This document shows positions 1-64,000 of a stretch of 64,000 nt of DNA, piece after piece (position 1 is the stretch's first letter; every line of letters starts with the position of its first letter). The position numbers and the translations under genes are program-made. The stretch is from positions 34,972-98,971 of the IMG/VR virus record IMGVR_UViG_3300035459_000118; one strand, written 5' to 3'. The notes beneath the pieces were generated by a model that worked only from the letters and a program-made list of their open reading frames with translations, had not been told where the DNA came from and searched no databases. This DNA comes from a virus.

Positions 1-1628
1 GCAAAATCAACTCAACCAACTGCGAGAAGCACTTTGAAAAAAAACCAGGACAATATGTCATCACCAGCAAGATCGACGGCGGCAGTGTAGTCTGTTACTA
101 TGGAGACACCGGAAAATTTGAAAAGGCCGTCACTCGTGGGGACGGAACAATCGGGATTGACTGCACTGCCAAAATGAAATACATTGTCCCAAAAAATATC
201 GGACTATATGACGTGGCGATTCGTGGCGAAATCACCATGACAAAAGAGATGTTCAATCTTTTCTATCCTGATGCCGCAAGCCCAAGAAACACGGCAATGG
301 GGTTGCTCTCGAAAGACAATCCTACTCCAGAAGAGCTGCTTCGTCTTTCTTTTGTCTCGTATAACATCTATGGACCGGCAGGGGACAAAGAAATCCCTCC
401 CTATCATAAGAAATCAAAAGTCATGCAAGACCTCCACGAAAACGGATTCACCATTGTTCAATATACAAAACTTTTCGACATGGACCCGAGATTTTTGGAG
501 TCCCTTAAAGGCAAGCTCAGCCCAGAATTTCCTGCGGACGGACTGGTCATCACCAACGAATTAAATAGATTTGAAGAAATTGCCTATAAATTTGTAGCTG
601 AAACAGCAGAAACAACCGTGACAAAAATCGAATGGGAGACTTCTCGCCTTGGGAATGTTATCCCTGTTATCTATTTCAATCCGGTAAAACTTTCGGGAGC
701 AACCCTGCAAAAATGCTCCGGATTCAATGCAAAATGGGTCTGCGATAATCGAATTGGTCCAGGGGTCAAGATTATTGTTCACCGCGCTGGCGAGGTAATT
801 CCGGCAATAAAATCCGTTTTCCCAGAAATCCCAGGAAGAAGGCAAACAAATAGACCATCTGAATGCCCAGACTGTTCAACCGTGTTGGAATGGGTAGGTG
901 TTAATCTTTATTGTCCGAACAAAGACTGCTCTAAAAAAGTTGTTTCAAGACTCCTTCTATGGCTTGAATACATGGCTCCAGTGGATTCGCTCGGAGAAAA
1001 CATCTTGCTTCCATTCCTGAAGGAAATACGATGGACTTCCATTAAGGATATTTACAGTCAACGAAAATGGAATGATTTCATCGATAAATTTATCGCCGGA
1101 CATACGATGCACGCTTGCGAACTCCTATGGAAAATGCACGACAAACTCTACCAGGAATCGGTTGATCCAGGAAAATTCTTTGCAGCTTTTGGCCTGCCAA
1201 GTGTTGGAGGGACAATATCAAAAAAGATATCCGAAGAAATTGGGCTTGACCGGTATTTTGAGTATGGTCCCGATACAGCAATGAACCTCGGCAGAATCAC
1301 AAAACCGGCATTGAAATCCCTATATGAAAATTTCAGTTACATGAAAGAAATATACCAACAAATCAAATCCGCGCAAGGCTTTATCAAGAAAGAAAAAAGC
1401 GATGGTATCAAAGTTGCCATTACAGGGAAATTGTCAAAGCCAAGAAAAGATCTCATTTCGGAATTTGCAACCCATGAAATCGAGGTTGTTGATTCAGTTT
1501 CAAAAGGAGTTGCCTATCTCATTACCGACAACCCAAATTCAGGGTCAAGCAAAAATACCTCGGCACAAAAGCTGGGGGTACAAGTAGTTTCTGAAACAGA
1601 ATTCAGGGTTATTGTTAAAATGACGTAA
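1..1628 (+). CDS. ligA: NAD-dependent DNA ligase (5' end outside window)
   Basis: This is the C-terminal ~540 residues of an NAD-dependent DNA ligase, which seals nicks during phage replication. The reading frame is open from base 3. The adenylation motif KIDGG has its catalytic lysine codon at 69-71, and TRGDGT of the nucleotidyltransferase domain follows. After this come an OB-fold segment (GPGVKIIVHRAGEVIP), a four-cysteine zinc finger (CPDC then CPNKDC, about 860-930), a helix-hairpin-helix region, and a C-terminal BRCT domain from about 1400 to the stop. Having zinc finger and BRCT makes it a full bacterial-type LigA rather than an ATP ligase as in T4. The NAD-binding Ia domain must lie upstream of the window. 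Confidence 0.93.
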   Translation, partial: KINSTNCEKHFEKKPGQYVITSKIDGGSVVCYYGDTGKFEKAVTRGDGTIGIDCTAKMKYIVPKNIGLYDVAIRGEITMTKEMFNLFYPDAASPRNTAMGLLSKDNPTPEELLRLSFVSYNIYGPAGDKEIPPYHKKSKVMQDLHENGFTIVQYTKLFDMDPRFLESLKGKLSPEFPADGLVITNELNRFEEIAYKFVAETAETTVTKIEWETSRLGNVIPVIYFNPVKLSGATLQKCSGFNAKWVCDNRIGPGVKIIVHRAGEVIPAIKSVFPEIPGRRQTNRPSECPDCSTVLEWVGVNLYCPNKDCSKKVVSRLLLWLEYMAPVDSLGENILLPFLKEIRWTSIKDIYSQRKWNDFIDKFIAGHTMHACELLWKMHDKLYQESVDPGKFFAAFGLPSVGGTISKKISEEIGLDRYFEYGPDTAMNLGRITKPALKSLYENFSYMKEIYQQIKSAQGFIKKEKSDGIKVAITGKLSKPRKDLISEFATHEIEVVDSVSKGVAYLITDNPNSGSSKNTSAQKLGVQVVSETEFRVIVKMT

Positions 1629-1710
1629 CCCATTCTAATCATTAAGAAATAAAAATAAAATTTTTAGAAGCGTCACTTTTCCGCTTATATAAACGAAGGG
1701 AATAAAAAGG

Positions 1711-1874
1711 TTGACCGAGGCGGCCTCCCTCAGAAAGAAAAACACAAGAAATGCGAAGATCCTTTATGTATGGGCTTGAGGTCATCGTCTTTTTAGATGG
1801 CCTCGGCCTCGGAAACTGAGTCCTTCGTCGCTTGTGTTTTGCTTCGATGGCTTTGAGTCCATACATAAAGGATT
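1711..1874 (+). ncRNA. Candidate structured RNA region 1 between ligase and initiator genes
   Basis: This stretch holds no convincing gene. A perfect 15-bp inverted repeat (1759-1773 with 1859-1873) encloses ~85 nt, and its inner flanks (1774-1787 with 1845-1858) continue pairing imperfectly, including another 5 perfect pairs at CGATG. Competing complementarity joins the GAGGC/GCCTC blocks near 1716-1725 and 1801-1812, and CACAAG near 1743 with CTTGTG near 1831. The alternative pairings suggest a switching or pseudoknotted RNA rather than a simple terminator. I do not recognise a known RNA family. Confidence 0.4.
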
Positions 1875-1890
1875 TTTTATTTTATGACAT

Positions 1891-2001
1891 AAAGAGATCC
1901 AAAATTATTGGCCCAAAACCAATAATAAGTTTGGCCGGAACCCAAATTTATTCTATCCCCTCGATCATCCCTTATGATCACTTTAGGTTTTGGATCTCTT
2001 T
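1891..2001 (+). ncRNA. Candidate multi-helix leader RNA (region 2)
   Basis: A perfect 14-bp outer stem (1891-1904 with 1988-2001) closes a ~110-nt element. Inside are three short hairpins: 1905-1911 with 1919-1925 (7 bp), 1930-1934 with 1942-1946 (5 bp) and 1963-1968 with 1974-1979 (6 bp). The first begins directly after the outer stem, which gives a four-way-junction-like layout. The element ends 9 nt before the Shine-Dalgarno site of the 2024 gene, so it is placed to act as a 5' leader controlling that gene. A riboswitch or autoregulatory binding site is possible but not shown. Confidence 0.42.
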
Positions 2002-2023
2002 CTTTTCTCCTGGAGGTTTCTCA

Positions 2024-3571
2024 ATGATTCAGTCTCCCCAACTAGAAGCAAGATATCGCGATGCAGAATTACGATCAAGAAACCAATTTACCCCTTCAAA
2101 TATAACCATCCCAATAGAAGCAGCAATTAATCCTTTCCTGTCAAATACAGAAAAACTACTTTTTGGATGGATTGCAAACACAGCAGCATCAAGCTGGGGA
2201 TGCCAAGATACAAACGAACGTCTTGCAGAAAAAATGGGAAAATGCCCTCAAACAATTACTAATTGCATCTCAAAACTAAAACAATTTCAATATATCGATA
2301 CAATAGACAAAAGAGAAGGATATGATCATTCCTCAAGGACTATATTGGTTGACCTTTCATACCCGCAAAGATATATGGAGGCAAAAGTATTTTATTACGA
2401 CAATTATGGGAGTATAAATCTTAAGGAATTAAACGAGAAACTCAAACCAATAATCGAAGCATGTCGACAAAATCAGGGTATAAGAAAATTTATATACTGG
2501 CATAATCAGGGTATAAAAAACTTTATACCAAATAATAGTATTAGTACAAGTATAGTAATGAAACCATTTACAGATAATAAAAAGAAATTATCTGTAAATA
2601 GGTTTCATATCCGTCCTACGGACGTGTCTGTCTCATCAACTGAAAATCTTCCTCCTGGGGATATTCAACTTGATCTTCCATTAGAACAACCAAAACTCCC
2701 AGTAAGCAGATTCAATCGTCCAGCAAAGCTAACTCCCAAACCAGTCACTTCTCCCACCGTCAAGCAAGCCAGCGTTGCGATGGATAAGATGTTCTGCCAG
2801 ATGGCTAAAGATGAACGCGCCGCCCGTCGAGAAAAGAAAAAGCAAACTCCATTTCAAAGTATCCCCCAAGAAATCCGCATCATGATGGAATCCTGGAAAA
2901 GTCTGGGGTTCAAGATCCCAAATCCAGAAACGGCGCCAAATACTTACAACAAAGCCATTCGTGCCCTGAAGAAGATTCAAACCGGAACCCTTATCCCCGG
3001 AGAAGAAAGAAAATTCAACCCTGACGACATAAACAATGCAATGCTTAAATTCTCACAGATTGTGTTTGACCCGGATTATGGACCCAAACAACCAGTAAAA
3101 GACCAGCTTGCCAAGATGAGCCTGGAGGGTTTTTTATTCAACGCGTATGGTAGAAACATCCGATCTTGGTTCCTCAAGTGTCACGAGGAGGAATTAAAGA
3201 AAAAGTCAGAGATGATTGAGGATAAGTGCCCAGAGGTCACTAACCGACTCAAGGGCTATTACGAGAGATATCCCTTGGCTGGAATGAAGAAGCGATTCAC
3301 AGAGTCCGAAGAGAACAAGTTCCGCTTTGCGACGGCACGCATTGTCGAGTTTTATGACAAGAAGAAACACCGAATGAGCGGTATCACAAGGGGATACCAC
3401 GAGATTGCCGATCTGCTCTGCGAGGCTATTAGAAAGCAATATGGTGATAAGGTCACGAACATTCATCCAGGATCATTTGCATCATCATTTGCATTCTCTT
3501 GCCTGATAAAGCTCATGAATGAGCAGGGCTACTTCACCGATTATCAGGCAACAAATGTTGATGGGTATTGA
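2024..3571 (+). CDS. Winged-helix replication initiator / helicase-loader-like protein
   Basis: This 515-residue protein probably starts replication or loads the helicase. I chose ATG 2024 because GGAGG lies just upstream at 2012-2016; the frame is open further upstream but there it overlaps the structured leader. Residues about 35-100 form a winged helix-turn-helix of the RepA/DnaD-initiator kind (NERLAEKMGKCPQTITN). A basic, proline-rich linker follows, then a long helical C-terminal half of unknown fold. The gene directly precedes the DnaB helicase gene, as initiator or loader genes often do. Its coding sequence contains direct repeats and a large inverted repeat that could be an origin. 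The role is inferred from the fold and the neighbour. Confidence 0.55.
   Translation: MIQSPQLEARYRDAELRSRNQFTPSNITIPIEAAINPFLSNTEKLLFGWIANTAASSWGCQDTNERLAEKMGKCPQTITNCISKLKQFQYIDTIDKREGYDHSSRTILVDLSYPQRYMEAKVFYYDNYGSINLKELNEKLKPIIEACRQNQGIRKFIYWHNQGIKNFIPNNSISTSIVMKPFTDNKKKLSVNRFHIRPTDVSVSSTENLPPGDIQLDLPLEQPKLPVSRFNRPAKLTPKPVTSPTVKQASVAMDKMFCQMAKDERAARREKKKQTPFQSIPQEIRIMMESWKSLGFKIPNPETAPNTYNKAIRALKKIQTGTLIPGEERKFNPDDINNAMLKFSQIVFDPDYGPKQPVKDQLAKMSLEGFLFNAYGRNIRSWFLKCHEEELKKKSEMIEDKCPEVTNRLKGYYERYPLAGMKKRFTESEENKFRFATARIVEFYDKKKHRMSGITRGYHEIADLLCEAIRKQYGDKVTNIHPGSFASSFAFSCLIKLMNEQGYFTDYQATNVDGY
2471..2529 (+). repeat. Pair of ~26-bp direct repeats (iteron-like) inside the initiator gene
   Basis: Two copies begin AATCAGGGTATAA, at 2471 and 2504, 33 bp apart in phase. 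They encode the repeated peptide NQGI(R/K)(K/N)FI. Spacing at three helical turns is typical of initiator-binding iterons, as in the ori carried inside the lambda O gene. Whether they bind this protein is inference. Confidence 0.45.
2558..2608 (+). repeat. Large inverted repeat in the initiator gene, candidate origin hairpin
   Basis: The left arm is 2558-2578 and the right arm 2587-2608. They pair over 21 bp with a single bulged A (2600), around an 8-nt A-rich loop. The sequence is AT-rich and lies just downstream of the iteron-like repeats. A second small palindrome (CGTCC/GGACG) follows at about 2613. It is too strong to be expected by chance inside a coding sequence. Confidence 0.5.
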
Positions 3572-3576
3572 AATTT

Positions 3577-3597
3577 TTCATTAAAGCCCGGTATAAT
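3577..3597 (+). promoter_or_regulatory. Phage promoter element, copy 1 (upstream of helicase gene)
   Basis: TTCATTAAA, then GCCCGG, then TATAAT. This is one of six copies with identical spacing. The TATAAT looks like a -10 box. The upstream element sits only 6 nt away, so it is not a standard -35 box. The helicase start is 33 nt downstream. Confidence 0.6.
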
Positions 3598-3630
3598 AAA
3601 CCCAGAAGGAACAATCCAGAAAGGAAATAA

Positions 3631-5202
3631 ATGTCATTATTAAAGCGCAGGGTGGTCGATGTCTCCGCCGAGGAGGATATGTTAACGGGGATGATCGTCA
3701 GTGATACTTTTTGTCGCGATGTAGCAAAGTTGGTCAGTCCATACACTATAGAAACACCATACATCGCACGAATTATCAAATGGTGCCAAGAATATTATTA
3801 CAAGCATAAAGAAGCTCCTGGGATGCTCATCCAGAACATCTTCAATGCTGAAAAGGATAAGATTGATCCAGCCGAACAAGAAGCTATTTCAGGCATCCTC
3901 GTCAAATTGTCCGAACAATATGCCACTTCAGAAATTAACGTCGATTACTTCAAGGATCGTGCAATGGAGCTTATTCGTTCCAGGGCACAAAAATATGCAG
4001 CAACACAAATCCTCTCTCTTAATGAGATTGGCAAAACAAAAGAAGCAGAAATTATCTTCAAGGAATATCACACAATATCAATAGAAACTTCTGGCTGGGA
4101 AGACCCATTCAATCCTGCCGTTATTCGAAATCACTTTGTTGATGAGCAACTCCGCAAAAGCTATCTTTTCCAACTAAAAGGGGAAGTAGGGAAATTTATT
4201 GGCCCTTTTGAACGCAACTGGTTAGTAGCATTCATGGCTCCAGTCAAAAGAGGTAAAACATTTTGGCTTATAGAATTGGCACTGCAAGCAGTCTTTATGG
4301 GGAGGAGGGTCATTTTCATCTCACTTGAAATGAACCTGGAAAGAGTAAGAAGAAGGTTTTACAAACGGTTGACCTCAATGGTCAACGAAACCCTTGATTA
4401 TATTTTCCCTGTATTTGATTGCTTAAAAAATCAGGACAATACTTGTAATAAAAAAGAGAGAGCAATTGATATGAGATTGCTTGATTCAGAAGGTAAAAAA
4501 CCAATCTACACTAGAGAGCTAAAATACAAAGCATGTGAAGCTTGCCGAGGAACAAAAGATTTTATCCCAGCTACTTGGTTCACAACCAACAAAGTCGAAA
4601 AGATGAAAACCCAGAAAGCAATAAAACTACTCGATGCTCAAGCCAAACATTTTGGTTACAATACGAATTTTGGGAGCAACATCAGGACTCTTGCTTATCC
4701 GGCATTTTCTGCCAATCTTAGCCGGGTAAAAAGGGATATAATGAATCTGGTTGAATCCGGACATTTTATTCCAGATGTTATCGTAATCGATTATGCTGAC
4801 ATTCTTGCTCCAGAGGATTCCAGGATTATTGGTCGAGAACGAATAGATCAAACCTGGAAATCCTTGAAAGGAATAAGCGATGAAATGCATTGCATGGTTG
4901 CAACAGCCAGTCAATCAAACCGTGGTTCTTTTGAAAAAAAGAACGTGGTTCAGACTGATGCGTCTGAAGATATCCGTAAACTTGCTAATAGCGATTTATT
5001 TTTAGCAATAAATCAGACCCCACAAGAAAAGAAAGACAGCATAACAAGAATCTCAAGAATCGCTTGTCGCGATGAAAATTTTGATCAGTACGAGGGGGCA
5101 ATCGTGTTGCAACAACTTGCCCTTGGTCAAATTTGCCTTGATAGTTATATGGATAGGCCTACTACGGTATCGCAAATTTCTTATGAAGATTTTTTTGTAT
5201 AA
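3631..5202 (+). CDS. dnaB: DnaB-family replicative DNA helicase with zinc-type insertion
   Basis: A 523-residue RecA-fold helicase that unwinds DNA ahead of the polymerase. The N-terminal helical domain (about 1-150) resembles the DnaB primase-interaction domain. The ATPase core has an atypical Walker A, APVKRGKT (about residues 203-210, lacking the usual first glycine), Walker B (VIVIDYAD, about 383-390) and the sensor region ATASQSNRGS. Between the first strands lies an unusual insertion, about residues 264-310, with a CEAC pair plus earlier cysteines that may bind zinc. A promoter element and GAAAGGAA ribosome site precede it. An 8-bp hairpin (5185-5192 with 5201-5208) spans its stop codon. 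Confidence 0.88.
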   Translation: MSLLKRRVVDVSAEEDMLTGMIVSDTFCRDVAKLVSPYTIETPYIARIIKWCQEYYYKHKEAPGMLIQNIFNAEKDKIDPAEQEAISGILVKLSEQYATSEINVDYFKDRAMELIRSRAQKYAATQILSLNEIGKTKEAEIIFKEYHTISIETSGWEDPFNPAVIRNHFVDEQLRKSYLFQLKGEVGKFIGPFERNWLVAFMAPVKRGKTFWLIELALQAVFMGRRVIFISLEMNLERVRRRFYKRLTSMVNETLDYIFPVFDCLKNQDNTCNKKERAIDMRLLDSEGKKPIYTRELKYKACEACRGTKDFIPATWFTTNKVEKMKTQKAIKLLDAQAKHFGYNTNFGSNIRTLAYPAFSANLSRVKRDIMNLVESGHFIPDVIVIDYADILAPEDSRIIGRERIDQTWKSLKGISDEMHCMVATASQSNRGSFEKKNVVQTDASEDIRKLANSDLFLAINQTPQEKKDSITRISRIACRDENFDQYEGAIVLQQLALGQICLDSYMDRPTTVSQISYEDFFV

Positions 5203-5213
5203 ATCTTCAACAA

Positions 5214-5234
5214 TTCATTAAAGAGGGGTATAAT
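5214..5234 (+). promoter_or_regulatory. Phage promoter element, copy 2
   Basis: TTCATTAAA, then GAGGGG, then TATAAT, with the same 6-nt spacing as the other copies. It lies 67 nt upstream of the 5302 gene, in the short gap after the helicase gene. Confidence 0.6.
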
Positions 5235-5301
5235 CATAATACAGAGGATTGGGAGTTACCCAAAATAAAAAATAGAAGAACAAAATGAAAGGAGAAAGAA
5301 G

Positions 5302-5898
5302 ATGGAAAAGGCAAGATTGATCGAGGGAGTTACCACACTGAACGCAGCGGAGTACGAAGTCGATGGGAAGAAACTGCCCATCATTACCGAAAAGATCAAG
5401 TACGTCGCCGTCAAGCTGGAAAAGATCGAAGCGGCATTCAAAGCGGCATGTGAAGGCGTCGCCGGCAAACCCCAGGAGGAATTCGTTCCTCAGCTCGTCG
5501 TCGACGTGTACAATGAATTGGTCGAACCCGCTGCTGCATCTGCCGAGGCCGAAGCAGCTGCTGCCGCCACTACCGAGACAACCGCAACAGAGGCTGCCGG
5601 AACCAAAGCCGAGGAAAAGAAGGCAGACACCAAGGCAGATGCCAAGAAAAAGGCTCCCCCGGCTCGGGCAAAGGATGCCTTCGGCAACGCCATCGGTTCC
5701 ATGACCGGTGAAATCGCTGCTGCCCTGGTCACCGGAGCGAAAAAGGAAGACATCGTCAAAACCCTGATGACCAAATTCGGCCGGACCCAGGAAAAAGCAG
5801 AGGCGTACCTCAAGGGATGCCTCAAGTCGTGGAAGGAACGAGGATTCCAGATCACGGTAAAAGACGAAGTCTACACCATGGCTCTCCCCAAGAAATAA
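5302..5898 (+). CDS. Abundant-type hypothetical protein with Ala/Lys-rich linker
   Basis: A 198-residue protein I do not recognise. Residues 1-75 form a mixed domain, residues about 76-125 are a low-complexity stretch of Ala, Glu, Thr and Lys (a flexible linker), and residues about 126-198 form a second, helical domain (SMTGEIAAALVTGAKKED, then FGRTQEKAEAYLKGCLKSW) that could bind nucleic acid. The ribosome site AAAGGAG and its own promoter element suggest strong expression. It is richer in GC than its neighbours and uses the preferred codons of the GC-rich genes. It stands between the helicase and clamp genes, so a replication-associated role is possible but unproven. Confidence 0.75.
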   Translation: MEKARLIEGVTTLNAAEYEVDGKKLPIITEKIKYVAVKLEKIEAAFKAACEGVAGKPQEEFVPQLVVDVYNELVEPAAASAEAEAAAAATTETTATEAAGTKAEEKKADTKADAKKKAPPARAKDAFGNAIGSMTGEIAAALVTGAKKEDIVKTLMTKFGRTQEKAEAYLKGCLKSWKERGFQITVKDEVYTMALPKK

Positions 5899-5928
5899 CA
5901 TCACGGGGGACTGGGTTTTTCTATCAAC

Positions 5929-5961
5929 TTTCCGGGTCGGGAACCTTCTCCGACCCGGAAA
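5929..5961 (+). other. 12-bp perfect stem-loop upstream of the clamp gene
   Basis: Positions 5929-5940 pair perfectly with 5950-5961 around a 9-nt loop. No run of T follows on the plus strand, so it is not a canonical intrinsic terminator. It may end transcripts weakly, protect the 3' end of the upstream mRNA, or be part of the clamp leader together with the 5981-6011 motif. Confidence 0.5.
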
Positions 5962-5980
5962 AGATAATTCCACTCAGGGG

Positions 5981-6011
5981 AAATCTGCCCTGTTCAACAG
6001 TGTAAAGCAAC
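5981..6011 (+). promoter_or_regulatory. 31-nt conserved leader motif, copy 1 (before sliding clamp)
   Basis: The core is CCTGTTCAAC, three variable bases, then GTAAAGCAAC. It matches 35503-35533 at 27 of 31 positions. Both copies end about 40-45 nt upstream of a start codon and both follow a small hairpin. It could be an RNA control element or an activator site. Confidence 0.5.
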
Positions 6012-6050
6012 CTACAACTCAATAAGAGAAAGAAAGGAGGAATACCACCA

Positions 6051-6800
6051 TTGAAAACCGAAGGGGCAACTATCTCTCACCTTCTGAAGAAGGTTTACCT
6101 CGGCGGGATCGTGGAAGAAGCGATCGTAGACTTTGGAGCCAACACAGTCCAGGCTGTCGATCCGACCAATTCCGTTTTTCTTAAGGTGTCAGAAAAACCT
6201 TCGGGGGACGGCATCGGCAGGGTTGGGATTGGAAGCCCAACCCTTTCCATGATCATCAAGCATTTTGATGCAATCAAAGGCGAGATTGCCATCACCCACG
6301 AAAACAATCGCCTGGTCGTAGGGGCAAAAGGTCGAGGAGAGGTAAGGTACCTCACCGTCAAAGAAGAATTCGTAGCCAGTGCTGTCGCTGAGGACAACAT
6401 TGGCGCACTCGTTGACCCCTGCATACTCACAGCCACATTGCCGGCACAGTCCTGCTCCGATTTCATGGCCTACATGGCTTTGGTAAAAACCAAGTCTGCC
6501 AAGTTCCGCTATTCCCAAAAAACCAAGACCGTTCATATCGAAAGTGGGCTGGAAAGCGAACACCAGTTTAATGTCCCGGTCGGAGCGGCAGAATTACTGA
6601 CCGATGATAAACCCGAAGACTTCTCTGTTATGGTTTACGGCAGCCATATTGACCAGATCTTCGGTGTTCTGGAATGGTCGGAAAAAGAAAAACCAGCCAT
6701 CCTCATGGCTCCGAACCATCCCTTGCTCATCGTTCAGAATGACGAAAACATTTGGGCTTGCCTCCCGTTGACGGAGTCGGCCGAAGAACAACAATCGTAA
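6051..6800 (+). CDS. Sliding clamp (gp45/PCNA-like), TTG start
   Basis: A 249-residue protein predicted to be the DNA polymerase processivity clamp. It starts with TTG at 6051 behind a strong AAAGGAGG at 6033-6040. The sequence is the alternating beta-strand and short-helix pattern of a clamp, with length close to T4 gp45 (228 aa). Similarity is too weak to name motifs, so the call rests mainly on its position directly before both clamp-loader genes. The non-ATG start and the conserved leader motif suggest controlled translation. Confidence 0.6.
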   Translation: MKTEGATISHLLKKVYLGGIVEEAIVDFGANTVQAVDPTNSVFLKVSEKPSGDGIGRVGIGSPTLSMIIKHFDAIKGEIAITHENNRLVVGAKGRGEVRYLTVKEEFVASAVAEDNIGALVDPCILTATLPAQSCSDFMAYMALVKTKSAKFRYSQKTKTVHIESGLESEHQFNVPVGAAELLTDDKPEDFSVMVYGSHIDQIFGVLEWSEKEKPAILMAPNHPLLIVQNDENIWACLPLTESAEEQQS

Positions 6801-6823
6801 GGAAACCGGCAGGAGCTGAGCGT

Positions 6824-7768
6824 ATGCAATCGAATCTCTCGCAGTTTATCTGGTACGAAAAACACCGCCCATCAATGCTGGACGAAATGACTCTTCCCGT
6901 CCAGTATCGTCGCGCTTTCGAAGGTTACCTGAAAGAAGGGAATCTTCCGCACTTGTTGTTTCATGGTCCCCAGGGTAGCGGGAAAACCACGTTGGCCTTC
7001 GTTCTCATGAACAACATCGACTGCGTGCGGATGATTTTGAACGCTTCGTCGAGCGACCGTGGCGTTGAAACCATGCGAGGAAAAGTGAAGCAATTTGCCT
7101 CAAGCCGAACAGTTGACGGCTCTCTGAAAATCGTGTTTTTTGACGAGAGCGACGGTCTGACTCCTCAGGCACAAGAGGCGCTGCGAAACACTATCGAAAC
7201 ATATGCCCAGACCTGCCGGTTTATTTTCACCTGTAACGAGATCGACCGTATCATTGGTCCACTTCAATCTCGTTTTACCATTTTTGAATTCTCGGCGTTT
7301 CCACTTGATCAGGTTATTCAACAAGCTGAAAAGATCTTGGTCAAGGAACGCATCGAATATGATATAGAAAGCGTCAAAAAAATTGTCAACCAGCATTATC
7401 CAGATGTAAGAGCAATAATTAATAATCTCCAGTTATGTTCATCTGGAGGCGATTTAAATCCCGAAACAGTTTCCAAAACAACCGTTGACCCGGCGTTGTT
7501 GCTTGATTGCATTGCCAACGGGGAAGTTGCAAAGATACGGAAAATGCTCGTTGGGATGTCAAACTTCGTATTCGTCTACCGTTACCTGTTTGATACTCTA
7601 TTGATGTGTGACGACCTCACACAAGAGCAAAAGATAGAAATAACCCACGCCTTGGCCGAAGGGCTTTACCGTGACGCGCTGGTTGCCAATCGGGAAATCA
7701 ATTTCATCGACTGTGTTATAAACATTATGGGGATTATTAAATGCCCCACCATTTCATTTTTGGGATGA
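6824..7768 (+). CDS. Clamp loader ATPase subunit (gp44/RFC-small-like)
   Basis: A 314-residue AAA+ ATPase that opens and loads the sliding clamp. It begins WYEKHRPSMLDEM, typical of RFC small subunits. Walker A is GPQGSGKT (residues 48-55), Walker B is IVFFDESDGL, and the arginine-finger SRC-type motif appears as SRF. ATG 6824 follows AGGAG at 6811-6815, which excludes an in-frame upstream start inside the clamp gene. It follows the clamp gene by 23 nt and is followed after 4 nt by the small loader subunit. Confidence 0.92.
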   Translation: MQSNLSQFIWYEKHRPSMLDEMTLPVQYRRAFEGYLKEGNLPHLLFHGPQGSGKTTLAFVLMNNIDCVRMILNASSSDRGVETMRGKVKQFASSRTVDGSLKIVFFDESDGLTPQAQEALRNTIETYAQTCRFIFTCNEIDRIIGPLQSRFTIFEFSAFPLDQVIQQAEKILVKERIEYDIESVKKIVNQHYPDVRAIINNLQLCSSGGDLNPETVSKTTVDPALLLDCIANGEVAKIRKMLVGMSNFVFVYRYLFDTLLMCDDLTQEQKIEITHALAEGLYRDALVANREINFIDCVINIMGIIKCPTISFLG

Positions 7769-7772
7769 ACAA

Positions 7773-8210
7773 ATGCCCCTTGACCTTTTTGGTTTCATAG
7801 AAAATTTGTTTTCTAAAAAGCAATTCATAGATTCCAGGGAGCCGTATAAAGAGACCTATATGGCGATAAAGTTTTTGTCGCTATATCCCGGGACATTTAT
7901 AATTGCTGCCGTTGCCAACCGGCTTTCCTCAAAGATACCGGCTTGGGCAACTAATGTCTTTTTATTCAACACGATCAAGAAACAAAGGCCTCCTCATTTT
8001 CAGTATCCAAAGGCAGAAGAGAAAGAAAAACAGAAATGGCCCAAAGAAGCCATTCAAAAAATATGTAACAAGTTTTGTTGTTCCGAAGAACATGCTATAC
8101 AAATTTTGCAAATTTTATCAATGAAGGATCATCAAATTCTTGAATCTCTTGGCATAGGGCCAGAAGGAGAAAAGAAAAGTGGCAACAAAAAGAATCGAAG
8201 AGTTCCTTAG
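7773..8210 (+). CDS. Clamp loader small subunit (gp62-like, phage clamp loader A)
   Basis: A 145-residue all-helical protein that completes the clamp-loader pentamer, as gp62 does with gp44 in T4. The signature of this phage family is visible: a segment SLYPGTFIIAAVANRL, then FLFNTIKKQRPP, a lysine-tryptophan before a helical pair, and a late SEEHAIQILQILS repeat. It follows the ATPase subunit with a 4-nt gap. No strong ribosome site is visible, so translational coupling is likely. Confidence 0.72.
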   Translation: MPLDLFGFIENLFSKKQFIDSREPYKETYMAIKFLSLYPGTFIIAAVANRLSSKIPAWATNVFLFNTIKKQRPPHFQYPKAEEKEKQKWPKEAIQKICNKFCCSEEHAIQILQILSMKDHQILESLGIGPEGEKKSGNKKNRRVP

Positions 8211-8667
8211 TAAAGGTGCAAAGCCGGACCCGGTCAGGCAATTTGAAAAGCTTTCCGCCGGCAAAAATAAAGAAGAAGTTCGAGAACTGGAAATGGCGAT
8301 GCTTACTCCAGAACCAATTCCACAATACGTCGGCGAAGAACAACGGTATATCATGAACAGCGAATTTACCGTGAAAATGGTCTTTGCCTCACAAGAGGAC
8401 ATGGACTTCTTTGGTCGATTCATACCAATTGCCAACTATATGGAAAAATCTATAACCGACCTCAAGATCATGTTCGACCTTTTCCGTTCTATAGATGCCG
8501 GCAAAATTTCTTATGATAAAAAGACCGGAGTTTTTCAAATAGAAGCAGAAAAGTCAATAGAGTTACCAAAACTCCCCACCCCTCCATCTGCAAGAACAAT
8601 TATTGAAGGAGTAAAAATCATTGGAAACGACACAACAACACCCATTAAACGATTCTTCCGCCGTTAA
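8179..8667 (+). CDS. Hypothetical protein with C-terminal KRFFRR tail
   Basis: A 162-residue protein of unknown function. It starts with GTG 8179 (AAGGAGA at 8164-8170) and overlaps the clamp-loader gene by 32 nt. The middle (about 55-95) is rich in Phe and Met, and the end is a disordered proline-rich stretch finishing in IKRFFRR. The same kind of ending occurs in the 13363 and 20339 proteins, which suggests a shared binding tail, perhaps for the clamp. Location in the replisome operon supports a replication role. Confidence 0.75.
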   Translation: MATKRIEEFLSKGAKPDPVRQFEKLSAGKNKEEVRELEMAMLTPEPIPQYVGEEQRYIMNSEFTVKMVFASQEDMDFFGRFIPIANYMEKSITDLKIMFDLFRSIDAGKISYDKKTGVFQIEAEKSIELPKLPTPPSARTIIEGVKIIGNDTTTPIKRFFRR

Positions 8668-8685
8668 ATAGAAAAGAATATAAAA

Positions 8686-9567
8686 ATGCCAAGACCCCAT
8701 AAATATAAGAAAAGACAAAAAGACCTAGGTGGTCCTTGTCCAATTTGTGGAGAACCAAGGAAACTATATAAAAAGACTTGTTCAAAAGAATGCAGTTCTA
8801 CCTTGAAGTCTAGAACTTTAAAGAAAATGTATGATTCTGGAGAATTAGATTTTTTAAAAGATATTCAAAAAATAGTTGGGACTGGGAACCTTGTCGCATT
8901 TAACAAAACAGAAAAAGGCAGAGAAAATGCTTCTGTTGCTTGCATAAAAAGAAATACAATCCATGGGAACCCTACAGAGAAAGAAACAATACGAATAAAG
9001 ATAAGTTCTTCTAGAAAAGAAGGATTGGCTTCTGGAAGAATTCAAAATCCAATGTTAGATCCGATAAAAGCCAAAGAAGCTGGGAGAAAAAGAAAAGCTG
9101 CCTATGATTCTGGTGAAAAAGTTCACCATATGAAAAACCCCTTAGTGGTAAAAAAAGTAAGCGAATCTCTCAAAAAAGCCTATGCATTAGGGAAAATAAC
9201 CCCAAATAGTGTTGTTTATCGGTGTCATTACCATAGAGGTTGGTATGTTGATAAGAATGGTAATTTCCAATTTTATGCAAGCAATTGGGAATTTTTAAGA
9301 ATGGAATTTTTAGATAGCTGTACAGATATAAAATGGAGAAAAATTAGACAAGAATACCGAATCCCATATATCGATATGACAGGAGTACATAGAACCTATT
9401 TTCCGGACTTCGAGGTTCAATTTGGTGATAAAATAATTATAGAAGAAATTGGAATTCATACAGAAGAAAAACAACATAAAATAAGATGTGCTAAGGAATA
9501 TTTTAATAACAAAACAGAAATTTTTGTTGCTCTTGGAGGAAACCAATTAAATGAAAGAACTTGGTAA
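8686..9567 (+). CDS. Putative homing endonuclease (zinc finger + nuclease domain)
   Basis: A 293-residue, AT-rich gene unlike its neighbours. It has an N-terminal zinc-finger-like CPICG...CSKEC (residues about 18-37), a middle region of short basic repeats resembling NUMOD3 DNA-binding helices, and a C-terminal domain with FYASNWEF and YFPDFEV...IIIEEIG followed by lysines. The last part fits a PD-(D/E)XK or EDxHD nuclease core. It lacks a strong ribosome site and overlaps the radical SAM gene by 17 nt. A free-standing homing endonuclease is the best reading, although the exact nuclease family is uncertain. Confidence 0.65.
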   Translation: MPRPHKYKKRQKDLGGPCPICGEPRKLYKKTCSKECSSTLKSRTLKKMYDSGELDFLKDIQKIVGTGNLVAFNKTEKGRENASVACIKRNTIHGNPTEKETIRIKISSSRKEGLASGRIQNPMLDPIKAKEAGRKRKAAYDSGEKVHHMKNPLVVKKVSESLKKAYALGKITPNSVVYRCHYHRGWYVDKNGNFQFYASNWEFLRMEFLDSCTDIKWRKIRQEYRIPYIDMTGVHRTYFPDFEVQFGDKIIIEEIGIHTEEKQHKIRCAKEYFNNKTEIFVALGGNQLNERTW

Positions 9568-10996
9568 AGATATTGACCCGCTGGAAATAGAAATCAGAAC
9601 AACCGCACAACGATGGCTCAATAATAACAAGAACCTTTTAATTTCTGGAAGTGACTACCAAAGCCCAAGAATTAGCAGTGAAATCCCTGATTGCAGTATG
9701 CCGCTCAGCATGGATACGTATAAATTTTGTTCTCTAAGTTGTTGTTATTGTTTCAGTTTTTTCTTTAAAGCAAATAATCCAGCAATAAAAAATTCTGAAA
9801 CAGGAATGGATCTTACCAGTATTAATGCAAAAAAATTTATAGCTGCAATTTCTGGAAAACCTATTGACAGTCGTGGAGCTATGATGCATAAGCTTTTCTA
9901 TAACCGTAAATTTCTTTTACACATAGGAGGATTGGCTGATCCCTTCTGTAATTTCGAGGCAAAAAACGGAGTAGGCTATGAAATAATGAATGCTCTGGGT
10001 GATTTGAACTACCCCACTTTATTCTCTACCAAAGGAGCCAATGTTGCATTAAGCAAAAAGTATACCGACCTCTTCGAAAGGTATGCCAAACAAAACAACT
10101 TCGCCTTTCAAGTCAGCATGGTGACCAATGATAAAAACATGGCTTCCAGGGTAGAAATTGGAGTCCCATCCCCAGAACAAAGAATCGAATTGATTCGTCG
10201 ATATAGTGCTATGGGGTATTGGACAATCCTCCGGTTACGACCTTATATTATTGGTATTACCGACGAGTCAATCGACAGTCTCCTGGAAGATGCTCTGGCA
10301 GCTGGCATCAATGCAATCAGCATGGAATTTTACGCTCTTGATGCAAGGGCTTCAGGGGAAGCCAAAAAACGCTACGATTGGCTCGGAAAGATCGTTGGCG
10401 CCAAGAACCTCATGGAATACTTCGCTCGACTTTCTCCCGGTGAACGTGGGGGATATCGTCGGTTGAATCGTCTTGTCAAAGAAATCCATGTCAAGAAGGT
10501 CTACAAGTTCTGTATCGAACATGGCCTAGAGTTTGGTTGTTCAGACCCTGATTTCAAGGAACTCACCACGACCGGATCATGTTGCGGGATGCCAGACAAA
10601 TACGAAAAGAATCATCTTCTGGAAAACTGGACCCGCCAGCAGATGACATTCCATCTTAAGGAAGCAAGAAGAATCTATCATTTAACCGGCAAATTGAATA
10701 CTTTCCGGTTTACCCAGGTATACAAAGACGAACCATATTTTGACTATCCTGGCCTAAGTCACGATCATGTTTGTGAAACAAGTATGTGCGCAGCCGACCG
10801 GGTAAACCTTACTTACCGTAGAATCCTACGCAACTATTGGAATAATCTCCGTTCGTATGCTGCTCCCCAAAACTACTTTCATGGGAAAGTCATCGCTTGC
10901 GGGATGGATGAAAACAAAGATTTGATCTATACGTATAATCCTATGCCGTATGAGAAACATTGGGCTGAAGAGGGGATTGACTTGAAAGGAAAGTAA
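9551..10996 (+). CDS. Radical SAM enzyme, spore-photoproduct-lyase-like family
   Basis: A 481-residue radical SAM protein. The [4Fe-4S] motif CSLSCCYC (CxxxCxxC, about residues 60-67) is intact. The barrel carries FSTKGANVALSKKY and the pattern VSMVTND...SPEQRIELIRRY, characteristic of the SPL/Rv2578c-type branch. Two more cysteine groups near residues 330-350 (GCSDPDF, TGSCCGM) could hold a second cluster. GGAGG at 9535-9540 supports ATG 9551. The product is unknown: DNA photoproduct repair or radical modification of a base are possible. It sits directly before the exonuclease and the inositol/modification cluster. Confidence 0.8.
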   Translation: MKELGKDIDPLEIEIRTTAQRWLNNNKNLLISGSDYQSPRISSEIPDCSMPLSMDTYKFCSLSCCYCFSFFFKANNPAIKNSETGMDLTSINAKKFIAAISGKPIDSRGAMMHKLFYNRKFLLHIGGLADPFCNFEAKNGVGYEIMNALGDLNYPTLFSTKGANVALSKKYTDLFERYAKQNNFAFQVSMVTNDKNMASRVEIGVPSPEQRIELIRRYSAMGYWTILRLRPYIIGITDESIDSLLEDALAAGINAISMEFYALDARASGEAKKRYDWLGKIVGAKNLMEYFARLSPGERGGYRRLNRLVKEIHVKKVYKFCIEHGLEFGCSDPDFKELTTTGSCCGMPDKYEKNHLLENWTRQQMTFHLKEARRIYHLTGKLNTFRFTQVYKDEPYFDYPGLSHDHVCETSMCAADRVNLTYRRILRNYWNNLRSYAAPQNYFHGKVIACGMDENKDLIYTYNPMPYEKHWAEEGIDLKGK

Positions 10997-11562
10997 TGAG
11001 TAAGTGCATTTTCATCGATACAGAAACTACATCCGCCAATCCCGATAGGGGTGGGCTGATTCAACTTTCAGGGATCATTGAAATTGATGGCACAATAGCC
11101 GAAGAATTCGATATTCATACCAACATTTTCAAGAATGACGAAGTGACAGAAGAAGCCCTTCAAACAAATGGATACACATTGGAACAAATCTATGGCTTCT
11201 CCCATCCCAACAAGGCTTTTGTCGAATTTAGAAAGCTCCTCGAAAAATATGTTGACCCGTATAATAAGGCTGACAAATTCATTGCCCTGGCCTATGTTGC
11301 GAATTTTGACAATACAGTCCTAAGAGAATGGTTTCGTAAAAACGGCTCCCAGTATTTTGGCAGTTATTTTTGGCACCCTTGGATTGATATATTCAATCTT
11401 GCGGCCTATTTATATCAAGACCAACGAGCGCAATTTGAGAATTTCAAAATGAAAACCGTTGCTGCTTATTTGGGAATTGAATGTGATCAAGAGCAATGCC
11501 ATGGAGCACTTTACGACACGAAAATTGCCCGGCAAATATACTACAAATTAACGAGTCAATAG
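10996..11562 (+). CDS. dnaQ: DnaQ-like 3'-5' exonuclease (DEDDh)
   Basis: A 188-residue proofreading-type exonuclease. Exo I is FIDTET (residues 6-11), Exo II is the ANFDNTVLREWF segment, and Exo III is HGALYDTKIA, whose histidine and aspartate place it in the DEDDh class with Pol III epsilon. The start overlaps the stop of the radical SAM gene (TAATG). It probably proofreads for the C-family polymerase encoded at 15545, which lacks its own exonuclease domain. Confidence 0.9.
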   Translation: MSKCIFIDTETTSANPDRGGLIQLSGIIEIDGTIAEEFDIHTNIFKNDEVTEEALQTNGYTLEQIYGFSHPNKAFVEFRKLLEKYVDPYNKADKFIALAYVANFDNTVLREWFRKNGSQYFGSYFWHPWIDIFNLAAYLYQDQRAQFENFKMKTVAAYLGIECDQEQCHGALYDTKIARQIYYKLTSQ

Positions 11563-11571
11563 GAGGAGAAA

Positions 11572-12669
11572 ATGGGAAACAAAAAAGTCAGGGTCGCTAT
11601 CATCGGGGTTGGGAACTGCGCATCGTCATTGGTGCAAGGTGTGCACTATTATCGGAATGCCAACGAAAAAGAAACAGTCCCAGGATTGATGCATGTCAAC
11701 TTGGGAGGGTACCATGTGAACGACATCGAATTTGTTGCAGCCATCGACGTTGCCGCAGCCAAAGTAGGCAAAGATCTTAACGAGGCGATCTTTGCCGGCG
11801 AGAATAATACGATTTGTTTTGACCAAGGACTCGTCAATATCCCAAGCGGAGTTACCGTCCAGAGGGGAATGGTCCATGATGGCATTGGGCAGTATCTCAA
11901 GGAGGTCATCCCAATTGCTCCTGGGTCGACCGAAGATATCGTTCAGCTGCTGAAAGACACCCATACCGATGTGGTCGTGAACTATTTGCCGGTCGGTTCC
12001 GAAGAAGGAACAAAATGGTATGTAGAACAAATCCTGCAAGCCGGTTGTGCCATGGTCAACTGCATTCCTGTTTTCATCGCCTCGGCACCGTTCTGGTCAA
12101 ACAGGTTTAAGGCAAAAAATCTTCCCATTGTGGGGGATGACATCAAATCGCAGGTCGGAGCGACAATTACGCACCGGGTATTATCGTCTCTGTTTCAGGC
12201 TCGGGGAGTCCGCCTTGACCAAACATACCAACTAAACTTTGGTGGCAATACGGATTTCCTCAATATGCTGGAACGTGGCAGGCTGGAGTCAAAGAAGATT
12301 TCCAAGACCAGTTCAGTCCAGTCTACTATGGAAAAGGAATTGAACTGTAACGATATTCATGTCGGTCCTTCAGACTATGTTCCGTTCCTCACCGACCGTA
12401 AGTTCTGTTACATCCTCATGGAAGGAACCACGTTCGGCAATGTTCCCCTGAAGCTCGAACTCAAGCTCGAAGTCTGGGACAGCCCCAACAGTGCCGGCGT
12501 CGTGATTGATGCCGTCAGGTGTGCAAAATTGGCTTTTGACAATGGGGTGTCAGGAGCCTTGAAATTACCCTCGGCCTATTTCATGAAACACCCAGCCGAG
12601 CAAATCGAGGATACCATTGCGAAGCTGAAGCTGGAAGAATGGATCAAAATGATTGGAGAAAAGGAATGA
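11572..12669 (+). CDS. ino1: Myo-inositol-phosphate synthase (Ino1, prokaryotic type)
   Basis: A 365-residue NAD-dependent isomerase converting glucose-6-phosphate to inositol phosphate. The N-terminal Rossmann motif is [14 protein letters not shown]. The family signatures [35 protein letters not shown] and [16 protein letters not shown] are all present, and the length matches full bacterial or archaeal enzymes (~360 aa), so it looks active. AGGAGG lies just before the ATG. Such a gene is rare in phages. It overlaps the FkbM gene and belongs to a run ending in a phosphatase-kinase fusion, pointing to use of inositol by the phage rather than general host metabolism. Confidence 0.93.
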
Positions 12670-13370
12670 AAACAATACCAGGATTTGAGTTTCGGGAAGA
12701 TTCTAATGCAGACATACGAGCCTTTTCCGAAGCTCGACATGACTGGAAATTGTTTACGTTCCCTGGAGAGGCAAGGGTCTTGGACTTGGGTGCCCATATA
12801 GGGATATTTGCCTATTTTGCGGCACCCAATTGCCGTAAACTCTTGTGTGTAGAACCATCACGAGAATCGTTCAATATCCTCGAACGCAATGCCAAGCTGA
12901 TAAAAACCGTATTCCCAGCAGTGGAAATAGAAACACTTCCCGCTGCAGTGGTTCAAAGCGAATTGAACGGACAAAAAGTCCAGCTTTACCAAAAGAAAAA
13001 TTCCGAAACCAGCGACACCCTCCTCCCAACTAGGGGGAGGGTCGGAAGTTCAACCATGGGGGTAGGCATCCTGGAACTCTGCAAAAGGTTCCTCCCCACC
13101 ACAATCAAATGTGACATAGAATGTTCCGAATACAATGTCATCCCAGAAATCCTGTCATTCTCAAGCATACTGGAAATTGGGATTGAATTCCACCGGCTCC
13201 AACAGGGAGACAACTTGGAAAGGGCTAAAGCCATTTCCGAAGCCATCATCAATAACTGGGGAGGAGGCCATGTTATTATTAAACCTCCTGTTTTTGACAA
13301 AAAATATTGGAATACTGTAGCCATATACAGGCGTAACCTTTCCTCAAGATTCAGGAAGAACAATGGATAA
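12666..13370 (+). CDS. FkbM-family SAM-dependent methyltransferase
   Basis: A 234-residue class I methyltransferase. Motif I is [13 protein letters not shown], followed by CVEPS, and the FkbM-like block [10 protein letters not shown] is near residue 155. ATG 12666 overlaps the ino1 stop (ATGA) and has GGAG upstream. FkbM enzymes usually O-methylate sugars or sugar-like hydroxyls. Next to ino1, an inositol or modified-base hydroxyl is a reasonable guess for the acceptor. Confidence 0.85.
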
Positions 13371-14481
13371 ATCCGTCGAAAGCGTCAGGAAAATTGCCGC
13401 CGAAGCCGATCAATGGAAGAACTTTGCCGATTTTTGTCGACTTGAAATGGCGGTAGGTGGGCCAGACCCTCACATGAAGTTGACCGCAGCAATGTGCAAT
13501 CTAGATTCGTGTCCCTGGTCAGAAAAGGCATGGAGGGGACTTTGTTACCTTGGAGTTTACAATGTTCCCACCGCCGAGCAAATATGGAATGCGTGGCACT
13601 TTGAGCGATCTATCATTGAGAGGGAAGAATTTCTTCCTTGGTTTACCAAACACTGGCAAGGGATTGCGCTCCGTCGGGAGCGTAAAAGTGCCCGTAGCCC
13701 AATCAAGATGGCAAAGTATTTTGAAACCGCTTCTGCTTGGCTTTCTGAAGCACTCCTTGATAAAAAAGAAGGGATCGGATGGATCGGAGGGATGAAAGAT
13801 TTATCCCCTTTTGACCGTTACGAATTTGCCTGGGAGAATGTCCAGCAAATATACTCGATGGGTCGCTACATTGCTTTCAAGTATCTTCAGTATGGGATGC
13901 AATATCTTGATTTCCCTATCAATCTGCAAGATATCCGAGCAAAAGGAGGATGGTCTCCTCGTGCCATGTTGGCAATTCTTTGGCCAGATCAGGCAGTTCC
14001 TATCCTGGGAGGGGATTCTCCAGAAGAAATTGCAGTTGTTGATACGTATGCTGCGAAAACAAAAGCATATTTATTAGAAGGGTATGGAGTAGACCTCTCT
14101 TGGTATAATTTGCAGGTCTTGCTATGCGACTACAAACAATGCTATGTTGGGAAAAGGCAATTCCCAGGGAGAAGTCAAGATAGTGAAATTGCCTATGCCA
14201 AGAAGATTGAAGATTATTGGGGAGGCGATACAATTATGTGGGAGGCTCGCTCCATGATCTTTCCTCATCAAGCCCTAGGAGAAATGAATGGTTGGTATTC
14301 TGTCCGTGAAGAATTAGGCAAGGTCCTTTACGACCATGGATATATGTGGTCTGATCTGATTTACGATTACAATCTTTCAAAAACCCGTCTTGCTACTCCA
14401 GTGAAACACGGGGAGAAGCCAGGGAAAAGTCAAAAAACCCTAGCCTGGGAGTCAGGATTCGGGAGGTTTTTTAAAAAGTGA
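13363..14481 (+). CDS. Possible DNA base hypermodification transferase (aGPT-Pplase / amino acid:DNA transferase-like)
   Basis: A 372-residue, mainly helical protein. Segments such as GGPDPHMKLTAAM, YLGVYNVPTAEQIWNAW, GGWSPRAMLAILWP and NLQVLLCDYKQC recall the family around alpha-glutamyl/putrescinyl-thymine pyrophosphorylases and amino acid:DNA transferases in phages with hypermodified thymine. I cannot confirm this without a profile search. It overlaps the FkbM gene upstream and shares a GTGA junction with the phosphatase-kinase gene downstream, matching known hypermodification operons that pair a kinase with such a protein. It ends in FGRFFKK, like the tails at 8667 and 20878. Confidence 0.45.
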   Translation: MDKSVESVRKIAAEADQWKNFADFCRLEMAVGGPDPHMKLTAAMCNLDSCPWSEKAWRGLCYLGVYNVPTAEQIWNAWHFERSIIEREEFLPWFTKHWQGIALRRERKSARSPIKMAKYFETASAWLSEALLDKKEGIGWIGGMKDLSPFDRYEFAWENVQQIYSMGRYIAFKYLQYGMQYLDFPINLQDIRAKGGWSPRAMLAILWPDQAVPILGGDSPEEIAVVDTYAAKTKAYLLEGYGVDLSWYNLQVLLCDYKQCYVGKRQFPGRSQDSEIAYAKKIEDYWGGDTIMWEARSMIFPHQALGEMNGWYSVREELGKVLYDHGYMWSDLIYDYNLSKTRLATPVKHGEKPGKSQKTLAWESGFGRFFKK

Positions 14482-15542
14482 GCACCTTAAAGGTCCATAC
14501 TATTATTCCCGGAAAACTATACCAGAGAGGGGAATTTGTTAAACTCTCATTGAAAGAGAAGTTGAGCGAACTACAAAGGCTCAGGGTGAATATCATCGTC
14601 AACCTCTGGAATATCCCAGACATTCTTTTGAAGGATGAAATTCCTTATTATTATCACCTTCCAATCCCAGACAGCACCATAAAAGATAGTCAGTTATTGC
14701 TACATACCGTAAAAGAAGTTGCGCAGCTAATCAAAAATGGTGGAAATGCTATTGTTCATTGTCATGCTGGAAGAAACAGGAGTGGGTTGTTCAATGCTTT
14801 GTTGTGTATGAACTTATTGGGGATGTCGGGTACCGAGGCAATAGAACATGTCAGAAAACGCAGACCAAATGCGCTGGCGAATGAAAACTTCGTGAAGTTT
14901 ATTCTTGAACAAGGAGAAAATAAGATGCTCACGCGTAGAATAATCGCCATTGGTGGAGTCCCAGGAACAGGAAAAACCTGTTTGGTCAGAAAATTAATGG
15001 AGCCGGAAGATCAATGGGGTTGTTGCGAACTTGCAAAACTCTTGGTTGCCGAATATAACAAAACACTCAATTTATACGTTTTGGGGAAATACGAAAAAGG
15101 CGAGGTTTTCGCTGGAACCGATCGGCTTTCCATGGCCGTCCAGCCAGAAGCACAAAAATGGGTTGAATCAAGTTGTTCCAATATCCTTTTCGAAGGAGAC
15201 CGGCTTTTCAATGGATCTTTTCTGAGCTTCCTTTTGACCTTGCCGAATACTGAATTGCTCGTGATTTACCTGAAAGCCTCAGAATTTGAACTGAGGAAAA
15301 GATATCAACAACGAGGTTCCGACCAATCCTTACAATTCCTGAAGGGAAGAGAAACAAAATACGCCAAAATCAGACAAGATATGAGGCTCCGAAAATTCAG
15401 TTGCGAGTTTGCCCATGAAACCCCAGAAGATACAAAAAAGATCATTGCCACTGTTCAAGCCTTTCTTTCCACTGGAACTTTACCCCCTACATTGCAAACC
15501 GCTGCCCCCACAGGAATCATGAGCTTCCTTAAAAAGAGGTAA
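14478..15542 (+). CDS. Dual-specificity phosphatase fused to P-loop kinase (HMU-DNA-kinase-like)
   Basis: A 354-residue fusion starting at GTG 14478, which overlaps the previous stop. Residues 1-145 are a tyrosine/dual-specificity phosphatase domain with the intact active site HCHAGRNRSG (Cys95, Arg101). Residues about 150-330 are a P-loop kinase with Walker A GVPGTGKT (160-167), a GTDRLSMAVQ segment and FEGDRLFNGSF. The kinase resembles phage kinases acting on 5-hydroxymethyluracil in DNA, but the substrate is inference. PTP-type domains also include inositol-phosphate phosphatases, notable beside ino1. An internal ribosome site at 14911-14916 could start a kinase-only product. It ends in SFLKKR. 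Confidence 0.75.
   Translation: MSTLKVHTIIPGKLYQRGEFVKLSLKEKLSELQRLRVNIIVNLWNIPDILLKDEIPYYYHLPIPDSTIKDSQLLLHTVKEVAQLIKNGGNAIVHCHAGRNRSGLFNALLCMNLLGMSGTEAIEHVRKRRPNALANENFVKFILEQGENKMLTRRIIAIGGVPGTGKTCLVRKLMEPEDQWGCCELAKLLVAEYNKTLNLYVLGKYEKGEVFAGTDRLSMAVQPEAQKWVESSCSNILFEGDRLFNGSFLSFLLTLPNTELLVIYLKASEFELRKRYQQRGSDQSLQFLKGRETKYAKIRQDMRLRKFSCEFAHETPEDTKKIIATVQAFLSTGTLPPTLQTAAPTGIMSFLKKR
14911..14927 (+). promoter_or_regulatory. Internal ribosome-binding site and ATG at the domain junction
   Basis: AAGGAG at 14911-14916 stands 8 nt before an in-frame ATG at 14925, exactly between the phosphatase and kinase domains. It may yield a free kinase as well as the fusion. Confidence 0.5.
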
Positions 15543-15544
15543 CA

Positions 15545-18500
15545 ATGTTTACACACCTGCATGTCCATAATCACTTCAGCTACCTCGATGGCTTCGGTAC
15601 CGAAGAAGAATACATCAAAAGAGCCAAAGAACTCGGAATGACACATCTTGCTATCACAAATCACGGGAACGTGGATGGCAATATCAAATTTCAAAAAGCC
15701 TGTAAGAAAGCTGGGATCACCCCCATCCATGGGTGCGAACTCTATGTTATTCCTGATGAATATCAAAAACCCAAAGGCGAAAAAAGAGGACATATAATCG
15801 TCCTTGTTAAAAACGCGAAGGGATGGCAGAATCTTTGTCAAATGCTCACCATCGCCCACCTTGAGGGCTTCTACTATAGGCCTCGCATCGGATACAAGAA
15901 TTTTCTGGAACGGTGCGAAGGGTTGGTCGTTCTGACAGGCTGTTCTTCTTCGTTTTTAGCAAAAGACACCACCGACAAAGCACTTGATTTCGTTTCCGCA
16001 TTGTATGACAAAATAGGGTCAGATTTATATCTGGAAACAATGCCCCACCGTCTGGAAGAACAAGACAAACAAAACGCTCTGTGCCTCGATTTTCAGGGAC
16101 AAGTAGGAAATATTAAGCTAGTTGCCACCAACGACTGTCATTATATCCATCCCGATGAAGCCGAATCCCAAGAAGTTCTTTTGGCAATTCAAACCAAAAA
16201 GAAATGGTCAGAAACCGACCGTTATCGCTTTACTATCAGAGGGCTTTACCTCAAGTCAGAAGAAGAAATGCGCCGAGCATTCAAATTACAAGCAATTCTC
16301 TCTGATTCCCAAATCGATCAGGCATTTGCTTCAACGATGGAAATAGCTGAAAAATGCCAATTTCTGATTCCTAAACAGGACATCTCTCTCCCAAAAGTTC
16401 CTGGATATGAAAACGAAGACCCAGGGAAATTTATATGGGACCTAGCCGAGAAGAAACTCTTAAAAATCAGCGAAAATTGGTCGACTGAAAAGATCAATAT
16501 ATACTTGGACCGGCTTTCAGAAGAATGGAAGTTGATAAATTCAAAGAACTTCAGTCAATATTTTATGATCATCTGGGAATTAACTTCTTGGTGCCGTAAG
16601 AATAAAATACCCGTTGGCCCTGGCCGTGGCAGCGTAGGAGGGAGCCTTCTGGCTTATCTTTTGGAAATCACTACGTGTCTAGACCCCATTGAGTATCATC
16701 TTTTGTTTTCTCGTTTTATCGCAGAAGACCGTATTGATTATCCTGATATCGACTTAGACTTTGCCGATATAGAACGTCTTAGAATTCGCGAACATCTTGA
16801 AGCCCTTTATGGGAAAGATCACATTTCCTCCCTTTCCACATTCACAACAATGAAAGGAAGGGGTTGTGTTCGTGATGTTTGCCGGGTATTTGAAGTTCCA
16901 ATATACGAAGTCGATGCATTGGCAAAATCTATTTTTGAAGACCCAGAATCAGATGAAAGTGGCGTTGAAAATGTTTTAAAAAACACCGATTTTGGGAAGG
17001 TATTTCTTGAAAAGAACCCCAAGGTATGTCAGCATATTCTAAAGCTGGAAGGTCAATGCCGTGGAGCCGGCCAACATGCAGCGGCAATAATGATTTCCGG
17101 AGAAAGCCTCCGCAACGGGACAAGAGGCAACCTTGTCATGCGCTCCGAGGAAACCGTCACCAATTGGGATATGGGGGACTCTGAATACGTAGGATTAATG
17201 AAACTCGATGTCCTTGGGTTGAATACCCTTTCCGTATTAGAAGAAGCCAAACGGCTCATTATCAAAAACTCAGCAAAAACAGGGTTTGATTTCGACTCAA
17301 TCCCATTGAATGATGAAAAAGTTTACCAGAGTCTTTATGAAGGAAACACCAATGGAGTTTTTCAGTTTTCAGCTTGGGCGACTACCAATCTTGCCAAACA
17401 ACTTAAAGCAACCAATATTTTTGAACTCGCCGACATCATCGCCCTAGTAAGGCCAGGTCCAGCAGACAGCGGACAAACCGACTTGTATATTAAACGAAAG
17501 AACGAAGGGTTGGAATGGCAACCAAAGCATCAAATTTATGAAGAAATAACTAGGAATACTTTTGGCATCATCGTGTATCAAGAACAAGTAATGGAAGTTA
17601 TTCATAAGGTCGCTGGATTACCTTATGCTACTGCTGATAAGATTCGCAAGATCATTGGTAAAAAAAGAGATGTTAAAGAATTCCAGCCTTATAAGGATGC
17701 CTTTATACAAGGTTGCGCAAAGATGAAAACCCTCTCCCATAAAGAGGCTGAAGAATTCTGGGAGATGCTTGAAAAACACGCACACTATAGTTTTAACAAA
17801 TCCCATTCTATCGCCTATGCCCTTATCGGTTATTGGACTTCTTGGATAAAGGTCCATTTCCCCGTTGAATTCATCTGCGCTTCTCTTACTTACGGTTCAG
17901 AAAGCAAGAAAGAAGATCTCCTACAAGAAGCCTTCGATATGGGGTTGAAAATCATTACCCCCAAAATTGGTATTTCTGATGCAACAGTATGGGTAGCAAA
18001 AGACGACTCCCTCTATATCCCATTCAATGAAATAAAAGGGGTCGGAGATACGACCGCCAAGAAACTGAGTGAGGTTAAAGAAGCCGCAATTCCTATACGC
18101 AAGGGCTTCTTTTGGCCAACCAAGCAAATTAAAGCTCCTCAAAAATCGGTTAATAAAAAAGTAGACTCATTGCTTGCTCAAATTGCCGAGGCTGAAAATA
18201 CTTCTAAAGATTTATCGGAATTCTTCTCTTTCAAAATCCCTTCTGATCGGCAAAAAAATTACGATATTCTGAAAAGAACTATACCTCAATTTGACGGGAA
18301 CAAAAGATGGTTGAACCTCGATGTCCCTGAAATTAAAAGCAACCAACCATTAATTTATGAAAAATCTTTTGTCCCAAAACGATCGCTCGGAAGATGTAAC
18401 GATTGCGAACTGCACAAGGAATGCGACGGTCCAGTCCCATCTTCGCCAGGAATATTCAATGTCGGAATAATAGGAGAGGCTCCAGGATTTGATGAAAATC

Positions 18501-18919
18501 AACAAAAGAAAGGTTTTGTTGGTAAGTCTGGGAAGATGCTTTGGGATGAACTGATAAAATATGATCTTCGGAGAGAAGACTTCCATGTCGGTAATGCTGC
18601 TAAATGTTATCCCGGGATCAACAAAACTCCATCTGCCGAACAACTGAAAATTTGTTCAGAAAAATGGTTGTTCCCCGAACTAAAAGAAATTGACTGTAAA
18701 TTGATACTGGCTTTTGGCAATTGTTGCCTCCAGGCATTTATGGGGAAGAAATCGGGGATAACTCAGATAAGCGGAACCACGGAATGGTGCGAGAAAGCTG
18801 GAGCCTGGATATGCTTTTGTGTTCACCCCGCATTTGTTTTAAGAAGCCCAGAAAATAAAAACCTCTTTAAGTCTGGAATTAAAAACTTCGTCGATAAAAT
18901 TCGTCTATTAGAAGGGTAA
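15545..18919 (+). CDS. dnaE: DNA polymerase III alpha (C family) fused to family-4 uracil-DNA glycosylase
   Basis: A 1124-residue replicative polymerase. The PHP domain opens with HLHVHNHFSY (residues about 3-12). The palm has GPGRGSVGGS and the catalytic PDIDLDF (about 399-405), with the third carboxylate in MKLDVLGLN near 552. Fingers and the clamp-interaction region continue to about 860. Residues about 940-1124 are a complete Fe-S uracil-DNA glycosylase domain: CNDC, GEAPG followed by GKSGKML, a further cysteine-containing segment, and VHPAFVLR. A C-terminal glycosylase on a C-family polymerase is unusual; SPO1, which has hydroxymethyluracil DNA, carries a UDG-like domain on its A-family polymerase. 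The exonuclease is supplied separately at 10996. Confidence 0.93.
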   Translation: MFTHLHVHNHFSYLDGFGTEEEYIKRAKELGMTHLAITNHGNVDGNIKFQKACKKAGITPIHGCELYVIPDEYQKPKGEKRGHIIVLVKNAKGWQNLCQMLTIAHLEGFYYRPRIGYKNFLERCEGLVVLTGCSSSFLAKDTTDKALDFVSALYDKIGSDLYLETMPHRLEEQDKQNALCLDFQGQVGNIKLVATNDCHYIHPDEAESQEVLLAIQTKKKWSETDRYRFTIRGLYLKSEEEMRRAFKLQAILSDSQIDQAFASTMEIAEKCQFLIPKQDISLPKVPGYENEDPGKFIWDLAEKKLLKISENWSTEKINIYLDRLSEEWKLINSKNFSQYFMIIWELTSWCRKNKIPVGPGRGSVGGSLLAYLLEITTCLDPIEYHLLFSRFIAEDRIDYPDIDLDFADIERLRIREHLEALYGKDHISSLSTFTTMKGRGCVRDVCRVFEVPIYEVDALAKSIFEDPESDESGVENVLKNTDFGKVFLEKNPKVCQHILKLEGQCRGAGQHAAAIMISGESLRNGTRGNLVMRSEETVTNWDMGDSEYVGLMKLDVLGLNTLSVLEEAKRLIIKNSAKTGFDFDSIPLNDEKVYQSLYEGNTNGVFQFSAWATTNLAKQLKATNIFELADIIALVRPGPADSGQTDLYIKRKNEGLEWQPKHQIYEEITRNTFGIIVYQEQVMEVIHKVAGLPYATADKIRKIIGKKRDVKEFQPYKDAFIQGCAKMKTLSHKEAEEFWEMLEKHAHYSFNKSHSIAYALIGYWTSWIKVHFPVEFICASLTYGSESKKEDLLQEAFDMGLKIITPKIGISDATVWVAKDDSLYIPFNEIKGVGDTTAKKLSEVKEAAIPIRKGFFWPTKQIKAPQKSVNKKVDSLLAQIAEAENTSKDLSEFFSFKIPSDRQKNYDILKRTIPQFDGNKRWLNLDVPEIKSNQPLIYEKSFVPKRSLGRCNDCELHKECDGPVPSSPGIFNVGIIGEAPGFDENQQKKGFVGKSGKMLWDELIKYDLRREDFHVGNAAKCYPGINKTPSAEQLKICSEKWLFPELKEIDCKLILAFGNCCLQAFMGKKSGITQISGTTEWCEKAGAWICFCVHPAFVLRSPENKNLFKSGIKNFVDKIRLLEG

Positions 18920-18927
18920 CTTATTAT

Positions 18928-19740
18928 ATGATAATTTATAAAATTGAAAATAAAATTAATGGTAAAATTTACATTGGAAAAACAACAAAATTATTAAATC
19001 AAAGAATTGCTGGTCATATAAAACAAAATCACTCTCGTATTCAAAAAGCCTTAAGAAAATACGGGATTGAATCTTTTATAATTTCTACTATTGATTCCGC
19101 AACTTCGCAAGAATCCCTCAATGAAAAAGAAAAGTATTGGATTAAAACTTTGAATTGTCAACACCCTAATGGATATAATTTTACTATCGGTGGAGATGGG
19201 GGACCAACATGGACAGGAGGAAGACACACCCAAGAAACAATAAAGAAAATGAAAGAAAGAAAATTTTCAGAAGAACATAAACAAAAATTAAAAGGTCCTA
19301 AATCAGAAGAACATAAACAAAAAATTTCAAAAGCTCTTTCCGGAGAAAGAAATCCTAATTATGGGAAGCCTCTTTCTGAAGAAACAAAATTAAAAAAGAG
19401 ATTAGCGATGTTAGGGAGAAAAGATTCAGAAGAAACAAAACTAAAAAAGAAAAATGCAGCGACAGGGAAACATCCTTCTGATGAAACGAGGATTAAACAA
19501 AGGGAATCGCATTTAGGGCAAATTTGGAGCGATGAAGCAAGAGAAAAAAGTCGAAAAGCCCATTTAAATAAATCACATATTTGTAGCGACGAGACAAAAG
19601 AAAAAATACGTAAGTCTCGCTTAAACATAAAGCATTCCAAAGAATCAAAAGAAAAAATGAGTAAAATCAAGAAAGGGAAACCATGGAATCAAGCGAGAAG
19701 AGATGCATATAATAAAAAATATCAAAAACTTCGTCAATAA
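18928..19740 (+). CDS. GIY-YIG homing endonuclease with NUMOD3 repeats
   Basis: A 270-residue free-standing homing endonuclease. Residues 1-85 hold the GIY-YIG nuclease (MIIYKIENKINGKIYIG, catalytic arginine in NQRI, glutamate in NEKEKYWI). From about residue 95 there are repeated basic NUMOD3 segments of the form SEE(H/T)K.K. The gene is markedly AT-rich and lies 8 nt after the polymerase gene, a common insertion spot. It is closely related to the 59453-60109 gene in its first 85 residues. Confidence 0.9.
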   Translation: MIIYKIENKINGKIYIGKTTKLLNQRIAGHIKQNHSRIQKALRKYGIESFIISTIDSATSQESLNEKEKYWIKTLNCQHPNGYNFTIGGDGGPTWTGGRHTQETIKKMKERKFSEEHKQKLKGPKSEEHKQKISKALSGERNPNYGKPLSEETKLKKRLAMLGRKDSEETKLKKKNAATGKHPSDETRIKQRESHLGQIWSDEAREKSRKAHLNKSHICSDETKEKIRKSRLNIKHSKESKEKMSKIKKGKPWNQARRDAYNKKYQKLRQ

Positions 19741-19767
19741 AATTTATCTGCTGCAAGGGAATTAAAA

Positions 19768-19788
19768 TTCATTAAAAAACGGTATAAT
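19768..19788 (+). promoter_or_regulatory. Phage promoter element, copy 3
   Basis: TTCATTAAA, then AAACGG, then TATAAT. The next start codon is only 23 nt after the -10-like box, with GGAGGAG between, so the leader would be very short. It restarts transcription after the homing endonuclease gene. Confidence 0.6.
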
Positions 19789-19811
19789 AAAAATACGGAG
19801 GAGAATATAAA

Positions 19812-20147
19812 ATGGCTTCAAGATTCAATATGTCCAAAGCTCCCGAAAAAGCGGAAGAACCCAAACCGATCCTTATTCCTGTGAAGTCCTCGACGCTTGA
19901 TGCTATTGGGTATGATCGGGAAAAGGAAGAATTGACCATCGCATTCAAAGGTGGGTCCCAGTACCTTTATACGAAGGTTCCCGCCAAGACATTCGATACC
20001 CTTATGACTCCGCCCGAAGGCTCCTCGCATGGGAAGTTCTTCCACTCTAACATCAAAGGGAAATTTGATTTCGTAAAAATCAAGCAGGGCATCAAGAAGG
20101 AGAAGAAGGCAGGAGCAATAAATGATAACAATAACAACTCCATATAA
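19812..20147 (+). CDS. KTSC-domain protein
   Basis: A 111-residue protein with a KTSC domain over residues 24-92: VKSSTLDAIGYD, then LTIAFKGGSQYLYTKVP and the serine/glycine/lysine-rich SSHGKFFHSNIKG. The domain often occurs in phages and next to lysyl-tRNA synthetases; it is thought to bind nucleic acid or a small partner, but its role is unknown. GGAGGAG lies upstream, and it is the first gene after promoter copy 3. Confidence 0.8.
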   Translation: MASRFNMSKAPEKAEEPKPILIPVKSSTLDAIGYDREKEELTIAFKGGSQYLYTKVPAKTFDTLMTPPEGSSHGKFFHSNIKGKFDFVKIKQGIKKEKKAGAINDNNNNSI

Positions 20148-20328
20148 GGAAAAAAGACTCGGAGTTGGGGAATGTGTTACTCTAACATATGAACATGCAA
20201 AAGCACTAGAGTCTTTGTTAGCACGTACAAATTTTGGATATGGCGATCAAATTAAAATCATTAATAGTAAAGTTTTTGTTTTAAATGAACAAGAAGAAGA
20301 AACAGATCAAGAAGAAATAGAAATATAG
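20122..20328 (+). CDS. Small acidic-tailed hypothetical protein
   Basis: A 68-residue protein overlapping the KTSC gene by 26 nt, with AGGAG just before its ATG. It has a compact N-terminal part and a very acidic tail (EEETDQEEIEI). No family is recognised. It lies in the recombination operon. Confidence 0.65.
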   Translation: MITITTPYKEKRLGVGECVTLTYEHAKALESLLARTNFGYGDQIKIINSKVFVLNEQEEETDQEEIEI

Positions 20329-20338
20329 GACTGTAATA

Positions 20339-20878
20339 ATGTCATTTGAAACTCCCGACCTCAATTATGCCGAAGACATCAAGGTAGACCCATACAACCT
20401 TGACCTTGAATGGGCTCAGTTGCCAGGTTTGCATTCCAAGTGGGCAACCAGGCTTATTGAGGTTGAGAATCAGCGCGACCGGCTCAGGGAACAGATCGAG
20501 CTGAAATATGCCGAATTGGATCTGGAAATCCGATCCAACCTCGCGCAATACAAACTGGGAGAAGGCTCTCCGGAACGTGCGATTAAATCCACCATCGTAA
20601 AGAATGAACAATATAAAACCCTCCAGCAGCAATACCTGAACGCGAAGTATGCGGCGAAAGTCTTGAGGATCGCCGTTAAGGGAATAAAAGATAAAGAGAA
20701 AACCATCGATCGTTTGACCAAGCTCTATCATGATCAGTATTACATGAAGCCGTACAAAGGCAAAGAGGAGGGTGAGTTGTCAGAAAGAAAGCCGGAAGAT
20801 GAGGCAACCGAAAACACGGCAGGGGCAACGGCAGCCCTTAATGCCCATATGAACGTAAAAAGGTTTTTCAGGAGATAA
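20339..20878 (+). CDS. UvsY-like recombination mediator
   Basis: A 179-residue helical, coiled-coil protein. The opening DLEWAQLPGLHSKWATRL and the following RDRLREQIELKYAEL helix, then a second helical block ending YLNAKYAAKVLRIAVKGIKDK, match the layout of UvsY proteins, which load the UvsX recombinase onto gp32-coated single strands. The gp32-like and UvsX-like genes follow at 21427 and 22659, which supports the call. It ends in VKRFFRR, a tail shared with two other proteins here. Confidence 0.6.
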   Translation: MSFETPDLNYAEDIKVDPYNLDLEWAQLPGLHSKWATRLIEVENQRDRLREQIELKYAELDLEIRSNLAQYKLGEGSPERAIKSTIVKNEQYKTLQQQYLNAKYAAKVLRIAVKGIKDKEKTIDRLTKLYHDQYYMKPYKGKEEGELSERKPEDEATENTAGATAALNAHMNVKRFFRR

Positions 20879-20880
20879 TA

Positions 20881-21018
20881 ATGGACCTTCTAAAGTGGGT
20901 CGGAGTAACAATTTTGGCAATAATAGGCGTCTGGATCTTCGGGAGACTTTTCTGGGGATCTTTGTTCGTCAGTTTTTTTAAGGCAAAAGAAAGATATACA
21001 AACAAAAAGGAAGAATAG
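20881..21018 (+). CDS. Small single-span membrane protein
   Basis: A 45-residue protein with CAGGAG upstream of ATG 20881. One hydrophobic segment (VGVTILAIIGVWIFG and onward) is followed by a basic tail ending KKEE. Function unknown; small inner-membrane peptides of this kind are common in phage operons. Confidence 0.55.
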   Translation: MDLLKWVGVTILAIIGVWIFGRLFWGSLFVSFFKAKERYTNKKEE

Positions 21019-21032
21019 AAAGGAGAAAAGAA

Positions 21033-21401
21033 ATGAATCAGCAGCAACGAAGTTATGCATTGAATCGAATAAACGAGATTCAAAAAGAGAAGGTGGCCGC
21101 GATTAAAGCCCGATTCACCATGCCGGCGAAGAAATTGGAAGGGGAGGAATTTGTCTCTCTTATCCGGGCCGGAAAAGTGAAGCTAAGGGCCGACGCCCAG
21201 TATTATCATGATCTCAACAAGGCATTTGATTTCTCGAAATATGAACACGCGGAGCGGTACGACTCGACCAAGGGAGATCCCATCATCTTCAAGGTAGAAA
21301 AAGAGGCAGGCAAAGCAAAAGATATCGTCATGTTTACCAACGAGGAACCGCGATGTGAGGCGGCAATCGCTAATTTCATCGCACAAATCGATAAGTTATA
21401 A
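21033..21401 (+). CDS. Hypothetical protein in recombination operon
   Basis: A 122-residue protein with a good AAAGGAG site. A basic helical start (QKEKVAAIKARF) precedes a mixed domain with FDFSKYEHAERYD. No family is recognised. It is GC-richer than the small genes before it and lies directly before the single-strand binding protein gene. Confidence 0.7.
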   Translation: MNQQQRSYALNRINEIQKEKVAAIKARFTMPAKKLEGEEFVSLIRAGKVKLRADAQYYHDLNKAFDFSKYEHAERYDSTKGDPIIFKVEKEAGKAKDIVMFTNEEPRCEAAIANFIAQIDKL

Positions 21402-21426
21402 TTAAATCAAAGTGAAAGGAGAAAGT

Positions 21427-22587
21427 ATGGGAGTTGATCGTGAAAAGATGAAGCAAGACCTGCTCAACAGGACTAAGGAGTCCTATGACAGGAAGGATGG
21501 GGAGGCGGGTCAAAACCACTTCGATCCGGAACTGGAGATCCCGTTCTGGAAACCGGGAACAACCCAGGGAAAGCCTCATATCATTGACACCATACCGTTC
21601 CTGGCGGGACCAAATTTTCCCACCAACGTCCCCAGACCGGTGCGGGAAGGAGACTTTGCCTACGTATTGGACTTATGGGTTCACAAAGCTGTCGGTCCCG
21701 GAAAGGCTACTGTCGTTTGCCCGGCACGAAACTACGGCAAAAGATGCCCAGTCTGCGAAGACGTCGAGAACCTCATGACAACAACAGGTCAGGAATACCT
21801 CGACATTCCCCATCACGCAAAGCGTCAGTGCACCTACAACGTCCTCGTGATGGATGATGCAGTTACTGAGGCCAAAGGTGTTCAGGTCTGGGATGTCAGC
21901 CACAAGTATTCCGAAAAGGCCATTGCCTCCCTAGCGATTTCGGCAAGAGGAGGGGGGTACATTGCCTTCTCCTCCCCGGAAAAGGGCATCGGCAAATCCA
22001 TTGCCTTTGATGTCGCCAAGGATAAGTACAAGACGATCAGTGGGCATCGGTTCGAGGAAAGAAATTACGATATCCCCCAGGAAATACTAGACCAAGCAAT
22101 TCCCCTTGATACCATCATCAAAATCTACACGGCGGAAGAGCTGATCGAGATCCTCTATCCGGATGGAGTTAAGCCTGAGGCGGCAGGCACTGGGAATCCT
22201 CCCGTTGAGACTGCCGGCACCGGCGGACTGCGATCATTGAGAAATCAAGGCGGAGCTCCTGATGCTGGAACGGTAGCCGGTCCAGGTCCCGTCCGTACCT
22301 TGAAAGGAACTGCAGGATTAACTCCGAAGACGGATACCTGCCCCATCGGCGGAAACTATGCCGACGACCATGATAAGTATGAGGAATGCAAGGCCTGCGA
22401 AAAGTTCAAGGCATGTGCCGAAGCCCTCGATCTCAAGGATGCCGCTCGATCTCAGAATAAAACGGCCGAGACCACACAGACAACTACGACACAGGCAGCA
22501 GCGACCGGAGCTGCCGCAACTACCGCTGGAGCAGGGACAGTTGCCCCTCCTAGGAGAACGCTACTCCGTCGTCCTCCCGCAGTATAG
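21427..22587 (+). CDS. Single-stranded DNA-binding protein (gp32-like) with zinc site
   Basis: A 386-residue protein that probably coats single-stranded DNA. ATG 21427 is chosen because AAAGGAGA lies at 21415-21422; an in-frame GTG at 21412 would encode the ribosome site itself. The core has CPARNYGKRCPVC (about residues 98-110), the zinc-type motif of gp32 proteins. A Gly/Ala/Pro-rich linker, a second cysteine cluster (CPIGG...CKACEKFKAC) and a low-complexity Thr/Ala tail follow. The usual acidic gp32 tail is not obvious. It lies between UvsY-like and UvsX-like genes. Confidence 0.78.
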   Translation: MGVDREKMKQDLLNRTKESYDRKDGEAGQNHFDPELEIPFWKPGTTQGKPHIIDTIPFLAGPNFPTNVPRPVREGDFAYVLDLWVHKAVGPGKATVVCPARNYGKRCPVCEDVENLMTTTGQEYLDIPHHAKRQCTYNVLVMDDAVTEAKGVQVWDVSHKYSEKAIASLAISARGGGYIAFSSPEKGIGKSIAFDVAKDKYKTISGHRFEERNYDIPQEILDQAIPLDTIIKIYTAEELIEILYPDGVKPEAAGTGNPPVETAGTGGLRSLRNQGGAPDAGTVAGPGPVRTLKGTAGLTPKTDTCPIGGNYADDHDKYEECKACEKFKACAEALDLKDAARSQNKTAETTQTTTTQAAATGAAATTAGAGTVAPPRRTLLRRPPAV

Positions 22588-22658
22588 TTCGGAAAAGAAA
22601 GCACATGGACCGGGAAATTGTCCCCGGTCCTCCGCAATCATAAAAAGAGGAATCTTAC

Positions 22659-23708
22659 ATGCCATTTAATGTCCCGAAGAAAAAGCAGGATACAAAAGAA
22701 TTAATTTCTGACATCAAAGATACTATCGAAAACGGGGAACTTACCCCCATTGAACAAAAGCCAATCGAATGGGATAAGGTCCCAATCATAAGCACCGGAT
22801 CAACTCTTCTTGACCTTACAATAAGCGGAGGAAAAACCTACGAAGGTGGCATTCCTGCTAGCATTTTCTGCGAAGTTCATGGTCCTCCAGGTTCCGGAAA
22901 AACAGCCATTCTTTCTACTGTTGGAGCCAATGCTCAGCTCATGGGAGGGGACATGAGGCTTCAGGACCCTGAATCCAGAACTGATCAGGAATATGCCAGA
23001 ATATATGAAATCGCATTGGACAAAACCAATTATTCGCGACCAGCAAGAGTCGAAGATATATTTGAAGTTATCAAAACATGGGATACCCCAAAAAAACCAA
23101 AAGTCCTATTGACCGATTCCCTTGCTGCCTTAACCACTCAGATGGAACAAGACGATAAGGATGGAATGAGTCAACAAAGAGCCAAGCAATTTCATAAAGG
23201 ATTCAGAACAAATGCAAGGATTATTGCCGAAATGCTTTGGCTTTGCTCAAACCAGGAAATTGATGGCCCCAAAGGAATGAATACTCCAGGAGGGAATGCT
23301 ATCAAGTTCTATGCTTCACTTCGTATTCGTCTCCACCAAGTTGAAAAAATCGAAGTTAAAAAAGAGAACAAATATGGGGTTAAAGTAACCGACATTATTG
23401 GTATCGAAAGTGAGTGCTTTGTTACCAAAAGCACAGTTGACGATCCCTACCGTTCATGTCCTATCTGCATCGTCTTCGGCCTCGGGCTTGACGACGTCCG
23501 TGCAAATTTGCAATATTTGAAGGATATGCAAAAGCTTACTGGATACCCCACTCCTGATGGAAAGAAGTATATGGGAATGGATCAGGCAATTCTTCATATT
23601 GAAGAAAATGGGATGCAAAAGGCATTGAGAGATCAAACCATAATCATGTGGCATGAAATTCAGGAATTGTTCAAATTTAACCGAAGCCGAAAAAAGATTC
23701 ACTATTAA
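22659..23708 (+). CDS. uvsX: RecA/UvsX-family recombinase
   Basis: A 349-residue strand-exchange ATPase. Walker A is GPPGSGKT (residues 75-82), Walker B is KVLLTDSLAAL (about 148-158), and the DNA-binding loop region is GMNTPGGNAIKFYASLRIRL. These match RecA/UvsX proteins; length is near T4 UvsX (391). It works with the upstream mediator and single-strand binding protein in recombination-dependent replication and repair. Confidence 0.92.
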   Translation: MPFNVPKKKQDTKELISDIKDTIENGELTPIEQKPIEWDKVPIISTGSTLLDLTISGGKTYEGGIPASIFCEVHGPPGSGKTAILSTVGANAQLMGGDMRLQDPESRTDQEYARIYEIALDKTNYSRPARVEDIFEVIKTWDTPKKPKVLLTDSLAALTTQMEQDDKDGMSQQRAKQFHKGFRTNARIIAEMLWLCSNQEIDGPKGMNTPGGNAIKFYASLRIRLHQVEKIEVKKENKYGVKVTDIIGIESECFVTKSTVDDPYRSCPICIVFGLGLDDVRANLQYLKDMQKLTGYPTPDGKKYMGMDQAILHIEENGMQKALRDQTIIMWHEIQELFKFNRSRKKIHY

Positions 23709-23719
23709 AGGAGGAAAAT

Positions 23720-24277
23720 ATGTCTACAAGATTCATCGAAGCCTCAAAAGAGGCGTGTGAAATGACGGTCAAAGTTCAGCAGGAATGGTTCCCACAACTG
23801 GAAAAGGCCGTCATCAAATGCCTGTTTGACACCAAGATGCGCAAACGGGGGAACAAGGTTGTCCTCGGCAGGATACTCAAGGCCAACGACCTGATCCGTC
23901 GGCTTACCGACACCATGGCCGAGGAAGGCTGCGACTATATCCTTTTCCTGGACGAAGTCGCCTTCACCAATATCCCTGATGCCGACAAAGTTCGGCTAGT
24001 GAGGCACGAACTCCGGCACTGCAAAGTCACGGGAACCATCGAGAAACCAAAGTATAAGATCATACCCCATGACATTGAGGATTTTGTCATTGAGATCGAA
24101 CTTAATAAAGACAAAATCAACTGGGCTACCGATGCTGCTCGGCTCGTTACCGACATCTACGAGCAGATCGAAGAGACCAAAAATGAAGAAGAACAAAAGA
24201 AAGAAACTCAAGAACCTCCGGCACAGCAGCAAGCGGTTGCCCCCAAAAGCCGATTTGGCTCACCGAGGACTGCATAG
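23720..24277 (+). CDS. Putative phage metallopeptidase (HExxH)
   Basis: A 185-residue protein with RHELRHCKV (HExxH, about residue 96-100) followed by IPHDIEDFV, the arrangement of the phage metallopeptidase-like family. The C-terminal 35 residues are a Glu/Gln-rich tail. It has AAAGGAGG and lies between the recombinase and exonuclease genes. Members occur in many phage replication regions, but no substrate is known; the zinc site could be structural. Confidence 0.7.
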   Translation: MSTRFIEASKEACEMTVKVQQEWFPQLEKAVIKCLFDTKMRKRGNKVVLGRILKANDLIRRLTDTMAEEGCDYILFLDEVAFTNIPDADKVRLVRHELRHCKVTGTIEKPKYKIIPHDIEDFVIEIELNKDKINWATDAARLVTDIYEQIEETKNEEEQKKETQEPPAQQQAVAPKSRFGSPRTA

Positions 24278-25131
24278 TGCTACTTATTATTGACAGTAAT
24301 TACGTTTCATGGGTCTGCGCCTATGCCCTTTCCCGAGGGATGGAGTATAAAGGAGGCAGGACGGAAGTTGTCTTCGGCTTTATGCGTCAACTGTTTTCTC
24401 TATTTGAGAACTTCGAGCCGACACAGGTAGCCTTCTGCTGGGACTCCAGACAAAGCAAGCGTCGGGAAATCTATCCCGAATACAAGGCAAACCGCCACAA
24501 AGAAAAAACCGAAGATGAAAAGGAATCCCAGTCTCTTATTCTTGAACAATTTGAAGAGATAAAAAAGGAAGTCTTGCCATTCTTGGGGTTTGCTAATATC
24601 TTTGAGGTTTCCGGGTATGAGTCCGATGACCTGATCGCAGTCCTGGTTCAACAAGGGCTTTATCCGGCCGACAAAACCATCGTAATCAGCTCTGATGCCG
24701 ATCTTTACCAGTTATTAGGCCAATGCTCCCTTTATTCCATAACGAAGGCGCAAACGACAAATCTGGACGGTTTCCAGAGGAATTACGGAATAACCCCCGA
24801 CGACTGGGTCAAAGTCAAAGCCATGGCGGGTTGTTCTTCTGACAATGTAAAAGGCATCAGTGGAATTGGGGAGAAAAAAGCCATCGACTATCTGACAGGC
24901 AAACTGAATCATGGCAAGATGTTCTTGAAAATAAAAGACTCACAGGAAATCATCGACCGCAATCTTCAGTTGGTAGAGCTACCCTTTATTGGGACTCCCA
25001 TCCCAAAGCTCCGCAGGAACGGTCTTATGCTGGACTGTTTTACTGTTGTTGCTCAAACCTACGGACTGAAATCCCTGCTTGACAAGAAGAGCCTCTTACG
25101 GTGGGAAAAGATTATTCGGAGAATTGATTAA
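24277..25131 (+). CDS. 5'-3' exonuclease / flap nuclease (RNase H-like, PolA N-domain family)
   Basis: A 284-residue nuclease that removes RNA primers and flaps. It starts with GTG at 24277, overlapping the previous stop. The acidic residues are in LLIIDSNYV, AFCWDSRQS followed by RREIYPEYKANR, GYESDDLIAV and VISSDADLYQLL. A helix-hairpin-helix SGIGEKKAIDYL follows. With the ligase and polymerase it provides Okazaki-fragment processing. Confidence 0.92.
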   Translation: MLLIIDSNYVSWVCAYALSRGMEYKGGRTEVVFGFMRQLFSLFENFEPTQVAFCWDSRQSKRREIYPEYKANRHKEKTEDEKESQSLILEQFEEIKKEVLPFLGFANIFEVSGYESDDLIAVLVQQGLYPADKTIVISSDADLYQLLGQCSLYSITKAQTTNLDGFQRNYGITPDDWVKVKAMAGCSSDNVKGISGIGEKKAIDYLTGKLNHGKMFLKIKDSQEIIDRNLQLVELPFIGTPIPKLRRNGLMLDCFTVVAQTYGLKSLLDKKSLLRWEKIIRRID

Positions 25132-25144
25132 AGTGAGGTATAAT
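25124..25144 (+). promoter_or_regulatory. Phage promoter element, copy 4
   Basis: TTGATTAAA, then GTGAGG, then TATAAT. It overlaps the end of the exonuclease gene and would transcribe the 25133-29928 block, including the structured 25912-26425 region. Confidence 0.55.
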
Positions 25145-25462
25145 AATTTTAAGGAAGGCAAAGGATTTATTAATATTGATTATGATACTCTTACTGTTAA
25201 TGGAGTCCCGTTAGAACAAATGGAAGCTGGAAAAATCAGAACCTGTCGATATTGCGAATATCTCGGAGAAAATGAATGCCCTTATTATCCTATAAGATGG
25301 AAATTCCCAAGAAAAGTTGATGACCCTTCTTGCAGTCAATTTATCGCTCTAAAGGATGTTTCAAGATTCAAAGAACGGGCAAAGATAGATCAAGTTGCTA
25401 TTGAAAAAAAGAAGATTGCAGACAAGATCAAAGGACCCCTTAAAAGAAGTATAGAATTATGA
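25133..25462 (+). CDS. Small four-cysteine hypothetical protein (start uncertain)
   Basis: The frame encodes a likely zinc-binding protein with CRYCEYLGENECPYYP and a later cysteine, then a lysine-rich helical tail. No start is clean: GTG 25133 overlaps the promoter -10 box, and ATG 25220 lacks a well-placed ribosome site. A non-standard start near 25166, just after AAGGAAGG, is also possible. The cysteine motif is after all of these, so the protein is real but its N-terminus is unsettled. Function unknown. Confidence 0.55.
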   Translation: MRYNNFKEGKGFINIDYDTLTVNGVPLEQMEAGKIRTCRYCEYLGENECPYYPIRWKFPRKVDDPSCSQFIALKDVSRFKERAKIDQVAIEKKKIADKIKGPLKRSIEL

Positions 25463-25584
25463 AAAACAAAAATGGGTGTTTTATTGAAGCCCGTCTCGAA
25501 ACACCTGTAGCTAACAGTATGGGATTGAGAAATTTTCACAGTCCATTATTGGTTAAAACATTTGAGGTGAAAGGAGAAAAGAAA

Positions 25585-25911
25585 ATGGCAAAGAAAACGT
25601 ATGTTAAACCCATCCCCAAAAGCATTATGAAGGAACACCTCGAGAATATTCTTCCTACGAAGAAGGTCGGCGAGGTCGTCATCCAGACCAAACAGTACAA
25701 CATCCTGATGAATACTCTCTCCCGCGCCACGAACGAACTGGAAGAAAAACTGGCAGCAGTTCTGCCCATAGAGCGCAAGGAAATCATCGACCGAAGTTCT
25801 TCTCCGACAGTCTCAGTGACTCCGCAATCGATCCAGTTGGAGAGGTTGAACTATCGGCTCAAGGACATAATCGGCCGAATCAACGCAATGAAGAATACCT
25901 GCGAACTGTAG
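25585..25911 (+). CDS. Hypothetical helical protein
   Basis: A 108-residue protein starting at ATG 25585 behind AAAGGAG at 25570-25576. The frame runs upstream to 25459, but that part has poor codon character and would read through the ribosome site. It has a KPIPKSIMKEHLENILP start and two helical, charged segments that may form a coiled coil. Base composition is GC-richer than the AT-rich sequence just upstream. No family is recognised. Confidence 0.65.
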   Translation: MAKKTYVKPIPKSIMKEHLENILPTKKVGEVVIQTKQYNILMNTLSRATNELEEKLAAVLPIERKEIIDRSSSPTVSVTPQSIQLERLNYRLKDIIGRINAMKNTCEL

Positions 25912-25983
25912 ATCTTTGAAAAAAGGGGTCGGCGGCGTAGTGATGGTTACGCGCAGCTGAGTAGGCAGATGAGGTAACAAATC

Positions 25984-26193
25984 ATGTCAATGAGTGGAAA
26001 TCCGGGAAAACGTGAACGACAGGCTAGAAAATGTCATGGACGTGCCCTTTGGTTGAAGGGAACGGGTGTTGCTCCGTTGAAGGTCGGTCACGAACATTTC
26101 CGGAGGTTGCTCAAAGCATCAATTTGTGGCCAATGCCGAAAGGTCAACTTGCAAAAGGTGTCAAGGAGAGCAACAGCAACACCAGCCGGTTAA
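25984..26193 (+). CDS. Possible small basic protein with CxxC (coding status uncertain)
   Basis: A 69-codon frame with GAGGT 7 nt before the ATG. The product is basic with an HxHFRRLLKASICGQC segment that could bind zinc or nucleic acid. Against coding, its DNA forms two extended inverted-repeat pairs with flanking sequence, and it lies in a region otherwise without genes. It may instead be part of a structured RNA. Confidence 0.35.
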   Translation: MSMSGNPGKRERQARKCHGRALWLKGTGVAPLKVGHEHFRRLLKASICGQCRKVNLQKVSRRATATPAG

Positions 26194-26213
26194 ATCCGGC
26201 CCGACCCTGATTA

Positions 26214-26304
26214 GAACTTGGCCAAGGAGAGACTGCTGAACGTATATGGGTCAGGCTCAAGCGTTATTAGTGGGGAACGATCGTGAAATCCCTGGGCCAA
26301 GTTC
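26214..26304 (+). ncRNA. Candidate small RNA 1, 10-bp closing stem with U-rich tail
   Basis: GAACTTGGCC at 26214-26223 pairs perfectly with 26295-26304, and TTTTATTTTTATTATT follows directly, as in an intrinsic terminator, but the enclosed 71 nt is far longer than a terminator loop. Inside, ACGATCGT and GGGA/TCCC blocks allow further pairing. No known family is recognised. Confidence 0.42.
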
Positions 26305-26325
26305 TTTTATTTTTATTATTTATTT

Positions 26326-26405
26326 CGGGAGGGACGAAATTTGTGAAGGGGAAACCGAGATTATAACGGCGTGAAAGACGCGACGACGGACTCCTGGCCC
26401 TCCCG
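26326..26405 (+). ncRNA. Candidate small RNA 2, 8-9-bp closing stem with U tail
   Basis: CGGGAGGG at 26326-26333 pairs with CCCTCCCG at 26398-26405 (9 bp including the flanking T-A), followed by ATTTTTAAA. The interior holds GCGT-GAAAG-ACGC and other short hairpins. At 80 nt it resembles a tRNA in size, but there is no T-loop or D-loop consensus. It comes 21 nt after candidate small RNA 1. Confidence 0.42.
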
Positions 26406-26425
26406 ATTTTTAAAGAAAGAAAAAA

Positions 26426-26611
26426 ATGAAAGTCATTTGTGTTGATAATTTTAACAGAGAAACCAGGAATGATTTCTTAATTGTTGCAAAGGTTGATAAA
26501 GAAACAGGAGAACAAATGGTGACCCGTCTTAATAATGAAGCTGATCCTGACGGACCAAACTTTTACAGGTTAGTTGGGGATGATTATGTCCTTTATGTCT
26601 GGGAACCATAA
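26426..26611 (+). CDS. Small hypothetical protein
   Basis: A 61-residue acidic protein beginning MKVICVDNFNRETRND, compact and beta-rich in appearance. Only a weak AAGAAAG site precedes it. No family is recognised. It is the first clear gene after the structured region. Confidence 0.6.
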   Translation: MKVICVDNFNRETRNDFLIVAKVDKETGEQMVTRLNNEADPDGPNFYRLVGDDYVLYVWEP

Positions 26612-26625
26612 GAAAGGAAACTACC

Positions 26626-27234
26626 ATGAACTACAATGACATGTTCCTGAAACTCAAGTGTTCGACTGATGTTCTGAATGCAGTATATCCCCTTACTCGG
26701 CCTCGCAAGGAAATCTCCGAATCGATGGCTATCATCCAGAAAATCAAGGGATTGATCCTAAAGTATCCCGGAAGATTCAATATTATCGACCTTTGCGCAG
26801 GCAATGCACTGACCTCAATCATCGCTGCTCACCTGCTTTCGATCACGGACGCCAAGGCGGTAGACGTCAGAGTAAATCCACGCGATCTTACGGGTGTGAA
26901 AAAGTTCACATACTGCAACCTGGATATCCTGAACCAGATAAAGAGCTTCGGAGTCAATTCCATCGTAATCTCTTCCCATCCGTGCAAACTTGCGACGAAG
27001 ATCATCGAATTGTATAATCTGTCAAAGTCTCCGGCGATCTGTATAATTCCTTGCTGTTTTGGGGAATGGGATCTGCCCAACCGGCACTTTTTACAGAACT
27101 TCGCGCCGAACTATGATCTTTGGAGCTATTATCTTTCTACGTTGATCAAAGATTCCGAAGTCCGGGTTGTTAAGGACCATAGAATTCTGAGTCCCTGCAA
27201 TGATGTGATCTATGCGGAAAGGACAATCAAATGA
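26626..27234 (+). CDS. SAM-methyltransferase-like protein
   Basis: A 202-residue protein with a methyltransferase-type motif I (FNIIDLCAGNALTSIIAAHLL) and a Rossmann-like order of strands: VDVRVNP, then YCNLDI, then SIVISSHPC. A C-terminal region with IIPCCFGEWD follows. This layout recalls a class I methyltransferase acting on RNA or DNA, though the later motifs are weak. GAAAGGA precedes it, and it overlaps the HD hydrolase gene by ATGA. Confidence 0.6.
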   Translation: MNYNDMFLKLKCSTDVLNAVYPLTRPRKEISESMAIIQKIKGLILKYPGRFNIIDLCAGNALTSIIAAHLLSITDAKAVDVRVNPRDLTGVKKFTYCNLDILNQIKSFGVNSIVISSHPCKLATKIIELYNLSKSPAICIIPCCFGEWDLPNRHFLQNFAPNYDLWSYYLSTLIKDSEVRVVKDHRILSPCNDVIYAERTIK

Positions 27235-27779
27235 ATGGAAATTGGGTCCTGACATTTACAGGCAAGGCGTTTCCTCTAATTAATATTGATCCTGAAAAGA
27301 TAGATATTCAAGATATTGCGCATTCTCTTTCTAATCAATGCAGATGGAACGGACATTGTCGACAATTTTATTCAGTTGCTGAACATTGCATTGAAATGTC
27401 GTTGATGGAAGGTATCAATCCTTTGGTTGGGTTACTTCATGATGCAGCAGAAGCATATATCGGGGACATCGTTTCCCCTTTGAAAAGAATTTTAAAAGGA
27501 GGATTTCAACCTCCATCATTAGGGTTGATCGAAGACAAATTGAACAGGACAATCGAAAAGAAATTTTCTTTACCTTTTTACAGTATAAATTCTCCATCCA
27601 TAGAACATGCCGACTGGATTCTCGTCGCGACCGAAAAGAGAGATATTGTTTCTCCTTGTGAGGCCGAATGGGGAATAGGTTTGCCGGCTCCCATGGAAAA
27701 GAAAATCGTCCCGGTTTTGGTTCCGCCACTCATTGAATTAAATTTCCTGGATAGGTTCAGAAAATTGACGGAGAAATAA
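27231..27779 (+). CDS. HD-domain phosphohydrolase (YfbR-like)
   Basis: A 182-residue metal-dependent hydrolase. The metal ligands are visible in YSVAEHCIEM, LLHDAAEAYIGDI and IEHADWILVA. YfbR-type members dephosphorylate deoxynucleoside monophosphates, which fits the neighbouring dNMP kinase and thymidylate synthase genes. It may remove unwanted nucleotides such as those competing with modified ones; that is inference. Confidence 0.82.
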   Translation: MNGNWVLTFTGKAFPLINIDPEKIDIQDIAHSLSNQCRWNGHCRQFYSVAEHCIEMSLMEGINPLVGLLHDAAEAYIGDIVSPLKRILKGGFQPPSLGLIEDKLNRTIEKKFSLPFYSINSPSIEHADWILVATEKRDIVSPCEAEWGIGLPAPMEKKIVPVLVPPLIELNFLDRFRKLTEK

Positions 27780-27780
27780 A

Positions 27781-28044
27781 ATGGCTGAAAACGGAGAATA
27801 TAGAGTCGTTTCAAATGGTTTCGTTTTCCTCGTTGAGCAATATGTAAAGAAACGATTTTTATTTTTTAGTTGGGGAAAATGGTATCTTTTGCATTCAATG
27901 TCACCAGATGGAGATTTCGATCAACCAAAAGAATTCAATACAGAAAAAGAAGCACGAGATAGAATTAAAGAACTCAAAAAACAAGATGAGGCAGAAAGTA
28001 AAAAACACCCGTTCGTTGAGGTTCCAGAATGGCCGAGAGCCTAG
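27781..28044 (+). CDS. Hypothetical protein
   Basis: An 87-residue protein, with an aromatic-rich centre (RFLFFSWGKWYLLHSM) that looks like a beta-sheet, and a charged helical tail. It lacks a clear ribosome site, sits one base after the HD gene, and overlaps the next gene by 16 nt. No family is recognised. Confidence 0.6.
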   Translation: MAENGEYRVVSNGFVFLVEQYVKKRFLFFSWGKWYLLHSMSPDGDFDQPKEFNTEKEARDRIKELKKQDEAESKKHPFVEVPEWPRA

Positions 28045-28214
28045 GGCAAATCCCTTTTGGGAATACACATAAAGGAAAAGACATTGAAGATTGTCCGACT
28101 GATTATCTGACTTGGCTCAAAGGCGAAAAATGGTTCCAGGATAAGTATCCTGCATTGCGCAAGAATATACTTGCGGAATTGAAATACAGAGAAAGATTTG
28201 GTGACCCGGAATGA
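28029..28214 (+). CDS. DUF3820-type small protein
   Basis: A 61-residue protein of the DUF3820 / QSregVF pattern: IPFGNTHKGKDIEDCPTDYL followed by a WF...KYPALRKNILAEL helix. Family members are small proteins found alone or fused to exonucleases in bacteria and phages; the function is not established. It overlaps neighbours on both sides. Confidence 0.75.
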   Translation: MAESLGQIPFGNTHKGKDIEDCPTDYLTWLKGEKWFQDKYPALRKNILAELKYRERFGDPE

Positions 28215-28840
28215 AAATCATAGGCATTATAGGCAAAAAGGGATCGGGTAAAACAACCTTTGCTAATTACCTTCAAGCTGAGTTTGAAAAGGCTCCCAAG
28301 GAACTTGCTCTCCGATTTTCATTCGGGAAACCCCTGAAACAGATGATCGAACAAGCCGAAATTTGTTCACATAAAGAACTCTATGAAGAAAAAACGGCAT
28401 TTTCGCGCCTGATGATGCAAAAGATCGGAACGGAGATTATTCGTCGTATTGATCCTGATTATTTTTGCAAGCAAATGTGGAATGGCTTACATACAGCCTT
28501 TTCACACGAACCAACCTCTATTATCATTATTGATGATGTCCGTTTTAAAAACGAAGCCCAGCTTATCCGGTCATTGGGAGGAATTTTAATCAAAATAGAA
28601 AGAGAGATTCAAAAGCAAGAAGATAATCATACCTCAGAAATTGAACAAGATACGATTCGTTATCATCTTCTTTACCAAAATAATGTCTCATTAGAAAACC
28701 TCCAGAAACAAGCACAATATTTTTGTTCATGGTCCTCAGAAGAAAACGCTAACTGTATGCCAACCCGAAAAGAACATTTCCGAAAGGAGAATACAAAATC
28801 ATGGAGATCATTCGTCCCTCGTTCCAGATACTCGCTATGA
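28211..28840 (+). CDS. Deoxynucleoside monophosphate kinase (T4 gp1-like)
   Basis: A 209-residue P-loop kinase with Walker A GKKGSGKTT (residues 8-16), the substrate-lid region RFSFGKPLKQM, and the DDVRFKNEA motif typical of phage dNMP kinases. It phosphorylates deoxynucleoside monophosphates for DNA synthesis; such kinases in modified-DNA phages accept the modified nucleotide. The last ~13 codons overlap the ThyX gene by 40 nt, so the tail may be of little functional value. Confidence 0.82.
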   Translation: MKIIGIIGKKGSGKTTFANYLQAEFEKAPKELALRFSFGKPLKQMIEQAEICSHKELYEEKTAFSRLMMQKIGTEIIRRIDPDYFCKQMWNGLHTAFSHEPTSIIIIDDVRFKNEAQLIRSLGGILIKIEREIQKQEDNHTSEIEQDTIRYHLLYQNNVSLENLQKQAQYFCSWSSEENANCMPTRKEHFRKENTKSWRSFVPRSRYSL

Positions 28841-29928
28841 CCGGTCACCCGGAGCTTCCGTATCAATATCAGCCAAACCCGGAACTGTTGATCGAAGCTG
28901 CCGGGAGAACCTGTTACAAATCCGAAGACAAGATCACCGAAGGGTCGGCAAAGGATTTCGTTGCAATGGCCCAGGAAAAGAAACACCTAACTGTCCTGGA
29001 ACATTCCTGGGAGGTGAGAAGGTATCCAACAGGATTGATGACTCCGTTGCAATATTCTGGAAACTGGAGTAAATATCTTCATATTTCAGAATTTACTGAC
29101 AGTGGGAAAGAGCTTACCATTGCGGGAAGCACAAGGGCATTTAATGAAGCAAAAACAAACAAGAAAGAATTAGAAGAGTACGCATATTTTGATTTACAAG
29201 AAAAAGAAATAAGGCTTTACTCTCAAGAATTCAACGAACCGTTCCTCATGGCTGCAACCGTCCGCTTTATCTGCGATCGCGGAGCCTCCCATGAAATCGT
29301 CCGGCACCGTCCGCCTGGAATTTCTCAGGAAAGCACACGGTACGTGAACTATTCCAAAAAGGGAATGCAGTTCATTCAACCTTGTTGGTGGGATGAATCC
29401 AGTGAATATGCCAAGAACCTCTGGATATTTCAGATGCAAGATAGCGAAAGACGATATAACGAATTGATTAAAGAAGGCTGGATTCCTCAGCGAGCACGCG
29501 CAGTGCTTCCCAATTCCCTCAAGACAGAATTGGTCTTGACGGCTCCGCTTTCGGAATGGCAACATATCTTCCGGCAACGGGCATTGTCATTGATGGGGAA
29601 AGCCCATGAACAAATGGAAGAGGTTATGATTCCCACCTGGGAGACTTTTAAGAAACTGGAACCGCAGTTCTTTGGTGAAGAAGTTTTAAACGATAAAAAG
29701 AAAATGCTTTGGCAAATACACCATCAGTTTCAGGATGGCCATACCGAAATGATTGCTCAGCACGAAGAAATGTTGCCAGAACAAATGAGAGATTGGCAAA
29801 AAGAGATTGCGTTGGATTGGCCTTTACCCGAAGGAGCTCAATGGCTTTTGTGTAATGAAAAATCTGAATATTTCGTCTGGATAACCACCGAGGAAGAAAT
29901 GGAGCGGACCAAGGCAAAATATAAGTAA
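28801..29928 (+). CDS. thyX: Flavin-dependent thymidylate synthase ThyX, extended
   Basis: A 375-residue enzyme making dTMP from dUMP with FAD. The ThyX motif RHRPPGISQESTRYVNYS fits RHR-x7-S, with the usual serine at position 6 replaced by glycine. EWQHIFRQRAL matches the second motif. It is longer than usual (~220-250), with about 100 extra C-terminal residues (from FFGEEVLNDKKK) and an insertion near 95-120. AAGGAG precedes the ATG. It might instead act as a hydroxymethyltransferase on dUMP, but nothing in the sequence decides this. Confidence 0.9.
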   Translation: MEIIRPSFQILAMTGHPELPYQYQPNPELLIEAAGRTCYKSEDKITEGSAKDFVAMAQEKKHLTVLEHSWEVRRYPTGLMTPLQYSGNWSKYLHISEFTDSGKELTIAGSTRAFNEAKTNKKELEEYAYFDLQEKEIRLYSQEFNEPFLMAATVRFICDRGASHEIVRHRPPGISQESTRYVNYSKKGMQFIQPCWWDESSEYAKNLWIFQMQDSERRYNELIKEGWIPQRARAVLPNSLKTELVLTAPLSEWQHIFRQRALSLMGKAHEQMEEVMIPTWETFKKLEPQFFGEEVLNDKKKMLWQIHHQFQDGHTEMIAQHEEMLPEQMRDWQKEIALDWPLPEGAQWLLCNEKSEYFVWITTEEEMERTKAKYK

Positions 29929-29932
29929 AAAA

Positions 29933-29953
29933 TCCTTTAAACCAAGGTATAAT
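29933..29953 (+). promoter_or_regulatory. Phage promoter element, copy 5
   Basis: TCCTTTAAA, then CCAAGG, then TATAAT: the most divergent upstream box but the same spacing. The next start (29971) is only 17 nt after TATAAT with GGAGG between, so transcripts would have a very short leader. Confidence 0.5.
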
Positions 29954-29970
29954 AAATATAGGAGGAAGAA

Positions 29971-30051
29971 ATGGAATTTATGATTTTCTTTTGGATTATT
30001 GGAGCCGGATTTACCACTGGACTTCAATCTATTTTACACGACCCTAAATGA
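29971..30051 (+). CDS. Tiny membrane peptide
   Basis: A 26-residue peptide starting MEFMIFFWIIGAGF, behind a strong AGGAGG and directly after promoter copy 5. It is hydrophobic and would span or insert into the membrane. Its stop shares ATGA with the next tiny gene. Function unknown. Confidence 0.45.
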   Translation: MEFMIFFWIIGAGFTTGLQSILHDPK

Positions 30052-30110
30052 ATTTTTTTATCTGGCCCTTTTACCTTGGGACTTTAATTGGCGAGATTGC
30101 TAAAAAATGA
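30048..30110 (+). CDS. Second tiny membrane peptide
   Basis: A 20-residue hydrophobic peptide (MNFFIWPFYLGTLIG then EIAKK). Both ends use ATGA overlaps, linking 29971, this peptide and the SbcC-like gene in one translational relay. It might serve only to couple ribosomes into the SbcC-like gene. Confidence 0.35.
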   Translation: MNFFIWPFYLGTLIGEIAKK

Positions 30111-31366
30111 CTGAATATCTCAAAAGCTTGGGCATCGTCAACTTCCTCAATCACAAGGAACTTCTGGTCGAATTTTGCCCAGGGTTTAACGTGATTGCGG
30201 GAGCAAGCGACTCTGGGAAGTCGGCTATTCTAAGATCAATTTCGTGGATAACCAAAAATGATCCTACAGGAGACGCAATAAAGAACTGGGATGCAAACAA
30301 GAAAGAGTCTGTTTGCGCAGAAATGACGTTTGAAGATACAGATTCCAAAGCGCAAAGGTCCGTTATAAAAGAGCGTGTCGGTTCAACCTCATCATATACA
30401 CTTTCAACCCTCCCGAATAAACTTGATGTTGTCGGCCGGGGAGTCCCAACCGAAGTACAGGAATTCTTGAATTTCTCCGATCTCAACTTCAAAGGCCAGC
30501 ACGACCCATACCTCCTCCAGCTTTCTGGTGGGGAAATGGCAAAGAAGATCAATGACCTGGTTGGGACAAGTGACATTGATATTTCCCTCAAGAACCTCAA
30601 CAGCAAAGCACTTACCGTAAAAAGAAATTGCGAAGAACTCACCGCAGGAATAAAACAGAAAACCGAAGAAATCGAGAAGATGTCCTATCTGGAACAATTG
30701 GGCCAGGATATCTCGGAAATAGAAAGTCTAGAGAAAAAACGCACAGAATCTTTTGCATTATTGGGGAATATCAACAAAACTGTTACAGACATCAAAACTA
30801 TTCAAGACGAGATTGCTTATAATGATTCTGTTCTCGAAGTTGCAGAGCCTGCCGAAGAAGTCAACGCAATGATTTCTTCTCTTGAACAAAAAGAAACAAG
30901 ACTTTTAACAATACATAAAACCATCGAATTCATCAGGGTCCTTAAAGAATCAATTGATAAAGAAACCCGCTTATTGAAAGCCGAACCACTATGGAATGAA
31001 CTTGCTAACCTTATCGTAGAATTGGAAGAGAAACAAAAAAGGAAGAACGAAATATCTTCACTCGTTACTTCTATTGAACATCTTTCCTCTTCCATCGAAA
31101 CAGAAAATGCATGGCTGGAAGCAGATGCTCCTCGAAACGAAACTACAAATTTGATAACTCAGTTACAAGAAAAAGAAACAAGGCTTGCCAGAATAAAATT
31201 AAGGCTCCAAGCAATAGATCGCTTACGAGAAGATATTGATAAACAAGAAAAAGAAGTAACTGCAAAGAAAAATGATTTAGAGGAATTTCTCAAAACATCA
31301 GGAATATGTCCGACATGCCTCAGAGAATATGAACAAGATACAATTTGCAGGATGGTGAACCGATGA
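30107..31366 (+). CDS. SbcC/Rad50-like ATPase, N-terminal half ending at zinc hook
   Basis: A 419-residue protein with Walker A GASDSGKS (residues 32-39), the Q-loop segment KGQHDPYLLQLSGGE, long coiled coil from about 160 to 395, and a CPTC zinc-hook pair at about 401-404, after which the protein stops. A complete SbcC or T4 gp46 would return along a second coiled coil to the Walker B lobe. That lobe appears as a separate gene at 33028. It begins an operon with the SbcD-like nuclease. Confidence 0.85.
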   Translation: MTEYLKSLGIVNFLNHKELLVEFCPGFNVIAGASDSGKSAILRSISWITKNDPTGDAIKNWDANKKESVCAEMTFEDTDSKAQRSVIKERVGSTSSYTLSTLPNKLDVVGRGVPTEVQEFLNFSDLNFKGQHDPYLLQLSGGEMAKKINDLVGTSDIDISLKNLNSKALTVKRNCEELTAGIKQKTEEIEKMSYLEQLGQDISEIESLEKKRTESFALLGNINKTVTDIKTIQDEIAYNDSVLEVAEPAEEVNAMISSLEQKETRLLTIHKTIEFIRVLKESIDKETRLLKAEPLWNELANLIVELEEKQKRKNEISSLVTSIEHLSSSIETENAWLEADAPRNETTNLITQLQEKETRLARIKLRLQAIDRLREDIDKQEKEVTAKKNDLEEFLKTSGICPTCLREYEQDTICRMVNR

Positions 31367-32277
31367 AACTTCTCTGCCTTGGTGACCTACATCTTACCGA
31401 CAATCGGCCAGTCAACAGAACGGACGATTATTGGGAAACCTGTAAACGAAAAGTAAACTTCGTCTTTGATACAGCAGAGCAAGAAGAAGTCAATGCAATA
31501 GTTTCTCCTGGTGATTTAACCGATACCCCTACTCTTTCCAACCTCGAACTCAAAGAACTCATTCAATTATTTCAGCGAAGGCTAAATATTGACTGGCTTT
31601 GTACTTGGGGCCAGCACGATCTTCGTTACAGGACCAAACCCAACAGTGCACTGAGTGTCCTGGAACAATCTATCCCTAATTTATTTATCGTCCAGTATAA
31701 AAACTTGAAAGATATGATTAGGAGCCAAGTTGTTGTTCAAGGTTCGGGATACGGGGAGGAAATCCCCAAGCCAGTTGAAGAGCATTTCAATGTTCTTCTT
31801 GTCCACCGAATGATCATTGAAGAAAAACTCTGGAGTACCCAGGAAGTCTATGAACCTTCCAATATTTTCCTTCGCCAACATCCTTTTGATCTCATTGTCT
31901 CGGGAGACAATCACCAAGGGTTTGTCGCTCAAGCTGCCGGGAGCAAAAGGCTGCTGATAAATTGCGGGGCAATGATGAGAAATTCCATTGCTCTCATGAA
32001 CCACAAACCATTCGTCGTTGTATTCGATACTGAAACCCGCAAGCACAAACAGATATTCATTCCCATCGAACCTGCGGAGACGGTCTTTCGGATGGAAAAG
32101 GTAATTGTCGAAAAAGAACGCAACGAGAATCTGGATGCTTTTGTCTCCGGTCTTGAAAGCCAAAAAGAAGTAGGTTTGTTGTTCCAGGATAATCTTCTTC
32201 GATATGCGGAAAAGAACAATATCGGTCAAGAAATCCTTGATGAAATTTATGAATCATTTAAAAAGAAGAAAGGATAA
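31363..32277 (+). CDS. SbcD/Mre11/gp47-like nuclease
   Basis: A 304-residue metallophosphoesterase, partner of the SbcC-like ATPase in recombination and end processing. Metal-binding motifs are LGDLH (residues 6-10), SPGDLTD, WGQHD, and a later GDNHQGF. ATG 31363 shares ATGA with the upstream stop. It is shorter than bacterial SbcD and close to T4 gp47 (339 aa). Confidence 0.88.
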   Translation: MKLLCLGDLHLTDNRPVNRTDDYWETCKRKVNFVFDTAEQEEVNAIVSPGDLTDTPTLSNLELKELIQLFQRRLNIDWLCTWGQHDLRYRTKPNSALSVLEQSIPNLFIVQYKNLKDMIRSQVVVQGSGYGEEIPKPVEEHFNVLLVHRMIIEEKLWSTQEVYEPSNIFLRQHPFDLIVSGDNHQGFVAQAAGSKRLLINCGAMMRNSIALMNHKPFVVVFDTETRKHKQIFIPIEPAETVFRMEKVIVEKERNENLDAFVSGLESQKEVGLLFQDNLLRYAEKNNIGQEILDEIYESFKKKKG

Positions 32278-32280
32278 ATT

Positions 32281-32565
32281 ATGCCTTTATTTATCGGAGG
32301 GATAAAAGATGGAGAATGGGTTGATGTTCTTCTTCCCTACCCTCGTACTTTTAAAACTCGTAAAACATTTAGTATTTTTGATGCCCATAAATGGTTAGAA
32401 GAAAATAAAGAATTAACTGGACCAGATTTGGAAACTCAAACATATAGAAGAGAAGAATTCATTGAAGGAAATATAACTTTTACGGTGTACGTTCCTATTG
32501 AAATGAAAGAATCCATCTTTAATCAATTATTACAATGGTATCGAAAACCAAAGGAGGAGTCGTAA
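32281..32565 (+). CDS. Hypothetical protein
   Basis: A 94-residue AT-rich gene inside the SbcCD operon. The protein is mixed in charge, with YVPIEMKESIFNQLLQWY at the end. No family is recognised. It lies 3 nt after the nuclease gene and 2 nt before the next start. Confidence 0.6.
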   Translation: MPLFIGGIKDGEWVDVLLPYPRTFKTRKTFSIFDAHKWLEENKELTGPDLETQTYRREEFIEGNITFTVYVPIEMKESIFNQLLQWYRKPKEES

Positions 32566-32567
32566 TC

Positions 32568-32828
32568 ATGCCAACAAAAGAAATCAATATTGAAGAAATT
32601 AAAACAGAGATGGATCGCCTTGGTAAAGTTTTGGAGACAGCCAAAACTAACAAGGCCACTTTCACCGGGAGACTCCAGGAAGCGATGAAGCGTTTAAAGG
32701 AGGATCTTAAATTCTCTTCGGTTGAAGAAGCCTCTGCCGAAGCTGTTCTTCTGGACGCTGACTGCAAGAAATTGCAAGAACAAATCAATTCCAAGTATAC
32801 CAGTCTTCAGGAGAACTACGAATGGTAA
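32568..32828 (+). CDS. Small coiled-coil protein between the SbcC halves
   Basis: An 86-residue protein predicted to be almost entirely coiled coil (heptad-like EIKTEMDRLGKVLETAK onward). GGAGGAG supports ATG 32568. It lies between the nuclease gene and the Walker-B half of SbcC, so it may be the missing returning coiled coil of the split protein. Confidence 0.6.
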   Translation: MPTKEINIEEIKTEMDRLGKVLETAKTNKATFTGRLQEAMKRLKEDLKFSSVEEASAEAVLLDADCKKLQEQINSKYTSLQENYEW

Positions 32829-33031
32829 GGGAAGAATGGTTAAGCCTTCCAATCTGGATAAGAATATGGCGTGTCCTTTTCTGCTCACATCCTTTTAATA
32901 AGAGCGAAAAGATTGGAATTGTTAAATGCCCTCCACTTGATGAATTCGGATACGTGTTTGTAATCCATGTCAGAAGGTGTAATCTTTGCAATAAATTTTT
33001 TATAGACAGCGGAATGGAGAGGGAATCATGA
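32822..33031 (+). CDS. Small cysteine-containing hypothetical protein
   Basis: A 69-residue protein overlapping both neighbours. It has an aromatic N-terminus (WLSLPIWIRIWRVLFC) and a C-terminal CNLC pair with an earlier cysteine, compatible with a zinc knuckle. No family is recognised. Confidence 0.5.
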   Translation: MVREEWLSLPIWIRIWRVLFCSHPFNKSEKIGIVKCPPLDEFGYVFVIHVRRCNLCNKFFIDSGMERES

Positions 33032-33639
33032 TTACTTCCATCCAAGATGCCAGGAAAATATACGAACAGCGCATCGGCAGTCGTGATACCTATGCCAAAC
33101 AAAAGGCCGAAAAGGAACAAGAACTTGTCCTGGCAAATCAAAAATATGAAAACGTCATAAAAGCCCGAGCAGTAGTTCAAGCTGTTGCCAAGGAAACCCA
33201 ACAGAGTATTGAAATTCATATCAGCAATTTAGTTACAATGGCTTTGGCTTCGGTATTTCCTGAACCTTATGAATTCAAACTTGAGTTTGTCGAGCGCAGG
33301 AATTCCACCGAGGCAGACAGAGTCTTTTTAAAGAATGATAATCGAATAGATGATATTCTGAACTTTGGTGGTGGAGGGGTTGCAGACGTAGCCAATTTTG
33401 CTTTGATCATATCTCTTTGGGCATTAAAAAAGACCCGGCCCATATTCATCAACGATGAACCAGACAAATTCCTTCATAACATTGCCTACCAGGAACGAGC
33501 CAGTGCTATGATGAAAATGCTTTGCGAGAAGCTTAGCATTCAAATGATCATTGTTTCAGATCAGCAAAACATTATTGCAGCCGCAGACAAAGTGATCAGA
33601 ATCGGATGCAAAGACGGAATATCTTTTGTGGAGGAATGA
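33028..33639 (+). CDS. SbcC/Rad50-like ATPase, C-terminal (Walker B) half
   Basis: A 203-residue protein. The first ~60 residues are a coiled coil. Then comes an ABC-type lobe with an FGGGGVADVANFALII segment (about 113-128) in the signature-motif position and RPIFINDEPDK (about 137-147) as Walker B, then the D-loop region and SIQMIIVSDQQ. It supplies what the 30107 protein lacks, so the two probably assemble into one ATPase head. The start overlaps the previous stop (ATGA). Confidence 0.72.
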   Translation: MITSIQDARKIYEQRIGSRDTYAKQKAEKEQELVLANQKYENVIKARAVVQAVAKETQQSIEIHISNLVTMALASVFPEPYEFKLEFVERRNSTEADRVFLKNDNRIDDILNFGGGGVADVANFALIISLWALKKTRPIFINDEPDKFLHNIAYQERASAMMKMLCEKLSIQMIIVSDQQNIIAAADKVIRIGCKDGISFVEE

Positions 33640-33642
33640 AAA

Positions 33643-34095
33643 ATGGATTTCAAGGAAGAATATGGTGAGAAAAGAAAACCTGATGCAGATGAAGAAGACT
33701 ATTTCATCGGGGTAAAAGGACTGGAAAGAAAAGCCAAAAGAGATGGATTGAATATCATTTTGCCGGGACCAAATGAACTGTTTATAGACATCGATTCCGA
33801 AGAAGAGTATCAGCAATTTCAAGAAAAAATGAAGTGGTTCCGCGACGTTATGCCCGAACAGTATGGGATGTATTTAAGTATTGTAAAAGAAATGCCATCA
33901 AAAAGTGGATTGCCAAGAAGGCATATTACTGTCTATGTTGAGTTTCCCGAAGATCATGACTTAAATCCTTGGGAAAGGATTTGTCTCCAATTTTGTCTCG
34001 GGTCAGACTTCAAACGAGAACGTCTTTCAACTTGCCGCATGTTGATCGGCGAAGAAGAATACGCAACCGCCTTTTTGGAAAAGAAGGAGGAATAA
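33643..34095 (+). CDS. Conserved-type phage hypothetical protein
   Basis: A 150-residue acidic protein with PNELFIDIDSEEEY, a HITVYVEFPED strand and WERICLQFCLGSDFKRE. This order (acidic strand, basic loop, histidine strand, LGSD-R) recalls small phage proteins with a possible primase-like fold, but no catalytic function can be assigned. Confidence 0.65.
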   Translation: MDFKEEYGEKRKPDADEEDYFIGVKGLERKAKRDGLNIILPGPNELFIDIDSEEEYQQFQEKMKWFRDVMPEQYGMYLSIVKEMPSKSGLPRRHITVYVEFPEDHDLNPWERICLQFCLGSDFKRERLSTCRMLIGEEEYATAFLEKKEE

Positions 34096-34236
34096 ATGAC
34101 CCTTTCCTTCTGGCAAATCGTTGCGATCAGTTACATCGCGGGTTTGATTTCTTCCCCATTCATTATATGGGGAGTCTGCAAATTAACCTTCTGGGGTTTC
34201 AACAGAATATTCGATGGATTGGCAGAAGGAGACTAA
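34096..34236 (+). CDS. Small membrane protein
   Basis: A 46-residue protein behind AAGGAGG. It is mostly hydrophobic (IVAISYIAGLISSPFIIWGV), with one or two membrane spans and an acidic end. Function unknown. The next gene starts 1 nt after its stop. Confidence 0.55.
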   Translation: MTLSFWQIVAISYIAGLISSPFIIWGVCKLTFWGFNRIFDGLAEGD

Positions 34237-34237
34237 G

Positions 34238-34942
34238 ATGGCCAAAGGCGGAGGATTTGAAAGAGAAGTTTGTTATATCTTGTCAAAATGGATTACCAAT
34301 GGCAAGATGGATGACGCTCTAGGTCGCAGCGACGGTTCTGGAAGCAGGTTTACAGCCAGAAAGAAATCCGGAAAAGACACCGCTAACATGGCAGGAGATA
34401 TTACTTTTACGCACAAGGCAGGAATGTCGCTCATAAAAGTATGGAGCCTTGAGTGTAAATCGGGCTACGGAAGAAAGAAAAAAATCAAAGACAAAGAAGG
34501 AAAATTAGTCAAGAAGATTCAGGACCGTTGGGATATCCTTGACTGCCTTGACTCCAGACAAGAAGAGCCAACATTTCTTGCGATGTGGAGTCAATGCAAA
34601 AGGGATGCAGGACTTTCTCATAGGGAGTCGGTGCTTATTTTTCGGAGAAACCTACATGGGATTTGCATAGCTATGCAACATGAATATTTTCTTCGGCTGA
34701 CAGGTTTCTTCGGGGATTACCCTTCAACAGCCCTTGTTTTACATCTGCCTCAGCAAGAAAGAAAAAATCCATATTTTTTAACTGCTAAAGATTTAAAAGA
34801 ACTTCCTAATAGACGTTTTCGCACTCCGTTACCAACCCCCCAGATAGAAAAGGAGAAAATCATGATCATGTTCTTGAAAGATTTCGTCAAATGGTTGCCG
34901 AATAACTTCGTCAATCTTGTCCATGGAAAAAATCAGCCGTGA
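34238..34942 (+). CDS. Putative PD-(D/E)XK nuclease (resolvase-like)
   Basis: A 234-residue protein. AAGGAG places the start at ATG 34238. The N-terminal domain has a conserved glutamate in GGGFEREVCYIL, AGDITF and then SLECKSG: the E...D...ExK core of PD-(D/E)XK nucleases, such as archaeal-type Holliday junction resolvases. Basic loops (RKKSGKD, GRKKKIKDKEGK) would bind DNA. It follows the SbcCD genes, so a role in recombination or packaging is likely. Confidence 0.65.
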   Translation: MAKGGGFEREVCYILSKWITNGKMDDALGRSDGSGSRFTARKKSGKDTANMAGDITFTHKAGMSLIKVWSLECKSGYGRKKKIKDKEGKLVKKIQDRWDILDCLDSRQEEPTFLAMWSQCKRDAGLSHRESVLIFRRNLHGICIAMQHEYFLRLTGFFGDYPSTALVLHLPQQERKNPYFLTAKDLKELPNRRFRTPLPTPQIEKEKIMIMFLKDFVKWLPNNFVNLVHGKNQP

Positions 34943-35418
34943 AGCGTTACTTCTGGTTGATAGTCGTCTTTCTGGTATTATCCCCTTCTAAACTTCCTGG
35001 AGGTTTGTTTTCTCTTTCCTTAACTGACGAGATTCGCACCAAGTTGTTGATGAATCATTTTCCTGAAAAATTAACCGATCCAATAGAAATAGCTGCTCTT
35101 AGATGGGGAATTGATCCCAACTTAATAATCGCAATCATACAAACAGAAAGCGAATTTAAAAAATATGCAAAGTCCAGCAAGAGATACCATGGCTACATGC
35201 AAATCCCAAAGCCGATATACGATGAATATCTCAATATTGATATTGGGACTGGTATCCTGAGGGAAAAGATCAATAGAGCAAATGGCAATATTCGTATTGC
35301 AAACTTTTACTATAAAGGATTCAAAGTCACTTCTAGTAGAGGAAAATGGGCTGTCAACCGAGTAATGAAAATATACGCAAATTTAAAAGAGGGAAAATAT
35401 GCAGAACATGGAATGTAG
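34939..35418 (+). CDS. SLT-type lytic transglycosylase with signal peptide
   Basis: A 159-residue exported muramidase. GTG 34939 overlaps the previous stop. Residues 1-25 are a signal sequence (KRYFWLIVVFLVLSP). The SLT domain has the catalytic glutamate in IIQTESEFKKYA, then SKRYHGYMQIPKPIYDEY. It is a candidate endolysin or a wall-opening enzyme; no holin was found next to it. Confidence 0.82.
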   Translation: MKRYFWLIVVFLVLSPSKLPGGLFSLSLTDEIRTKLLMNHFPEKLTDPIEIAALRWGIDPNLIIAIIQTESEFKKYAKSSKRYHGYMQIPKPIYDEYLNIDIGTGILREKINRANGNIRIANFYYKGFKVTSSRGKWAVNRVMKIYANLKEGKYAEHGM

Positions 35419-35502
35419 ATTCTTCATTTTAACGTCTAGGAGCCGTTCCAGCAAACCGAACGGGGAAAGTCCCACCTTAGAAAAGAAAACTCTGCCTGCC
35501 TT

Positions 35503-35533
35503 AAATTTGACCTGTTCAACCGGGTAAAGCAAC
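35503..35533 (+). promoter_or_regulatory. 31-nt conserved leader motif, copy 2 (before sigma-like gene)
   Basis: Matches 5981-6011 at 27 of 31 positions, including CCTGTTCAAC and GTAAAGCAAC. It ends 44 nt before the start codon at 35578. A small hairpin (CCGTTC with GAACGG, about 35443-35463) lies upstream, as in copy 1. Confidence 0.5.
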
Positions 35534-35577
35534 GCATAATCCAAATAAAACTGATCTGGTAGGTGGAGGAAAAGTCA

Positions 35578-36156
35578 ATGGATAGTGAAGATATCGAAAA
35601 ATGTGAAATCCTGATCAAGCAATGGGAACAAGCTACCGATAAATCAGAAAAATCCAATCTACGCAATCATCTTTTTGAAATCATTCGCCCATCGATCAAT
35701 CAATGGGTATCTTCTATTGTCGGAAAGAAAGGCATGCATTTTACTCCTCAGGAAGTCCAGTCGAAAAGCTGGGACTGCTTTGAGTATTGCCTGAAGCACT
35801 TCAAGCCAGAAAGCAAGGTCCCCTTACTAGGGCACTTTTACTCATATACGCGATTCATGCTGTCTGTCGTTCCAAAAAATAAAGAAATCGACGATGAAGA
35901 TATAGATCAGAAGAAAGATCCGGAAGACGACCTATTTTTTGTGTATGCCCAGATTGAAGAACTGAGGGCTTTCAGGCATTTGCTTCCTCCAGAATACGGA
36001 ATGGTCTTTGACGATGCTTTGATGAGCCTTGTCCCGGACTGCCGTCAAAGAGTAGACCGGATTAAAAGTCTTGGAGATTCCACCTCACGATATGTGAAAT
36101 ATCGTGAGGCAAAGAGGATATTCAAGATTGTGATAAGCTTTTTGCTTATGCGATAA
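35578..36156 (+). CDS. Possible late sigma factor (gp55-like)
   Basis: A 192-residue protein. GGAGG at 35565-35569 supports ATG 35578. The N-terminal half, with RNHLFEIIRPSINQWV, then VQSKSWDCFEYCLKHFKPE and LLGHFYSYTRFML, resembles sigma region 2. A C-terminal block (RQRVDRIKSLGDSTSRYVKY) could be a small region 4. Its position at the end of the early strand, next to the strand switch, fits a regulator of late genes. In T4 late sigma works with the clamp, and here both genes share a leader motif. The similarity is weak. Confidence 0.45.
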   Translation: MDSEDIEKCEILIKQWEQATDKSEKSNLRNHLFEIIRPSINQWVSSIVGKKGMHFTPQEVQSKSWDCFEYCLKHFKPESKVPLLGHFYSYTRFMLSVVPKNKEIDDEDIDQKKDPEDDLFFVYAQIEELRAFRHLLPPEYGMVFDDALMSLVPDCRQRVDRIKSLGDSTSRYVKYREAKRIFKIVISFLLMR

Positions 36157-36158
36157 AA

Positions 36159-36179
36159 TTCGTTAAAAGATGGTATAAA
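36159..36179 (+). promoter_or_regulatory. Phage promoter element, copy 6
   Basis: TTCGTTAAA, then AGATGG, then TATAAA. It has the same spacing and terminal GG as the other five. It would drive the last plus-strand gene or genes. Confidence 0.5.
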
Positions 36180-36216
36180 AGGGCAGGAGTGGTGGCGAAA
36201 CTTCTGTGACGACTCT

Positions 36217-36309
36217 ATGTATCTCCAGCCTATAGAGTTCTTCCTTATTGACCCTATTAAATTCCCCGAACTCATAGCCGCCTTCGGGCGAGAAAGGTTA
36301 GGGTGGTGA
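36217..36309 (+). CDS. Possible 30-residue peptide
   Basis: A short frame (MYLQPIEFFLIDPIKFPELI and onward) between promoter copy 6 and the 36313 gene, with no clear ribosome site. It is listed because the rest of this gap holds nothing else. It could be only a leader. Confidence 0.2.
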   Translation: MYLQPIEFFLIDPIKFPELIAAFGRERLGW

Positions 36310-36312
36310 GTG

Positions 36313-36843
36313 ATGGCAGCAAGCAATACAGCACCACATTATAGCGTTTATATGAGCGAGCAAGAGAAGGTTGCAGAGATACAGAGACTCCAATCCGCCT
36401 TCGCCGCGTCAGAGGAGCGGGTGAAGGAGCTGGAGGCCCGTCCCATGTATGGCAACGATGAAGTGGCGAGGATAAAAGAAAAGTATGAATCCGACAACGC
36501 CGCCCTCCAGGAGAGGGTGAAGGAGTTGGAGAAAGTAGGAGCTGCGGCGGACAGATACGAAGCCCTACGAGCAGCCTTGGTTCCCTACTTATGGATGGCA
36601 GAGGGAAGAGGGGCATACTCTTATGACGACCCACGGTATGGCGAAGATGTAAAACGCTGTATGCGATCCTTACTGGAATGTCTACCTCCTTATCAAGTAA
36701 TCAGCAAGCAAATAATCGATATAGAAAAAGATTTTTGGGAATCAATCAAAAGATCCGCCGCAGAATCAAGATGGATTCCTGAACAGTATACAATGAATGA
36801 TTGGATCCTTGATGTTTGCTGTTTTTTAAACTTTAAGAAATAA
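36313..36843 (+). CDS. Coiled-coil hypothetical protein
   Basis: A 176-residue protein, the last gene on the plus strand. Residues about 14-75 are a charged coiled coil (QEKVAEIQRLQSAFAASEER and EKYESDNAALQERVKELE). The C-terminal half has aromatic-rich helices. GC content is higher than upstream. The exact start (GTG 36310, ATG 36313 or a later ATG) is uncertain. No family is recognised. Confidence 0.6.
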   Translation: MAASNTAPHYSVYMSEQEKVAEIQRLQSAFAASEERVKELEARPMYGNDEVARIKEKYESDNAALQERVKELEKVGAAADRYEALRAALVPYLWMAEGRGAYSYDDPRYGEDVKRCMRSLLECLPPYQVISKQIIDIEKDFWESIKRSAAESRWIPEQYTMNDWILDVCCFLNFKK

Positions 36844-36850
36844 ATTAAGA

Positions 36851-36908
36851 GTGCGGGGAGTAAAGGAGAAAACCTCCCCGCACCCGTAACCCAGCCTCCC
36901 CCGAGGCT
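36851..36908. terminator. Two hairpins at the convergence of early and late strands
   Basis: GTGCGGGGAG at 36851-36860 pairs with 36874-36883 (10 bp), and AGCCTC at 36893-36898 pairs with 36903-36908 around CCCC. They lie exactly between the two convergent stop codons (36843 and 36913). No strong T run follows on the plus strand. On the minus strand the sequence runs into TCTTAATTTA. A bidirectional terminator is likely. Confidence 0.55.
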
Positions 36909-36912
36909 AAGA

Positions 36913-37470
36913 TTAACTTCTTCCAATAGTAATATACCTCCTGGGATGTTCTGGACTTGGAAAAGATTCCACGACAGGCCAATATTTTTTCATTTCATCA
37001 GACCAAAATCTTGCATCCCCTTTTATCAAGGTCATTTCCTTCCCAAGTCTCTTGTCTGACATATCGTAAACTTCAATTATCAAATTATGACAAGTTCTTC
37101 GCATCTCATGCATGATTACTTCGAGCTTCGCCGGATCAACAGTCATAAGTACATTGATACAGATGCCCCAATCCGCCACGGGGAAATCTGTTGGTAAGGT
37201 TTCAAGAGGAGAAACACAATAGGTCAATCTTTTTCCGATGAGAGCCTTAGCAACACCCTCCAGGGCGACACCAGAGAAGTCGACCATGTTGACTTTTGAA
37301 CAGAAGGTTAATAAGTCTGGCTCAGCTCTCCCTGTACCACTACCATAGTCATTTACCGTGCTTCCCTCTGGAATATGCTTCCTAAGGAAAGGAATGAGCC
37401 TTTGACACGTCGATCCTCGGCGATAGTCTCCCTTTTGCCACACTTCATCGAAGAACTTGCCTGTCGTCAT
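36913..37470 (-). CDS. Class I SAM-dependent methyltransferase
   Basis: A 185-residue small methyltransferase with motif I VNDYGSGTGRAEPDLL, then VNMVDFSGVA, then ADWGICINVLM. The last gene of the minus-strand transcript. It belongs to the sugar/glycan block and may methylate a small molecule or sugar. Its ATG overlaps the stop of the endonuclease fragment. Confidence 0.75.
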   Translation of the reverse strand: MTTGKFFDEVWQKGDYRRGSTCQRLIPFLRKHIPEGSTVNDYGSGTGRAEPDLLTFCSKVNMVDFSGVALEGVAKALIGKRLTYCVSPLETLPTDFPVADWGICINVLMTVDPAKLEVIMHEMRRTCHNLIIEVYDMSDKRLGKEMTLIKGDARFWSDEMKKYWPVVESFPSPEHPRRYITIGRS

Positions 37471-37643
37471 TTTGGGATCCTTTCATAAAATTCTTGAATT
37501 TTAATTTTGACATTCTTAATCTCTTGTAGCTCGTGTTCCCAAATAATAAGGGTGTCATATCCGAATTCACGAAATATAGCTTTTCTATTTTCTGGATCGC
37601 ATCCTTGATGCCAGTAATCTTCACAATTTGCCCACAACCACAT
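37467..37643 (-). pseudogene. Remnant of a Vsr/EDxHD-type homing endonuclease
   Basis: A 58-codon frame encodes NCEDYWHQGCDPENRK, then a GYDTLIIWEHEL segment and a helical end, typical of the C-terminal core of EDxHD/Vsr-like endonucleases. The N-terminal domain is absent and an in-frame stop lies directly upstream. In another frame just before, an FCECGCGQ zinc-type motif (37645-37670) suggests a frameshift or deletion broke the gene. It overlaps the methyltransferase start (ATGA). Confidence 0.5.
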
Positions 37644-37675
37644 TCACAAAATTTTATTTTATTGAATTTACACAT

Positions 37676-38332
37676 TTATTTTCGTCCCCAGGGGTCTATA
37701 TCTCGACATGTATATACTGGAAATTTGCTGAGATCTGGATAAGGCATTTCAATGTCTTCATTCTCTTTTGGGTTGCCTTCTATGTCGTAAAACTGAAGCA
37801 TAAGTTGAAGTCCTCTAGCTGCAAGTTCAGGAGTAAGATAGCAATTAATCCCAATCATATCAAAGAAGTCCGTGTGATATGAACATTCCCTACGTCCAGA
37901 AAACCTTGCCCTCTTGAACCATAGATAGGCATCCCTATCATCAGTAAGGATTGCCCCCCCTTTTCCTAATTTCAAATGCTTATAAGGACCAGTGAACGCA
38001 AGGCACATAAAGGTCCCGGGAAGATACATCTTTGAGGTAAATCGAAGTGCGCTGTCCCAAGTCTTTGACCCTATTAAATTATATGCTCCTTTTAAGGTCT
38101 TTCCTTTGACAGAAAAAAAATTGACATATCCACCAGCATGAATTATCGCACACGGAACCGAAGGATATGTCCTCGCTGGGATTGTAATTTCCTTACCTTC
38201 AATATTCTCATATTTCAAGGTCAGGAACAAAGCATTACTGCAATTGTCAACCGCGACAACATAGGGAGCTCCAGTATAACGGCAAAGCTCTTGCTCGAAT
38301 TGTTCGGTAATCCTATAGACACCTTCAGCCAT
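37676..38332 (-). CDS. DegT/DnrJ/EryC1-like sugar aminotransferase, short form
   Basis: A 218-residue PLP-fold protein. It has YTGAPYVVAVDNCSNALFL, TIPARTYPSVPCAIIHAGG and FTGPYKHLKLGKGGAILTDD; the lysine of KHLKLGKGG is the PLP-binding position. It is much shorter than standard enzymes (~370 aa), missing most of the C-terminal domain, so activity is uncertain. The glycan block context supports sugar modification. Confidence 0.78.
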   Translation of the reverse strand: MAEGVYRITEQFEQELCRYTGAPYVVAVDNCSNALFLTLKYENIEGKEITIPARTYPSVPCAIIHAGGYVNFFSVKGKTLKGAYNLIGSKTWDSALRFTSKMYLPGTFMCLAFTGPYKHLKLGKGGAILTDDRDAYLWFKRARFSGRRECSYHTDFFDMIGINCYLTPELAARGLQLMLQFYDIEGNPKENEDIEMPYPDLSKFPVYTCRDIDPWGRK

Positions 38333-38335
38333 GAC

Positions 38336-40654
38336 TTACCTCCAATCTGGTGGCAAAATGCGATTTCCAATTCTTACTGGTTTTGGAGCGGTTACTCTTA
38401 ATATTTTTTGCCTAACATTAGATTGTTTTCCTGGAGGGTGAGGATGTGCTATTGCTGGTTTTGAGACAACAACAGGATTCCCTCCCGCCATTTTTTGCAA
38501 TGGAGCAACTTCGGCTTGAATTAATTTTGCGCTTTCAAGACTTTGGCCAACATGATCCATATAAAGACAGGCATTTCCCTCTCCTACCCAAGAAATAAGA
38601 CGCCCAAGGCCAACATCAGGTTGGTAACCATGCAATTTCCTGTCGTGACCATTCCCTATTCCCTTTCGCCCCTGCATACCCTTCATCGAACAATGGATTC
38701 TCAGGCGATCATCAGTATCGTCTATCAGGAACTTATTTCCTTTGAAAGTGGCCCATAACCTGATGTCGATATACGGATTTCCCTCCAGGCATTCCTTGAA
38801 GAACGGTAATATCTTCGATGTGAATCCCGTCTGACAGAAACTTGCATGTTCCCTGTTGTATATTCTGCTGTACTTCATCAGGGGAAGGTAATAATAACGG
38901 GCGCACATTTCTCCAACAAGGTCATAAGACCTGAGGAGCCGTTCCATTGTTATTATGTAATCATGGCCGTACCAATCATCGTCCTCGAAGATCAATACGA
39001 TGTCCCCTTTTATAAGAGGAAAAGCCTTCTTCATGTTAAGTGTTAAGGTATGACCTTCCAAGGGCTTTGGGTCGCGGCGAACATATTCGCACCCTTCACG
39101 CAAGCGTTCCTGCAATGGGGTTCTTCCGTCGTCAATAACAAGCCATTGGTCAGGCTTTCTCGACTGGCTTGCTATCCATCGACGGGTAAGTTCAAAGGCC
39201 TCTGGCCTATCACCAGTAGGGGTTATCACCGTAATTGTTTTTGATGAACCACCAAGATCCCAAGCCCCTTCAATTTGTGGCTGTCCGTTCATTTGTCTTA
39301 AATTTCGCGTCCCTGCCAAATCATGGGAGACGTAATCCTTGATCCATGCCCCCGTTGTAGAGGCTCCCAATCCGGGAAGTTGTTTGAGTATTTTGCCTGA
39401 GAGTCCTTTATTATGAATGTCCAGCATGGTCAAAAAACAAGGAGCTCCATGATGAACATAAGGATGAAATTTCTTGTAGGCCGACACCTGAACAAGCTGA
39501 AAAAACGGATGCAAATACTTCATTGATTTTTTATCTTTGTGCCTTGTTTCAGGATCATACTCATATCCATCAAGGCCAGTCTCATGGATATACCCAACCC
39601 CGAACGTATCGCTTTCCATCATGGAGATCATCTTCTTGATCGGAGATTTCAACATCTGGATATCTGAATCAAAAAATAGCACATACGGGGTCCTCGCATT
39701 GTATATGCCAAGGCACATCCCCCTCCCATGCCCAATGTTGTACTCGGCATGAATGACTTCCAAGGACTTGTCTTCCTTTTCAAGAGACTCGACATAAAGT
39801 TGACATTCGTCCCCTTCAGAAGAGCCGTCTATGATTATGAGCTTCATCTTGGGATGAAAACTCCTGATCGATTCGTAGGCTCTTTTTATCAGTCCTTTTG
39901 TGTTATAGGTGACGACTACCCCTGTAACAAGATCATTCTCCGCGTTGTGCTCTTCCCCTCTCACGTATCCCTCCGTTTCATGGAAACAAGTAAGAGAATT
40001 GACGCAATAACTTTTCAGCCCTTTTTCCTTAAAATAGATGGAGCATCTCTTCCATAGGTCAGCATCACAAGGAGAAGAGGTTCCAGTTTCAGCATAAACA
40101 TCCCGGTACCTCAAGGGAATTTTCCGGAAATTGATACACGTCGAGGAATGGATCAACCCGCATGGCTTTGGGTAAAACTCCACTAAAGGTTGTTCTGTAG
40201 ATAGATGGGGAAGATATGAATTGATATGGGTGGACTTTGTGCAAACCCAAACCGTGCCCGTCTTTTCAATCGCAGCATTGAGCAAGCTCAAATGGTCGGG
40301 AGTCCAATAATCATCGTGATCTAAATGACAAAGATAGTCAAACCCATCCTTAAGAATCAATTCGATGCAATAATTCGCAAGGGCAAGCCCCACAACATTC
40401 CAAAGGATTTCCTTATCATGCCCGTACTTGTCCCTTTCCGCCGCTACAGACAGGTTTTCAATATACATCTTTTCCTGGGGGTATTCAGCGGCAATGTCAA
40501 GCAATTCTTTCTCATCGTCGTACTTGTCCCCGATCAGATATACCCGGAAATCCTGATGAGTCTGAGCGAAAATAGAGTCCAGTGCCCTCCTCAAGAAAAA
40601 AGGAGTCCTGCCATCTGGCCTCTGATAAGTTCCGATGATTATGGCAAATTTCAT
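38336..40654 (-). CDS. Triple glycosyltransferase family 2 fusion
   Basis: A 772-residue protein with three GT-A domains in a row. Domain 1 (1-250) has IIGTYQRP and HLDHDDYWTP. Domain 2 (about 255-480) has VVVTYNTKGLIKRAYESI and VLFFDSDIQML. Domain 3 (about 490-720) has VITPTGDRPEAFELTRRWI and VLIFEDDDWYG. Each has its own metal-binding DxD-like motif. It may build a short glycan in several steps on virion, cell surface or DNA. It lies between an aminotransferase and methyltransferases. Confidence 0.85.
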   Translation of the reverse strand: MKFAIIIGTYQRPDGRTPFFLRRALDSIFAQTHQDFRVYLIGDKYDDEKELLDIAAEYPQEKMYIENLSVAAERDKYGHDKEILWNVVGLALANYCIELILKDGFDYLCHLDHDDYWTPDHLSLLNAAIEKTGTVWVCTKSTHINSYLPHLSTEQPLVEFYPKPCGLIHSSTCINFRKIPLRYRDVYAETGTSSPCDADLWKRCSIYFKEKGLKSYCVNSLTCFHETEGYVRGEEHNAENDLVTGVVVTYNTKGLIKRAYESIRSFHPKMKLIIIDGSSEGDECQLYVESLEKEDKSLEVIHAEYNIGHGRGMCLGIYNARTPYVLFFDSDIQMLKSPIKKMISMMESDTFGVGYIHETGLDGYEYDPETRHKDKKSMKYLHPFFQLVQVSAYKKFHPYVHHGAPCFLTMLDIHNKGLSGKILKQLPGLGASTTGAWIKDYVSHDLAGTRNLRQMNGQPQIEGAWDLGGSSKTITVITPTGDRPEAFELTRRWIASQSRKPDQWLVIDDGRTPLQERLREGCEYVRRDPKPLEGHTLTLNMKKAFPLIKGDIVLIFEDDDWYGHDYIITMERLLRSYDLVGEMCARYYYLPLMKYSRIYNREHASFCQTGFTSKILPFFKECLEGNPYIDIRLWATFKGNKFLIDDTDDRLRIHCSMKGMQGRKGIGNGHDRKLHGYQPDVGLGRLISWVGEGNACLYMDHVGQSLESAKLIQAEVAPLQKMAGGNPVVVSKPAIAHPHPPGKQSNVRQKILRVTAPKPVRIGNRILPPDWR

Positions 40655-41247
40655 AGTTTAGTTCCACAAAGCATTGTACTTACAATCGAAATATCCTTGA
40701 ACCTATCATTAGACATAAGGAACTTGGAATTACACACTCCCCCTTTGGTAGACTTTGACAACTGCCCTATAGTCCAGTTTATATCATGGATGTATAGTCT
40801 TCCTCCAGGAACAATCCTTGGGAAAATCATTTTAAATCCGGTATAAACACATTCAAGCTCATGGCAACCGTCTATGAAAGCAACTGAGACCTCTGGGATC
40901 TGATCGATGCAATCCGTAAGGTCGCAGTTGTATTGAATAGCCCCATATTTATTGCCGGCCAAAATGTTCTTATAGAATTCCTTTTTCAAGGCGGACATCA
41001 GTCCTTTTGGGTAATCGTTCGCAACCTCTTCTATCTCTTCCGGATAGGGATCAACTGAGATCACCTTTTTCCCAACCTGTTCAGCGGCAGCAATCAAAAC
41101 AATGGTCGTCCCTCCTGAAGCTGAACCGATTTCCACAACTGCACCTGGAGGGGTTTCTAAAATCCCCCGATATAATTCTTCCCTCTCCCCAAGGGCAGTC
41201 TGGGTTTGAAATCCCTGAGATAATAGTAATGCCTGGTCCAGATCCAT
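40651..41247 (-). CDS. Class I SAM methyltransferase (Methyltransf_24-like)
   Basis: A 198-residue methyltransferase with VVEIGSASGGTTIVL as motif I, VISVDPYPEE, and the acidic metal-type block VAFIDGCHELECV, then GGRLYIHDINW. This resembles O-methyltransferases associated with glycan or cephalosporin hydroxylase clusters. It overlaps the following glycosyltransferase gene by 4 nt. Confidence 0.8.
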   Translation of the reverse strand: MDLDQALLLSQGFQTQTALGEREELYRGILETPPGAVVEIGSASGGTTIVLIAAAEQVGKKVISVDPYPEEIEEVANDYPKGLMSALKKEFYKNILAGNKYGAIQYNCDLTDCIDQIPEVSVAFIDGCHELECVYTGFKMIFPRIVPGGRLYIHDINWTIGQLSKSTKGGVCNSKFLMSNDRFKDISIVSTMLCGTKL

Positions 41248-41249
41248 TT

Positions 41250-41951
41250 TTAACCCCTTTCACACAGTAAGAATATGCTTGAACACAAGTCTGGATATTC
41301 CTTCCCAAATTGGTAACAACCCTCCAAGTATTCTGCAGAAACAATTCCCTCGGCTATGGCTCTGTCCCACTGGAAATTAGCAAGAACTTTGAAGAAAATT
41401 CCTGAGCAATGAGAAACTCTCATTCCAGACAACATGACATCCATTCCCAATGAATCAAAAGAATACGTTCTTTTGTGTCCATGGTTTTCCTCTTGCGGAG
41501 TGACGGCTGTGTTGCTTTTGATCAGTCCCATCTTGACCGCGATTTGCCGTGAGGCAGCGTTGGCATTGGGGCACACAAGAAAGAGCCTCCCCTCCTCGGT
41601 CAACCATTCATTCTTGATCATTTTCAGTATTGCGATCGGGTCTTCAACATGCTCCAGGACATGGGTCATTATGATATTTTCATACTTCGTCGAAAGTTTA
41701 AGATCCTCAAATGAAGAACAGATAAAGGTAATTCCATCCCCAAATTCCTCCCACTTCGCCGATTCGATAGATTTCCGATCAGAATCAACACAAGTGATGT
41801 CCTCAAAATACGGGAGAAGTCTCTGAGTAAAATCGCCTTTCCCAGAACCCAATTCCAACATATTGCCTTTTTTAAAAAAAGGAAGGAACGACGTCAGCAT
41901 ATATGGATGCATTACTTCCGTATCAAAAAGATAAGAATACTTGCTATCCAT
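41250..41951 (-). CDS. Class I SAM methyltransferase (Methyltransf_11/23-like)
   Basis: A 233-residue methyltransferase. Motif I is MLELGSGKGDFTQRLL, with CVDSD, and the MTHVLEHVEDP motif typical of sugar and ubiquinone-type methyltransferases. AGGAAAG upstream supports the start at 41951, overlapping the acetyltransferase stop. It is probably involved in glycan methylation. Confidence 0.82.
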   Translation of the reverse strand: MDSKYSYLFDTEVMHPYMLTSFLPFFKKGNMLELGSGKGDFTQRLLPYFEDITCVDSDRKSIESAKWEEFGDGITFICSSFEDLKLSTKYENIIMTHVLEHVEDPIAILKMIKNEWLTEEGRLFLVCPNANAASRQIAVKMGLIKSNTAVTPQEENHGHKRTYSFDSLGMDVMLSGMRVSHCSGIFFKVLANFQWDRAIAEGIVSAEYLEGCYQFGKEYPDLCSSIFLLCERG

Positions 41952-42510
41952 CTTTCCTGCCCCAATAGTTGGTCGCCTTAACGACCCGATCATAATCCTC
42001 TTTAACAACCCCGGTAACTATCCTATTCCAATATCTCCCTTTGCGGAAGAAATAATTTCTTATCAAACCTTCATCTTCCCAACCAAGTTTTTTATAAAAC
42101 ACACCAGAAATTTCATTGTATTCTATTCTTCCTCCATTCAACCTCTCAAGATTGAGCTCGTCAAAGGCATAGCGCATTGTAGTCATGACAGCATCAGTAC
42201 CGTATCCTTTGCTTCTCACGGCGTTGCTGCCCAGCATCAAACCATGATATGCGTGCCTATTTCGCCAGTCGATTTCTATTACGCTTGAGATCCCGATTAA
42301 GCCAATTTCTGGAGCATCCACTGCAAACCGCTTATTCAACTGGTCGTTCTTCTGTCTCTGAAACCAATCCCGGTGAAAATCCATAGAACTTGGAAAGTGA
42401 ATATCCCCAAGAAGATCTTGCAGATCTGGGTCATTCGCCCATTGATGAAGTAGGGGTAAGTCTTCTTCTTCAATTGCCCTCAGGGTAACAATGTTCCCTT
42501 TGATATTCAT
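41944..42510 (-). CDS. GNAT-family N-acetyltransferase (RimJ/RimL-like)
   Basis: A 188-residue acetyltransferase. It starts IVTLRAIEEEDLPLLHQWAND. LIGISSVIEIDWRNRHAYHG and the acetyl-CoA loop SKGYGTDAVMTTMRYAF are clear. In this block it may acetylate an amino-sugar produced by the aminotransferase. Confidence 0.85.
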   Translation of the reverse strand: MNIKGNIVTLRAIEEEDLPLLHQWANDPDLQDLLGDIHFPSSMDFHRDWFQRQKNDQLNKRFAVDAPEIGLIGISSVIEIDWRNRHAYHGLMLGSNAVRSKGYGTDAVMTTMRYAFDELNLERLNGGRIEYNEISGVFYKKLGWEDEGLIRNYFFRKGRYWNRIVTGVVKEDYDRVVKATNYWGRKDG

Positions 42511-43463
42511 AATGCCCCTTCCAGAACGGCAAGTCCAAAACCATTCCTGCCAAATTCGTTTCCATTATAGAGCATATACGTGCTTCCTTCCAGAAAGAAC
42601 ACATGGGGATACCTGACCATCTCTGAATCCCAACCCTCATCGGAGACCGTAATCCCCGCTTTGGAATCGTCACGCTCCCAATGGAAAGCGTCGTGACTCG
42701 AAGCGTACCCTATCCTCAATCCATTCTTTCTTCCCCGATGGTTTCCACTTGGGCGATAACAAAAGAACATATGGAACTTGCCGTTTGCGTAGATGACATC
42801 GGGACCGGACTGGGCCTCGTCTTTTTCAAGAACACTTGGGATCAGGTCTTTATTCTCCCTTTTCCATTCAATCCCATCGAGAGACGTGGCCATCCGAATC
42901 TTGTAGACAGGTTCTGGCCTCCCATCCATCATTTTCCACTTCCGGCCAGCAATATAATATAGATAAAAACGATCATTAAATTTCCTGATCTTTGGCCCAC
43001 TCAAAACAAAAGGTTCATGAGGGGAATTTGCAAGTACAGGTCCCCGGCCAAACTTGACGAACGTCTTGCCATCAAGGCTCGTTGCCATTCCAATATTTGT
43101 GTATAGGGGTACTGAAACCCCTCTTGTAATCCCCGCATAGTACGCCCGGATAAGTCTTCCGTCATGGATAACAGACATAATATAAGTTCCGAACTCGTCG
43201 AACTCACCCAATCCACCCAAATCGAATATAGGCTTCTCAGCCACCCGCAAAACTTTCAACGGGTTCTTCCGGTCAAGATCAACATAGGCACAATAACTAA
43301 CATACTTTCCATCAAGATCCGCCTCAGGACGGCAAGAAAAATAAACACGGATATATTCACCATAGATTAATGTTGCCGGTCCTTGGGCGAATTCACGAAG
43401 CCAAGGACGACCTTCAACTTCTTGTGGGGTGAACACCTTGCCGAGCTTCTTCCATTTGAACAT
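42507..43463 (-). CDS. Five-bladed beta-propeller, glycosidase-like (GH32/43/130 clan)
   Basis: A 318-residue protein with repeated propeller blades marked by IGMATSLDGKTF, IRMATSLDGIEW and IGYASSHDAFHW, plus acidic residues in FDEFGT and QSGPDVIY. These are traits of glycoside hydrolase or phosphorylase propellers. AAAGGAAATGTC precedes ATG 43463. It may trim or build glycans, or bind sugar. The substrate is unknown. Confidence 0.75.
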   Translation of the reverse strand: MFKWKKLGKVFTPQEVEGRPWLREFAQGPATLIYGEYIRVYFSCRPEADLDGKYVSYCAYVDLDRKNPLKVLRVAEKPIFDLGGLGEFDEFGTYIMSVIHDGRLIRAYYAGITRGVSVPLYTNIGMATSLDGKTFVKFGRGPVLANSPHEPFVLSGPKIRKFNDRFYLYYIAGRKWKMMDGRPEPVYKIRMATSLDGIEWKRENKDLIPSVLEKDEAQSGPDVIYANGKFHMFFCYRPSGNHRGRKNGLRIGYASSHDAFHWERDDSKAGITVSDEGWDSEMVRYPHVFFLEGSTYMLYNGNEFGRNGFGLAVLEGAL

Positions 43464-43474
43464 GACATTTCCTT

Positions 43475-44173
43475 TCAAGCGAGAATATATTGCTTTAGAT
43501 ACTCTTTTATCTTTTCTTTTGGATTGAACATCATGATATCTATAATCGATAACCATGGGACAAAATCATTGCCGAACTGCGCATATTCTATATATGCAGA
43601 CTCAATAAATTTAAGCCTCAGTCCTTCTTCGCGGAATTTCTGAAATGAATAAAGTTTCGTCCCTCCAATAGTGTTGATATAGGTCTCACCCTTTAGAACT
43701 TTGCACAAGGCAAGCACTTTATCTTGGCTTTTAAGGCCATTGTGATCGATAGGAATCTCAGACGAAATTATTATCCTCGTTTCTATCTCAAGAAATTGAA
43801 GGATCTTCGCAATCGAATAAAGGAGATAAAAGAACAAATTTTTTTCGTCGTTGCTTATAATGCCCTCCACTAAAGGAAAGACCTGCTGAAAATATGGAGC
43901 TTTTACATAGGCTCCTTTGATCTTATTTGATAATTTCTCTCGGGGGAATTCATCCGCAAGGCTTCTTTGTCGAACATCAAGAAAATCAGAATCTTTTTTC
44001 AAGGGTAAAGAAAAAAGAGTAGGTGCCCCGTTCTGCAACATCCTGTTGCGGTTTATCCAGCCCTTCTTTGTATATTGAATATTATCATAAACGACGAAAA
44101 CATCGACGGAAGAAATAAGTTGCCAGTATCCAATGTAAGGGAAAAAATACGGCTGCATTATACCGATTTTCAT
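43475..44173 (-). CDS. WbqC-family protein
   Basis: A 232-residue protein starting MKIGIMQPYFFPYIGYWQL, followed by FVVYDNIQYTKKGWINRN. This is the WbqC-like signature, found in O-antigen and other glycan clusters, where it is thought to take part in sugar modification. The start overlaps the previous stop (ATGA). Confidence 0.88.
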   Translation of the reverse strand: MKIGIMQPYFFPYIGYWQLISSVDVFVVYDNIQYTKKGWINRNRMLQNGAPTLFSLPLKKDSDFLDVRQRSLADEFPREKLSNKIKGAYVKAPYFQQVFPLVEGIISNDEKNLFFYLLYSIAKILQFLEIETRIIISSEIPIDHNGLKSQDKVLALCKVLKGETYINTIGGTKLYSFQKFREEGLRLKFIESAYIEYAQFGNDFVPWLSIIDIMMFNPKEKIKEYLKQYILA

Positions 44174-44955
44174 TTCAGGAAGCCCTTTCTGATAGCAATC
44201 CATTCTGGATTTCCTATCTCTACCATCCTATCATAAATTCTCTGTCTGATTTCCCTCGTCTTTATTTTCATTGCTCTTTGAGACAGACTACACCAGGAAT
44301 TTCCACCATGCATCCTCCGAAAAACAGAAGGCTCAATCCCGGGAATATATTTACAAGGGCCATACATACCCATCATAACCGTCAGCGCGTAATCACCCCA
44401 AAAGACCTCAAAATTTTTCTTGGTCTGTTCGTTATATAGATTTCTCCAGAGTTTTGTGGAGGGGTGAATATCGTAGCCACTGCTGTCATACTTGATAAGA
44501 TCAAGGGCAGAATAATCCCGGGGTTTTTTACTTGAAGGGATAACAATTATATTTCTATCAACATGGTGGATCTTGTAATCATGATAGCATAAAACATATT
44601 CTGGATTGGCCTCCATAAAATCAACTTGTTTCTGCAGCTTCAGAGGATCTGTCCAATAATCGTCTCCGTCGCAATCTGCTACATATTCCCCCTTTGCAAC
44701 TGAGTACATATTGAAAAGAGGGTATATCCCTGTCTTAGAAAATTGATTTTCCTTTTGGAATATAGCACGAATGACCCCAGGGTCTTTTTGTTGATAATCT
44801 CGAATGATTTCTTGCGTTCCGTCGGTTGAGGCGTCGTCATGAACAATGACCTCAAAGGGAAATGTCGTCAGTTGCGTGAGGAAGCCGTTCAGGGCGTCCT
44901 TAATGAGATTCCTATGGTTATATGTCTGGCAACAAATAGAGACGACAGGCTTCAC
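44170..44955 (-). CDS. Family 2 glycosyltransferase
   Basis: A 261-residue GT2 enzyme with VVSICCQTYNHRNLIKDAL, VIVHDDASTDGT and ADCDGDDYWTDP (metal-binding DxD). GTG 44955 overlaps the upstream stop. It is likely to add a sugar in the same pathway as neighbouring genes. Confidence 0.88.
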   Translation of the reverse strand: MKPVVSICCQTYNHRNLIKDALNGFLTQLTTFPFEVIVHDDASTDGTQEIIRDYQQKDPGVIRAIFQKENQFSKTGIYPLFNMYSVAKGEYVADCDGDDYWTDPLKLQKQVDFMEANPEYVLCYHDYKIHHVDRNIIVIPSSKKPRDYSALDLIKYDSSGYDIHPSTKLWRNLYNEQTKKNFEVFWGDYALTVMMGMYGPCKYIPGIEPSVFRRMHGGNSWCSLSQRAMKIKTREIRQRIYDRMVEIGNPEWIAIRKGFLK

Positions 44956-45602
44956 GACCAAAGCTCCTTTACCCAGCCGCCGCATTCTGGAGGCTTCGGT
45001 TTCCCGTGGAACATTACTATCTTGCAGTCAAGGCAAACTTTGTTTTCAAGACGATGCAATTTATAACTCTGAACGATTTTATCCGGGAACAAGTCAAAGC
45101 TCTTGCCAAATCGATCATTCACCCAACCCTGTTGGCTCTTTTGGCAAGGGAATCCGGCTTGTTTGAATGCTTCCCAAATCTCGGCGCGAGAACCTATCTT
45201 GAGTAGAATGACAGAGCTGTTTGGGACTTTGGATTTTGGGTCCCCTTCTGGCCACCATCCTTCCGGCCAATCTCTAGCCATAACATGATCAGAAGGCCAT
45301 TCTATTGCTTCGTCAATGCTGCCGGTGATTACAATGTCTAAGTCTAAGAATAAAAGACGTTCGGTAGAAATTCCTGGGATAGAAGGCATATAAAGTCCCA
45401 TTTTCCCCCACCATCCAGGGGCATCAAATGGCAAGGGGAGAACACGGACTTTCTTTGAAATTCCAATTGGATTATCTGTGAAACAAACAAAATCAAAGAG
45501 CAACCTACGAACATTATGGCTGACCATTGATTCTAAAATGTTTACATATTCGGGACCATATTTGTCCCCCTTTTTGATGCAGCAAATAGTTATCTTATTC
45601 AT
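44952..45602 (-). CDS. GT-A-type glycosyltransferase (GT8-like)
   Basis: A 216-residue protein. It has LLFLDLDIVITGSIDE, the DxD strand and following loop typical of GT8-like enzymes, and MFHGKPKPPECGGW near the end, the usual histidine-glycine region. The start at 45602 overlaps the preceding stop. Confidence 0.75.
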   Translation of the reverse strand: MNKITICCIKKGDKYGPEYVNILESMVSHNVRRLLFDFVCFTDNPIGISKKVRVLPLPFDAPGWWGKMGLYMPSIPGISTERLLFLDLDIVITGSIDEAIEWPSDHVMARDWPEGWWPEGDPKSKVPNSSVILLKIGSRAEIWEAFKQAGFPCQKSQQGWVNDRFGKSFDLFPDKIVQSYKLHRLENKVCLDCKIVMFHGKPKPPECGGWVKELWS

Positions 45603-46161
45603 TGAGCCATTCTTTCGTTGGATATCCGAGGAAATCTTTTGTCCATCCAGACATTGACCGGACCTTGTCTCCGAACATCTTTTTTGCAAACAAGAGCCAG
45701 CCTTCCTGAAAACAATTATACTGGGCTTTCTTTGGAGTCGTTAGATTCGTCCCTTGCATCGGACAACCGCAAAGAATTATCTTCTTATATCCCATCCCGA
45801 CAGAAGCTTGGCAACCAAGAAAGGCCGAGCTTCCAGATTTTGGGGAGGGAGCTACTAAAGGCCAAAGCATATCAATGCCTTTCTTTTTCTTGATTTCTTC
45901 TATTTTCTGTTCTTGCTTTTTATTGAAATGACCGTGGACAAGATAATCTAGATTCCCTCCAATCCTCTGCCTCCGCATACGGAAGGCAACAAAATCTTCA
46001 GGATGATATGATGCGACATGTTGAATATCAAAAATTACTCGATCTGAACAATCGAGGCCAATCGCCATGAAATCAAAATTCACACGGCAAATCTTGGCAA
46101 ATTCAGCAAGATCCTCTTCGAGACAAGGCGCAATACCCAAGGCAACAATAACCGAATTCAA
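45595..46161 (-). CDS. DUF115/MAF-like glycan-associated protein
   Basis: A 188-residue protein with a Rossmann-like start (VIVALGIAPCLEED), VASYHPEDF and KSGSSAFLGCQASVGMGYKKIILCGCPM. The serine-rich loop followed by a GxxxxILCG strand recalls the MAF/DUF115 flagellin-glycosylation fold and sialyltransferase-like proteins. The role is inferred from context. Confidence 0.55.
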   Translation of the reverse strand: MNSVIVALGIAPCLEEDLAEFAKICRVNFDFMAIGLDCSDRVIFDIQHVASYHPEDFVAFRMRRQRIGGNLDYLVHGHFNKKQEQKIEEIKKKKGIDMLWPLVAPSPKSGSSAFLGCQASVGMGYKKIILCGCPMQGTNLTTPKKAQYNCFQEGWLLFAKKMFGDKVRSMSGWTKDFLGYPTKEWLNE

Positions 46162-46176
46162 GTCTACCCTTTCTAA

Positions 46177-47076
46177 TTAATACCCAATTGCTTGCCAAAA
46201 GAATCCCGTCCCCCTATTTGCCAAATCGTAACATTGAGCGTAAACCGTGAAAGCCGACAATGTCTTTGACACGACCTGCATCCCCTGATGAATATTGTCC
46301 GCGGCCGCAGAATTCTCTATGGTCGCACTTATGTTCAAGAAGGCATTGGGAAATGCTATCGGCAGATTCACCGCGATGGTGTTGTCCATGGGCAGAGTCC
46401 CGGTATACCTTCCCCACTGTAGGATCAACCCTCCCGGCAACTTCTGGTATCCGCTCTCCGTTTTCGAGGAGGTAAAGTCATACGAGGAAGCTCCGGCTAT
46501 GACCTTGCCCTTCCAAGCCGTCCCGTCTGTAAAGACCGTCACCTCATCATTCTGGGCCATCGTGGGGTTGCTTACCCCGTCGACGGTCCCTGTCAGGGTC
46601 AATGTCCCCGCTCCAATGTTTTTGATCTTTATCCAGGAACCGCTGGTAGGGACCGCAGCCGCCTGCAATGTGAATGAAATCGCAGTCGCTTTGTTCGCCT
46701 CGAATATCTTGTAATAGTCCGCAGCAAGGAAAGCGTAATTGTCCGTCTTCACAACGACGGCATTCTTAGGGACATACGCTGTAAGACTAGTCGTCAAAGC
46801 GTAGGTCGTCATGTCCGCAACAGTCATAATATTTCCCAAAATAGAAATCAGGGTAGCAAGGCTCGCATCTGAGACGACATACCCCTTGGCTGCCATCATC
46901 TCCCCAATGGCAGCTACCATCGTGCTCAACTGATAAAACAGTTTATTGTGAACATTGGAGTGCGCTGCCCCGGTCTGCACGCCTTGCGCCCTGTCTGACG
47001 ATGCGCTATACCCAGCATCAGATAGTATATTATTTTTAGCCGGGTCAAACTGTAAAAAATTGCTGCTGCCTGCCAT
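46177..47076 (-). CDS. Tail fibre / collar protein with gp53-like C-terminus
   Basis: A 299-residue fibre protein. The N-terminal helical region would attach to the baseplate, a beta-rich shaft follows, and the C-terminal domain (GYQKLPGGLILQWG and onward to FFWQAIGY) matches the gp53-like tail-fibre tip that contacts the host surface. It lies at the end of the structural genes, just before the glycan block. Confidence 0.8.
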   Translation of the reverse strand: MAGSSNFLQFDPAKNNILSDAGYSASSDRAQGVQTGAAHSNVHNKLFYQLSTMVAAIGEMMAAKGYVVSDASLATLISILGNIMTVADMTTYALTTSLTAYVPKNAVVVKTDNYAFLAADYYKIFEANKATAISFTLQAAAVPTSGSWIKIKNIGAGTLTLTGTVDGVSNPTMAQNDEVTVFTDGTAWKGKVIAGASSYDFTSSKTESGYQKLPGGLILQWGRYTGTLPMDNTIAVNLPIAFPNAFLNISATIENSAAADNIHQGMQVVSKTLSAFTVYAQCYDLANRGTGFFWQAIGY

Positions 47077-47094
47077 GATTCAATCCTCCATATC

Positions 47095-48936
47095 CTATTC
47101 GGTGTCACCCCAATATCCGGTACCGTAACCGCCATAGTCTTTGTTGACCATATCGTATGCAAATATCTTTCTGGGAGTCGTTGCCCAGGAAAGTTTGATT
47201 TGAACTCCTTGAGGGCGAGGAATGACCATGTCATTCTCAATCATATCCTGAATGATCGAGGCAAGCTCCCCCGTAACGGAAATCGTCATTGACATGTCCT
47301 GGTTGTCTACAATGAAGATCCCAATCCCTGTATGCTTGGTTATCAAAGTGGTTGGGTACCACCCTGTATACATCTGGTTATTAATCTGGCCAGCCGCCAA
47401 AAAGGCAACCCACAATTCGGAAACCGTCTCGCCACCAGCAGCTTCTCTTGCCGTCCAATAAGCCAATTCAGATGCGCTGGGGGTCCTACCAAAAGCACCC
47501 ACATACCAACTGCTCCAATTGATCGCGACTTGGGTGGCAGAAATATCGGTATATGTATCTGGGAATATCTCTCTCCATGCTTCTTCAATGGATTGCAATT
47601 TCCCGTCCCAATGATTGAGGGCAATTTTGGCCTTTATTAGTTGCCGGTAGAATTCATCTTCAAGAAGAGGCGAAGATCCATCTGTCGGTTCAAAGGGAAG
47701 GGTCCTTGACATCCCTACAATTTCACCAATTATGTCAAGTTGAGGCCCTACCGCCGTCTCAACATATATCCCGTTATCCAATCCGTATAATGCATCGCGA
47801 TCCTCGGCGAAATATTTCAATCGATCATACGAGAAATCCTGCAACATGGTCGACAAACGATATTGATGCGTGTACAGCCGAAGATACTGAGATAAATCGT
47901 AGTCCCCTTCAACAGCAGGGGTATAAGTACTACCTAGAATATAGGTTTTTCCTGTTGCGGCAACATTCCTACCATATAAAACTAGGCTTTGATCGAAAAA
48001 AGCCCCTTGCATTGTTACGTTCTCAGGGTTTACTTGCTCAACCCAAGTCTCTCCTCCGTCAACGGATAGGACTATGTATCCATCCCCACTGGCCGCATCT
48101 CCAACGGCATAAATCCCTCCCGGCGAAGCAGCGACTCCTCGTAACGGAACCGACCTGGGGGTGTCAACCTCTATCCAATTGATTCCCGTTGCCGACTTAT
48201 ACGTTTTTCCGTTTGCGCCTACGGCTATCCAAACTCCGTTTGTTTCGTCATAGGTAACGGCATACAAAGTATTCGCAGTTCCGGTGATTGGGGCATTTAA
48301 CCAGGACACGCCATGGTCAGTAGAGTAGTAAATATACCCTAAAGAATTGCTCGCTCCCCCTCCTACGGCGACAAACTTTCCATTGCCATAGGCAACTCCA
48401 TAAAGAACAATAAGATTTGGATTGGATGCAATAGTCTTGTCTGTCCAGGTCCCTCCATCATTTACTGATCTTGCAAAATATATCCCAGCCTGGGCGTAAA
48501 TTCCGCCGACACCAATTACCGTGCCAACACCAAGAGCCGCGTCGTAACCATAGGCCAGTCCGTTAAAATTCCTGAAGTTCGTGGCCATCCCTGTTGATAT
48601 TTTCGTCCAGATTTTTCCATCTGGAGATGTGCCTACATATCCATGCGTATTGCTGTTTGCCGACCCACCAGCGGCAACAAACTTTGCCCCAGTCCATACC
48701 ATCGCGTTTATAGAATCGGTTCCGCTGAAGGTCGCCGTAGCCAAGACCCAAGTGTCTAAATCCAGCGACCAGTAAATCAAAGCCGGAGGACCCATTTGAC
48801 CCAGGCAATACACGCCCAATGTCGGAGAGAATGTCATGGCACCCGCATACTGCGGAGTAATATGAGGTCCCACATGCTCCACAAAAGGAGAAGTTGTCGC
48901 CGGGACCGTGGGGATTTTTGGAATTCTGTAGTCCAT
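47095..48936 (-). CDS. Baseplate protein with beta-propeller and DUF4214-like insertion
   Basis: A 613-residue chimera. Residues about 30-350 are a BNR/sialidase-like propeller with repeated S-x-D-G-x-x-W blades (TSPDGKIWTK, STDHGVSWLN, SVDGGETWVE). Residues about 355-460 are a DUF2612-like baseplate domain (LRLYTHQYRLSTMLQDF, PQLDIIGEIVGMSR). An inserted segment (WYVGAFGRTPSASELAYW) looks like DUF4214. The baseplate domain resumes at the C-terminus. The propeller may recognise a host glycan. Confidence 0.72.
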   Translation of the reverse strand: MDYRIPKIPTVPATTSPFVEHVGPHITPQYAGAMTFSPTLGVYCLGQMGPPALIYWSLDLDTWVLATATFSGTDSINAMVWTGAKFVAAGGSANSNTHGYVGTSPDGKIWTKISTGMATNFRNFNGLAYGYDAALGVGTVIGVGGIYAQAGIYFARSVNDGGTWTDKTIASNPNLIVLYGVAYGNGKFVAVGGGASNSLGYIYYSTDHGVSWLNAPITGTANTLYAVTYDETNGVWIAVGANGKTYKSATGINWIEVDTPRSVPLRGVAASPGGIYAVGDAASGDGYIVLSVDGGETWVEQVNPENVTMQGAFFDQSLVLYGRNVAATGKTYILGSTYTPAVEGDYDLSQYLRLYTHQYRLSTMLQDFSYDRLKYFAEDRDALYGLDNGIYVETAVGPQLDIIGEIVGMSRTLPFEPTDGSSPLLEDEFYRQLIKAKIALNHWDGKLQSIEEAWREIFPDTYTDISATQVAINWSSWYVGAFGRTPSASELAYWTAREAAGGETVSELWVAFLAAGQINNQMYTGWYPTTLITKHTGIGIFIVDNQDMSMTISVTGELASIIQDMIENDMVIPRPQGVQIKLSWATTPRKIFAYDMVNKDYGGYGTGYWGDTE

Positions 48937-48939
48937 CTT

Positions 48940-50145
48940 TTAAACCCCATTCACCGTAATATTGATTATGTTTCCCTGGGTAACTTCATAATATGCCAGA
49001 ACAATATCTTCGTCTGAAAGAGGTGAGGTCCCAACCTTCCCTGCCGTCAATGAGGTTATGGAAAACAAAGGCTTTGTCAAATCGGCCATGACCGCAAGGG
49101 CAACGCCATACAGTGCAGATATCGTCAAACTCTCACCGATCTGGAGACTGTTCAAGTATTCAAGGATCGCAGCCTTGACTGCTGCTGTTGTGGCAGATGT
49201 ATACCCTCCGAATCCGGTTATCTCCAAAGCCACGGCAATCGAGATATAAGACGGCCGATAAAAATTAATAGTAGAAACAATCTTGGAAATCGGGTCTATC
49301 ACAACTTGGTGGACCGCTCCATCCTCTTCGGGAGATCCGGCCAAGGGGTTGGTAAGGGGACCAATCCCCTTGTTTTCCCAAATCGCAGTGGCCACGTCAA
49401 GGTCCGTTCCGCCTTCTACCACACACGACAACGAATGAGGAGGGAGTCCGTCTTCATCGACATCATTGGTCGGATTCTCCAGAACGCTCACCCTTGCGAC
49501 ATTATCCAGGGCCAATAATGCAGCCCAAGTTCCCGTCAGCAACGTCATGGAAGGCTTCTCTGTGCTAATCACTTGACGCGCCCGTAACTCCGCATCCGTT
49601 TCGATAGGCAGCCCAGCGGTCGCAGCAGCAGCATTTGTTACGCTGGTCCACCCGGAGACAGGGGTCGAAATGGAAGTCAAAGTCCCAATGGCAGCTGTAA
49701 TCGCCCCTATGGTTTGACAGGTAGCCACCGCCGAGGCTGTACCAGCAACAAGAGTTACTGTTGCCGGCAAATTCCATGCATTGCCGTTCGTATCGGTGAC
49801 AATTCCATTCGTTATGATTGTTCCGGTCGTACCAGTCAATGTAACCGTGCAGGTAGAATACGTCGCCTCCTTCCTGGATATTCCATTGCAAGCAACGATC
49901 TGATCAAGACCAGAGCCAACCCCAGTCAATGGCCCCCTGTTGTTGTAAACAAGCTGAATCGCTTGCAGGGTATCATAAAGCATCAGAGCAAAAACGGAAA
50001 GCTCCTGATAATCCGAAGAGTCGATTTCCAGATAGATATCAGAACCATAAATCGCTTTCTTCTGTTCTATTAGATTATCGAGGATATCTTGATAAGAAGG
50101 GATAACCAATCCCTCGGGGCCAACATATGGAGCAAGATATGGCAT
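48940..50145 (-). CDS. Baseplate J-like protein
   Basis: A 401-residue baseplate wedge component. The N-terminal IPSYQDILDNLIEQKKAIYG and the central block with TDAELRARQVIS followed by VSVLENPT are diagnostic for the baseplate J family. The start at 50145 overlaps the wedge gene's stop (TAATG). A contractile tail is implied. Confidence 0.9.
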   Translation of the reverse strand: MPYLAPYVGPEGLVIPSYQDILDNLIEQKKAIYGSDIYLEIDSSDYQELSVFALMLYDTLQAIQLVYNNRGPLTGVGSGLDQIVACNGISRKEATYSTCTVTLTGTTGTIITNGIVTDTNGNAWNLPATVTLVAGTASAVATCQTIGAITAAIGTLTSISTPVSGWTSVTNAAAATAGLPIETDAELRARQVISTEKPSMTLLTGTWAALLALDNVARVSVLENPTNDVDEDGLPPHSLSCVVEGGTDLDVATAIWENKGIGPLTNPLAGSPEEDGAVHQVVIDPISKIVSTINFYRPSYISIAVALEITGFGGYTSATTAAVKAAILEYLNSLQIGESLTISALYGVALAVMADLTKPLFSITSLTAGKVGTSPLSDEDIVLAYYEVTQGNIINITVNGV

Positions 50146-50522
50146 TACGAAAGTCCTCCCCCGGTATTCGTCACTGCGATTGTCCCGAAAATTGTGTCGA
50201 CATGCATTGTACAAGAATAAGCTCTTGTCGAAGAATCAAAAGACGAAGAATACGATTTGATCTTCAATATAATTCCCGGCAAAGTGGTCTGTACCCTTTT
50301 TTGGATCAACCGGTCTATCAATGCCTTATCTGTCTTGCCAAGGATCTTTTCGATCATTGGGAGGCCCTCGTTCAGGTCCTCCCACCACTCTGCCAGCCAT
50401 AATTTCAAGCGGGTCTGGATGATCTGAATGACGGCATCAAGGTCAAAGACATAATCGTTCTGACCATCCCCATAAACAGGATCCCAGTTTTCGTCAAGTT
50501 TTCTCACTCGTATCGTGCTCAT
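50145..50522 (-). CDS. Baseplate wedge protein (gp25/DUF2634-like)
   Basis: A 125-residue protein with YVFDLDAVIQIIQTRLKLWL and LNEGLPM, typical of gp25/XkdS-type wedge proteins, which start sheath assembly. It sits between the spike and baseplate J genes, the usual order. Confidence 0.8.
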   Translation of the reverse strand: MSTIRVRKLDENWDPVYGDGQNDYVFDLDAVIQIIQTRLKLWLAEWWEDLNEGLPMIEKILGKTDKALIDRLIQKRVQTTLPGIILKIKSYSSSFDSSTRAYSCTMHVDTIFGTIAVTNTGGGLS

Positions 50523-50527
50523 AATCT

Positions 50528-51178
50528 TTATCCTGGGAGAATTACTCCTGTTGTCATTTCATCGCCGGAAGTTACGCCACCATGAATGTGGGTAAGGAAT
50601 TCTACCCCTTGAATTTTTACCGAAGTTGCATCCAAAGATATCTCTCCATTCTTTACGGAGATGGAACTGCCGCCAAAAACAAGCGAAGCCTCGGAATCAG
50701 AAAGTTCTACGTAATTCGTTCCCTCTGCATTCCTCAATTGCGCGGAGTCAGCAGAGTAATTCGCAATGACGTTTGGCTTCGATTTAATCCCCACTATGGC
50801 AAAGGCATCTGAGAGATCATGCCGACGCAATTCCATTTGATTCTGGACATCCCCATTCTGCCACCAAGCATCAAAACAAGTATCAGAAAAGATTATCAGG
50901 CACTCGTCCCCGGCAACAATAGGGAGAGAAAGAGAATATCCCCCAGCTGAAGGGATACAAATAGGAACGTCCAGAAGAATAGGGATCTTCTCAATCCTTT
51001 CTTCTCCATTCACTTTGATCCGTTCTGTAATGGCTACTTCCACTTCAACAGTTTGGGCTTCCTTGTCAAAAGCCCGGATTATCCCCGGAGAAGCACACCG
51101 AAGGCTCCAATCAAAATTATCGAAGGCTTTTTTTATCCCTTCGTCTTTTATATCTTGTCTTTCCGGAATCGTTATCAC
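50528..51178 (-). CDS. Central spike / gp138-like baseplate protein
   Basis: A 216-residue protein. The N-terminal OB-like domain (PILLDVPICIPSAGGYSL, VAGDECLIIFSD, RHDLSDAFAIVG) matches gp138. A repeated beta-helix follows, and the tip carries THIHGG, a histidine pair likely to hold iron as in contractile-tail spikes. Confidence 0.85.
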   Translation of the reverse strand: MITIPERQDIKDEGIKKAFDNFDWSLRCASPGIIRAFDKEAQTVEVEVAITERIKVNGEERIEKIPILLDVPICIPSAGGYSLSLPIVAGDECLIIFSDTCFDAWWQNGDVQNQMELRRHDLSDAFAIVGIKSKPNVIANYSADSAQLRNAEGTNYVELSDSEASLVFGGSSISVKNGEISLDATSVKIQGVEFLTHIHGGVTSGDEMTTGVILPG

Positions 51179-51187
51179 TTCAATGCC

Positions 51188-52168
51188 TCAATTCGGATTA
51201 ATAGCAGGGTCAGAAAGCATTTCTGGGACCGTCAATTGCAATCCGGCCTTTCCTGTCAACGAATATCCGACAACATCGGTATACCAATCATTACCTCTAG
51301 TATCCCCGGTATGCCTGATACCTCCGACCTTAAAATATCCATCCTTCGGCAACACTGGAACCAAATTTTGACCTGGTGTTGCTTTTTGCTGCTTAACATT
51401 TATCGAACTCAAATCAAGCTTTACCCATTTTGGAGGATTGGTTAAGATCAGTTCTGGGTTTAACAGGGTGCGGAAACTTATCCCAAAATCTATTTGTTGT
51501 GGGGTCCCAATCAATCCAGAATTCGTATCGACAATAATCGCCTCTCCTTGAGGGGAATCGGTTGCCTTTAAGATATTCAAGGAATCATTCACCATGAACA
51601 TTTGTGCTGCATTATTCCGTACTATCTCTCTTAAAGCCGTTACAGGAGAACCAAAAACAACACGTCCTCTGGGCTTTTTAGCAGTGCTTATTTTTGAGGA
51701 AACCGTTCCAATGGGAATTACCGTTGTTGATCTTGCAGCTATTTCATTTATCAAGGTCTGATCCGAGTAATCCTTCAAATGAAAACTTGCAAAATTATCC
51801 TTGAACAATCTGGCTCCATCCATACACATCAATGTCAATTTATAATCTGTCACATTTTCTCGGGTAAATAAGGTCTGAAAAACCTTCCCACCGAATATCT
51901 GGCCATACTTGCCACCGTATTTTTCCTGATACCCAGCGTAAAAATAAACCTCTGCGCCTTCTTGGATAATCTTCTTTTCTGTTTCCCTTGTAGGGTTGTA
52001 GATAATAAACTCTGAAAAATACCAGCCTTCGTATCCAGGATAATTAATTTCAAAAGTGCATTTCAAGGACTCAAGGCCAGAGAAACCATCATTCCCAATA
52101 GAAAGGACAGTTCCATCGGAACATAGAATCTTCAAGAGCCATTTTCTGCCGTAATGAGACCTATTCAT
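51188..52168 (-). CDS. Baseplate hub protein
   Basis: A 326-residue protein with beta-rich hub-like character (FAGYQEKYGG region, and GQIFGGKV). Position between plug and spike genes fits the hub that carries the spike (gp27/gpD-like). Similarity is mostly positional, so moderate confidence. Confidence 0.65.
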   Translation of the reverse strand: MNRSHYGRKWLLKILCSDGTVLSIGNDGFSGLESLKCTFEINYPGYEGWYFSEFIIYNPTRETEKKIIQEGAEVYFYAGYQEKYGGKYGQIFGGKVFQTLFTRENVTDYKLTLMCMDGARLFKDNFASFHLKDYSDQTLINEIAARSTTVIPIGTVSSKISTAKKPRGRVVFGSPVTALREIVRNNAAQMFMVNDSLNILKATDSPQGEAIIVDTNSGLIGTPQQIDFGISFRTLLNPELILTNPPKWVKLDLSSINVKQQKATPGQNLVPVLPKDGYFKVGGIRHTGDTRGNDWYTDVVGYSLTGKAGLQLTVPEMLSDPAINPN

Positions 52169-52496
52169 TGTCTCCCCATGCCAATATAAAATTTATCCCA
52201 AGATCCTTATCATTGGGATTGCTGGAAACATTGCCAACGTTCACCAAATACGCGCTTCCAATTTTCAGGTACCCATATTGATGCAAAATATTGGCCGCTG
52301 GATAATCACCCGTCAATAAAGGGACAGAATCCAATAAAACAACTGATGTCTTTGGGTCTGTTATTTTCATTGTCCAATACTCGGCGATTTCATTGTATCT
52401 TATAAAAAATTGCAAAGTAATATTGGCCCCATCAACAGCCAAAACCGCCTGGAAGCTTTGATTCGGTGAACTGCTTAAAGGGACAACCTGAAACAT
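52161..52496 (-). CDS. Baseplate plug protein (DUF6983-like)
   Basis: A 111-residue beta-rich protein (FQAVLAVDGANITLQFFIRY, EYWTMKITDPKTS). Small proteins of this type plug the baseplate in simple contractile tails such as that of Pam3. It overlaps the hub gene by 8 nt. Confidence 0.6.
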   Translation of the reverse strand: MFQVVPLSSSPNQSFQAVLAVDGANITLQFFIRYNEIAEYWTMKITDPKTSVVLLDSVPLLTGDYPAANILHQYGYLKIGSAYLVNVGNVSSNPNDKDLGINFILAWGDNE

Positions 52497-52506
52497 CTAA
52501 TTCTCC

Positions 52507-53181
52507 TTAAGGAGCCGGTAAAAAAGGAATCTGGACGCCTTTGATTGCAGAGCCGTCCAGTGGGGCAATCGAAATTGTCCCAATATTGGTATTATCAGTA
52601 GTGGATGGTCTCAAACTTGTTTTCTGCACTTCTATGGACGCAACAAAAATCTGCTGGAAAGAAACCATGCATTTCAAACCATATAATGTCCTAAGGTCGT
52701 CAGGCGAAGTAACACTGGCGACGACCATGTTTTCATACGTATCAAGCCTTGTCGTTATGACAAGAGGAATCCCTTTGTTTTTCCAATCAACCAGCTTTTG
52801 ATACGCAACAACGGACTTGGTGGGATCTGAACTATCATTCCCCCACTGACCAGGAGAAAAGCTGTCCATAACATCAGACATCTGAATCTCCATGGACAAC
52901 TGAGCCGGTAGGGAAAATGAATGATCTGAAATGTTTGCCTTATCCTGAACCGGGTGCTGCGTTATTCTCTGGGACTGGGAATGGTCATTCCGAACAACTG
53001 CGTCAAAATACCAGATTGTACCATCGTCATCCTCAATGAATGTTTTCGGAACTTCTTTTCCCCAACCTACCGGTCTGTATGCTCCAGGTTCCACCTGAGG
53101 ATTCGGGGTGACTGTCACCAAATATGCCCGCCATGGAGAGTATTGAATATCGGCAGTATCAATAAAGACTTTATTTATCAT
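52507..53181 (-). CDS. Dit-like distal tail protein
   Basis: A 224-residue protein with ITQHPVQDKANISDHSF, a segment typical of Dit-like tail proteins, and YENMVVASV. These connect the tail tube to the baseplate. It follows the tape-measure gene in the transcription order. Confidence 0.7.
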   Translation of the reverse strand: MINKVFIDTADIQYSPWRAYLVTVTPNPQVEPGAYRPVGWGKEVPKTFIEDDDGTIWYFDAVVRNDHSQSQRITQHPVQDKANISDHSFSLPAQLSMEIQMSDVMDSFSPGQWGNDSSDPTKSVVAYQKLVDWKNKGIPLVITTRLDTYENMVVASVTSPDDLRTLYGLKCMVSFQQIFVASIEVQKTSLRPSTTDNTNIGTISIAPLDGSAIKGVQIPFLPAP

Positions 53182-54785
53182 GGTGTCACACCAGAGAAGG
53201 CAGGAAATCTATTCCCCATCAAAGTCTCTTTAGAATTATACTTGCGGACGATGGCCTCTATCTGACGAACTTGCTCATCAGATGTTGGGCCATTAAATGT
53301 CAAATCAATATTATTGGTAACATTGAACTCGTGGCCTTGGGTCTGGCGGATATATTCTCCAACTGACGGACCAGCAATCCCGGCATTAGGACGAGTATTA
53401 AGAGCGTTCAAATCTCCCGCAGACAACCTTTTCGCAATCCCTTCCCCTCCATACCAGGCGGCAGCGGCGAGGTCATTGCTTCCATATTTCCTATGCAACC
53501 GAGCCCATTCGGCCTGTGCGACCCTTTCTTGATTCTCCGGGGTAGTGGGCGCGTTTGGGGCGAGTCCCGCTTGTACAGCCCATTTGGGCCAGTTCTCGGG
53601 CATAATTTGATACTTTCCTATCGCCATACCGCGACCCGGAATATACTGCCCCATCGCGTCATAATTACCACCAGACTCTTGACGGGCAATTCCCGCCAAA
53701 CCTCCAGATCCTTCTCCTCTTTTATAAGGTTGATTTCTGCTTTCCCAGAACTTCAAAAAATCTTCGCGTCTCTTTTCGGTACCTTCCCACCTTTTCGGGT
53801 CGAAGATACCATTCAATAGGCCACCAGCACCGGCAGTCCTGTTCAACTCGCCGATATAGAATACGGCCATTGCTATTGATCTTGAAATTCGATGAGAATA
53901 ATCCAACATCTTTTCCCAGATAGGAGCCAATTGGGGATTGGATTTCCTTCCATCAATATAAGCGTAAAAATCATCAATTAAAAGGACCAGAGTAGAAATA
54001 GCAAGAATTGCTCTACCTATTGGCCCAGCCAGGAATACCCCTGCGATAATAGCCCCAAAAGTAATCAGCCCCTTACCCCATTCTGGAAGCCTATTGTACA
54101 AATATTCTATCCCGCCTGCAAGATCCTTTATTGCTCGCCATGCAGACCCACCAAGCTGCATCAACATCGCAAGTCCCCTTGCGATCTTCTCAGTCCATTC
54201 GGGCATCTTCGCCTGAATCCAATCGTTCAAATCTTTGAAGCCGTTTTTCGCTCCAGTGATCGGTTCATTGAGATATTTGAAAAGATAATACCCAACCCAC
54301 TGAAGACCATATGTCGCCTCAACTTTGAGACGGGTAAACTCATAACGAATATCCCGAATATATCTGAGCTGAGCTGCTGCATCCTTGGGCTGTTCCATAC
54401 GAGCAGCCTCTCCCATCAAAGACTTATAACGCCCTTGAAGTTCCGGCAGCCACGCGATGTCATTGATTGACTCTCCCATGGAATCGGTGACAATCTTGAA
54501 TGACTTGGCGGCATCTCGCGCCATGTACATGCGAAGAGCGAACTTCTGATAGCCAAGGTCTGCCTGGGAAACTTTGTCGAGGAGGTCAATGGTAGCAAAT
54601 GCAATGCTTGAAAGGGAAGATACTATCGCGGTGGAGGCAATAGCGTAATCCTTCGCCATGCCAGAGGTCTTTTGCTTCACGGTGTCATCGAGCTTCTTCA
54701 GCGTGTCCTGCATCTTGTTAAAAGATACATTGTCCACCTGGAAGCCCAACGCCATCAAGTAAGATTTTATGACATCATCTGCCAC
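53178..54785 (-). CDS. Tail tape measure protein with SLT lytic domain
   Basis: A 535-residue tape measure that sets tail length; its small size implies a short tail. The N-terminal half is helical with a hydrophobic segment (LITFGAIIAGVFLAG, about 240-265). Residues about 360-440 are an SLT/lysozyme domain (GIARQESGGNYDAMG, then MAIGKYQIMPENW) to open the wall during injection. It starts with GTG behind AAGGAG. Confidence 0.85.
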   Translation of the reverse strand: MADDVIKSYLMALGFQVDNVSFNKMQDTLKKLDDTVKQKTSGMAKDYAIASTAIVSSLSSIAFATIDLLDKVSQADLGYQKFALRMYMARDAAKSFKIVTDSMGESINDIAWLPELQGRYKSLMGEAARMEQPKDAAAQLRYIRDIRYEFTRLKVEATYGLQWVGYYLFKYLNEPITGAKNGFKDLNDWIQAKMPEWTEKIARGLAMLMQLGGSAWRAIKDLAGGIEYLYNRLPEWGKGLITFGAIIAGVFLAGPIGRAILAISTLVLLIDDFYAYIDGRKSNPQLAPIWEKMLDYSHRISRSIAMAVFYIGELNRTAGAGGLLNGIFDPKRWEGTEKRREDFLKFWESRNQPYKRGEGSGGLAGIARQESGGNYDAMGQYIPGRGMAIGKYQIMPENWPKWAVQAGLAPNAPTTPENQERVAQAEWARLHRKYGSNDLAAAAWYGGEGIAKRLSAGDLNALNTRPNAGIAGPSVGEYIRQTQGHEFNVTNNIDLTFNGPTSDEQVRQIEAIVRKYNSKETLMGNRFPAFSGVTP

Positions 54786-54799
54786 AAGCCGTTCTCCTT

Positions 54800-55024
54800 T
54801 TAAGACTTGCCTATGTCAGCAGCCCTTCTCTCGTTCTCATACTTTATGGCGGTGTATTCATGCCAATCCAAAAGATCATCATAAGTATAAGTTCCGTCCC
54901 AGAGCTCGTGTTGCTGCCAATCTCCATTCCTCACTGGCGCAAAAGCGTAATCATCTATATTGACGCATTGGAGGGGATCAAACCTTTGAAGCTGTTCCCT
55001 AAGTCCTTCAATGCGTCTTCGACG
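54800..55024 (-). CDS. Tail assembly chaperone, -1 frameshift extension
   Basis: After the slip the -1 frame continues without a stop for 74 residues, starting RRRRIEGLREQLQRFD and ending with an acidic, helical region (YDDLLDWHEYTAIKYENERR), a common type for the T part of GT-style chaperones. This frame has no start codon of its own and ends 15 nt before the tape-measure start, which also explains the gap there. Confidence 0.72.
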   Translation of the reverse strand, partial: RRRRIEGLREQLQRFDPLQCVNIDDYAFAPVRNGDWQQHELWDGTYTYDDLLDWHEYTAIKYENERRAADIGKS

Positions 55025-55455
55025 AAAAAACCGGCCAGGTTAAACAATAAGGCATGGGAAACCAAGCCCATAACCAGAAGAGGATCATTTTCAACATCGG
55101 CAACACCCCACCTACCATCAGGGAGGCGAACTGGGTTGTCAATATCTTTCCCTTGTGATTGATCTTGACCCTTAACCTCGACAACCTCAGAAACGACATG
55201 AAGAGCATTCGCGGAAATCTCGAAGAACTCATCCTTGGATAAAGAACCAATCTCCTGAATCAAAGACATGGCTATCACGGCCTGATCCTCTTTTTTCGAG
55301 ATATCAAGTCGACCAGAAATTACTCCAGATATCGCACCAGACAGTTTTGAAGCCAATTTAGTAGCCATAAAGCTTCCCGTCAAGGCGTCAAACTTTGTTA
55401 TTTTCCACCTACGCCCGGAGATCGTCACGATCCGCGAAGTCTCTCGAATTGGCAT
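54955..55455 (-). CDS. Tail assembly chaperone, short form
   Basis: A 166-residue helical protein beginning MPIRETSRIVTISGRRWKI. It sits between tube and tape-measure genes, the standard place for the chaperone that coats the tape measure. The frame ends at 54955, but a slippery heptamer at 55030-55024 lets a fraction of ribosomes continue in the -1 frame. ATG 55455 follows AAAGG. Confidence 0.8.
   Translation of the reverse strand: MPIRETSRIVTISGRRWKITKFDALTGSFMATKLASKLSGAISGVISGRLDISKKEDQAVIAMSLIQEIGSLSKDEFFEISANALHVVSEVVEVKGQDQSQGKDIDNPVRLPDGRWGVADVENDPLLVMGLVSHALLFNLAGFFVEDALKDLGNSFKGLIPSNASI
55024..55030 (-). promoter_or_regulatory. Slippery heptamer TTTTTTC for -1 frameshifting
   Basis: Read on the minus strand as T TTT TTC in the chaperone frame, an exact X XXY YYZ site. 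It is 69 nt upstream of the zero-frame stop. Confidence 0.75.
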
Positions 55456-55492
55456 CCTGAAACCTTTCTGATCAATCAAGATCGGCTAGAGA

Positions 55493-55921
55493 TTAGAACG
55501 GAGTGGACTGGATGTCTCCACAGAGCAGGGTCCAAGTAACCATCTTGCTCTGCTTTTCATAGCTCTTGTCGGGGACCTTCAGAAAACAAGCCCCGGAAAA
55601 GGTGTGGGTCGTCCCATCGCTCAGGCACCTCATAATCCCGGTCGCTTGCGCCCATAGAGAAGGAGGCTGAACGATCAGGGCATTATACATCCCGAGCAAA
55701 AACCGATGAGCAGCAGAAGTCTGCTGGACATTGATCACGATAGAGCCCCCGTTACCGGCTATTTTGGAGATGACGGGGTTGCCGTCATTGGCATAGTCTA
55801 TCGCAGACCGGTCCTGGGACATGTTCACCGAGACATCCCCAATGCCCTGCCCGGTGATAGACATGGCTCCTGTTGGGAAGGCAATGTTCAAAATGCAATC
55901 AAGAAATGAGTAGGTCTCCAT
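55493..55921 (-). CDS. Tail tube protein (DUF3277-like)
   Basis: A 142-residue beta-rich protein with YSFLDCILNIAFPTG, a GNPVISKIAGNGGSIVINVQQTS block and a length typical of contractile-phage tubes. It directly follows the sheath gene, the canonical order. Confidence 0.85.
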   Translation of the reverse strand: METYSFLDCILNIAFPTGAMSITGQGIGDVSVNMSQDRSAIDYANDGNPVISKIAGNGGSIVINVQQTSAAHRFLLGMYNALIVQPPSLWAQATGIMRCLSDGTTHTFSGACFLKVPDKSYEKQSKMVTWTLLCGDIQSTPF

Positions 55922-55954
55922 CGTATATCCTCCTTTACGATTTTTCTTTTAATA

Positions 55955-57115
55955 TTAACGATTTACGTATACCCCAAGAACCAGCGAATGAACGGCTCCT
56001 GCCTCCTTGATTGCAACATAAATCGGGGGAGACTTCCTTGCCTGCCGGTCTGCCGTGGACTGGTCTGCCAAAGATCCTGCTTGAACCAGATATCCCTTGG
56101 GAAGAGTGTCCCCATTCCGGAGGTTAAGGATGTCAACCCCAGTCCATTCTCCAGGAGCCAAGAAGCCGACCGACACAGCCTGTTCACAAGCCTGGTTGAT
56201 GGCATGGATTATCTGGGTGATTCCCGGATCCGTCTGGGGAACTTTCGGAGTCGAATTCAGAAGGTCCAGAACCGAAAGCTGGATGTTGTTGACCAGCATG
56301 TCCAGATTGATCTTTTCGTCAAAGAAGCTCCCGTCCGCCATGACGCCCTGCTCGAAGAACGAGTAGGAATCACCATACGAGAGGTAGACATTCCCGTTCT
56401 GATTTTCGATGTAACCAACCTGGGTAGTTGTCAGAGGCTCCGTAGAGATCCCGACTTCCTGCTTGAACTTGAGGGTAAAGGCCGACCCGGCGAGGCCGGT
56501 ATTCTGCCCACAGGCATATCCCATGATCGCGACTACCGCGTAGACATTATTGGGATATGCAACTGGAGACCCGCCCTGATCAGTCGAATACTGACCGATG
56601 GTCCGGCTGTAATCAAGACCCTTCAGGTATTCGAAGATGCCTGCCGGCGAAGGCGCAGCAGCTATGGCATCTGCATCATCCGTTGTAAAGGCGTAAATCG
56701 TCGAGGGAGCAGCAGCCTCGGCCCAAAGAGCGATTGCTTCATGATCAGCCTTTACTGCATTAAGACAAATCCCGATATACCAATCGAAACTTGCGTCACG
56801 ACAGGCTGTGATTGCAACCAAGCAAGATTCGGGAGTCCCCGTCAAATCCTGCCGGCCGACCCAGAGCCTTCTGGGAGACGGGCTCTGCGAAAAATAAATC
56901 AAGGCGGCAATGTACTCCGGGTCATCGACATCAAACCCGTCGTCGAGCATGTCTGCCGCAGCTTCATAAACCCTCACCCGCTCCGCTTTGGTAATGTTGA
57001 CGGTAGATCCGACAATCAAGAGCTCATTAAACGTCGCTCTTGGAGCGGCCAATGGAGATACCTCAACAGAGATATCAACAATTCGATCCAATGAAAGGGT
57101 ATTTGGTGTTGTCAT
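55955..57115 (-). CDS. Tail sheath protein (DUF3383-like)
   Basis: A 386-residue sheath subunit, which contracts during infection. The VDISVEVSPLAAPRATFNEL start, the internal PSPRRLWVGRQD segment and the C-terminal PPIYVAIKEAGAVHSLVLGV match DUF3383 sheath proteins. GGGGAGG precedes the start. This gene shows that the virion is a myovirus. Confidence 0.9.
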   Translation of the reverse strand: MTTPNTLSLDRIVDISVEVSPLAAPRATFNELLIVGSTVNITKAERVRVYEAAADMLDDGFDVDDPEYIAALIYFSQSPSPRRLWVGRQDLTGTPESCLVAITACRDASFDWYIGICLNAVKADHEAIALWAEAAAPSTIYAFTTDDADAIAAAPSPAGIFEYLKGLDYSRTIGQYSTDQGGSPVAYPNNVYAVVAIMGYACGQNTGLAGSAFTLKFKQEVGISTEPLTTTQVGYIENQNGNVYLSYGDSYSFFEQGVMADGSFFDEKINLDMLVNNIQLSVLDLLNSTPKVPQTDPGITQIIHAINQACEQAVSVGFLAPGEWTGVDILNLRNGDTLPKGYLVQAGSLADQSTADRQARKSPPIYVAIKEAGAVHSLVLGVYVNR

Positions 57116-57143
57116 ATTCTTTTCCTCCCCATTTAAGTTCTGG

Positions 57144-58577
57144 CTACATCATAAATCCAACAACCTGAAGTGTATAATTGTAAGTGCCCGCCATATTGCC
57201 CACAATGGTTATCTTACCGTCATTTGATTTCACCCAGCCTTGAGCATAATTAGAAGACGTATTGGTTGGGGTATTCAATACCAAAATACCTCCAAACGTC
57301 AATATGGCAGTTGAAGTGGCGGTCGTATGCTTCCCCTTAACCAAGATCAGATACGCCGTAGCATCCCAGGGAATCAAACCTTGAGTCTCTCCCCGGACAT
57401 CTATCGTCTCCTGGAAAGATGTGACCGTGTCGTCAATGCAATGAGGCAGGGTCAAGGGCGGAATAAAAAAAGCATTGGGAACCGGCTTTGTAGATGCTCC
57501 CCAAGAGAGGTCCAACAACGTAGGGGCATATATAAGAGTAGGCACCGAATACATCGAATAAATCCCGATACTAAATGTTGTAGCAATATCAGGAACCTTT
57601 GCAGATATCTGTATCCGTTGCCATGTCCCCGCAGGACCCCAATACCAAGGACTGTCGTCCCACAAAGTTGCAGGAACCCCAGGACCTCCCGTTGTATATG
57701 GAACTTCTGCAGAAGTCCGAAGACGGGTACAGGTAATATACGGGGCATTAACCCAACAATGAAAATGGAAGACACGCCCCTTCCATCTATTGACCCAATT
57801 CGGATCACTGGGATCGTACGGGTATGTTAATGTTACGACATTTTCCCCTGCTTGGCTTCCAGGCTGTAAATATGCGCATTCCCTATACCCACCATAGGGA
57901 TCATTGCAGAAAACCTTTTTCACGTAATGGGTGACTGCTGCGGGGTCCGGACGTTTCCAGTACAAGAATCCTGTATAATTGCCCGTCCGGGAATCCGGAA
58001 CATCCGAAGACAATGTCGGAGCAACCCCTTTGAGAACAACATCCTTAAAGTAAAACGTGGAATTGGAAAGAAGATTACCAATCTTGACCACAATCGAATT
58101 CCAGCCCAAGGGAAGGAAAAAATCAACTGTTACTGGAGTCAGACCCGTCGCTATTGGGCTTGTCCCTCTTACCAATACGGAGACGGCACCGTCGGCTGGA
58201 TTACTTTCTATGGAATAATATACAGCAGGACCTCCGCCATCACGATAAAAGTTAAATGTCAGACGATTATACTGGCCTTGGGTCAATTTAGCTTGGGATG
58301 GAGATTGGAAGGTGATCCCATCTAAATTCATGCTGGCTAGCACGATTGTACTGGCCCAACTACCCACAAGAGGATCAATCCCCGCACCAGTAACAACCTT
58401 GTTCATATTCCCGTAAGACGAAACACTTTCCACGGAAAGCGTAGCATTGACTGCCGTCCAGGTCTCAGGGACAGACTCTGCTCCCCAGGCTACCATTGTA
58501 TCCGCAGCCTTCATGAAAAACCGACCGTTATCTTCTATCAAATTGACCGAAGATTGTTCCGTAATATCAATTAACAT
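57144..58577 (-). CDS. Large virion protein with carbohydrate-binding-like folds
   Basis: A 477-residue beta-rich protein of unknown family. It contains jelly-roll-like patterns (FYFKDVVLKGV after LGWNSIVVKIGN; TWQRIQISAKVPDIATTFS) reminiscent of carbohydrate-binding modules. Located between the sheath and neck genes, it may decorate the virion or bind host glycans. Confidence 0.65.
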   Translation of the reverse strand: MLIDITEQSSVNLIEDNGRFFMKAADTMVAWGAESVPETWTAVNATLSVESVSSYGNMNKVVTGAGIDPLVGSWASTIVLASMNLDGITFQSPSQAKLTQGQYNRLTFNFYRDGGGPAVYYSIESNPADGAVSVLVRGTSPIATGLTPVTVDFFLPLGWNSIVVKIGNLLSNSTFYFKDVVLKGVAPTLSSDVPDSRTGNYTGFLYWKRPDPAAVTHYVKKVFCNDPYGGYRECAYLQPGSQAGENVVTLTYPYDPSDPNWVNRWKGRVFHFHCWVNAPYITCTRLRTSAEVPYTTGGPGVPATLWDDSPWYWGPAGTWQRIQISAKVPDIATTFSIGIYSMYSVPTLIYAPTLLDLSWGASTKPVPNAFFIPPLTLPHCIDDTVTSFQETIDVRGETQGLIPWDATAYLILVKGKHTTATSTAILTFGGILVLNTPTNTSSNYAQGWVKSNDGKITIVGNMAGTYNYTLQVVGFMM

Positions 58578-58585
58578 AGTTTCAC

Positions 58586-58864
58586 CTACATCCTATACCA
58601 GGTTGAAAGACCATCGGATTCAAGGGTCACAGAAGAATATTGATTCACGAGAGAAATAGAAGGCTGGCCTTCTATGGTGTTTCCCTCTCCGGCAGAGATC
58701 GTTACCACGGTGTCGCTGGAATCAGACTTGGCGTACTTCAGTCTCCACGAGCCGGTGATCACTGGCAATACGATATCCGGAGTCAATGCCCCCGAGACAA
58801 AAGAAGTACTCCCAGCAAGCCGCAATGAAGCCTCTTCAAATTGCTGTAGGGTTTGAATTATCAT
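58586..58864 (-). CDS. Small structural hypothetical protein
   Basis: A 92-residue beta-rich protein (VVTISAGEGNTIEGQ) directly before the 57144 protein in transcription. The end, SSVTLESDGLSTWYRM, resembles the ends of small virion proteins. Function not known. Confidence 0.6.
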   Translation of the reverse strand: MIIQTLQQFEEASLRLAGSTSFVSGALTPDIVLPVITGSWRLKYAKSDSSDTVVTISAGEGNTIEGQPSISLVNQYSSVTLESDGLSTWYRM

Positions 58865-59449
58865 TTAATTTACCAATCCTTCTTCATTGTAAATAAGAAT
58901 TTCTGCACTTTCTATCGTAGATATGCCGAGATTCTTTTCTATCCCCTCATTGAATCTCAATTCCAAATCGACCCGCTCCCACCACTGGGAAGCAAACTGC
59001 TCTGGTGCCCTCCGAGGAGAGACGATATCTGGGATAAGATATATCTTTTCCTGAGTCAAAAGGAACCGATATGTATCCCGGAAAACGCCGTCCCTTACGG
59101 TCTGAGCGTTCTCAAAAGAGTTGGGGCCATAGAATATAAGGTTCAGACTGACGACCCTTGTATACGTCGTTTTCTCGTTTAAAACGAGATCGTCAACAGT
59201 ATCCGTGTTCTCAACTTCCCTCTGGCGGTTGACAGGATCATCGTCCTCTGCAACCTGTATGAATGCAATGTCCTCGGTAACCTTCCAAGAAGGAGCACCT
59301 CCGGTCGGCCAGTCCACCCGGACATGATAATAGTCGTCATTCGTAAAAGCAGCTGGGGACCCTGTTCTCGTATATCCAAGCATTTCCAAGACCATTTCTT
59401 GGAAAATGATATTTAACTCATTTAAAGTCTGGTTCGTGTCGGTTGGCAT
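58865..59449 (-). CDS. Neck / tail terminator protein
   Basis: A 194-residue protein starting with a helical NELNIIFQEMVLEMLGY segment, followed by beta-strand blocks including FYGPNSFENAQTVRDGV. This pattern matches phage neck terminator-like (LIC_12616-type) proteins that cap the tail. It lies between connectors and sheath. Confidence 0.7.
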   Translation of the reverse strand: MPTDTNQTLNELNIIFQEMVLEMLGYTRTGSPAAFTNDDYYHVRVDWPTGGAPSWKVTEDIAFIQVAEDDDPVNRQREVENTDTVDDLVLNEKTTYTRVVSLNLIFYGPNSFENAQTVRDGVFRDTYRFLLTQEKIYLIPDIVSPRRAPEQFASQWWERVDLELRFNEGIEKNLGISTIESAEILIYNEEGLVN

Positions 59450-59452
59450 TTA

Positions 59453-60109
59453 CTATTCCTTTAAGGCCGATAATTTTGCTAATCTATTTCTTTTCTTTGC
59501 TTCTTCTATATGTTTAATATGTTCTTTCGTTTTAACTCTTCCTTTTAAAGCGATACTTTTCTTTTCTCTTGTTTCTTCAGATTCTTTATCTCCTAATCCC
59601 ATCCCTTTCATTGCAGCTTTTCTTTTATTTGAAACCTCCAATGAGTAAACATTCGTTTTTCCTTTATTCCAAGGAGACCGACCAGTTTTTATTCCCTTAA
59701 GAGGAGAAGGTTTGCCTTTATTTCCTGGAGGTCTTCCGTGTTTTATTCCTTTAGTCGAATAAGTTTTCCCTTTATTTTTACCTGTCATAATAATACTTCT
59801 TTTATTCTTTTCTTCTTGCGTTTGAATTCTTCCGCAACACCCTTCTCCTCCATCAGTAAGATTATAACCATTAGGATGTTTACAGTTTAATTCTTTAATC
59901 CAATATTTTTCTTTTTCATTCGCTACTTCTTTTAAACCCGCAATTCCAATAACTTTAATCTCAAAAGATTCAATTCCATATTTTCTAAGAGCAAAACCAA
60001 TATGTGTTTTTGCCTCCATATGTTCAGCAATCCGAGAATTTAAAAATCGAATTGTCTGGCCAATATAAATCTTACCATTGATTTTATTTCGAATCTTATA
60101 GATTATCAT
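59453..60109 (-). CDS. GIY-YIG homing endonuclease with NUMOD3 repeats
   Basis: A 218-residue AT-rich enzyme. MIIYKIRNKINGKIYIGQ and NEKEKYWIKELNC mark the GIY-YIG nuclease, and basic repeats (SEETREKKS) follow. It overlaps the head-completion gene (60109) by one base, fitting insertion beside a conserved structural gene. It is a close relative of the 18928 gene. Confidence 0.9.
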   Translation of the reverse strand: MIIYKIRNKINGKIYIGQTIRFLNSRIAEHMEAKTHIGFALRKYGIESFEIKVIGIAGLKEVANEKEKYWIKELNCKHPNGYNLTDGGEGCCGRIQTQEEKNKRSIIMTGKNKGKTYSTKGIKHGRPPGNKGKPSPLKGIKTGRSPWNKGKTNVYSLEVSNKRKAAMKGMGLGDKESEETREKKSIALKGRVKTKEHIKHIEEAKKRNRLAKLSALKE

Positions 60110-60477
60110 TATGCCCCTTCCAATCTCGCCCCTACAACAACACAAAAACCATAATCATCAAAAGATAATTTCTGAATAATTTTATACTGTTCATTGCGCC
60201 ATTCAATCCTATCACTTGTCCCGGGAACTCCGGAAGCATGAGTAACAAAAAGTTCTGTGGCCGAAGCGAATGTATGCATCCCCTGGACTCTATCTGCTTC
60301 CGGAACCTGCTCGATCTCTTTCGCAGAAGAAGGCCATGCAACCCCAACCATCTCGAAATATGCAGGGGAAGGAATATCCTCTATCCAACCGCCTTGCCCA
60401 AAATGACCGCTCGACCTGAAAACTTTCCAGGTTTGACGGAAATGAGGGTGAACAAGAACACGGCTGGGATTTATCAT
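60109..60477 (-). CDS. Head-tail connector / head completion protein
   Basis: A 122-residue protein with WKVFRSSGHFGQGGW and a C-terminal IIQKLSFDDYGFCVVVGAR, resembling small head-closure proteins. It lies between the gp10-like gene and the neck gene, consistent with a ring stacked on the portal. Confidence 0.6.
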   Translation of the reverse strand: MINPSRVLVHPHFRQTWKVFRSSGHFGQGGWIEDIPSPAYFEMVGVAWPSSAKEIEQVPEADRVQGMHTFASATELFVTHASGVPGTSDRIEWRNEQYKIIQKLSFDDYGFCVVVGARLEGA

Positions 60478-61109
60478 TTGCCATCCTCCACGACGTAAAC
60501 TATGGACTTGAGCATTTGATTTGTGTCCATCAATGGGTGCATGCTGGACATCAATTCTTCCCTCTTTTGCTTTCGCAATGACCCCCGCTGAGACTTGTCA
60601 ATCCCAGCCATTTCAGCCTTGGATAACTGAAACCAAAGGTATCCCCTCCTCCGGCTCCGGGCAAGCAACGTCGCTCGTTTCAACGGAACAAACCCCTCTC
60701 CCTGACGAATGACGTTCCGGATAGAATTCTGAGCGATGAGTCCCGCCCGATGCAGGCGAGTATTCATCTCTTCTTTGTTGCCGGCAAGCATCGCCTGAGC
60801 AGCAGCCTTGAATTCTGTATTGATCCTACTCTGAGCCTTGGAAATCCCAGGCTTCATGAACGCACGCTTGGGAATGCCCTGTGCGGGAGACCCGTTATCG
60901 TGAACGTAGGCAAGCATTGCGTTGTTCACCCGGCCGAGAGGGTTCTTCTTGCGGTTCTCCCATTCCTCTGGAGTGAAACTACGAGACGACTTCTCACTAG
61001 GAACCCCCACGAGAACACGATTGTTGGAAAGAGCCTTCAGCTCCGTCATCAACCCTTCCAAGTCCAGCTTGGTCTTTGGGGAGGAAACTGTCACGCTTGC
61101 ACCGATCAT
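60474..61109 (-). CDS. Virion morphogenesis / head-tail completion protein
   Basis: A 211-residue basic protein with VLVGVPSEKSS, AYVHDNGSPAQGIPKRAFMKPGI and a helical C-terminal half. The HDNGSPxxGIPxRxFMxPGI pattern is typical of small HK97-gp10 or P2 gpS-like completion proteins. ATG 61109 follows GGGAGG and overlaps the upstream stop (ATGA). Confidence 0.7.
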   Translation of the reverse strand: MIGASVTVSSPKTKLDLEGLMTELKALSNNRVLVGVPSEKSSRSFTPEEWENRKKNPLGRVNNAMLAYVHDNGSPAQGIPKRAFMKPGISKAQSRINTEFKAAAQAMLAGNKEEMNTRLHRAGLIAQNSIRNVIRQGEGFVPLKRATLLARSRRRGYLWFQLSKAEMAGIDKSQRGSLRKQKREELMSSMHPLMDTNQMLKSIVYVVEDGK

Positions 61110-61498
61110 ACGACGAATCCTCCCATCCCAACAAGTTCCGAAAGCTGAAAAAACTGAACTCCGTATGTCGTCAAGTTCCAATTACCGGCATTCTGCATTG
61201 ACCCTGTCTGAGTATCAATACTTTCTGATATTGGCCCTGCCGACTGGGAGCTCTGGAGTCCCGTACCAGTACCCGGAACTCCACCACCTGTAGCGTTATT
61301 CTTGTCTTGTTTCGCTAAGGCAATCTTATGGGCCACGAAGAGCTGAAGCCCAAAAGTCCTCCTGTCTCCCCAACGACGAATGTTGAGCAGGGAATCACCT
61401 ACCTCTGCCCAAAAATTTATCGTCGCATCCGGATAGTCAGTCTCGCTGGCAAACTCCGGAAAATTGATGCGAAACGTAGCGAGAACAAAATCATCCAT
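61106..61498 (-). CDS. DUF4054-type head-tail adaptor
   Basis: A 130-residue protein. FRINFPEFASETDYPDATIN, NIRRWGDRRTFGLQLFVAH and the GPISESIDTQTGSMQNAG loop are the DUF4054 signature. These proteins form the adaptor ring on the portal. The start overlaps the upstream gene. Confidence 0.85.
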   Translation of the reverse strand: MDDFVLATFRINFPEFASETDYPDATINFWAEVGDSLLNIRRWGDRRTFGLQLFVAHKIALAKQDKNNATGGGVPGTGTGLQSSQSAGPISESIDTQTGSMQNAGNWNLTTYGVQFFQLSELVGMGGFVV

Positions 61499-61877
61499 CG
61501 GTCTTCTTGAACCTACCTGAAGGTTTCTTCTCTTTAACCGGACCAGCGGCCTTACCAAGATTGCTCTTGGCTTCGGCCACCTCTACAACCGTACTCTGCA
61601 CGGCTGTGACATAGTTGTCGGTGATAACCTGGCGCAAGGGCGGAGGAGGAACTCCCGAGGTAAGAATAGTCTCCTCCGGAGCCGCCTTCTCTACTTGGGT
61701 ATCTGTCTGAGCCGGAGCGTCTTTGATGAAGATATCGCCCTTCTTCAAAAGAGAGGCAATATACCAACCCTGAAGGTAGCGATCATCGATGATGTTTTCA
61801 CCTACCTTCAGGGTCGGACTTTTCAACCCGTTTCCGAGGCACAAAGGCCTCTTTGATGTTACGATCTTGGTCGCCAT
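61491..61877 (-). CDS. Hypothetical structural protein
   Basis: A 128-residue protein. Residues 1-45 look like a small beta domain (RPLCLGNGLKSPTLKVGENI), followed by a disordered proline- and lysine-rich tail. It may be an accessory head protein. Its tail is encoded in overlap with the DUF4054 gene. Confidence 0.6.
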   Translation of the reverse strand: MATKIVTSKRPLCLGNGLKSPTLKVGENIIDDRYLQGWYIASLLKKGDIFIKDAPAQTDTQVEKAAPEETILTSGVPPPPLRQVITDNYVTAVQSTVVEVAEAKSNLGKAAGPVKEKKPSGRFKKTDG

Positions 61878-61900
61878 GTGAAATCTCCTTTCTGGCTACC

Positions 61901-62674
61901 TTACTGAAGTATTATTGCTCTAGCAAATCGACTTATTGCATTTCCAATTCTCATTGCTAAAGCGTGATGTGGAGATTTTGGGACTCCTCTCCGTTGAGTA
62001 CTTTGTTTTATCCTTGTCTCTTCAGAAGCCTTTAACCCTCTCCTAGCCCTGTTTCTTTCTGCAAGATCAGGTCTTTTCTTTCCAGCCATAGGGTTTACAT
62101 ATCCCGGTTGAGAAGCAAATTCCTTCATTCTTTCAGAAAAAAGCTGAGCATCTGTTCTGGGTTTTCCTGTTTTGATTTTCCTGATTTTCTCTCGTGTTTC
62201 CAAGGAAACCGGAGGAAGTTTCTTTCCTCTCTTCTGCATATCAGACTGTTTCTTTTTCTCCGAATTCCTTAAGATTATAGAAATTTTATCTCTTGTTTCT
62301 TGAGAATGGGTATGCCCTTCGAAAGTAAAATCAGGGGGACGCTCAAGCTCCTTGACCTTCTTGGCAATACGGTCACGAACCTCTTGAACAGGATTAACCA
62401 ACCCATCGCCACCATCGGTTAGATTATACCCGCCAGGATGGCGGGTATTAAGTTTGGCAATGAAATACTTTTCCCAATAATTTAGTTCTTCTTTCCGATA
62501 AGCAAGCTGCTGAATATCAAATCCATCAAGACCATACTTACGCAAAGCCTTGCCGATATAAGAATCGTTTTTGAAATGACTATTCAGCCGAGAGGCAAAA
62601 GACTTACGAGCCAAACCAATATAGCTCTTGCCGTTCTGCTTATTGGTTAAAATATAAATTACTGGGAAATCCAT
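61901..62674 (-). CDS. GIY-YIG homing endonuclease next to capsid gene
   Basis: A 257-residue enzyme with MDFPVIYILTNKQNGKSYIG, the catalytic arginine in ASRLNSHF and EKYFIAKL, then NUMOD3-like repeats (SQETRDKI, SLETREKI). It lies 34 nt downstream of the major capsid gene. Its N-terminus differs from the other two GIY-YIG genes, suggesting a separate origin. Confidence 0.88.
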   Translation of the reverse strand: MDFPVIYILTNKQNGKSYIGLARKSFASRLNSHFKNDSYIGKALRKYGLDGFDIQQLAYRKEELNYWEKYFIAKLNTRHPGGYNLTDGGDGLVNPVQEVRDRIAKKVKELERPPDFTFEGHTHSQETRDKISIILRNSEKKKQSDMQKRGKKLPPVSLETREKIRKIKTGKPRTDAQLFSERMKEFASQPGYVNPMAGKKRPDLAERNRARRGLKASEETRIKQSTQRRGVPKSPHHALAMRIGNAISRFARAIILQ

Positions 62675-62708
62675 TGCAAAAACCTTTCTAACCATTCGGA
62701 ACTATTGA

Positions 62709-63689
62709 TCAAAGTCCGTCCGCATAGCGAATTACTTCTGGATAGACCAGCTCCAATACCCCCAATTTTCCGAAGTAAGTTACGCACTGGAACAGCGATC
62801 GGTATTCAAGGGGAGTCCTCTGGATCGGGACCAGCGGAAACCGCACCCGGTTCTTATCCTGCGTGTAGCAGACCATCCGGTCGGTAGCCGTCGAAGGAGA
62901 GCCAGCAGCTTCGCCACGCCCAACCAGCCACTTCAAAGGCTGAATGTCGAGCTCCTTGCCGTTCTTCTCCATGCAGATCGAATTCTTCTTCAGATACTGG
63001 AGGATGGAGATATTCCCGGCAGTGGACACCGTCTGGGTGACAATCCACCCGAACTGAAGCGGGGGGAGAAGGAGCTTGGTCGGGCAAACGGCATAGCCAG
63101 CCGCTGCCCAGGCAGCCGTCAGGAGAGCATTGACATCGCCGAGGATCTCTGCGGGTGTCTTGGAAGTCCACTCTCTGGAGGTTCCACCAGCATTGGAATC
63201 GACGAAGCCAGTGGTGACCTTGGCGGTGTTGTTGACCAGGCCGTAAACCCCAAGCCCGGAGTCTCCGATGTAGACCTGCTCGTCAACGTCCATGTTCCAC
63301 TTGAACTTCATACCCTGGTATTTCTGCTCGTCGATGGGACGGCCAACCTTCTGGGCCGAGAGGAGCTCCAGGATGGTATAGGCAACTTCCAGTCCCCACG
63401 GATAGAGGGCATTGGCCGTCTTGCCGATGTCAACTCCCATCCCCGGAATGGCATTGGAAACCTTGCCGATCCAGTTTTTGCCGGACGAATTGAGCCCACC
63501 AGCAGCCGCGAACGTGCTGTTCGTGAAAGACGACGTCTCGTCGACCATACTTACGTCTTCCCGCAGATCGATGTCGCGGTTCCACGTTACATCGACCAGG
63601 GGCATATGCAGGGTCTGATCGAGCCTCTCAAGTTCGCCGACGTAAAATGCGCCGGTTCCATCGAGTGTTTGCTTATCGAATGTGAACAT
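62709..63689 (-). CDS. Major capsid protein (DUF2184-like)
   Basis: A 326-residue major capsid protein. Typical DUF2184 blocks are the N-terminal TFDKQTLDGTGAFYVGEL, YTILELLSAQKVGRPIDEQK, MDVDEQVYIGD and a C-terminal LFQCVTYFGKLGVLELVYPE. ATG 63689 follows AAGGAGG; an in-frame upstream start is not supported. Higher GC and strong ribosome site fit a highly expressed gene. Confidence 0.88.
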   Translation of the reverse strand: MFTFDKQTLDGTGAFYVGELERLDQTLHMPLVDVTWNRDIDLREDVSMVDETSSFTNSTFAAAGGLNSSGKNWIGKVSNAIPGMGVDIGKTANALYPWGLEVAYTILELLSAQKVGRPIDEQKYQGMKFKWNMDVDEQVYIGDSGLGVYGLVNNTAKVTTGFVDSNAGGTSREWTSKTPAEILGDVNALLTAAWAAAGYAVCPTKLLLPPLQFGWIVTQTVSTAGNISILQYLKKNSICMEKNGKELDIQPLKWLVGRGEAAGSPSTATDRMVCYTQDKNRVRFPLVPIQRTPLEYRSLFQCVTYFGKLGVLELVYPEVIRYADGL

Positions 63690-63760
63690 ATCTTTTTCCT
63701 CCTTAAAGGGATCTTTGATTTTTATCCATTTCCAGGCCAAGCCCGAAATTCCATTGCCGC

Positions 63761-64000
63761 TTATGAGAAATTGTTGTGCATGTTGAACTCGATCTCCACG
63801 TTGCCGTTGCTGTCGCCGGTACCCATAAAGCGGCAGTTGATGATCTTCTCGTTATCCGTCGGAGAACCGGCCGAATCGACCTCAAGCCGACCCAGGTTTT
63901 CAGCAGGAGACCCTGCCTGGCTCCGGTAATAAACCGCTCCATCCTTCGCAGGAGTCCCTTCAAGGACCTGAACAGTCAGGTAGCCTCTGACCAGGACGTC
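63761..64000 (-). CDS. Capsid cement/decoration protein (5' end outside window)
   Basis: The C-terminal 79 residues of a beta-rich protein, open to the window edge. The pattern VQVLEGTPAKDGAVYYRS, then a GRLEVDSAG strand, CRFMGTGDSNGNVEIEF is typical of small structural cement proteins encoded just upstream of the capsid gene. The start lies beyond 64000. Confidence 0.75.
   Translation of the reverse strand, partial: DVLVRGYLTVQVLEGTPAKDGAVYYRSQAGSPAENLGRLEVDSAGSPTDNEKIINCRFMGTGDSNGNVEIEFNMHNNFS

Follow-up and report, generated by a model that had tools for sequence, protein, structure and literature searches.

A probable Rad50-type motor encoded as two half-proteins and a small coiled-coil protein in a large group of phages

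The window analyzed in this work is a stretch of 64,000 nucleotides of viral DNA (IMG/VR record IMGVR_UViG_3300035459_000118, positions 34,972 to 98,971), in which a run of plus-strand genes encodes the elements of an SbcC/SbcD system. The first gene, here termed the N-half (30107-31366, 419 aa), encodes lobe I of Rad50/SbcC and a first arm, and matches Pfam AAA_23 above cut-off as well as phrog_16465 and phrog_77. Its sequence comprises a Walker A motif (GASDSGKS, residues 32-39; 30200-30223), a proximal arm (residues 157-206; 30575-30724), four 47-residue arm repeats defined by a repeat grid (residues 213-259, 260-306, 307-353 and 354-400; 30743-31306) and a terminal CPTC zinc hook (residues 401-404; 31307-31318). 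The hook lies 15 residues before the stop, in agreement with an earlier note on this DNA, and the stop codon is overlapped, as ATGA, by the start at 31363 of a gene for an SbcD/Mre11-like calcineurin-fold phosphoesterase (31363-32277, 304 aa; PF00149 at 36 bits, cut-off 21.5; phrog_100). Three small open reading frames (ORF) follow: a 94-aa ORF outside the conserved set (32281-32565; phrog_1523, of unknown function, E 1.9e-4), the gene of an 86-aa coiled-coil subunit recognized by its own coil profile, with a KFSSVEEA break between two helical stretches (32568-32828), and a 69-aa ORF with no family match (32822-33031). The last gene, the C-half (33028-33639, 203 aa; phrog_15167 and NCBIfam Rad50), encodes the proximal helix of the second arm (residues 9-58; 33052-33201) and Rad50 lobe II, with a degenerate ABC signature (GGGGVAD, residues 114-120; 33367-33387) and a Walker B motif (INDEP, residues 141-145; 33448-33462). 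The earlier note was right in its coordinates and in making the Walker B lobe a gene of its own, and counted one small gene too many in placing four between SbcD and this lobe. It had also named a second full-length SbcC elsewhere as counterevidence; the 98,971-bp record, possibly itself a fragment, yielded no further copy of either SbcC or SbcD.

Both halves can be assigned to Rad50. On the archaeal Rad50 model PRK03918 (NCBIfam, 878 positions) the N-half matches positions 185-448 and the C-half positions 791-877, and the two genes therefore represent the two ends of one Rad50. Their scores (58.6 and 26.1 bits) miss the NCBIfam Rad50 equivalog cut-off of 700 bits, as expected of half proteins from a distant group. 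In profile comparisons each half matches Rad50 structures best, with the C-half profile reaching E 2.6e-16 against the C-lobe chain of P. furiosus Rad50 (3qkr_B), and lobe I in the AF2 model of the N-half matches Rad50/SMC heads, the pTM of the N-half model and of the L171 model discussed below being low (0.44 and 0.45). In the ATPase head, Walker A (G....GK[ST]) is present in 199 of 201 distinct N-halves, and Q131, which from its position we take to be the Q-loop glutamine, is invariant in all 98 aligned N-halves. In the C-half the canonical signature LSGG[EQ] is replaced by GGGxxD, whose glycines G115 and G117 occur in 171 of 172 distinct sequences, as does the Walker B DE with its catalytic glutamate (171/172). 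The H-loop position holds histidine in 152 of the 172 and aspartate in 16, the lineage of the window being among those with aspartate (Asp178). A CxxC zinc hook lies inside the last 40 residues of 193 of 201 distinct N-halves, and four of the remaining eight end in a C-P-x5-C variant. Outside L209/L210 the two lobes and two arms are not joined in one chain around a central hook; the hook lies at the end of the N-half. The Mre11/SbcD partner is likewise present, with an SbcD-like gene at 324 of 368 loci and a PF00149 match above cut-off in the window. Weak matches to RecN/SMC and PADLOC (AriA, LmuB, mad3) profiles could point to a phage SMC- or defence-type ATPase instead of an Mre11-Rad50 nuclease, a reading that the frequency of the SbcD-like gene, the Rad50 structures as best matches and the near-universal zinc hook make very improbable.

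The arrangement seen in the window is widely conserved. N-half, SbcD, a coiled-coil protein of ~78 aa and C-half lie together on one strand in 161 of 215 distinct loci (L144, L209, L210, L211, L212 and L001 left out), a recurrence that puts the split far beyond chance and shows it to be no local accident. The N-half counts given above likewise leave out L209/L210, together with L144, L211 and L212, which are full-length proteins of a different ATPase family that have a hook. The coil gene is the immediate predecessor of the C-half in every one of the 161 four-gene loci, and the coil profile matches exactly once in each of 293 of the 368 loci. In four loci with a C-half and no profile match (L147, L188, L196 and L203), inspection by eye shows a coil-like ORF ahead of the C-half, and in two further loci with a C-half, L148 (Magritte) and L292, no coil was seen by profile or by eye. 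Only the N-half is visible in 23 distinct loci, and L084 and L113 carry >5 kb of downstream sequence without a C-half. Our search of open-licence PMC papers, in the portions that it covered (including PMC5105663, PMC7824862, PMC3175470 and PMC6375668), turned up no account of a phage SbcC split in this way. The earlier note had asked whether relatives have one long gene: a true single-chain SbcC occurs at one locus only, seen in two contigs (L209/L210), no other ORF holds both lobes, and no single frame with both lobes was shown in 20 other records. In two loci, L171 and L188, SbcD is fused to the N-half and the C-half remains separate. A Rad50 motor made of two half-proteins and a small coiled-coil protein is a form common to a large phage group.

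Phage genes left in pieces by homing endonucleases are known as local cases. The split SbcC resembles them in being a phage gene in pieces that has, in two loci, an endonuclease or a candidate for one close to the break, and differs in that the split runs through the 215 distinct loci. An ancestral undivided gene may have been invaded by a homing endonuclease at the codons of the hook, and its pieces kept, at no gain, because they still assembled. In L280, NUMOD4 and HNH_3 domains, both above cut-off, are fused directly after the hook; in Bacillus phage vB_BboS-125, N-half and coil are separated by an AP2/HNH-like ORF with both domains below cut-off; and a single branch (97/96) parts the split from the single-chain forms. 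Only two such cases were seen, however, and in each the endonuclease may have arrived later, in a gap that was already there, while the repeat-quantized arm and constant coil described below exceed a simple scar; we consider such an origin less likely than not. It is a statement about origin, compatible with a three-piece machine assembled in trans.

Pairing between the two halves was analyzed through covariation. Across 152 paired loci, the N-half proximal arm and the first helix of the C-half covary along an antiparallel diagonal (i+j=63; z 4.8 and 5.2), led by the pairs N164-C50, N206-C9 and N171-C43, and the signal recurs in the 69-locus 193-196 class (z 5.1). A two-block test gives its best pair a score of 8.9, where six shuffles reach 4.3-6.0; in that run the antiparallel diagonal (4.2) is tied by a parallel one of 34 cells (z 4.3). 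The C-arm is ~7 residues longer in the two classes whose N-arm has an ~8-residue offset. Judged from this covariation, the head-proximal arms pair antiparallel, with the C-half first helix on the N-half proximal arm, which indicates that the arm is assembled in trans. Together with the joint conservation of the two halves and the coil gene, this supports the earlier proposal of an assembled rather than folded-back Rad50-type machine. Folding of the N-arm onto itself was also considered and rejected, as no antiparallel diagonal stands out inside the distal arm.

Beyond the proximal region, the N-arm is repetitive. The self-similarity of the N-half profile peaks at lag 47, the N-arm ranges in length from about 147 to 344 residues, and the commonest number of units is three. 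The difference between N-arm and C-arm lengths has class medians of 90, 137, 184, 231 and 279, in steps of 47-48. With 12 of the 152 loci, those with long C-half N-termini, dropped beforehand, the Rayleigh statistic at period 47 is 0.797 after C-arm subtraction versus 0.807, the subtraction equalizing class medians without raising R, and the N-arm alone peaks at period 50 (R 0.889). Near relatives stand one unit apart at six places in the tree. Arm length seems to change in fixed 47-residue steps.

The aligned coil core, in contrast, stays at 77-78 aa across all N-arm length classes, and a single coil consequently cannot match the first arm, except perhaps in the shortest class. Covariation between N-arm and coil and between coil and C-arm, taken head- and hook-anchored, by class and folded at periods 36-59, does not place the coil: the runs compared with shuffled pairings (ND x coil, four shuffles) do not exceed them, and the other runs give no strong diagonal. 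Against canonical SbcC arms the best matches of the coil profile scatter over both sides of the hook and reach 10.2 bits at most, and a match to E. coli SbcC (6s6v, residues 529-596, E 0.26) was discarded on account of this scatter. At one locus, L171, the N-half chain runs 138 aa past the hook, the separate coil gene is absent, and the post-hook tail is predicted to turn back, as a return arm, and pack against the arm leading up to the hook. The coil-profile score of this tail (15.1 bits) carries no weight, since ordinary N-arms reach 16.3 bits; only its position and the model count. This one locus favors the coil protein (32568) as the most likely supplier of the distal second arm, between the C-half helix and the hook. 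The earlier suggestion that this protein completes the second arm accordingly gains from the L171 tail and from the fixed place of the coil gene before the C-half, and is weakened, for a one-to-one match, by the constant core beside a variable N-arm and by the missing covariation.

One way of reconciling a constant coil with a variable arm is a second arm built of several coil copies, in which each 47-residue N-arm repeat docks one coil hairpin while coil and C-half remain unchanged. The stepwise arm difference, the constancy of the coil core in every class, the single coil match in each coil-bearing locus and the one-unit differences between near relatives would all fit, and with three units as the commonest number, most arms could not be tiled by a straight coil two units long. 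The hairpin shape, however, is deduced from the coil sequence, and no periodic N-arm/coil covariation exceeds shuffles; we consider the arrangement possible, with the odds against it. A modular Rad50 in this sense, with a return arm put together from copies of one ~78-residue subunit, each serving one 47-residue repeat of the opposite arm, instead of being coded as a single helix, is unlikely. Alternatively, the distal N-arms of two N-halves in one complex may pair in register, with the coil at one fixed place or acting as a regulator. The AF2 model of the N-arm has long helices that cross repeat borders (194-285 and 294-398), and such pairing would account both for an arm length independent of coil length and for the absent N-arm/coil signal, but it leaves unexplained the near-constant coil gene next to the C-half and the replacement of that gene by a post-hook tail in L171, and we regard it as doubtful.

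The reading we prefer, at a probability of roughly three in four, is that these genes encode a Mre11-Rad50-type nuclease of the phage, with a Rad50 subunit produced as three pieces and assembled in trans. The first chain (30107) would contribute lobe I, the entire first arm and the terminal zinc hook; the third (33028) would contribute lobe II and a helix of ~57 residues that lies antiparallel on the proximal first arm, rebuilding the split ATPase head; and the second (32568, 78-residue core) would form the distal second arm between the C-half helix and the hook. With SbcD (31363) as the putative nuclease subunit, a pair of these complexes would be closed at the heads and, by dimerization, at the hooks, in a presumably ATP-driven cycle, and could process DNA ends during replication and recombination of the phage.

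The proposed machine shares with bacterial SbcCD and with archaeal and eukaryotic Mre11-Rad50 a lobe I bearing Walker A and a Q-loop, a coiled-coil arm, a CxxC hook, a lobe II with Walker B and a calcineurin-type nuclease partner. Canonical SbcC/Rad50 is one chain, with the hook at 0.498-0.513 of its length in nine complete bacterial SbcC and phage L209, whereas the split phage form has three chains, a terminal hook and arms that differ in coded length. Phage T4 gp46/gp47 and PHROG 77/100 are likewise phage-coded SbcC/SbcD; PHROG 77 matches both halves, but its profile holds in one protein the lobes that the split loci encode in separate genes. The top predicted-structure match of the N-half is A7KV18 of Bacillus phage 0305phi8-36, an 'SbcDC fusion' whose SbcD-N-half plan L171 and L188 appear to share, though with a separate C-half; the part of the literature consulted counts A7KV18 as a fusion rather than as one half of a Rad50 in pieces. 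Lobes I and II also form the head as two chains (A and B) in the Rad50 crystal constructs 1f2t, 1ii8 and 3qkr. Those two-chain constructs were reportedly made by experimenters, while the phage split is natural and includes a third chain besides arm and hook.

The usual picture of Rad50 and SMC proteins is of single chains that must fold back for their two arms to match. The phage loci put forward a widespread natural form of Rad50 in which the arm comes from separate chains and its length appears to move in fixed steps. They provide ready-made pieces for probing the hook, the length of the arm and the tether between the ATPase lobes, which is hard to do with a single long chain, and they suggest that phage genes annotated 'exonuclease' and 'ATPase' form two components of a single machine, the third component of which has no name yet. 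If the modular arm were true, a DNA-tethering arm would become longer or shorter by a step of ~7 nm when one repeat is gained or lost in one gene, with nothing else altered.

Within the window, the N-half gene (30107-31366, 419 aa) encodes Rad50/SbcC lobe I followed by a long helical arm, with a CPTC zinc hook lying 15 residues ahead of its stop, and its end overlaps by ATGA the SbcD gene (31363-32277). A 94-aa ORF, an 86-aa coiled-coil protein (the coil, 32568-32828) and a 69-aa ORF separate SbcD from the C-half (33028-33639, 203 aa), which carries lobe II with its Walker B. Profile and fold comparisons indicate that the two halves together make up one Rad50. Against solved structures, the N-half profile matches best 3aux, the Rad50 of M. 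jannaschii (E 5.7e-19), and the C-half profile matches best 3qkr_B, the Rad50 C-lobe chain from P. furiosus (E 2.6e-16). On the NCBIfam archaeal Rad50 model (878 positions), the N-half falls on 185-448 and the C-half on 791-877. In structure comparison the predicted N-half head resembles SMC, RecF and Rad50 heads, with 6qpw_A as best match (Z 14.2, 172 residues, rmsd 4.8) and Rad50 9a9j_A at Z 12.3. The top predicted-structure match of the N-half is A7KV18, the 'SbcDC fusion' protein of Bacillus phage 0305phi8-36. PHROGs names the N-half 'exonuclease' (16465) and the C-half 'ATPase' (15167), and no report of phage SbcC in split form was found among open-licence PMC papers.

Apart from the split set, the window has the gene content of a myovirus-type phage that encodes its own replication machinery. 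The 98,971-bp phage record, of which the window spans 64 kb, carries there a DNA polymerase, clamp loader, DnaB helicase, UvsX-like recombinase, exonuclease and NAD ligase, together with tail sheath, baseplate and major head protein genes. A PDDEXK_15/RusA-like resolvase gene lies downstream of the split set (34214-34942), and a similar-looking ORF directly precedes the N-half in one surveyed relative (L002). Elsewhere in the window, a single ORF (14478-15542) matches two families, dual-specificity phosphatase over residues 11-140 and 'terminase small subunit' over 138-332.

The active sites of the split set appear to be kept. Walker A is present in 199/201 distinct N-halves, and 193 of the 201 have a zinc hook no more than 40 residues from the C-terminus, while Walker B DE is found in 171/172 distinct C-halves. 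The C-half signature reads GGGxxD, not LSGGE, and the H-loop His is replaced by Asp in 16/172, including the window (33559-33561). Four N-half C-termini (L230, L191, L176, L195) show a wider-spaced, CPIFDVPC-like cysteine hook replacing CPxC.

To analyze the pairing of the halves, we applied mean-field covariation to 152 loci (Neff about 141) with N-half, coil and C-half, drawn from the 201 distinct complete N-halves; the other loci had no anchor, or no single complete C-half or coil. An antiparallel diagonal links the proximal N-half arm to the first C-half helix (z 4.8), and recurs with a longer arm (z 5.2) and when the 193-196 arm-length class (69 loci) is taken by itself (z 5.1). N164-C50, N206-C9 and N171-C43 are the strongest covarying pairs, N206-C9 being Glu-Arg in 89 of the 152 loci. 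A two-block run yields a top pair of 8.9 versus 4.3-6.0 over six pairing shuffles, with a short parallel diagonal (4.3) level with the antiparallel one (4.2). The covariation points to an arm assembled in trans from the two products: whereas in Rad50 antiparallel arm pairing takes place inside one chain, in the phage split set it would occur between two gene products.

The stretch from a fixed Asp at the lobe I end up to the hook, taken here as N-half arm length, seems to vary in 47-residue steps. The 191 arms measured cluster at 147, 194-196, 241-243, 297-298 and 343-346, although lengths between clusters also occur (183-193, 200, 204, 220-252). Self-similarity of same-length arm profiles is greatest at lag 47 in 5/6 classes, and the repeats are visible by eye in the window. 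In the three shortest arm classes the C-half helix is about 57 residues long, and in the two longest 64-65; the medians of N-arm minus C-helix (90, 137, 184, 231 and 279; 140 loci) thus leave an uncovered N-arm near a whole number of units, from 2 to 6; the window arm extends 4 units beyond the helix. Six places in the tree pair close relatives whose arms are about one unit apart (147/192, 194/241, 191/239, 196/243, 296/343 and 298/344). Single-chain SbcC (nine complete bacterial proteins and L209) places its hook at 0.498-0.513 of the chain.

The coil gene occupies the place expected for the missing second arm. In L171, where an SbcD-N-half chain extends 138 residues beyond the hook, the C-half comes next with no coil gene between. 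In the predicted model of this fragment (pLDDT 79.7, pTM 0.45), residues 242-408, which link the pre-hook arm to the post-hook tail, match antiparallel helical bundles such as 6egc (Z 13.1, rmsd 2.9 over 141), a Z that may reflect a common helical arrangement. Aligned end to end with Rad50 3av0_B (4-460 on 1-865, 218 residues, rmsd 24.5), the post-hook tail falls on the second arm. The paired loci gave no direct covariation signal linking N-arm and coil. The coil core is 77-78 residues (class medians) in every arm class, and all 293 loci with a coil match have a single coil. C-helix plus coil (57 + 78) almost matches the N-arm in the shortest class (147) and leaves a gap of one to four units in longer ones. 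This shortfall suggests that either several coils stack along longer arms, or distal N-arms pair with one another, or the extra units fold back on themselves. AF2 predicts helices at 154-191, 194-285 and 294-398 in the window N-arm, with a weak break at 285-293.

The split set belongs to a large family. In a profile census of 368 loci from viral contigs, genome contigs, isolated phage records and a few other stretches, 357 loci had an N-half, 301 a C-half, 293 a coil and 324 SbcD. A single scan confirmed 572 relatives, 80 of them retained, so the surveyed sample is part of the family. All four genes are present, invariably on the same strand, in 161/215 distinct loci, ordered N-SbcD-coil-C (127), N-coil-C-SbcD (33) or SbcD-N-coil-C (1). 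Among the four genes, the coil directly precedes the C-half in all 161, within 60 bp in 110. The other 54 loci are without one or more genes, mainly N-half-only fragments (23) and N-half with SbcD (17). Halves spread over two ORFs (N-half in L059:5998-7387 and L158:6001-7588, C-half in L080:8204-8839) are further splits, frameshifts or sequence errors.

True fusions are few: one locus found twice (L209/L210) encodes a single-chain SbcC, and SbcD is fused to the N-half in L171 (found again as L293) and L188. Split and single-chain forms are parted by one branch (support 97/96) in a 51-row tree that comprises 38 N-halves from the 191 measured, two fusions and 11 single-chain forms; the position of L209 is unsure because of its very long branch. 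Host genomes can hold both forms, as in Sutcliffiella horikoshii, where a split set (L143) coexists with a single-chain SbcC at another place. The split also occurs in isolated phages, namely Bacillus phage vB_BboS-125 (NC_048735.1), whose SbcD ORF (L005:8250-9230) lies in an unannotated stretch, Microcystis phage Mvi-JY20 and Microbacterium phage Magritte (L148, L149; OR553905.1). In Magritte the C-half (284-934) and N-half (93838-94890) lie far apart in a 133-kb record, CxxC is absent from the N-half and no coil was seen.

In one relative (L280:420-2012), NUMOD4/HNH_3 homing-endonuclease domains are fused immediately behind the N-half zinc hook, and in vB_BboS-125 an AP2/HNH-like ORF stands between the N-half and coil genes. 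Since homing endonucleases are known to break phage genes into pieces, it is a fair guess, and no more, that the split arose by endonuclease invasion at the hook codons.
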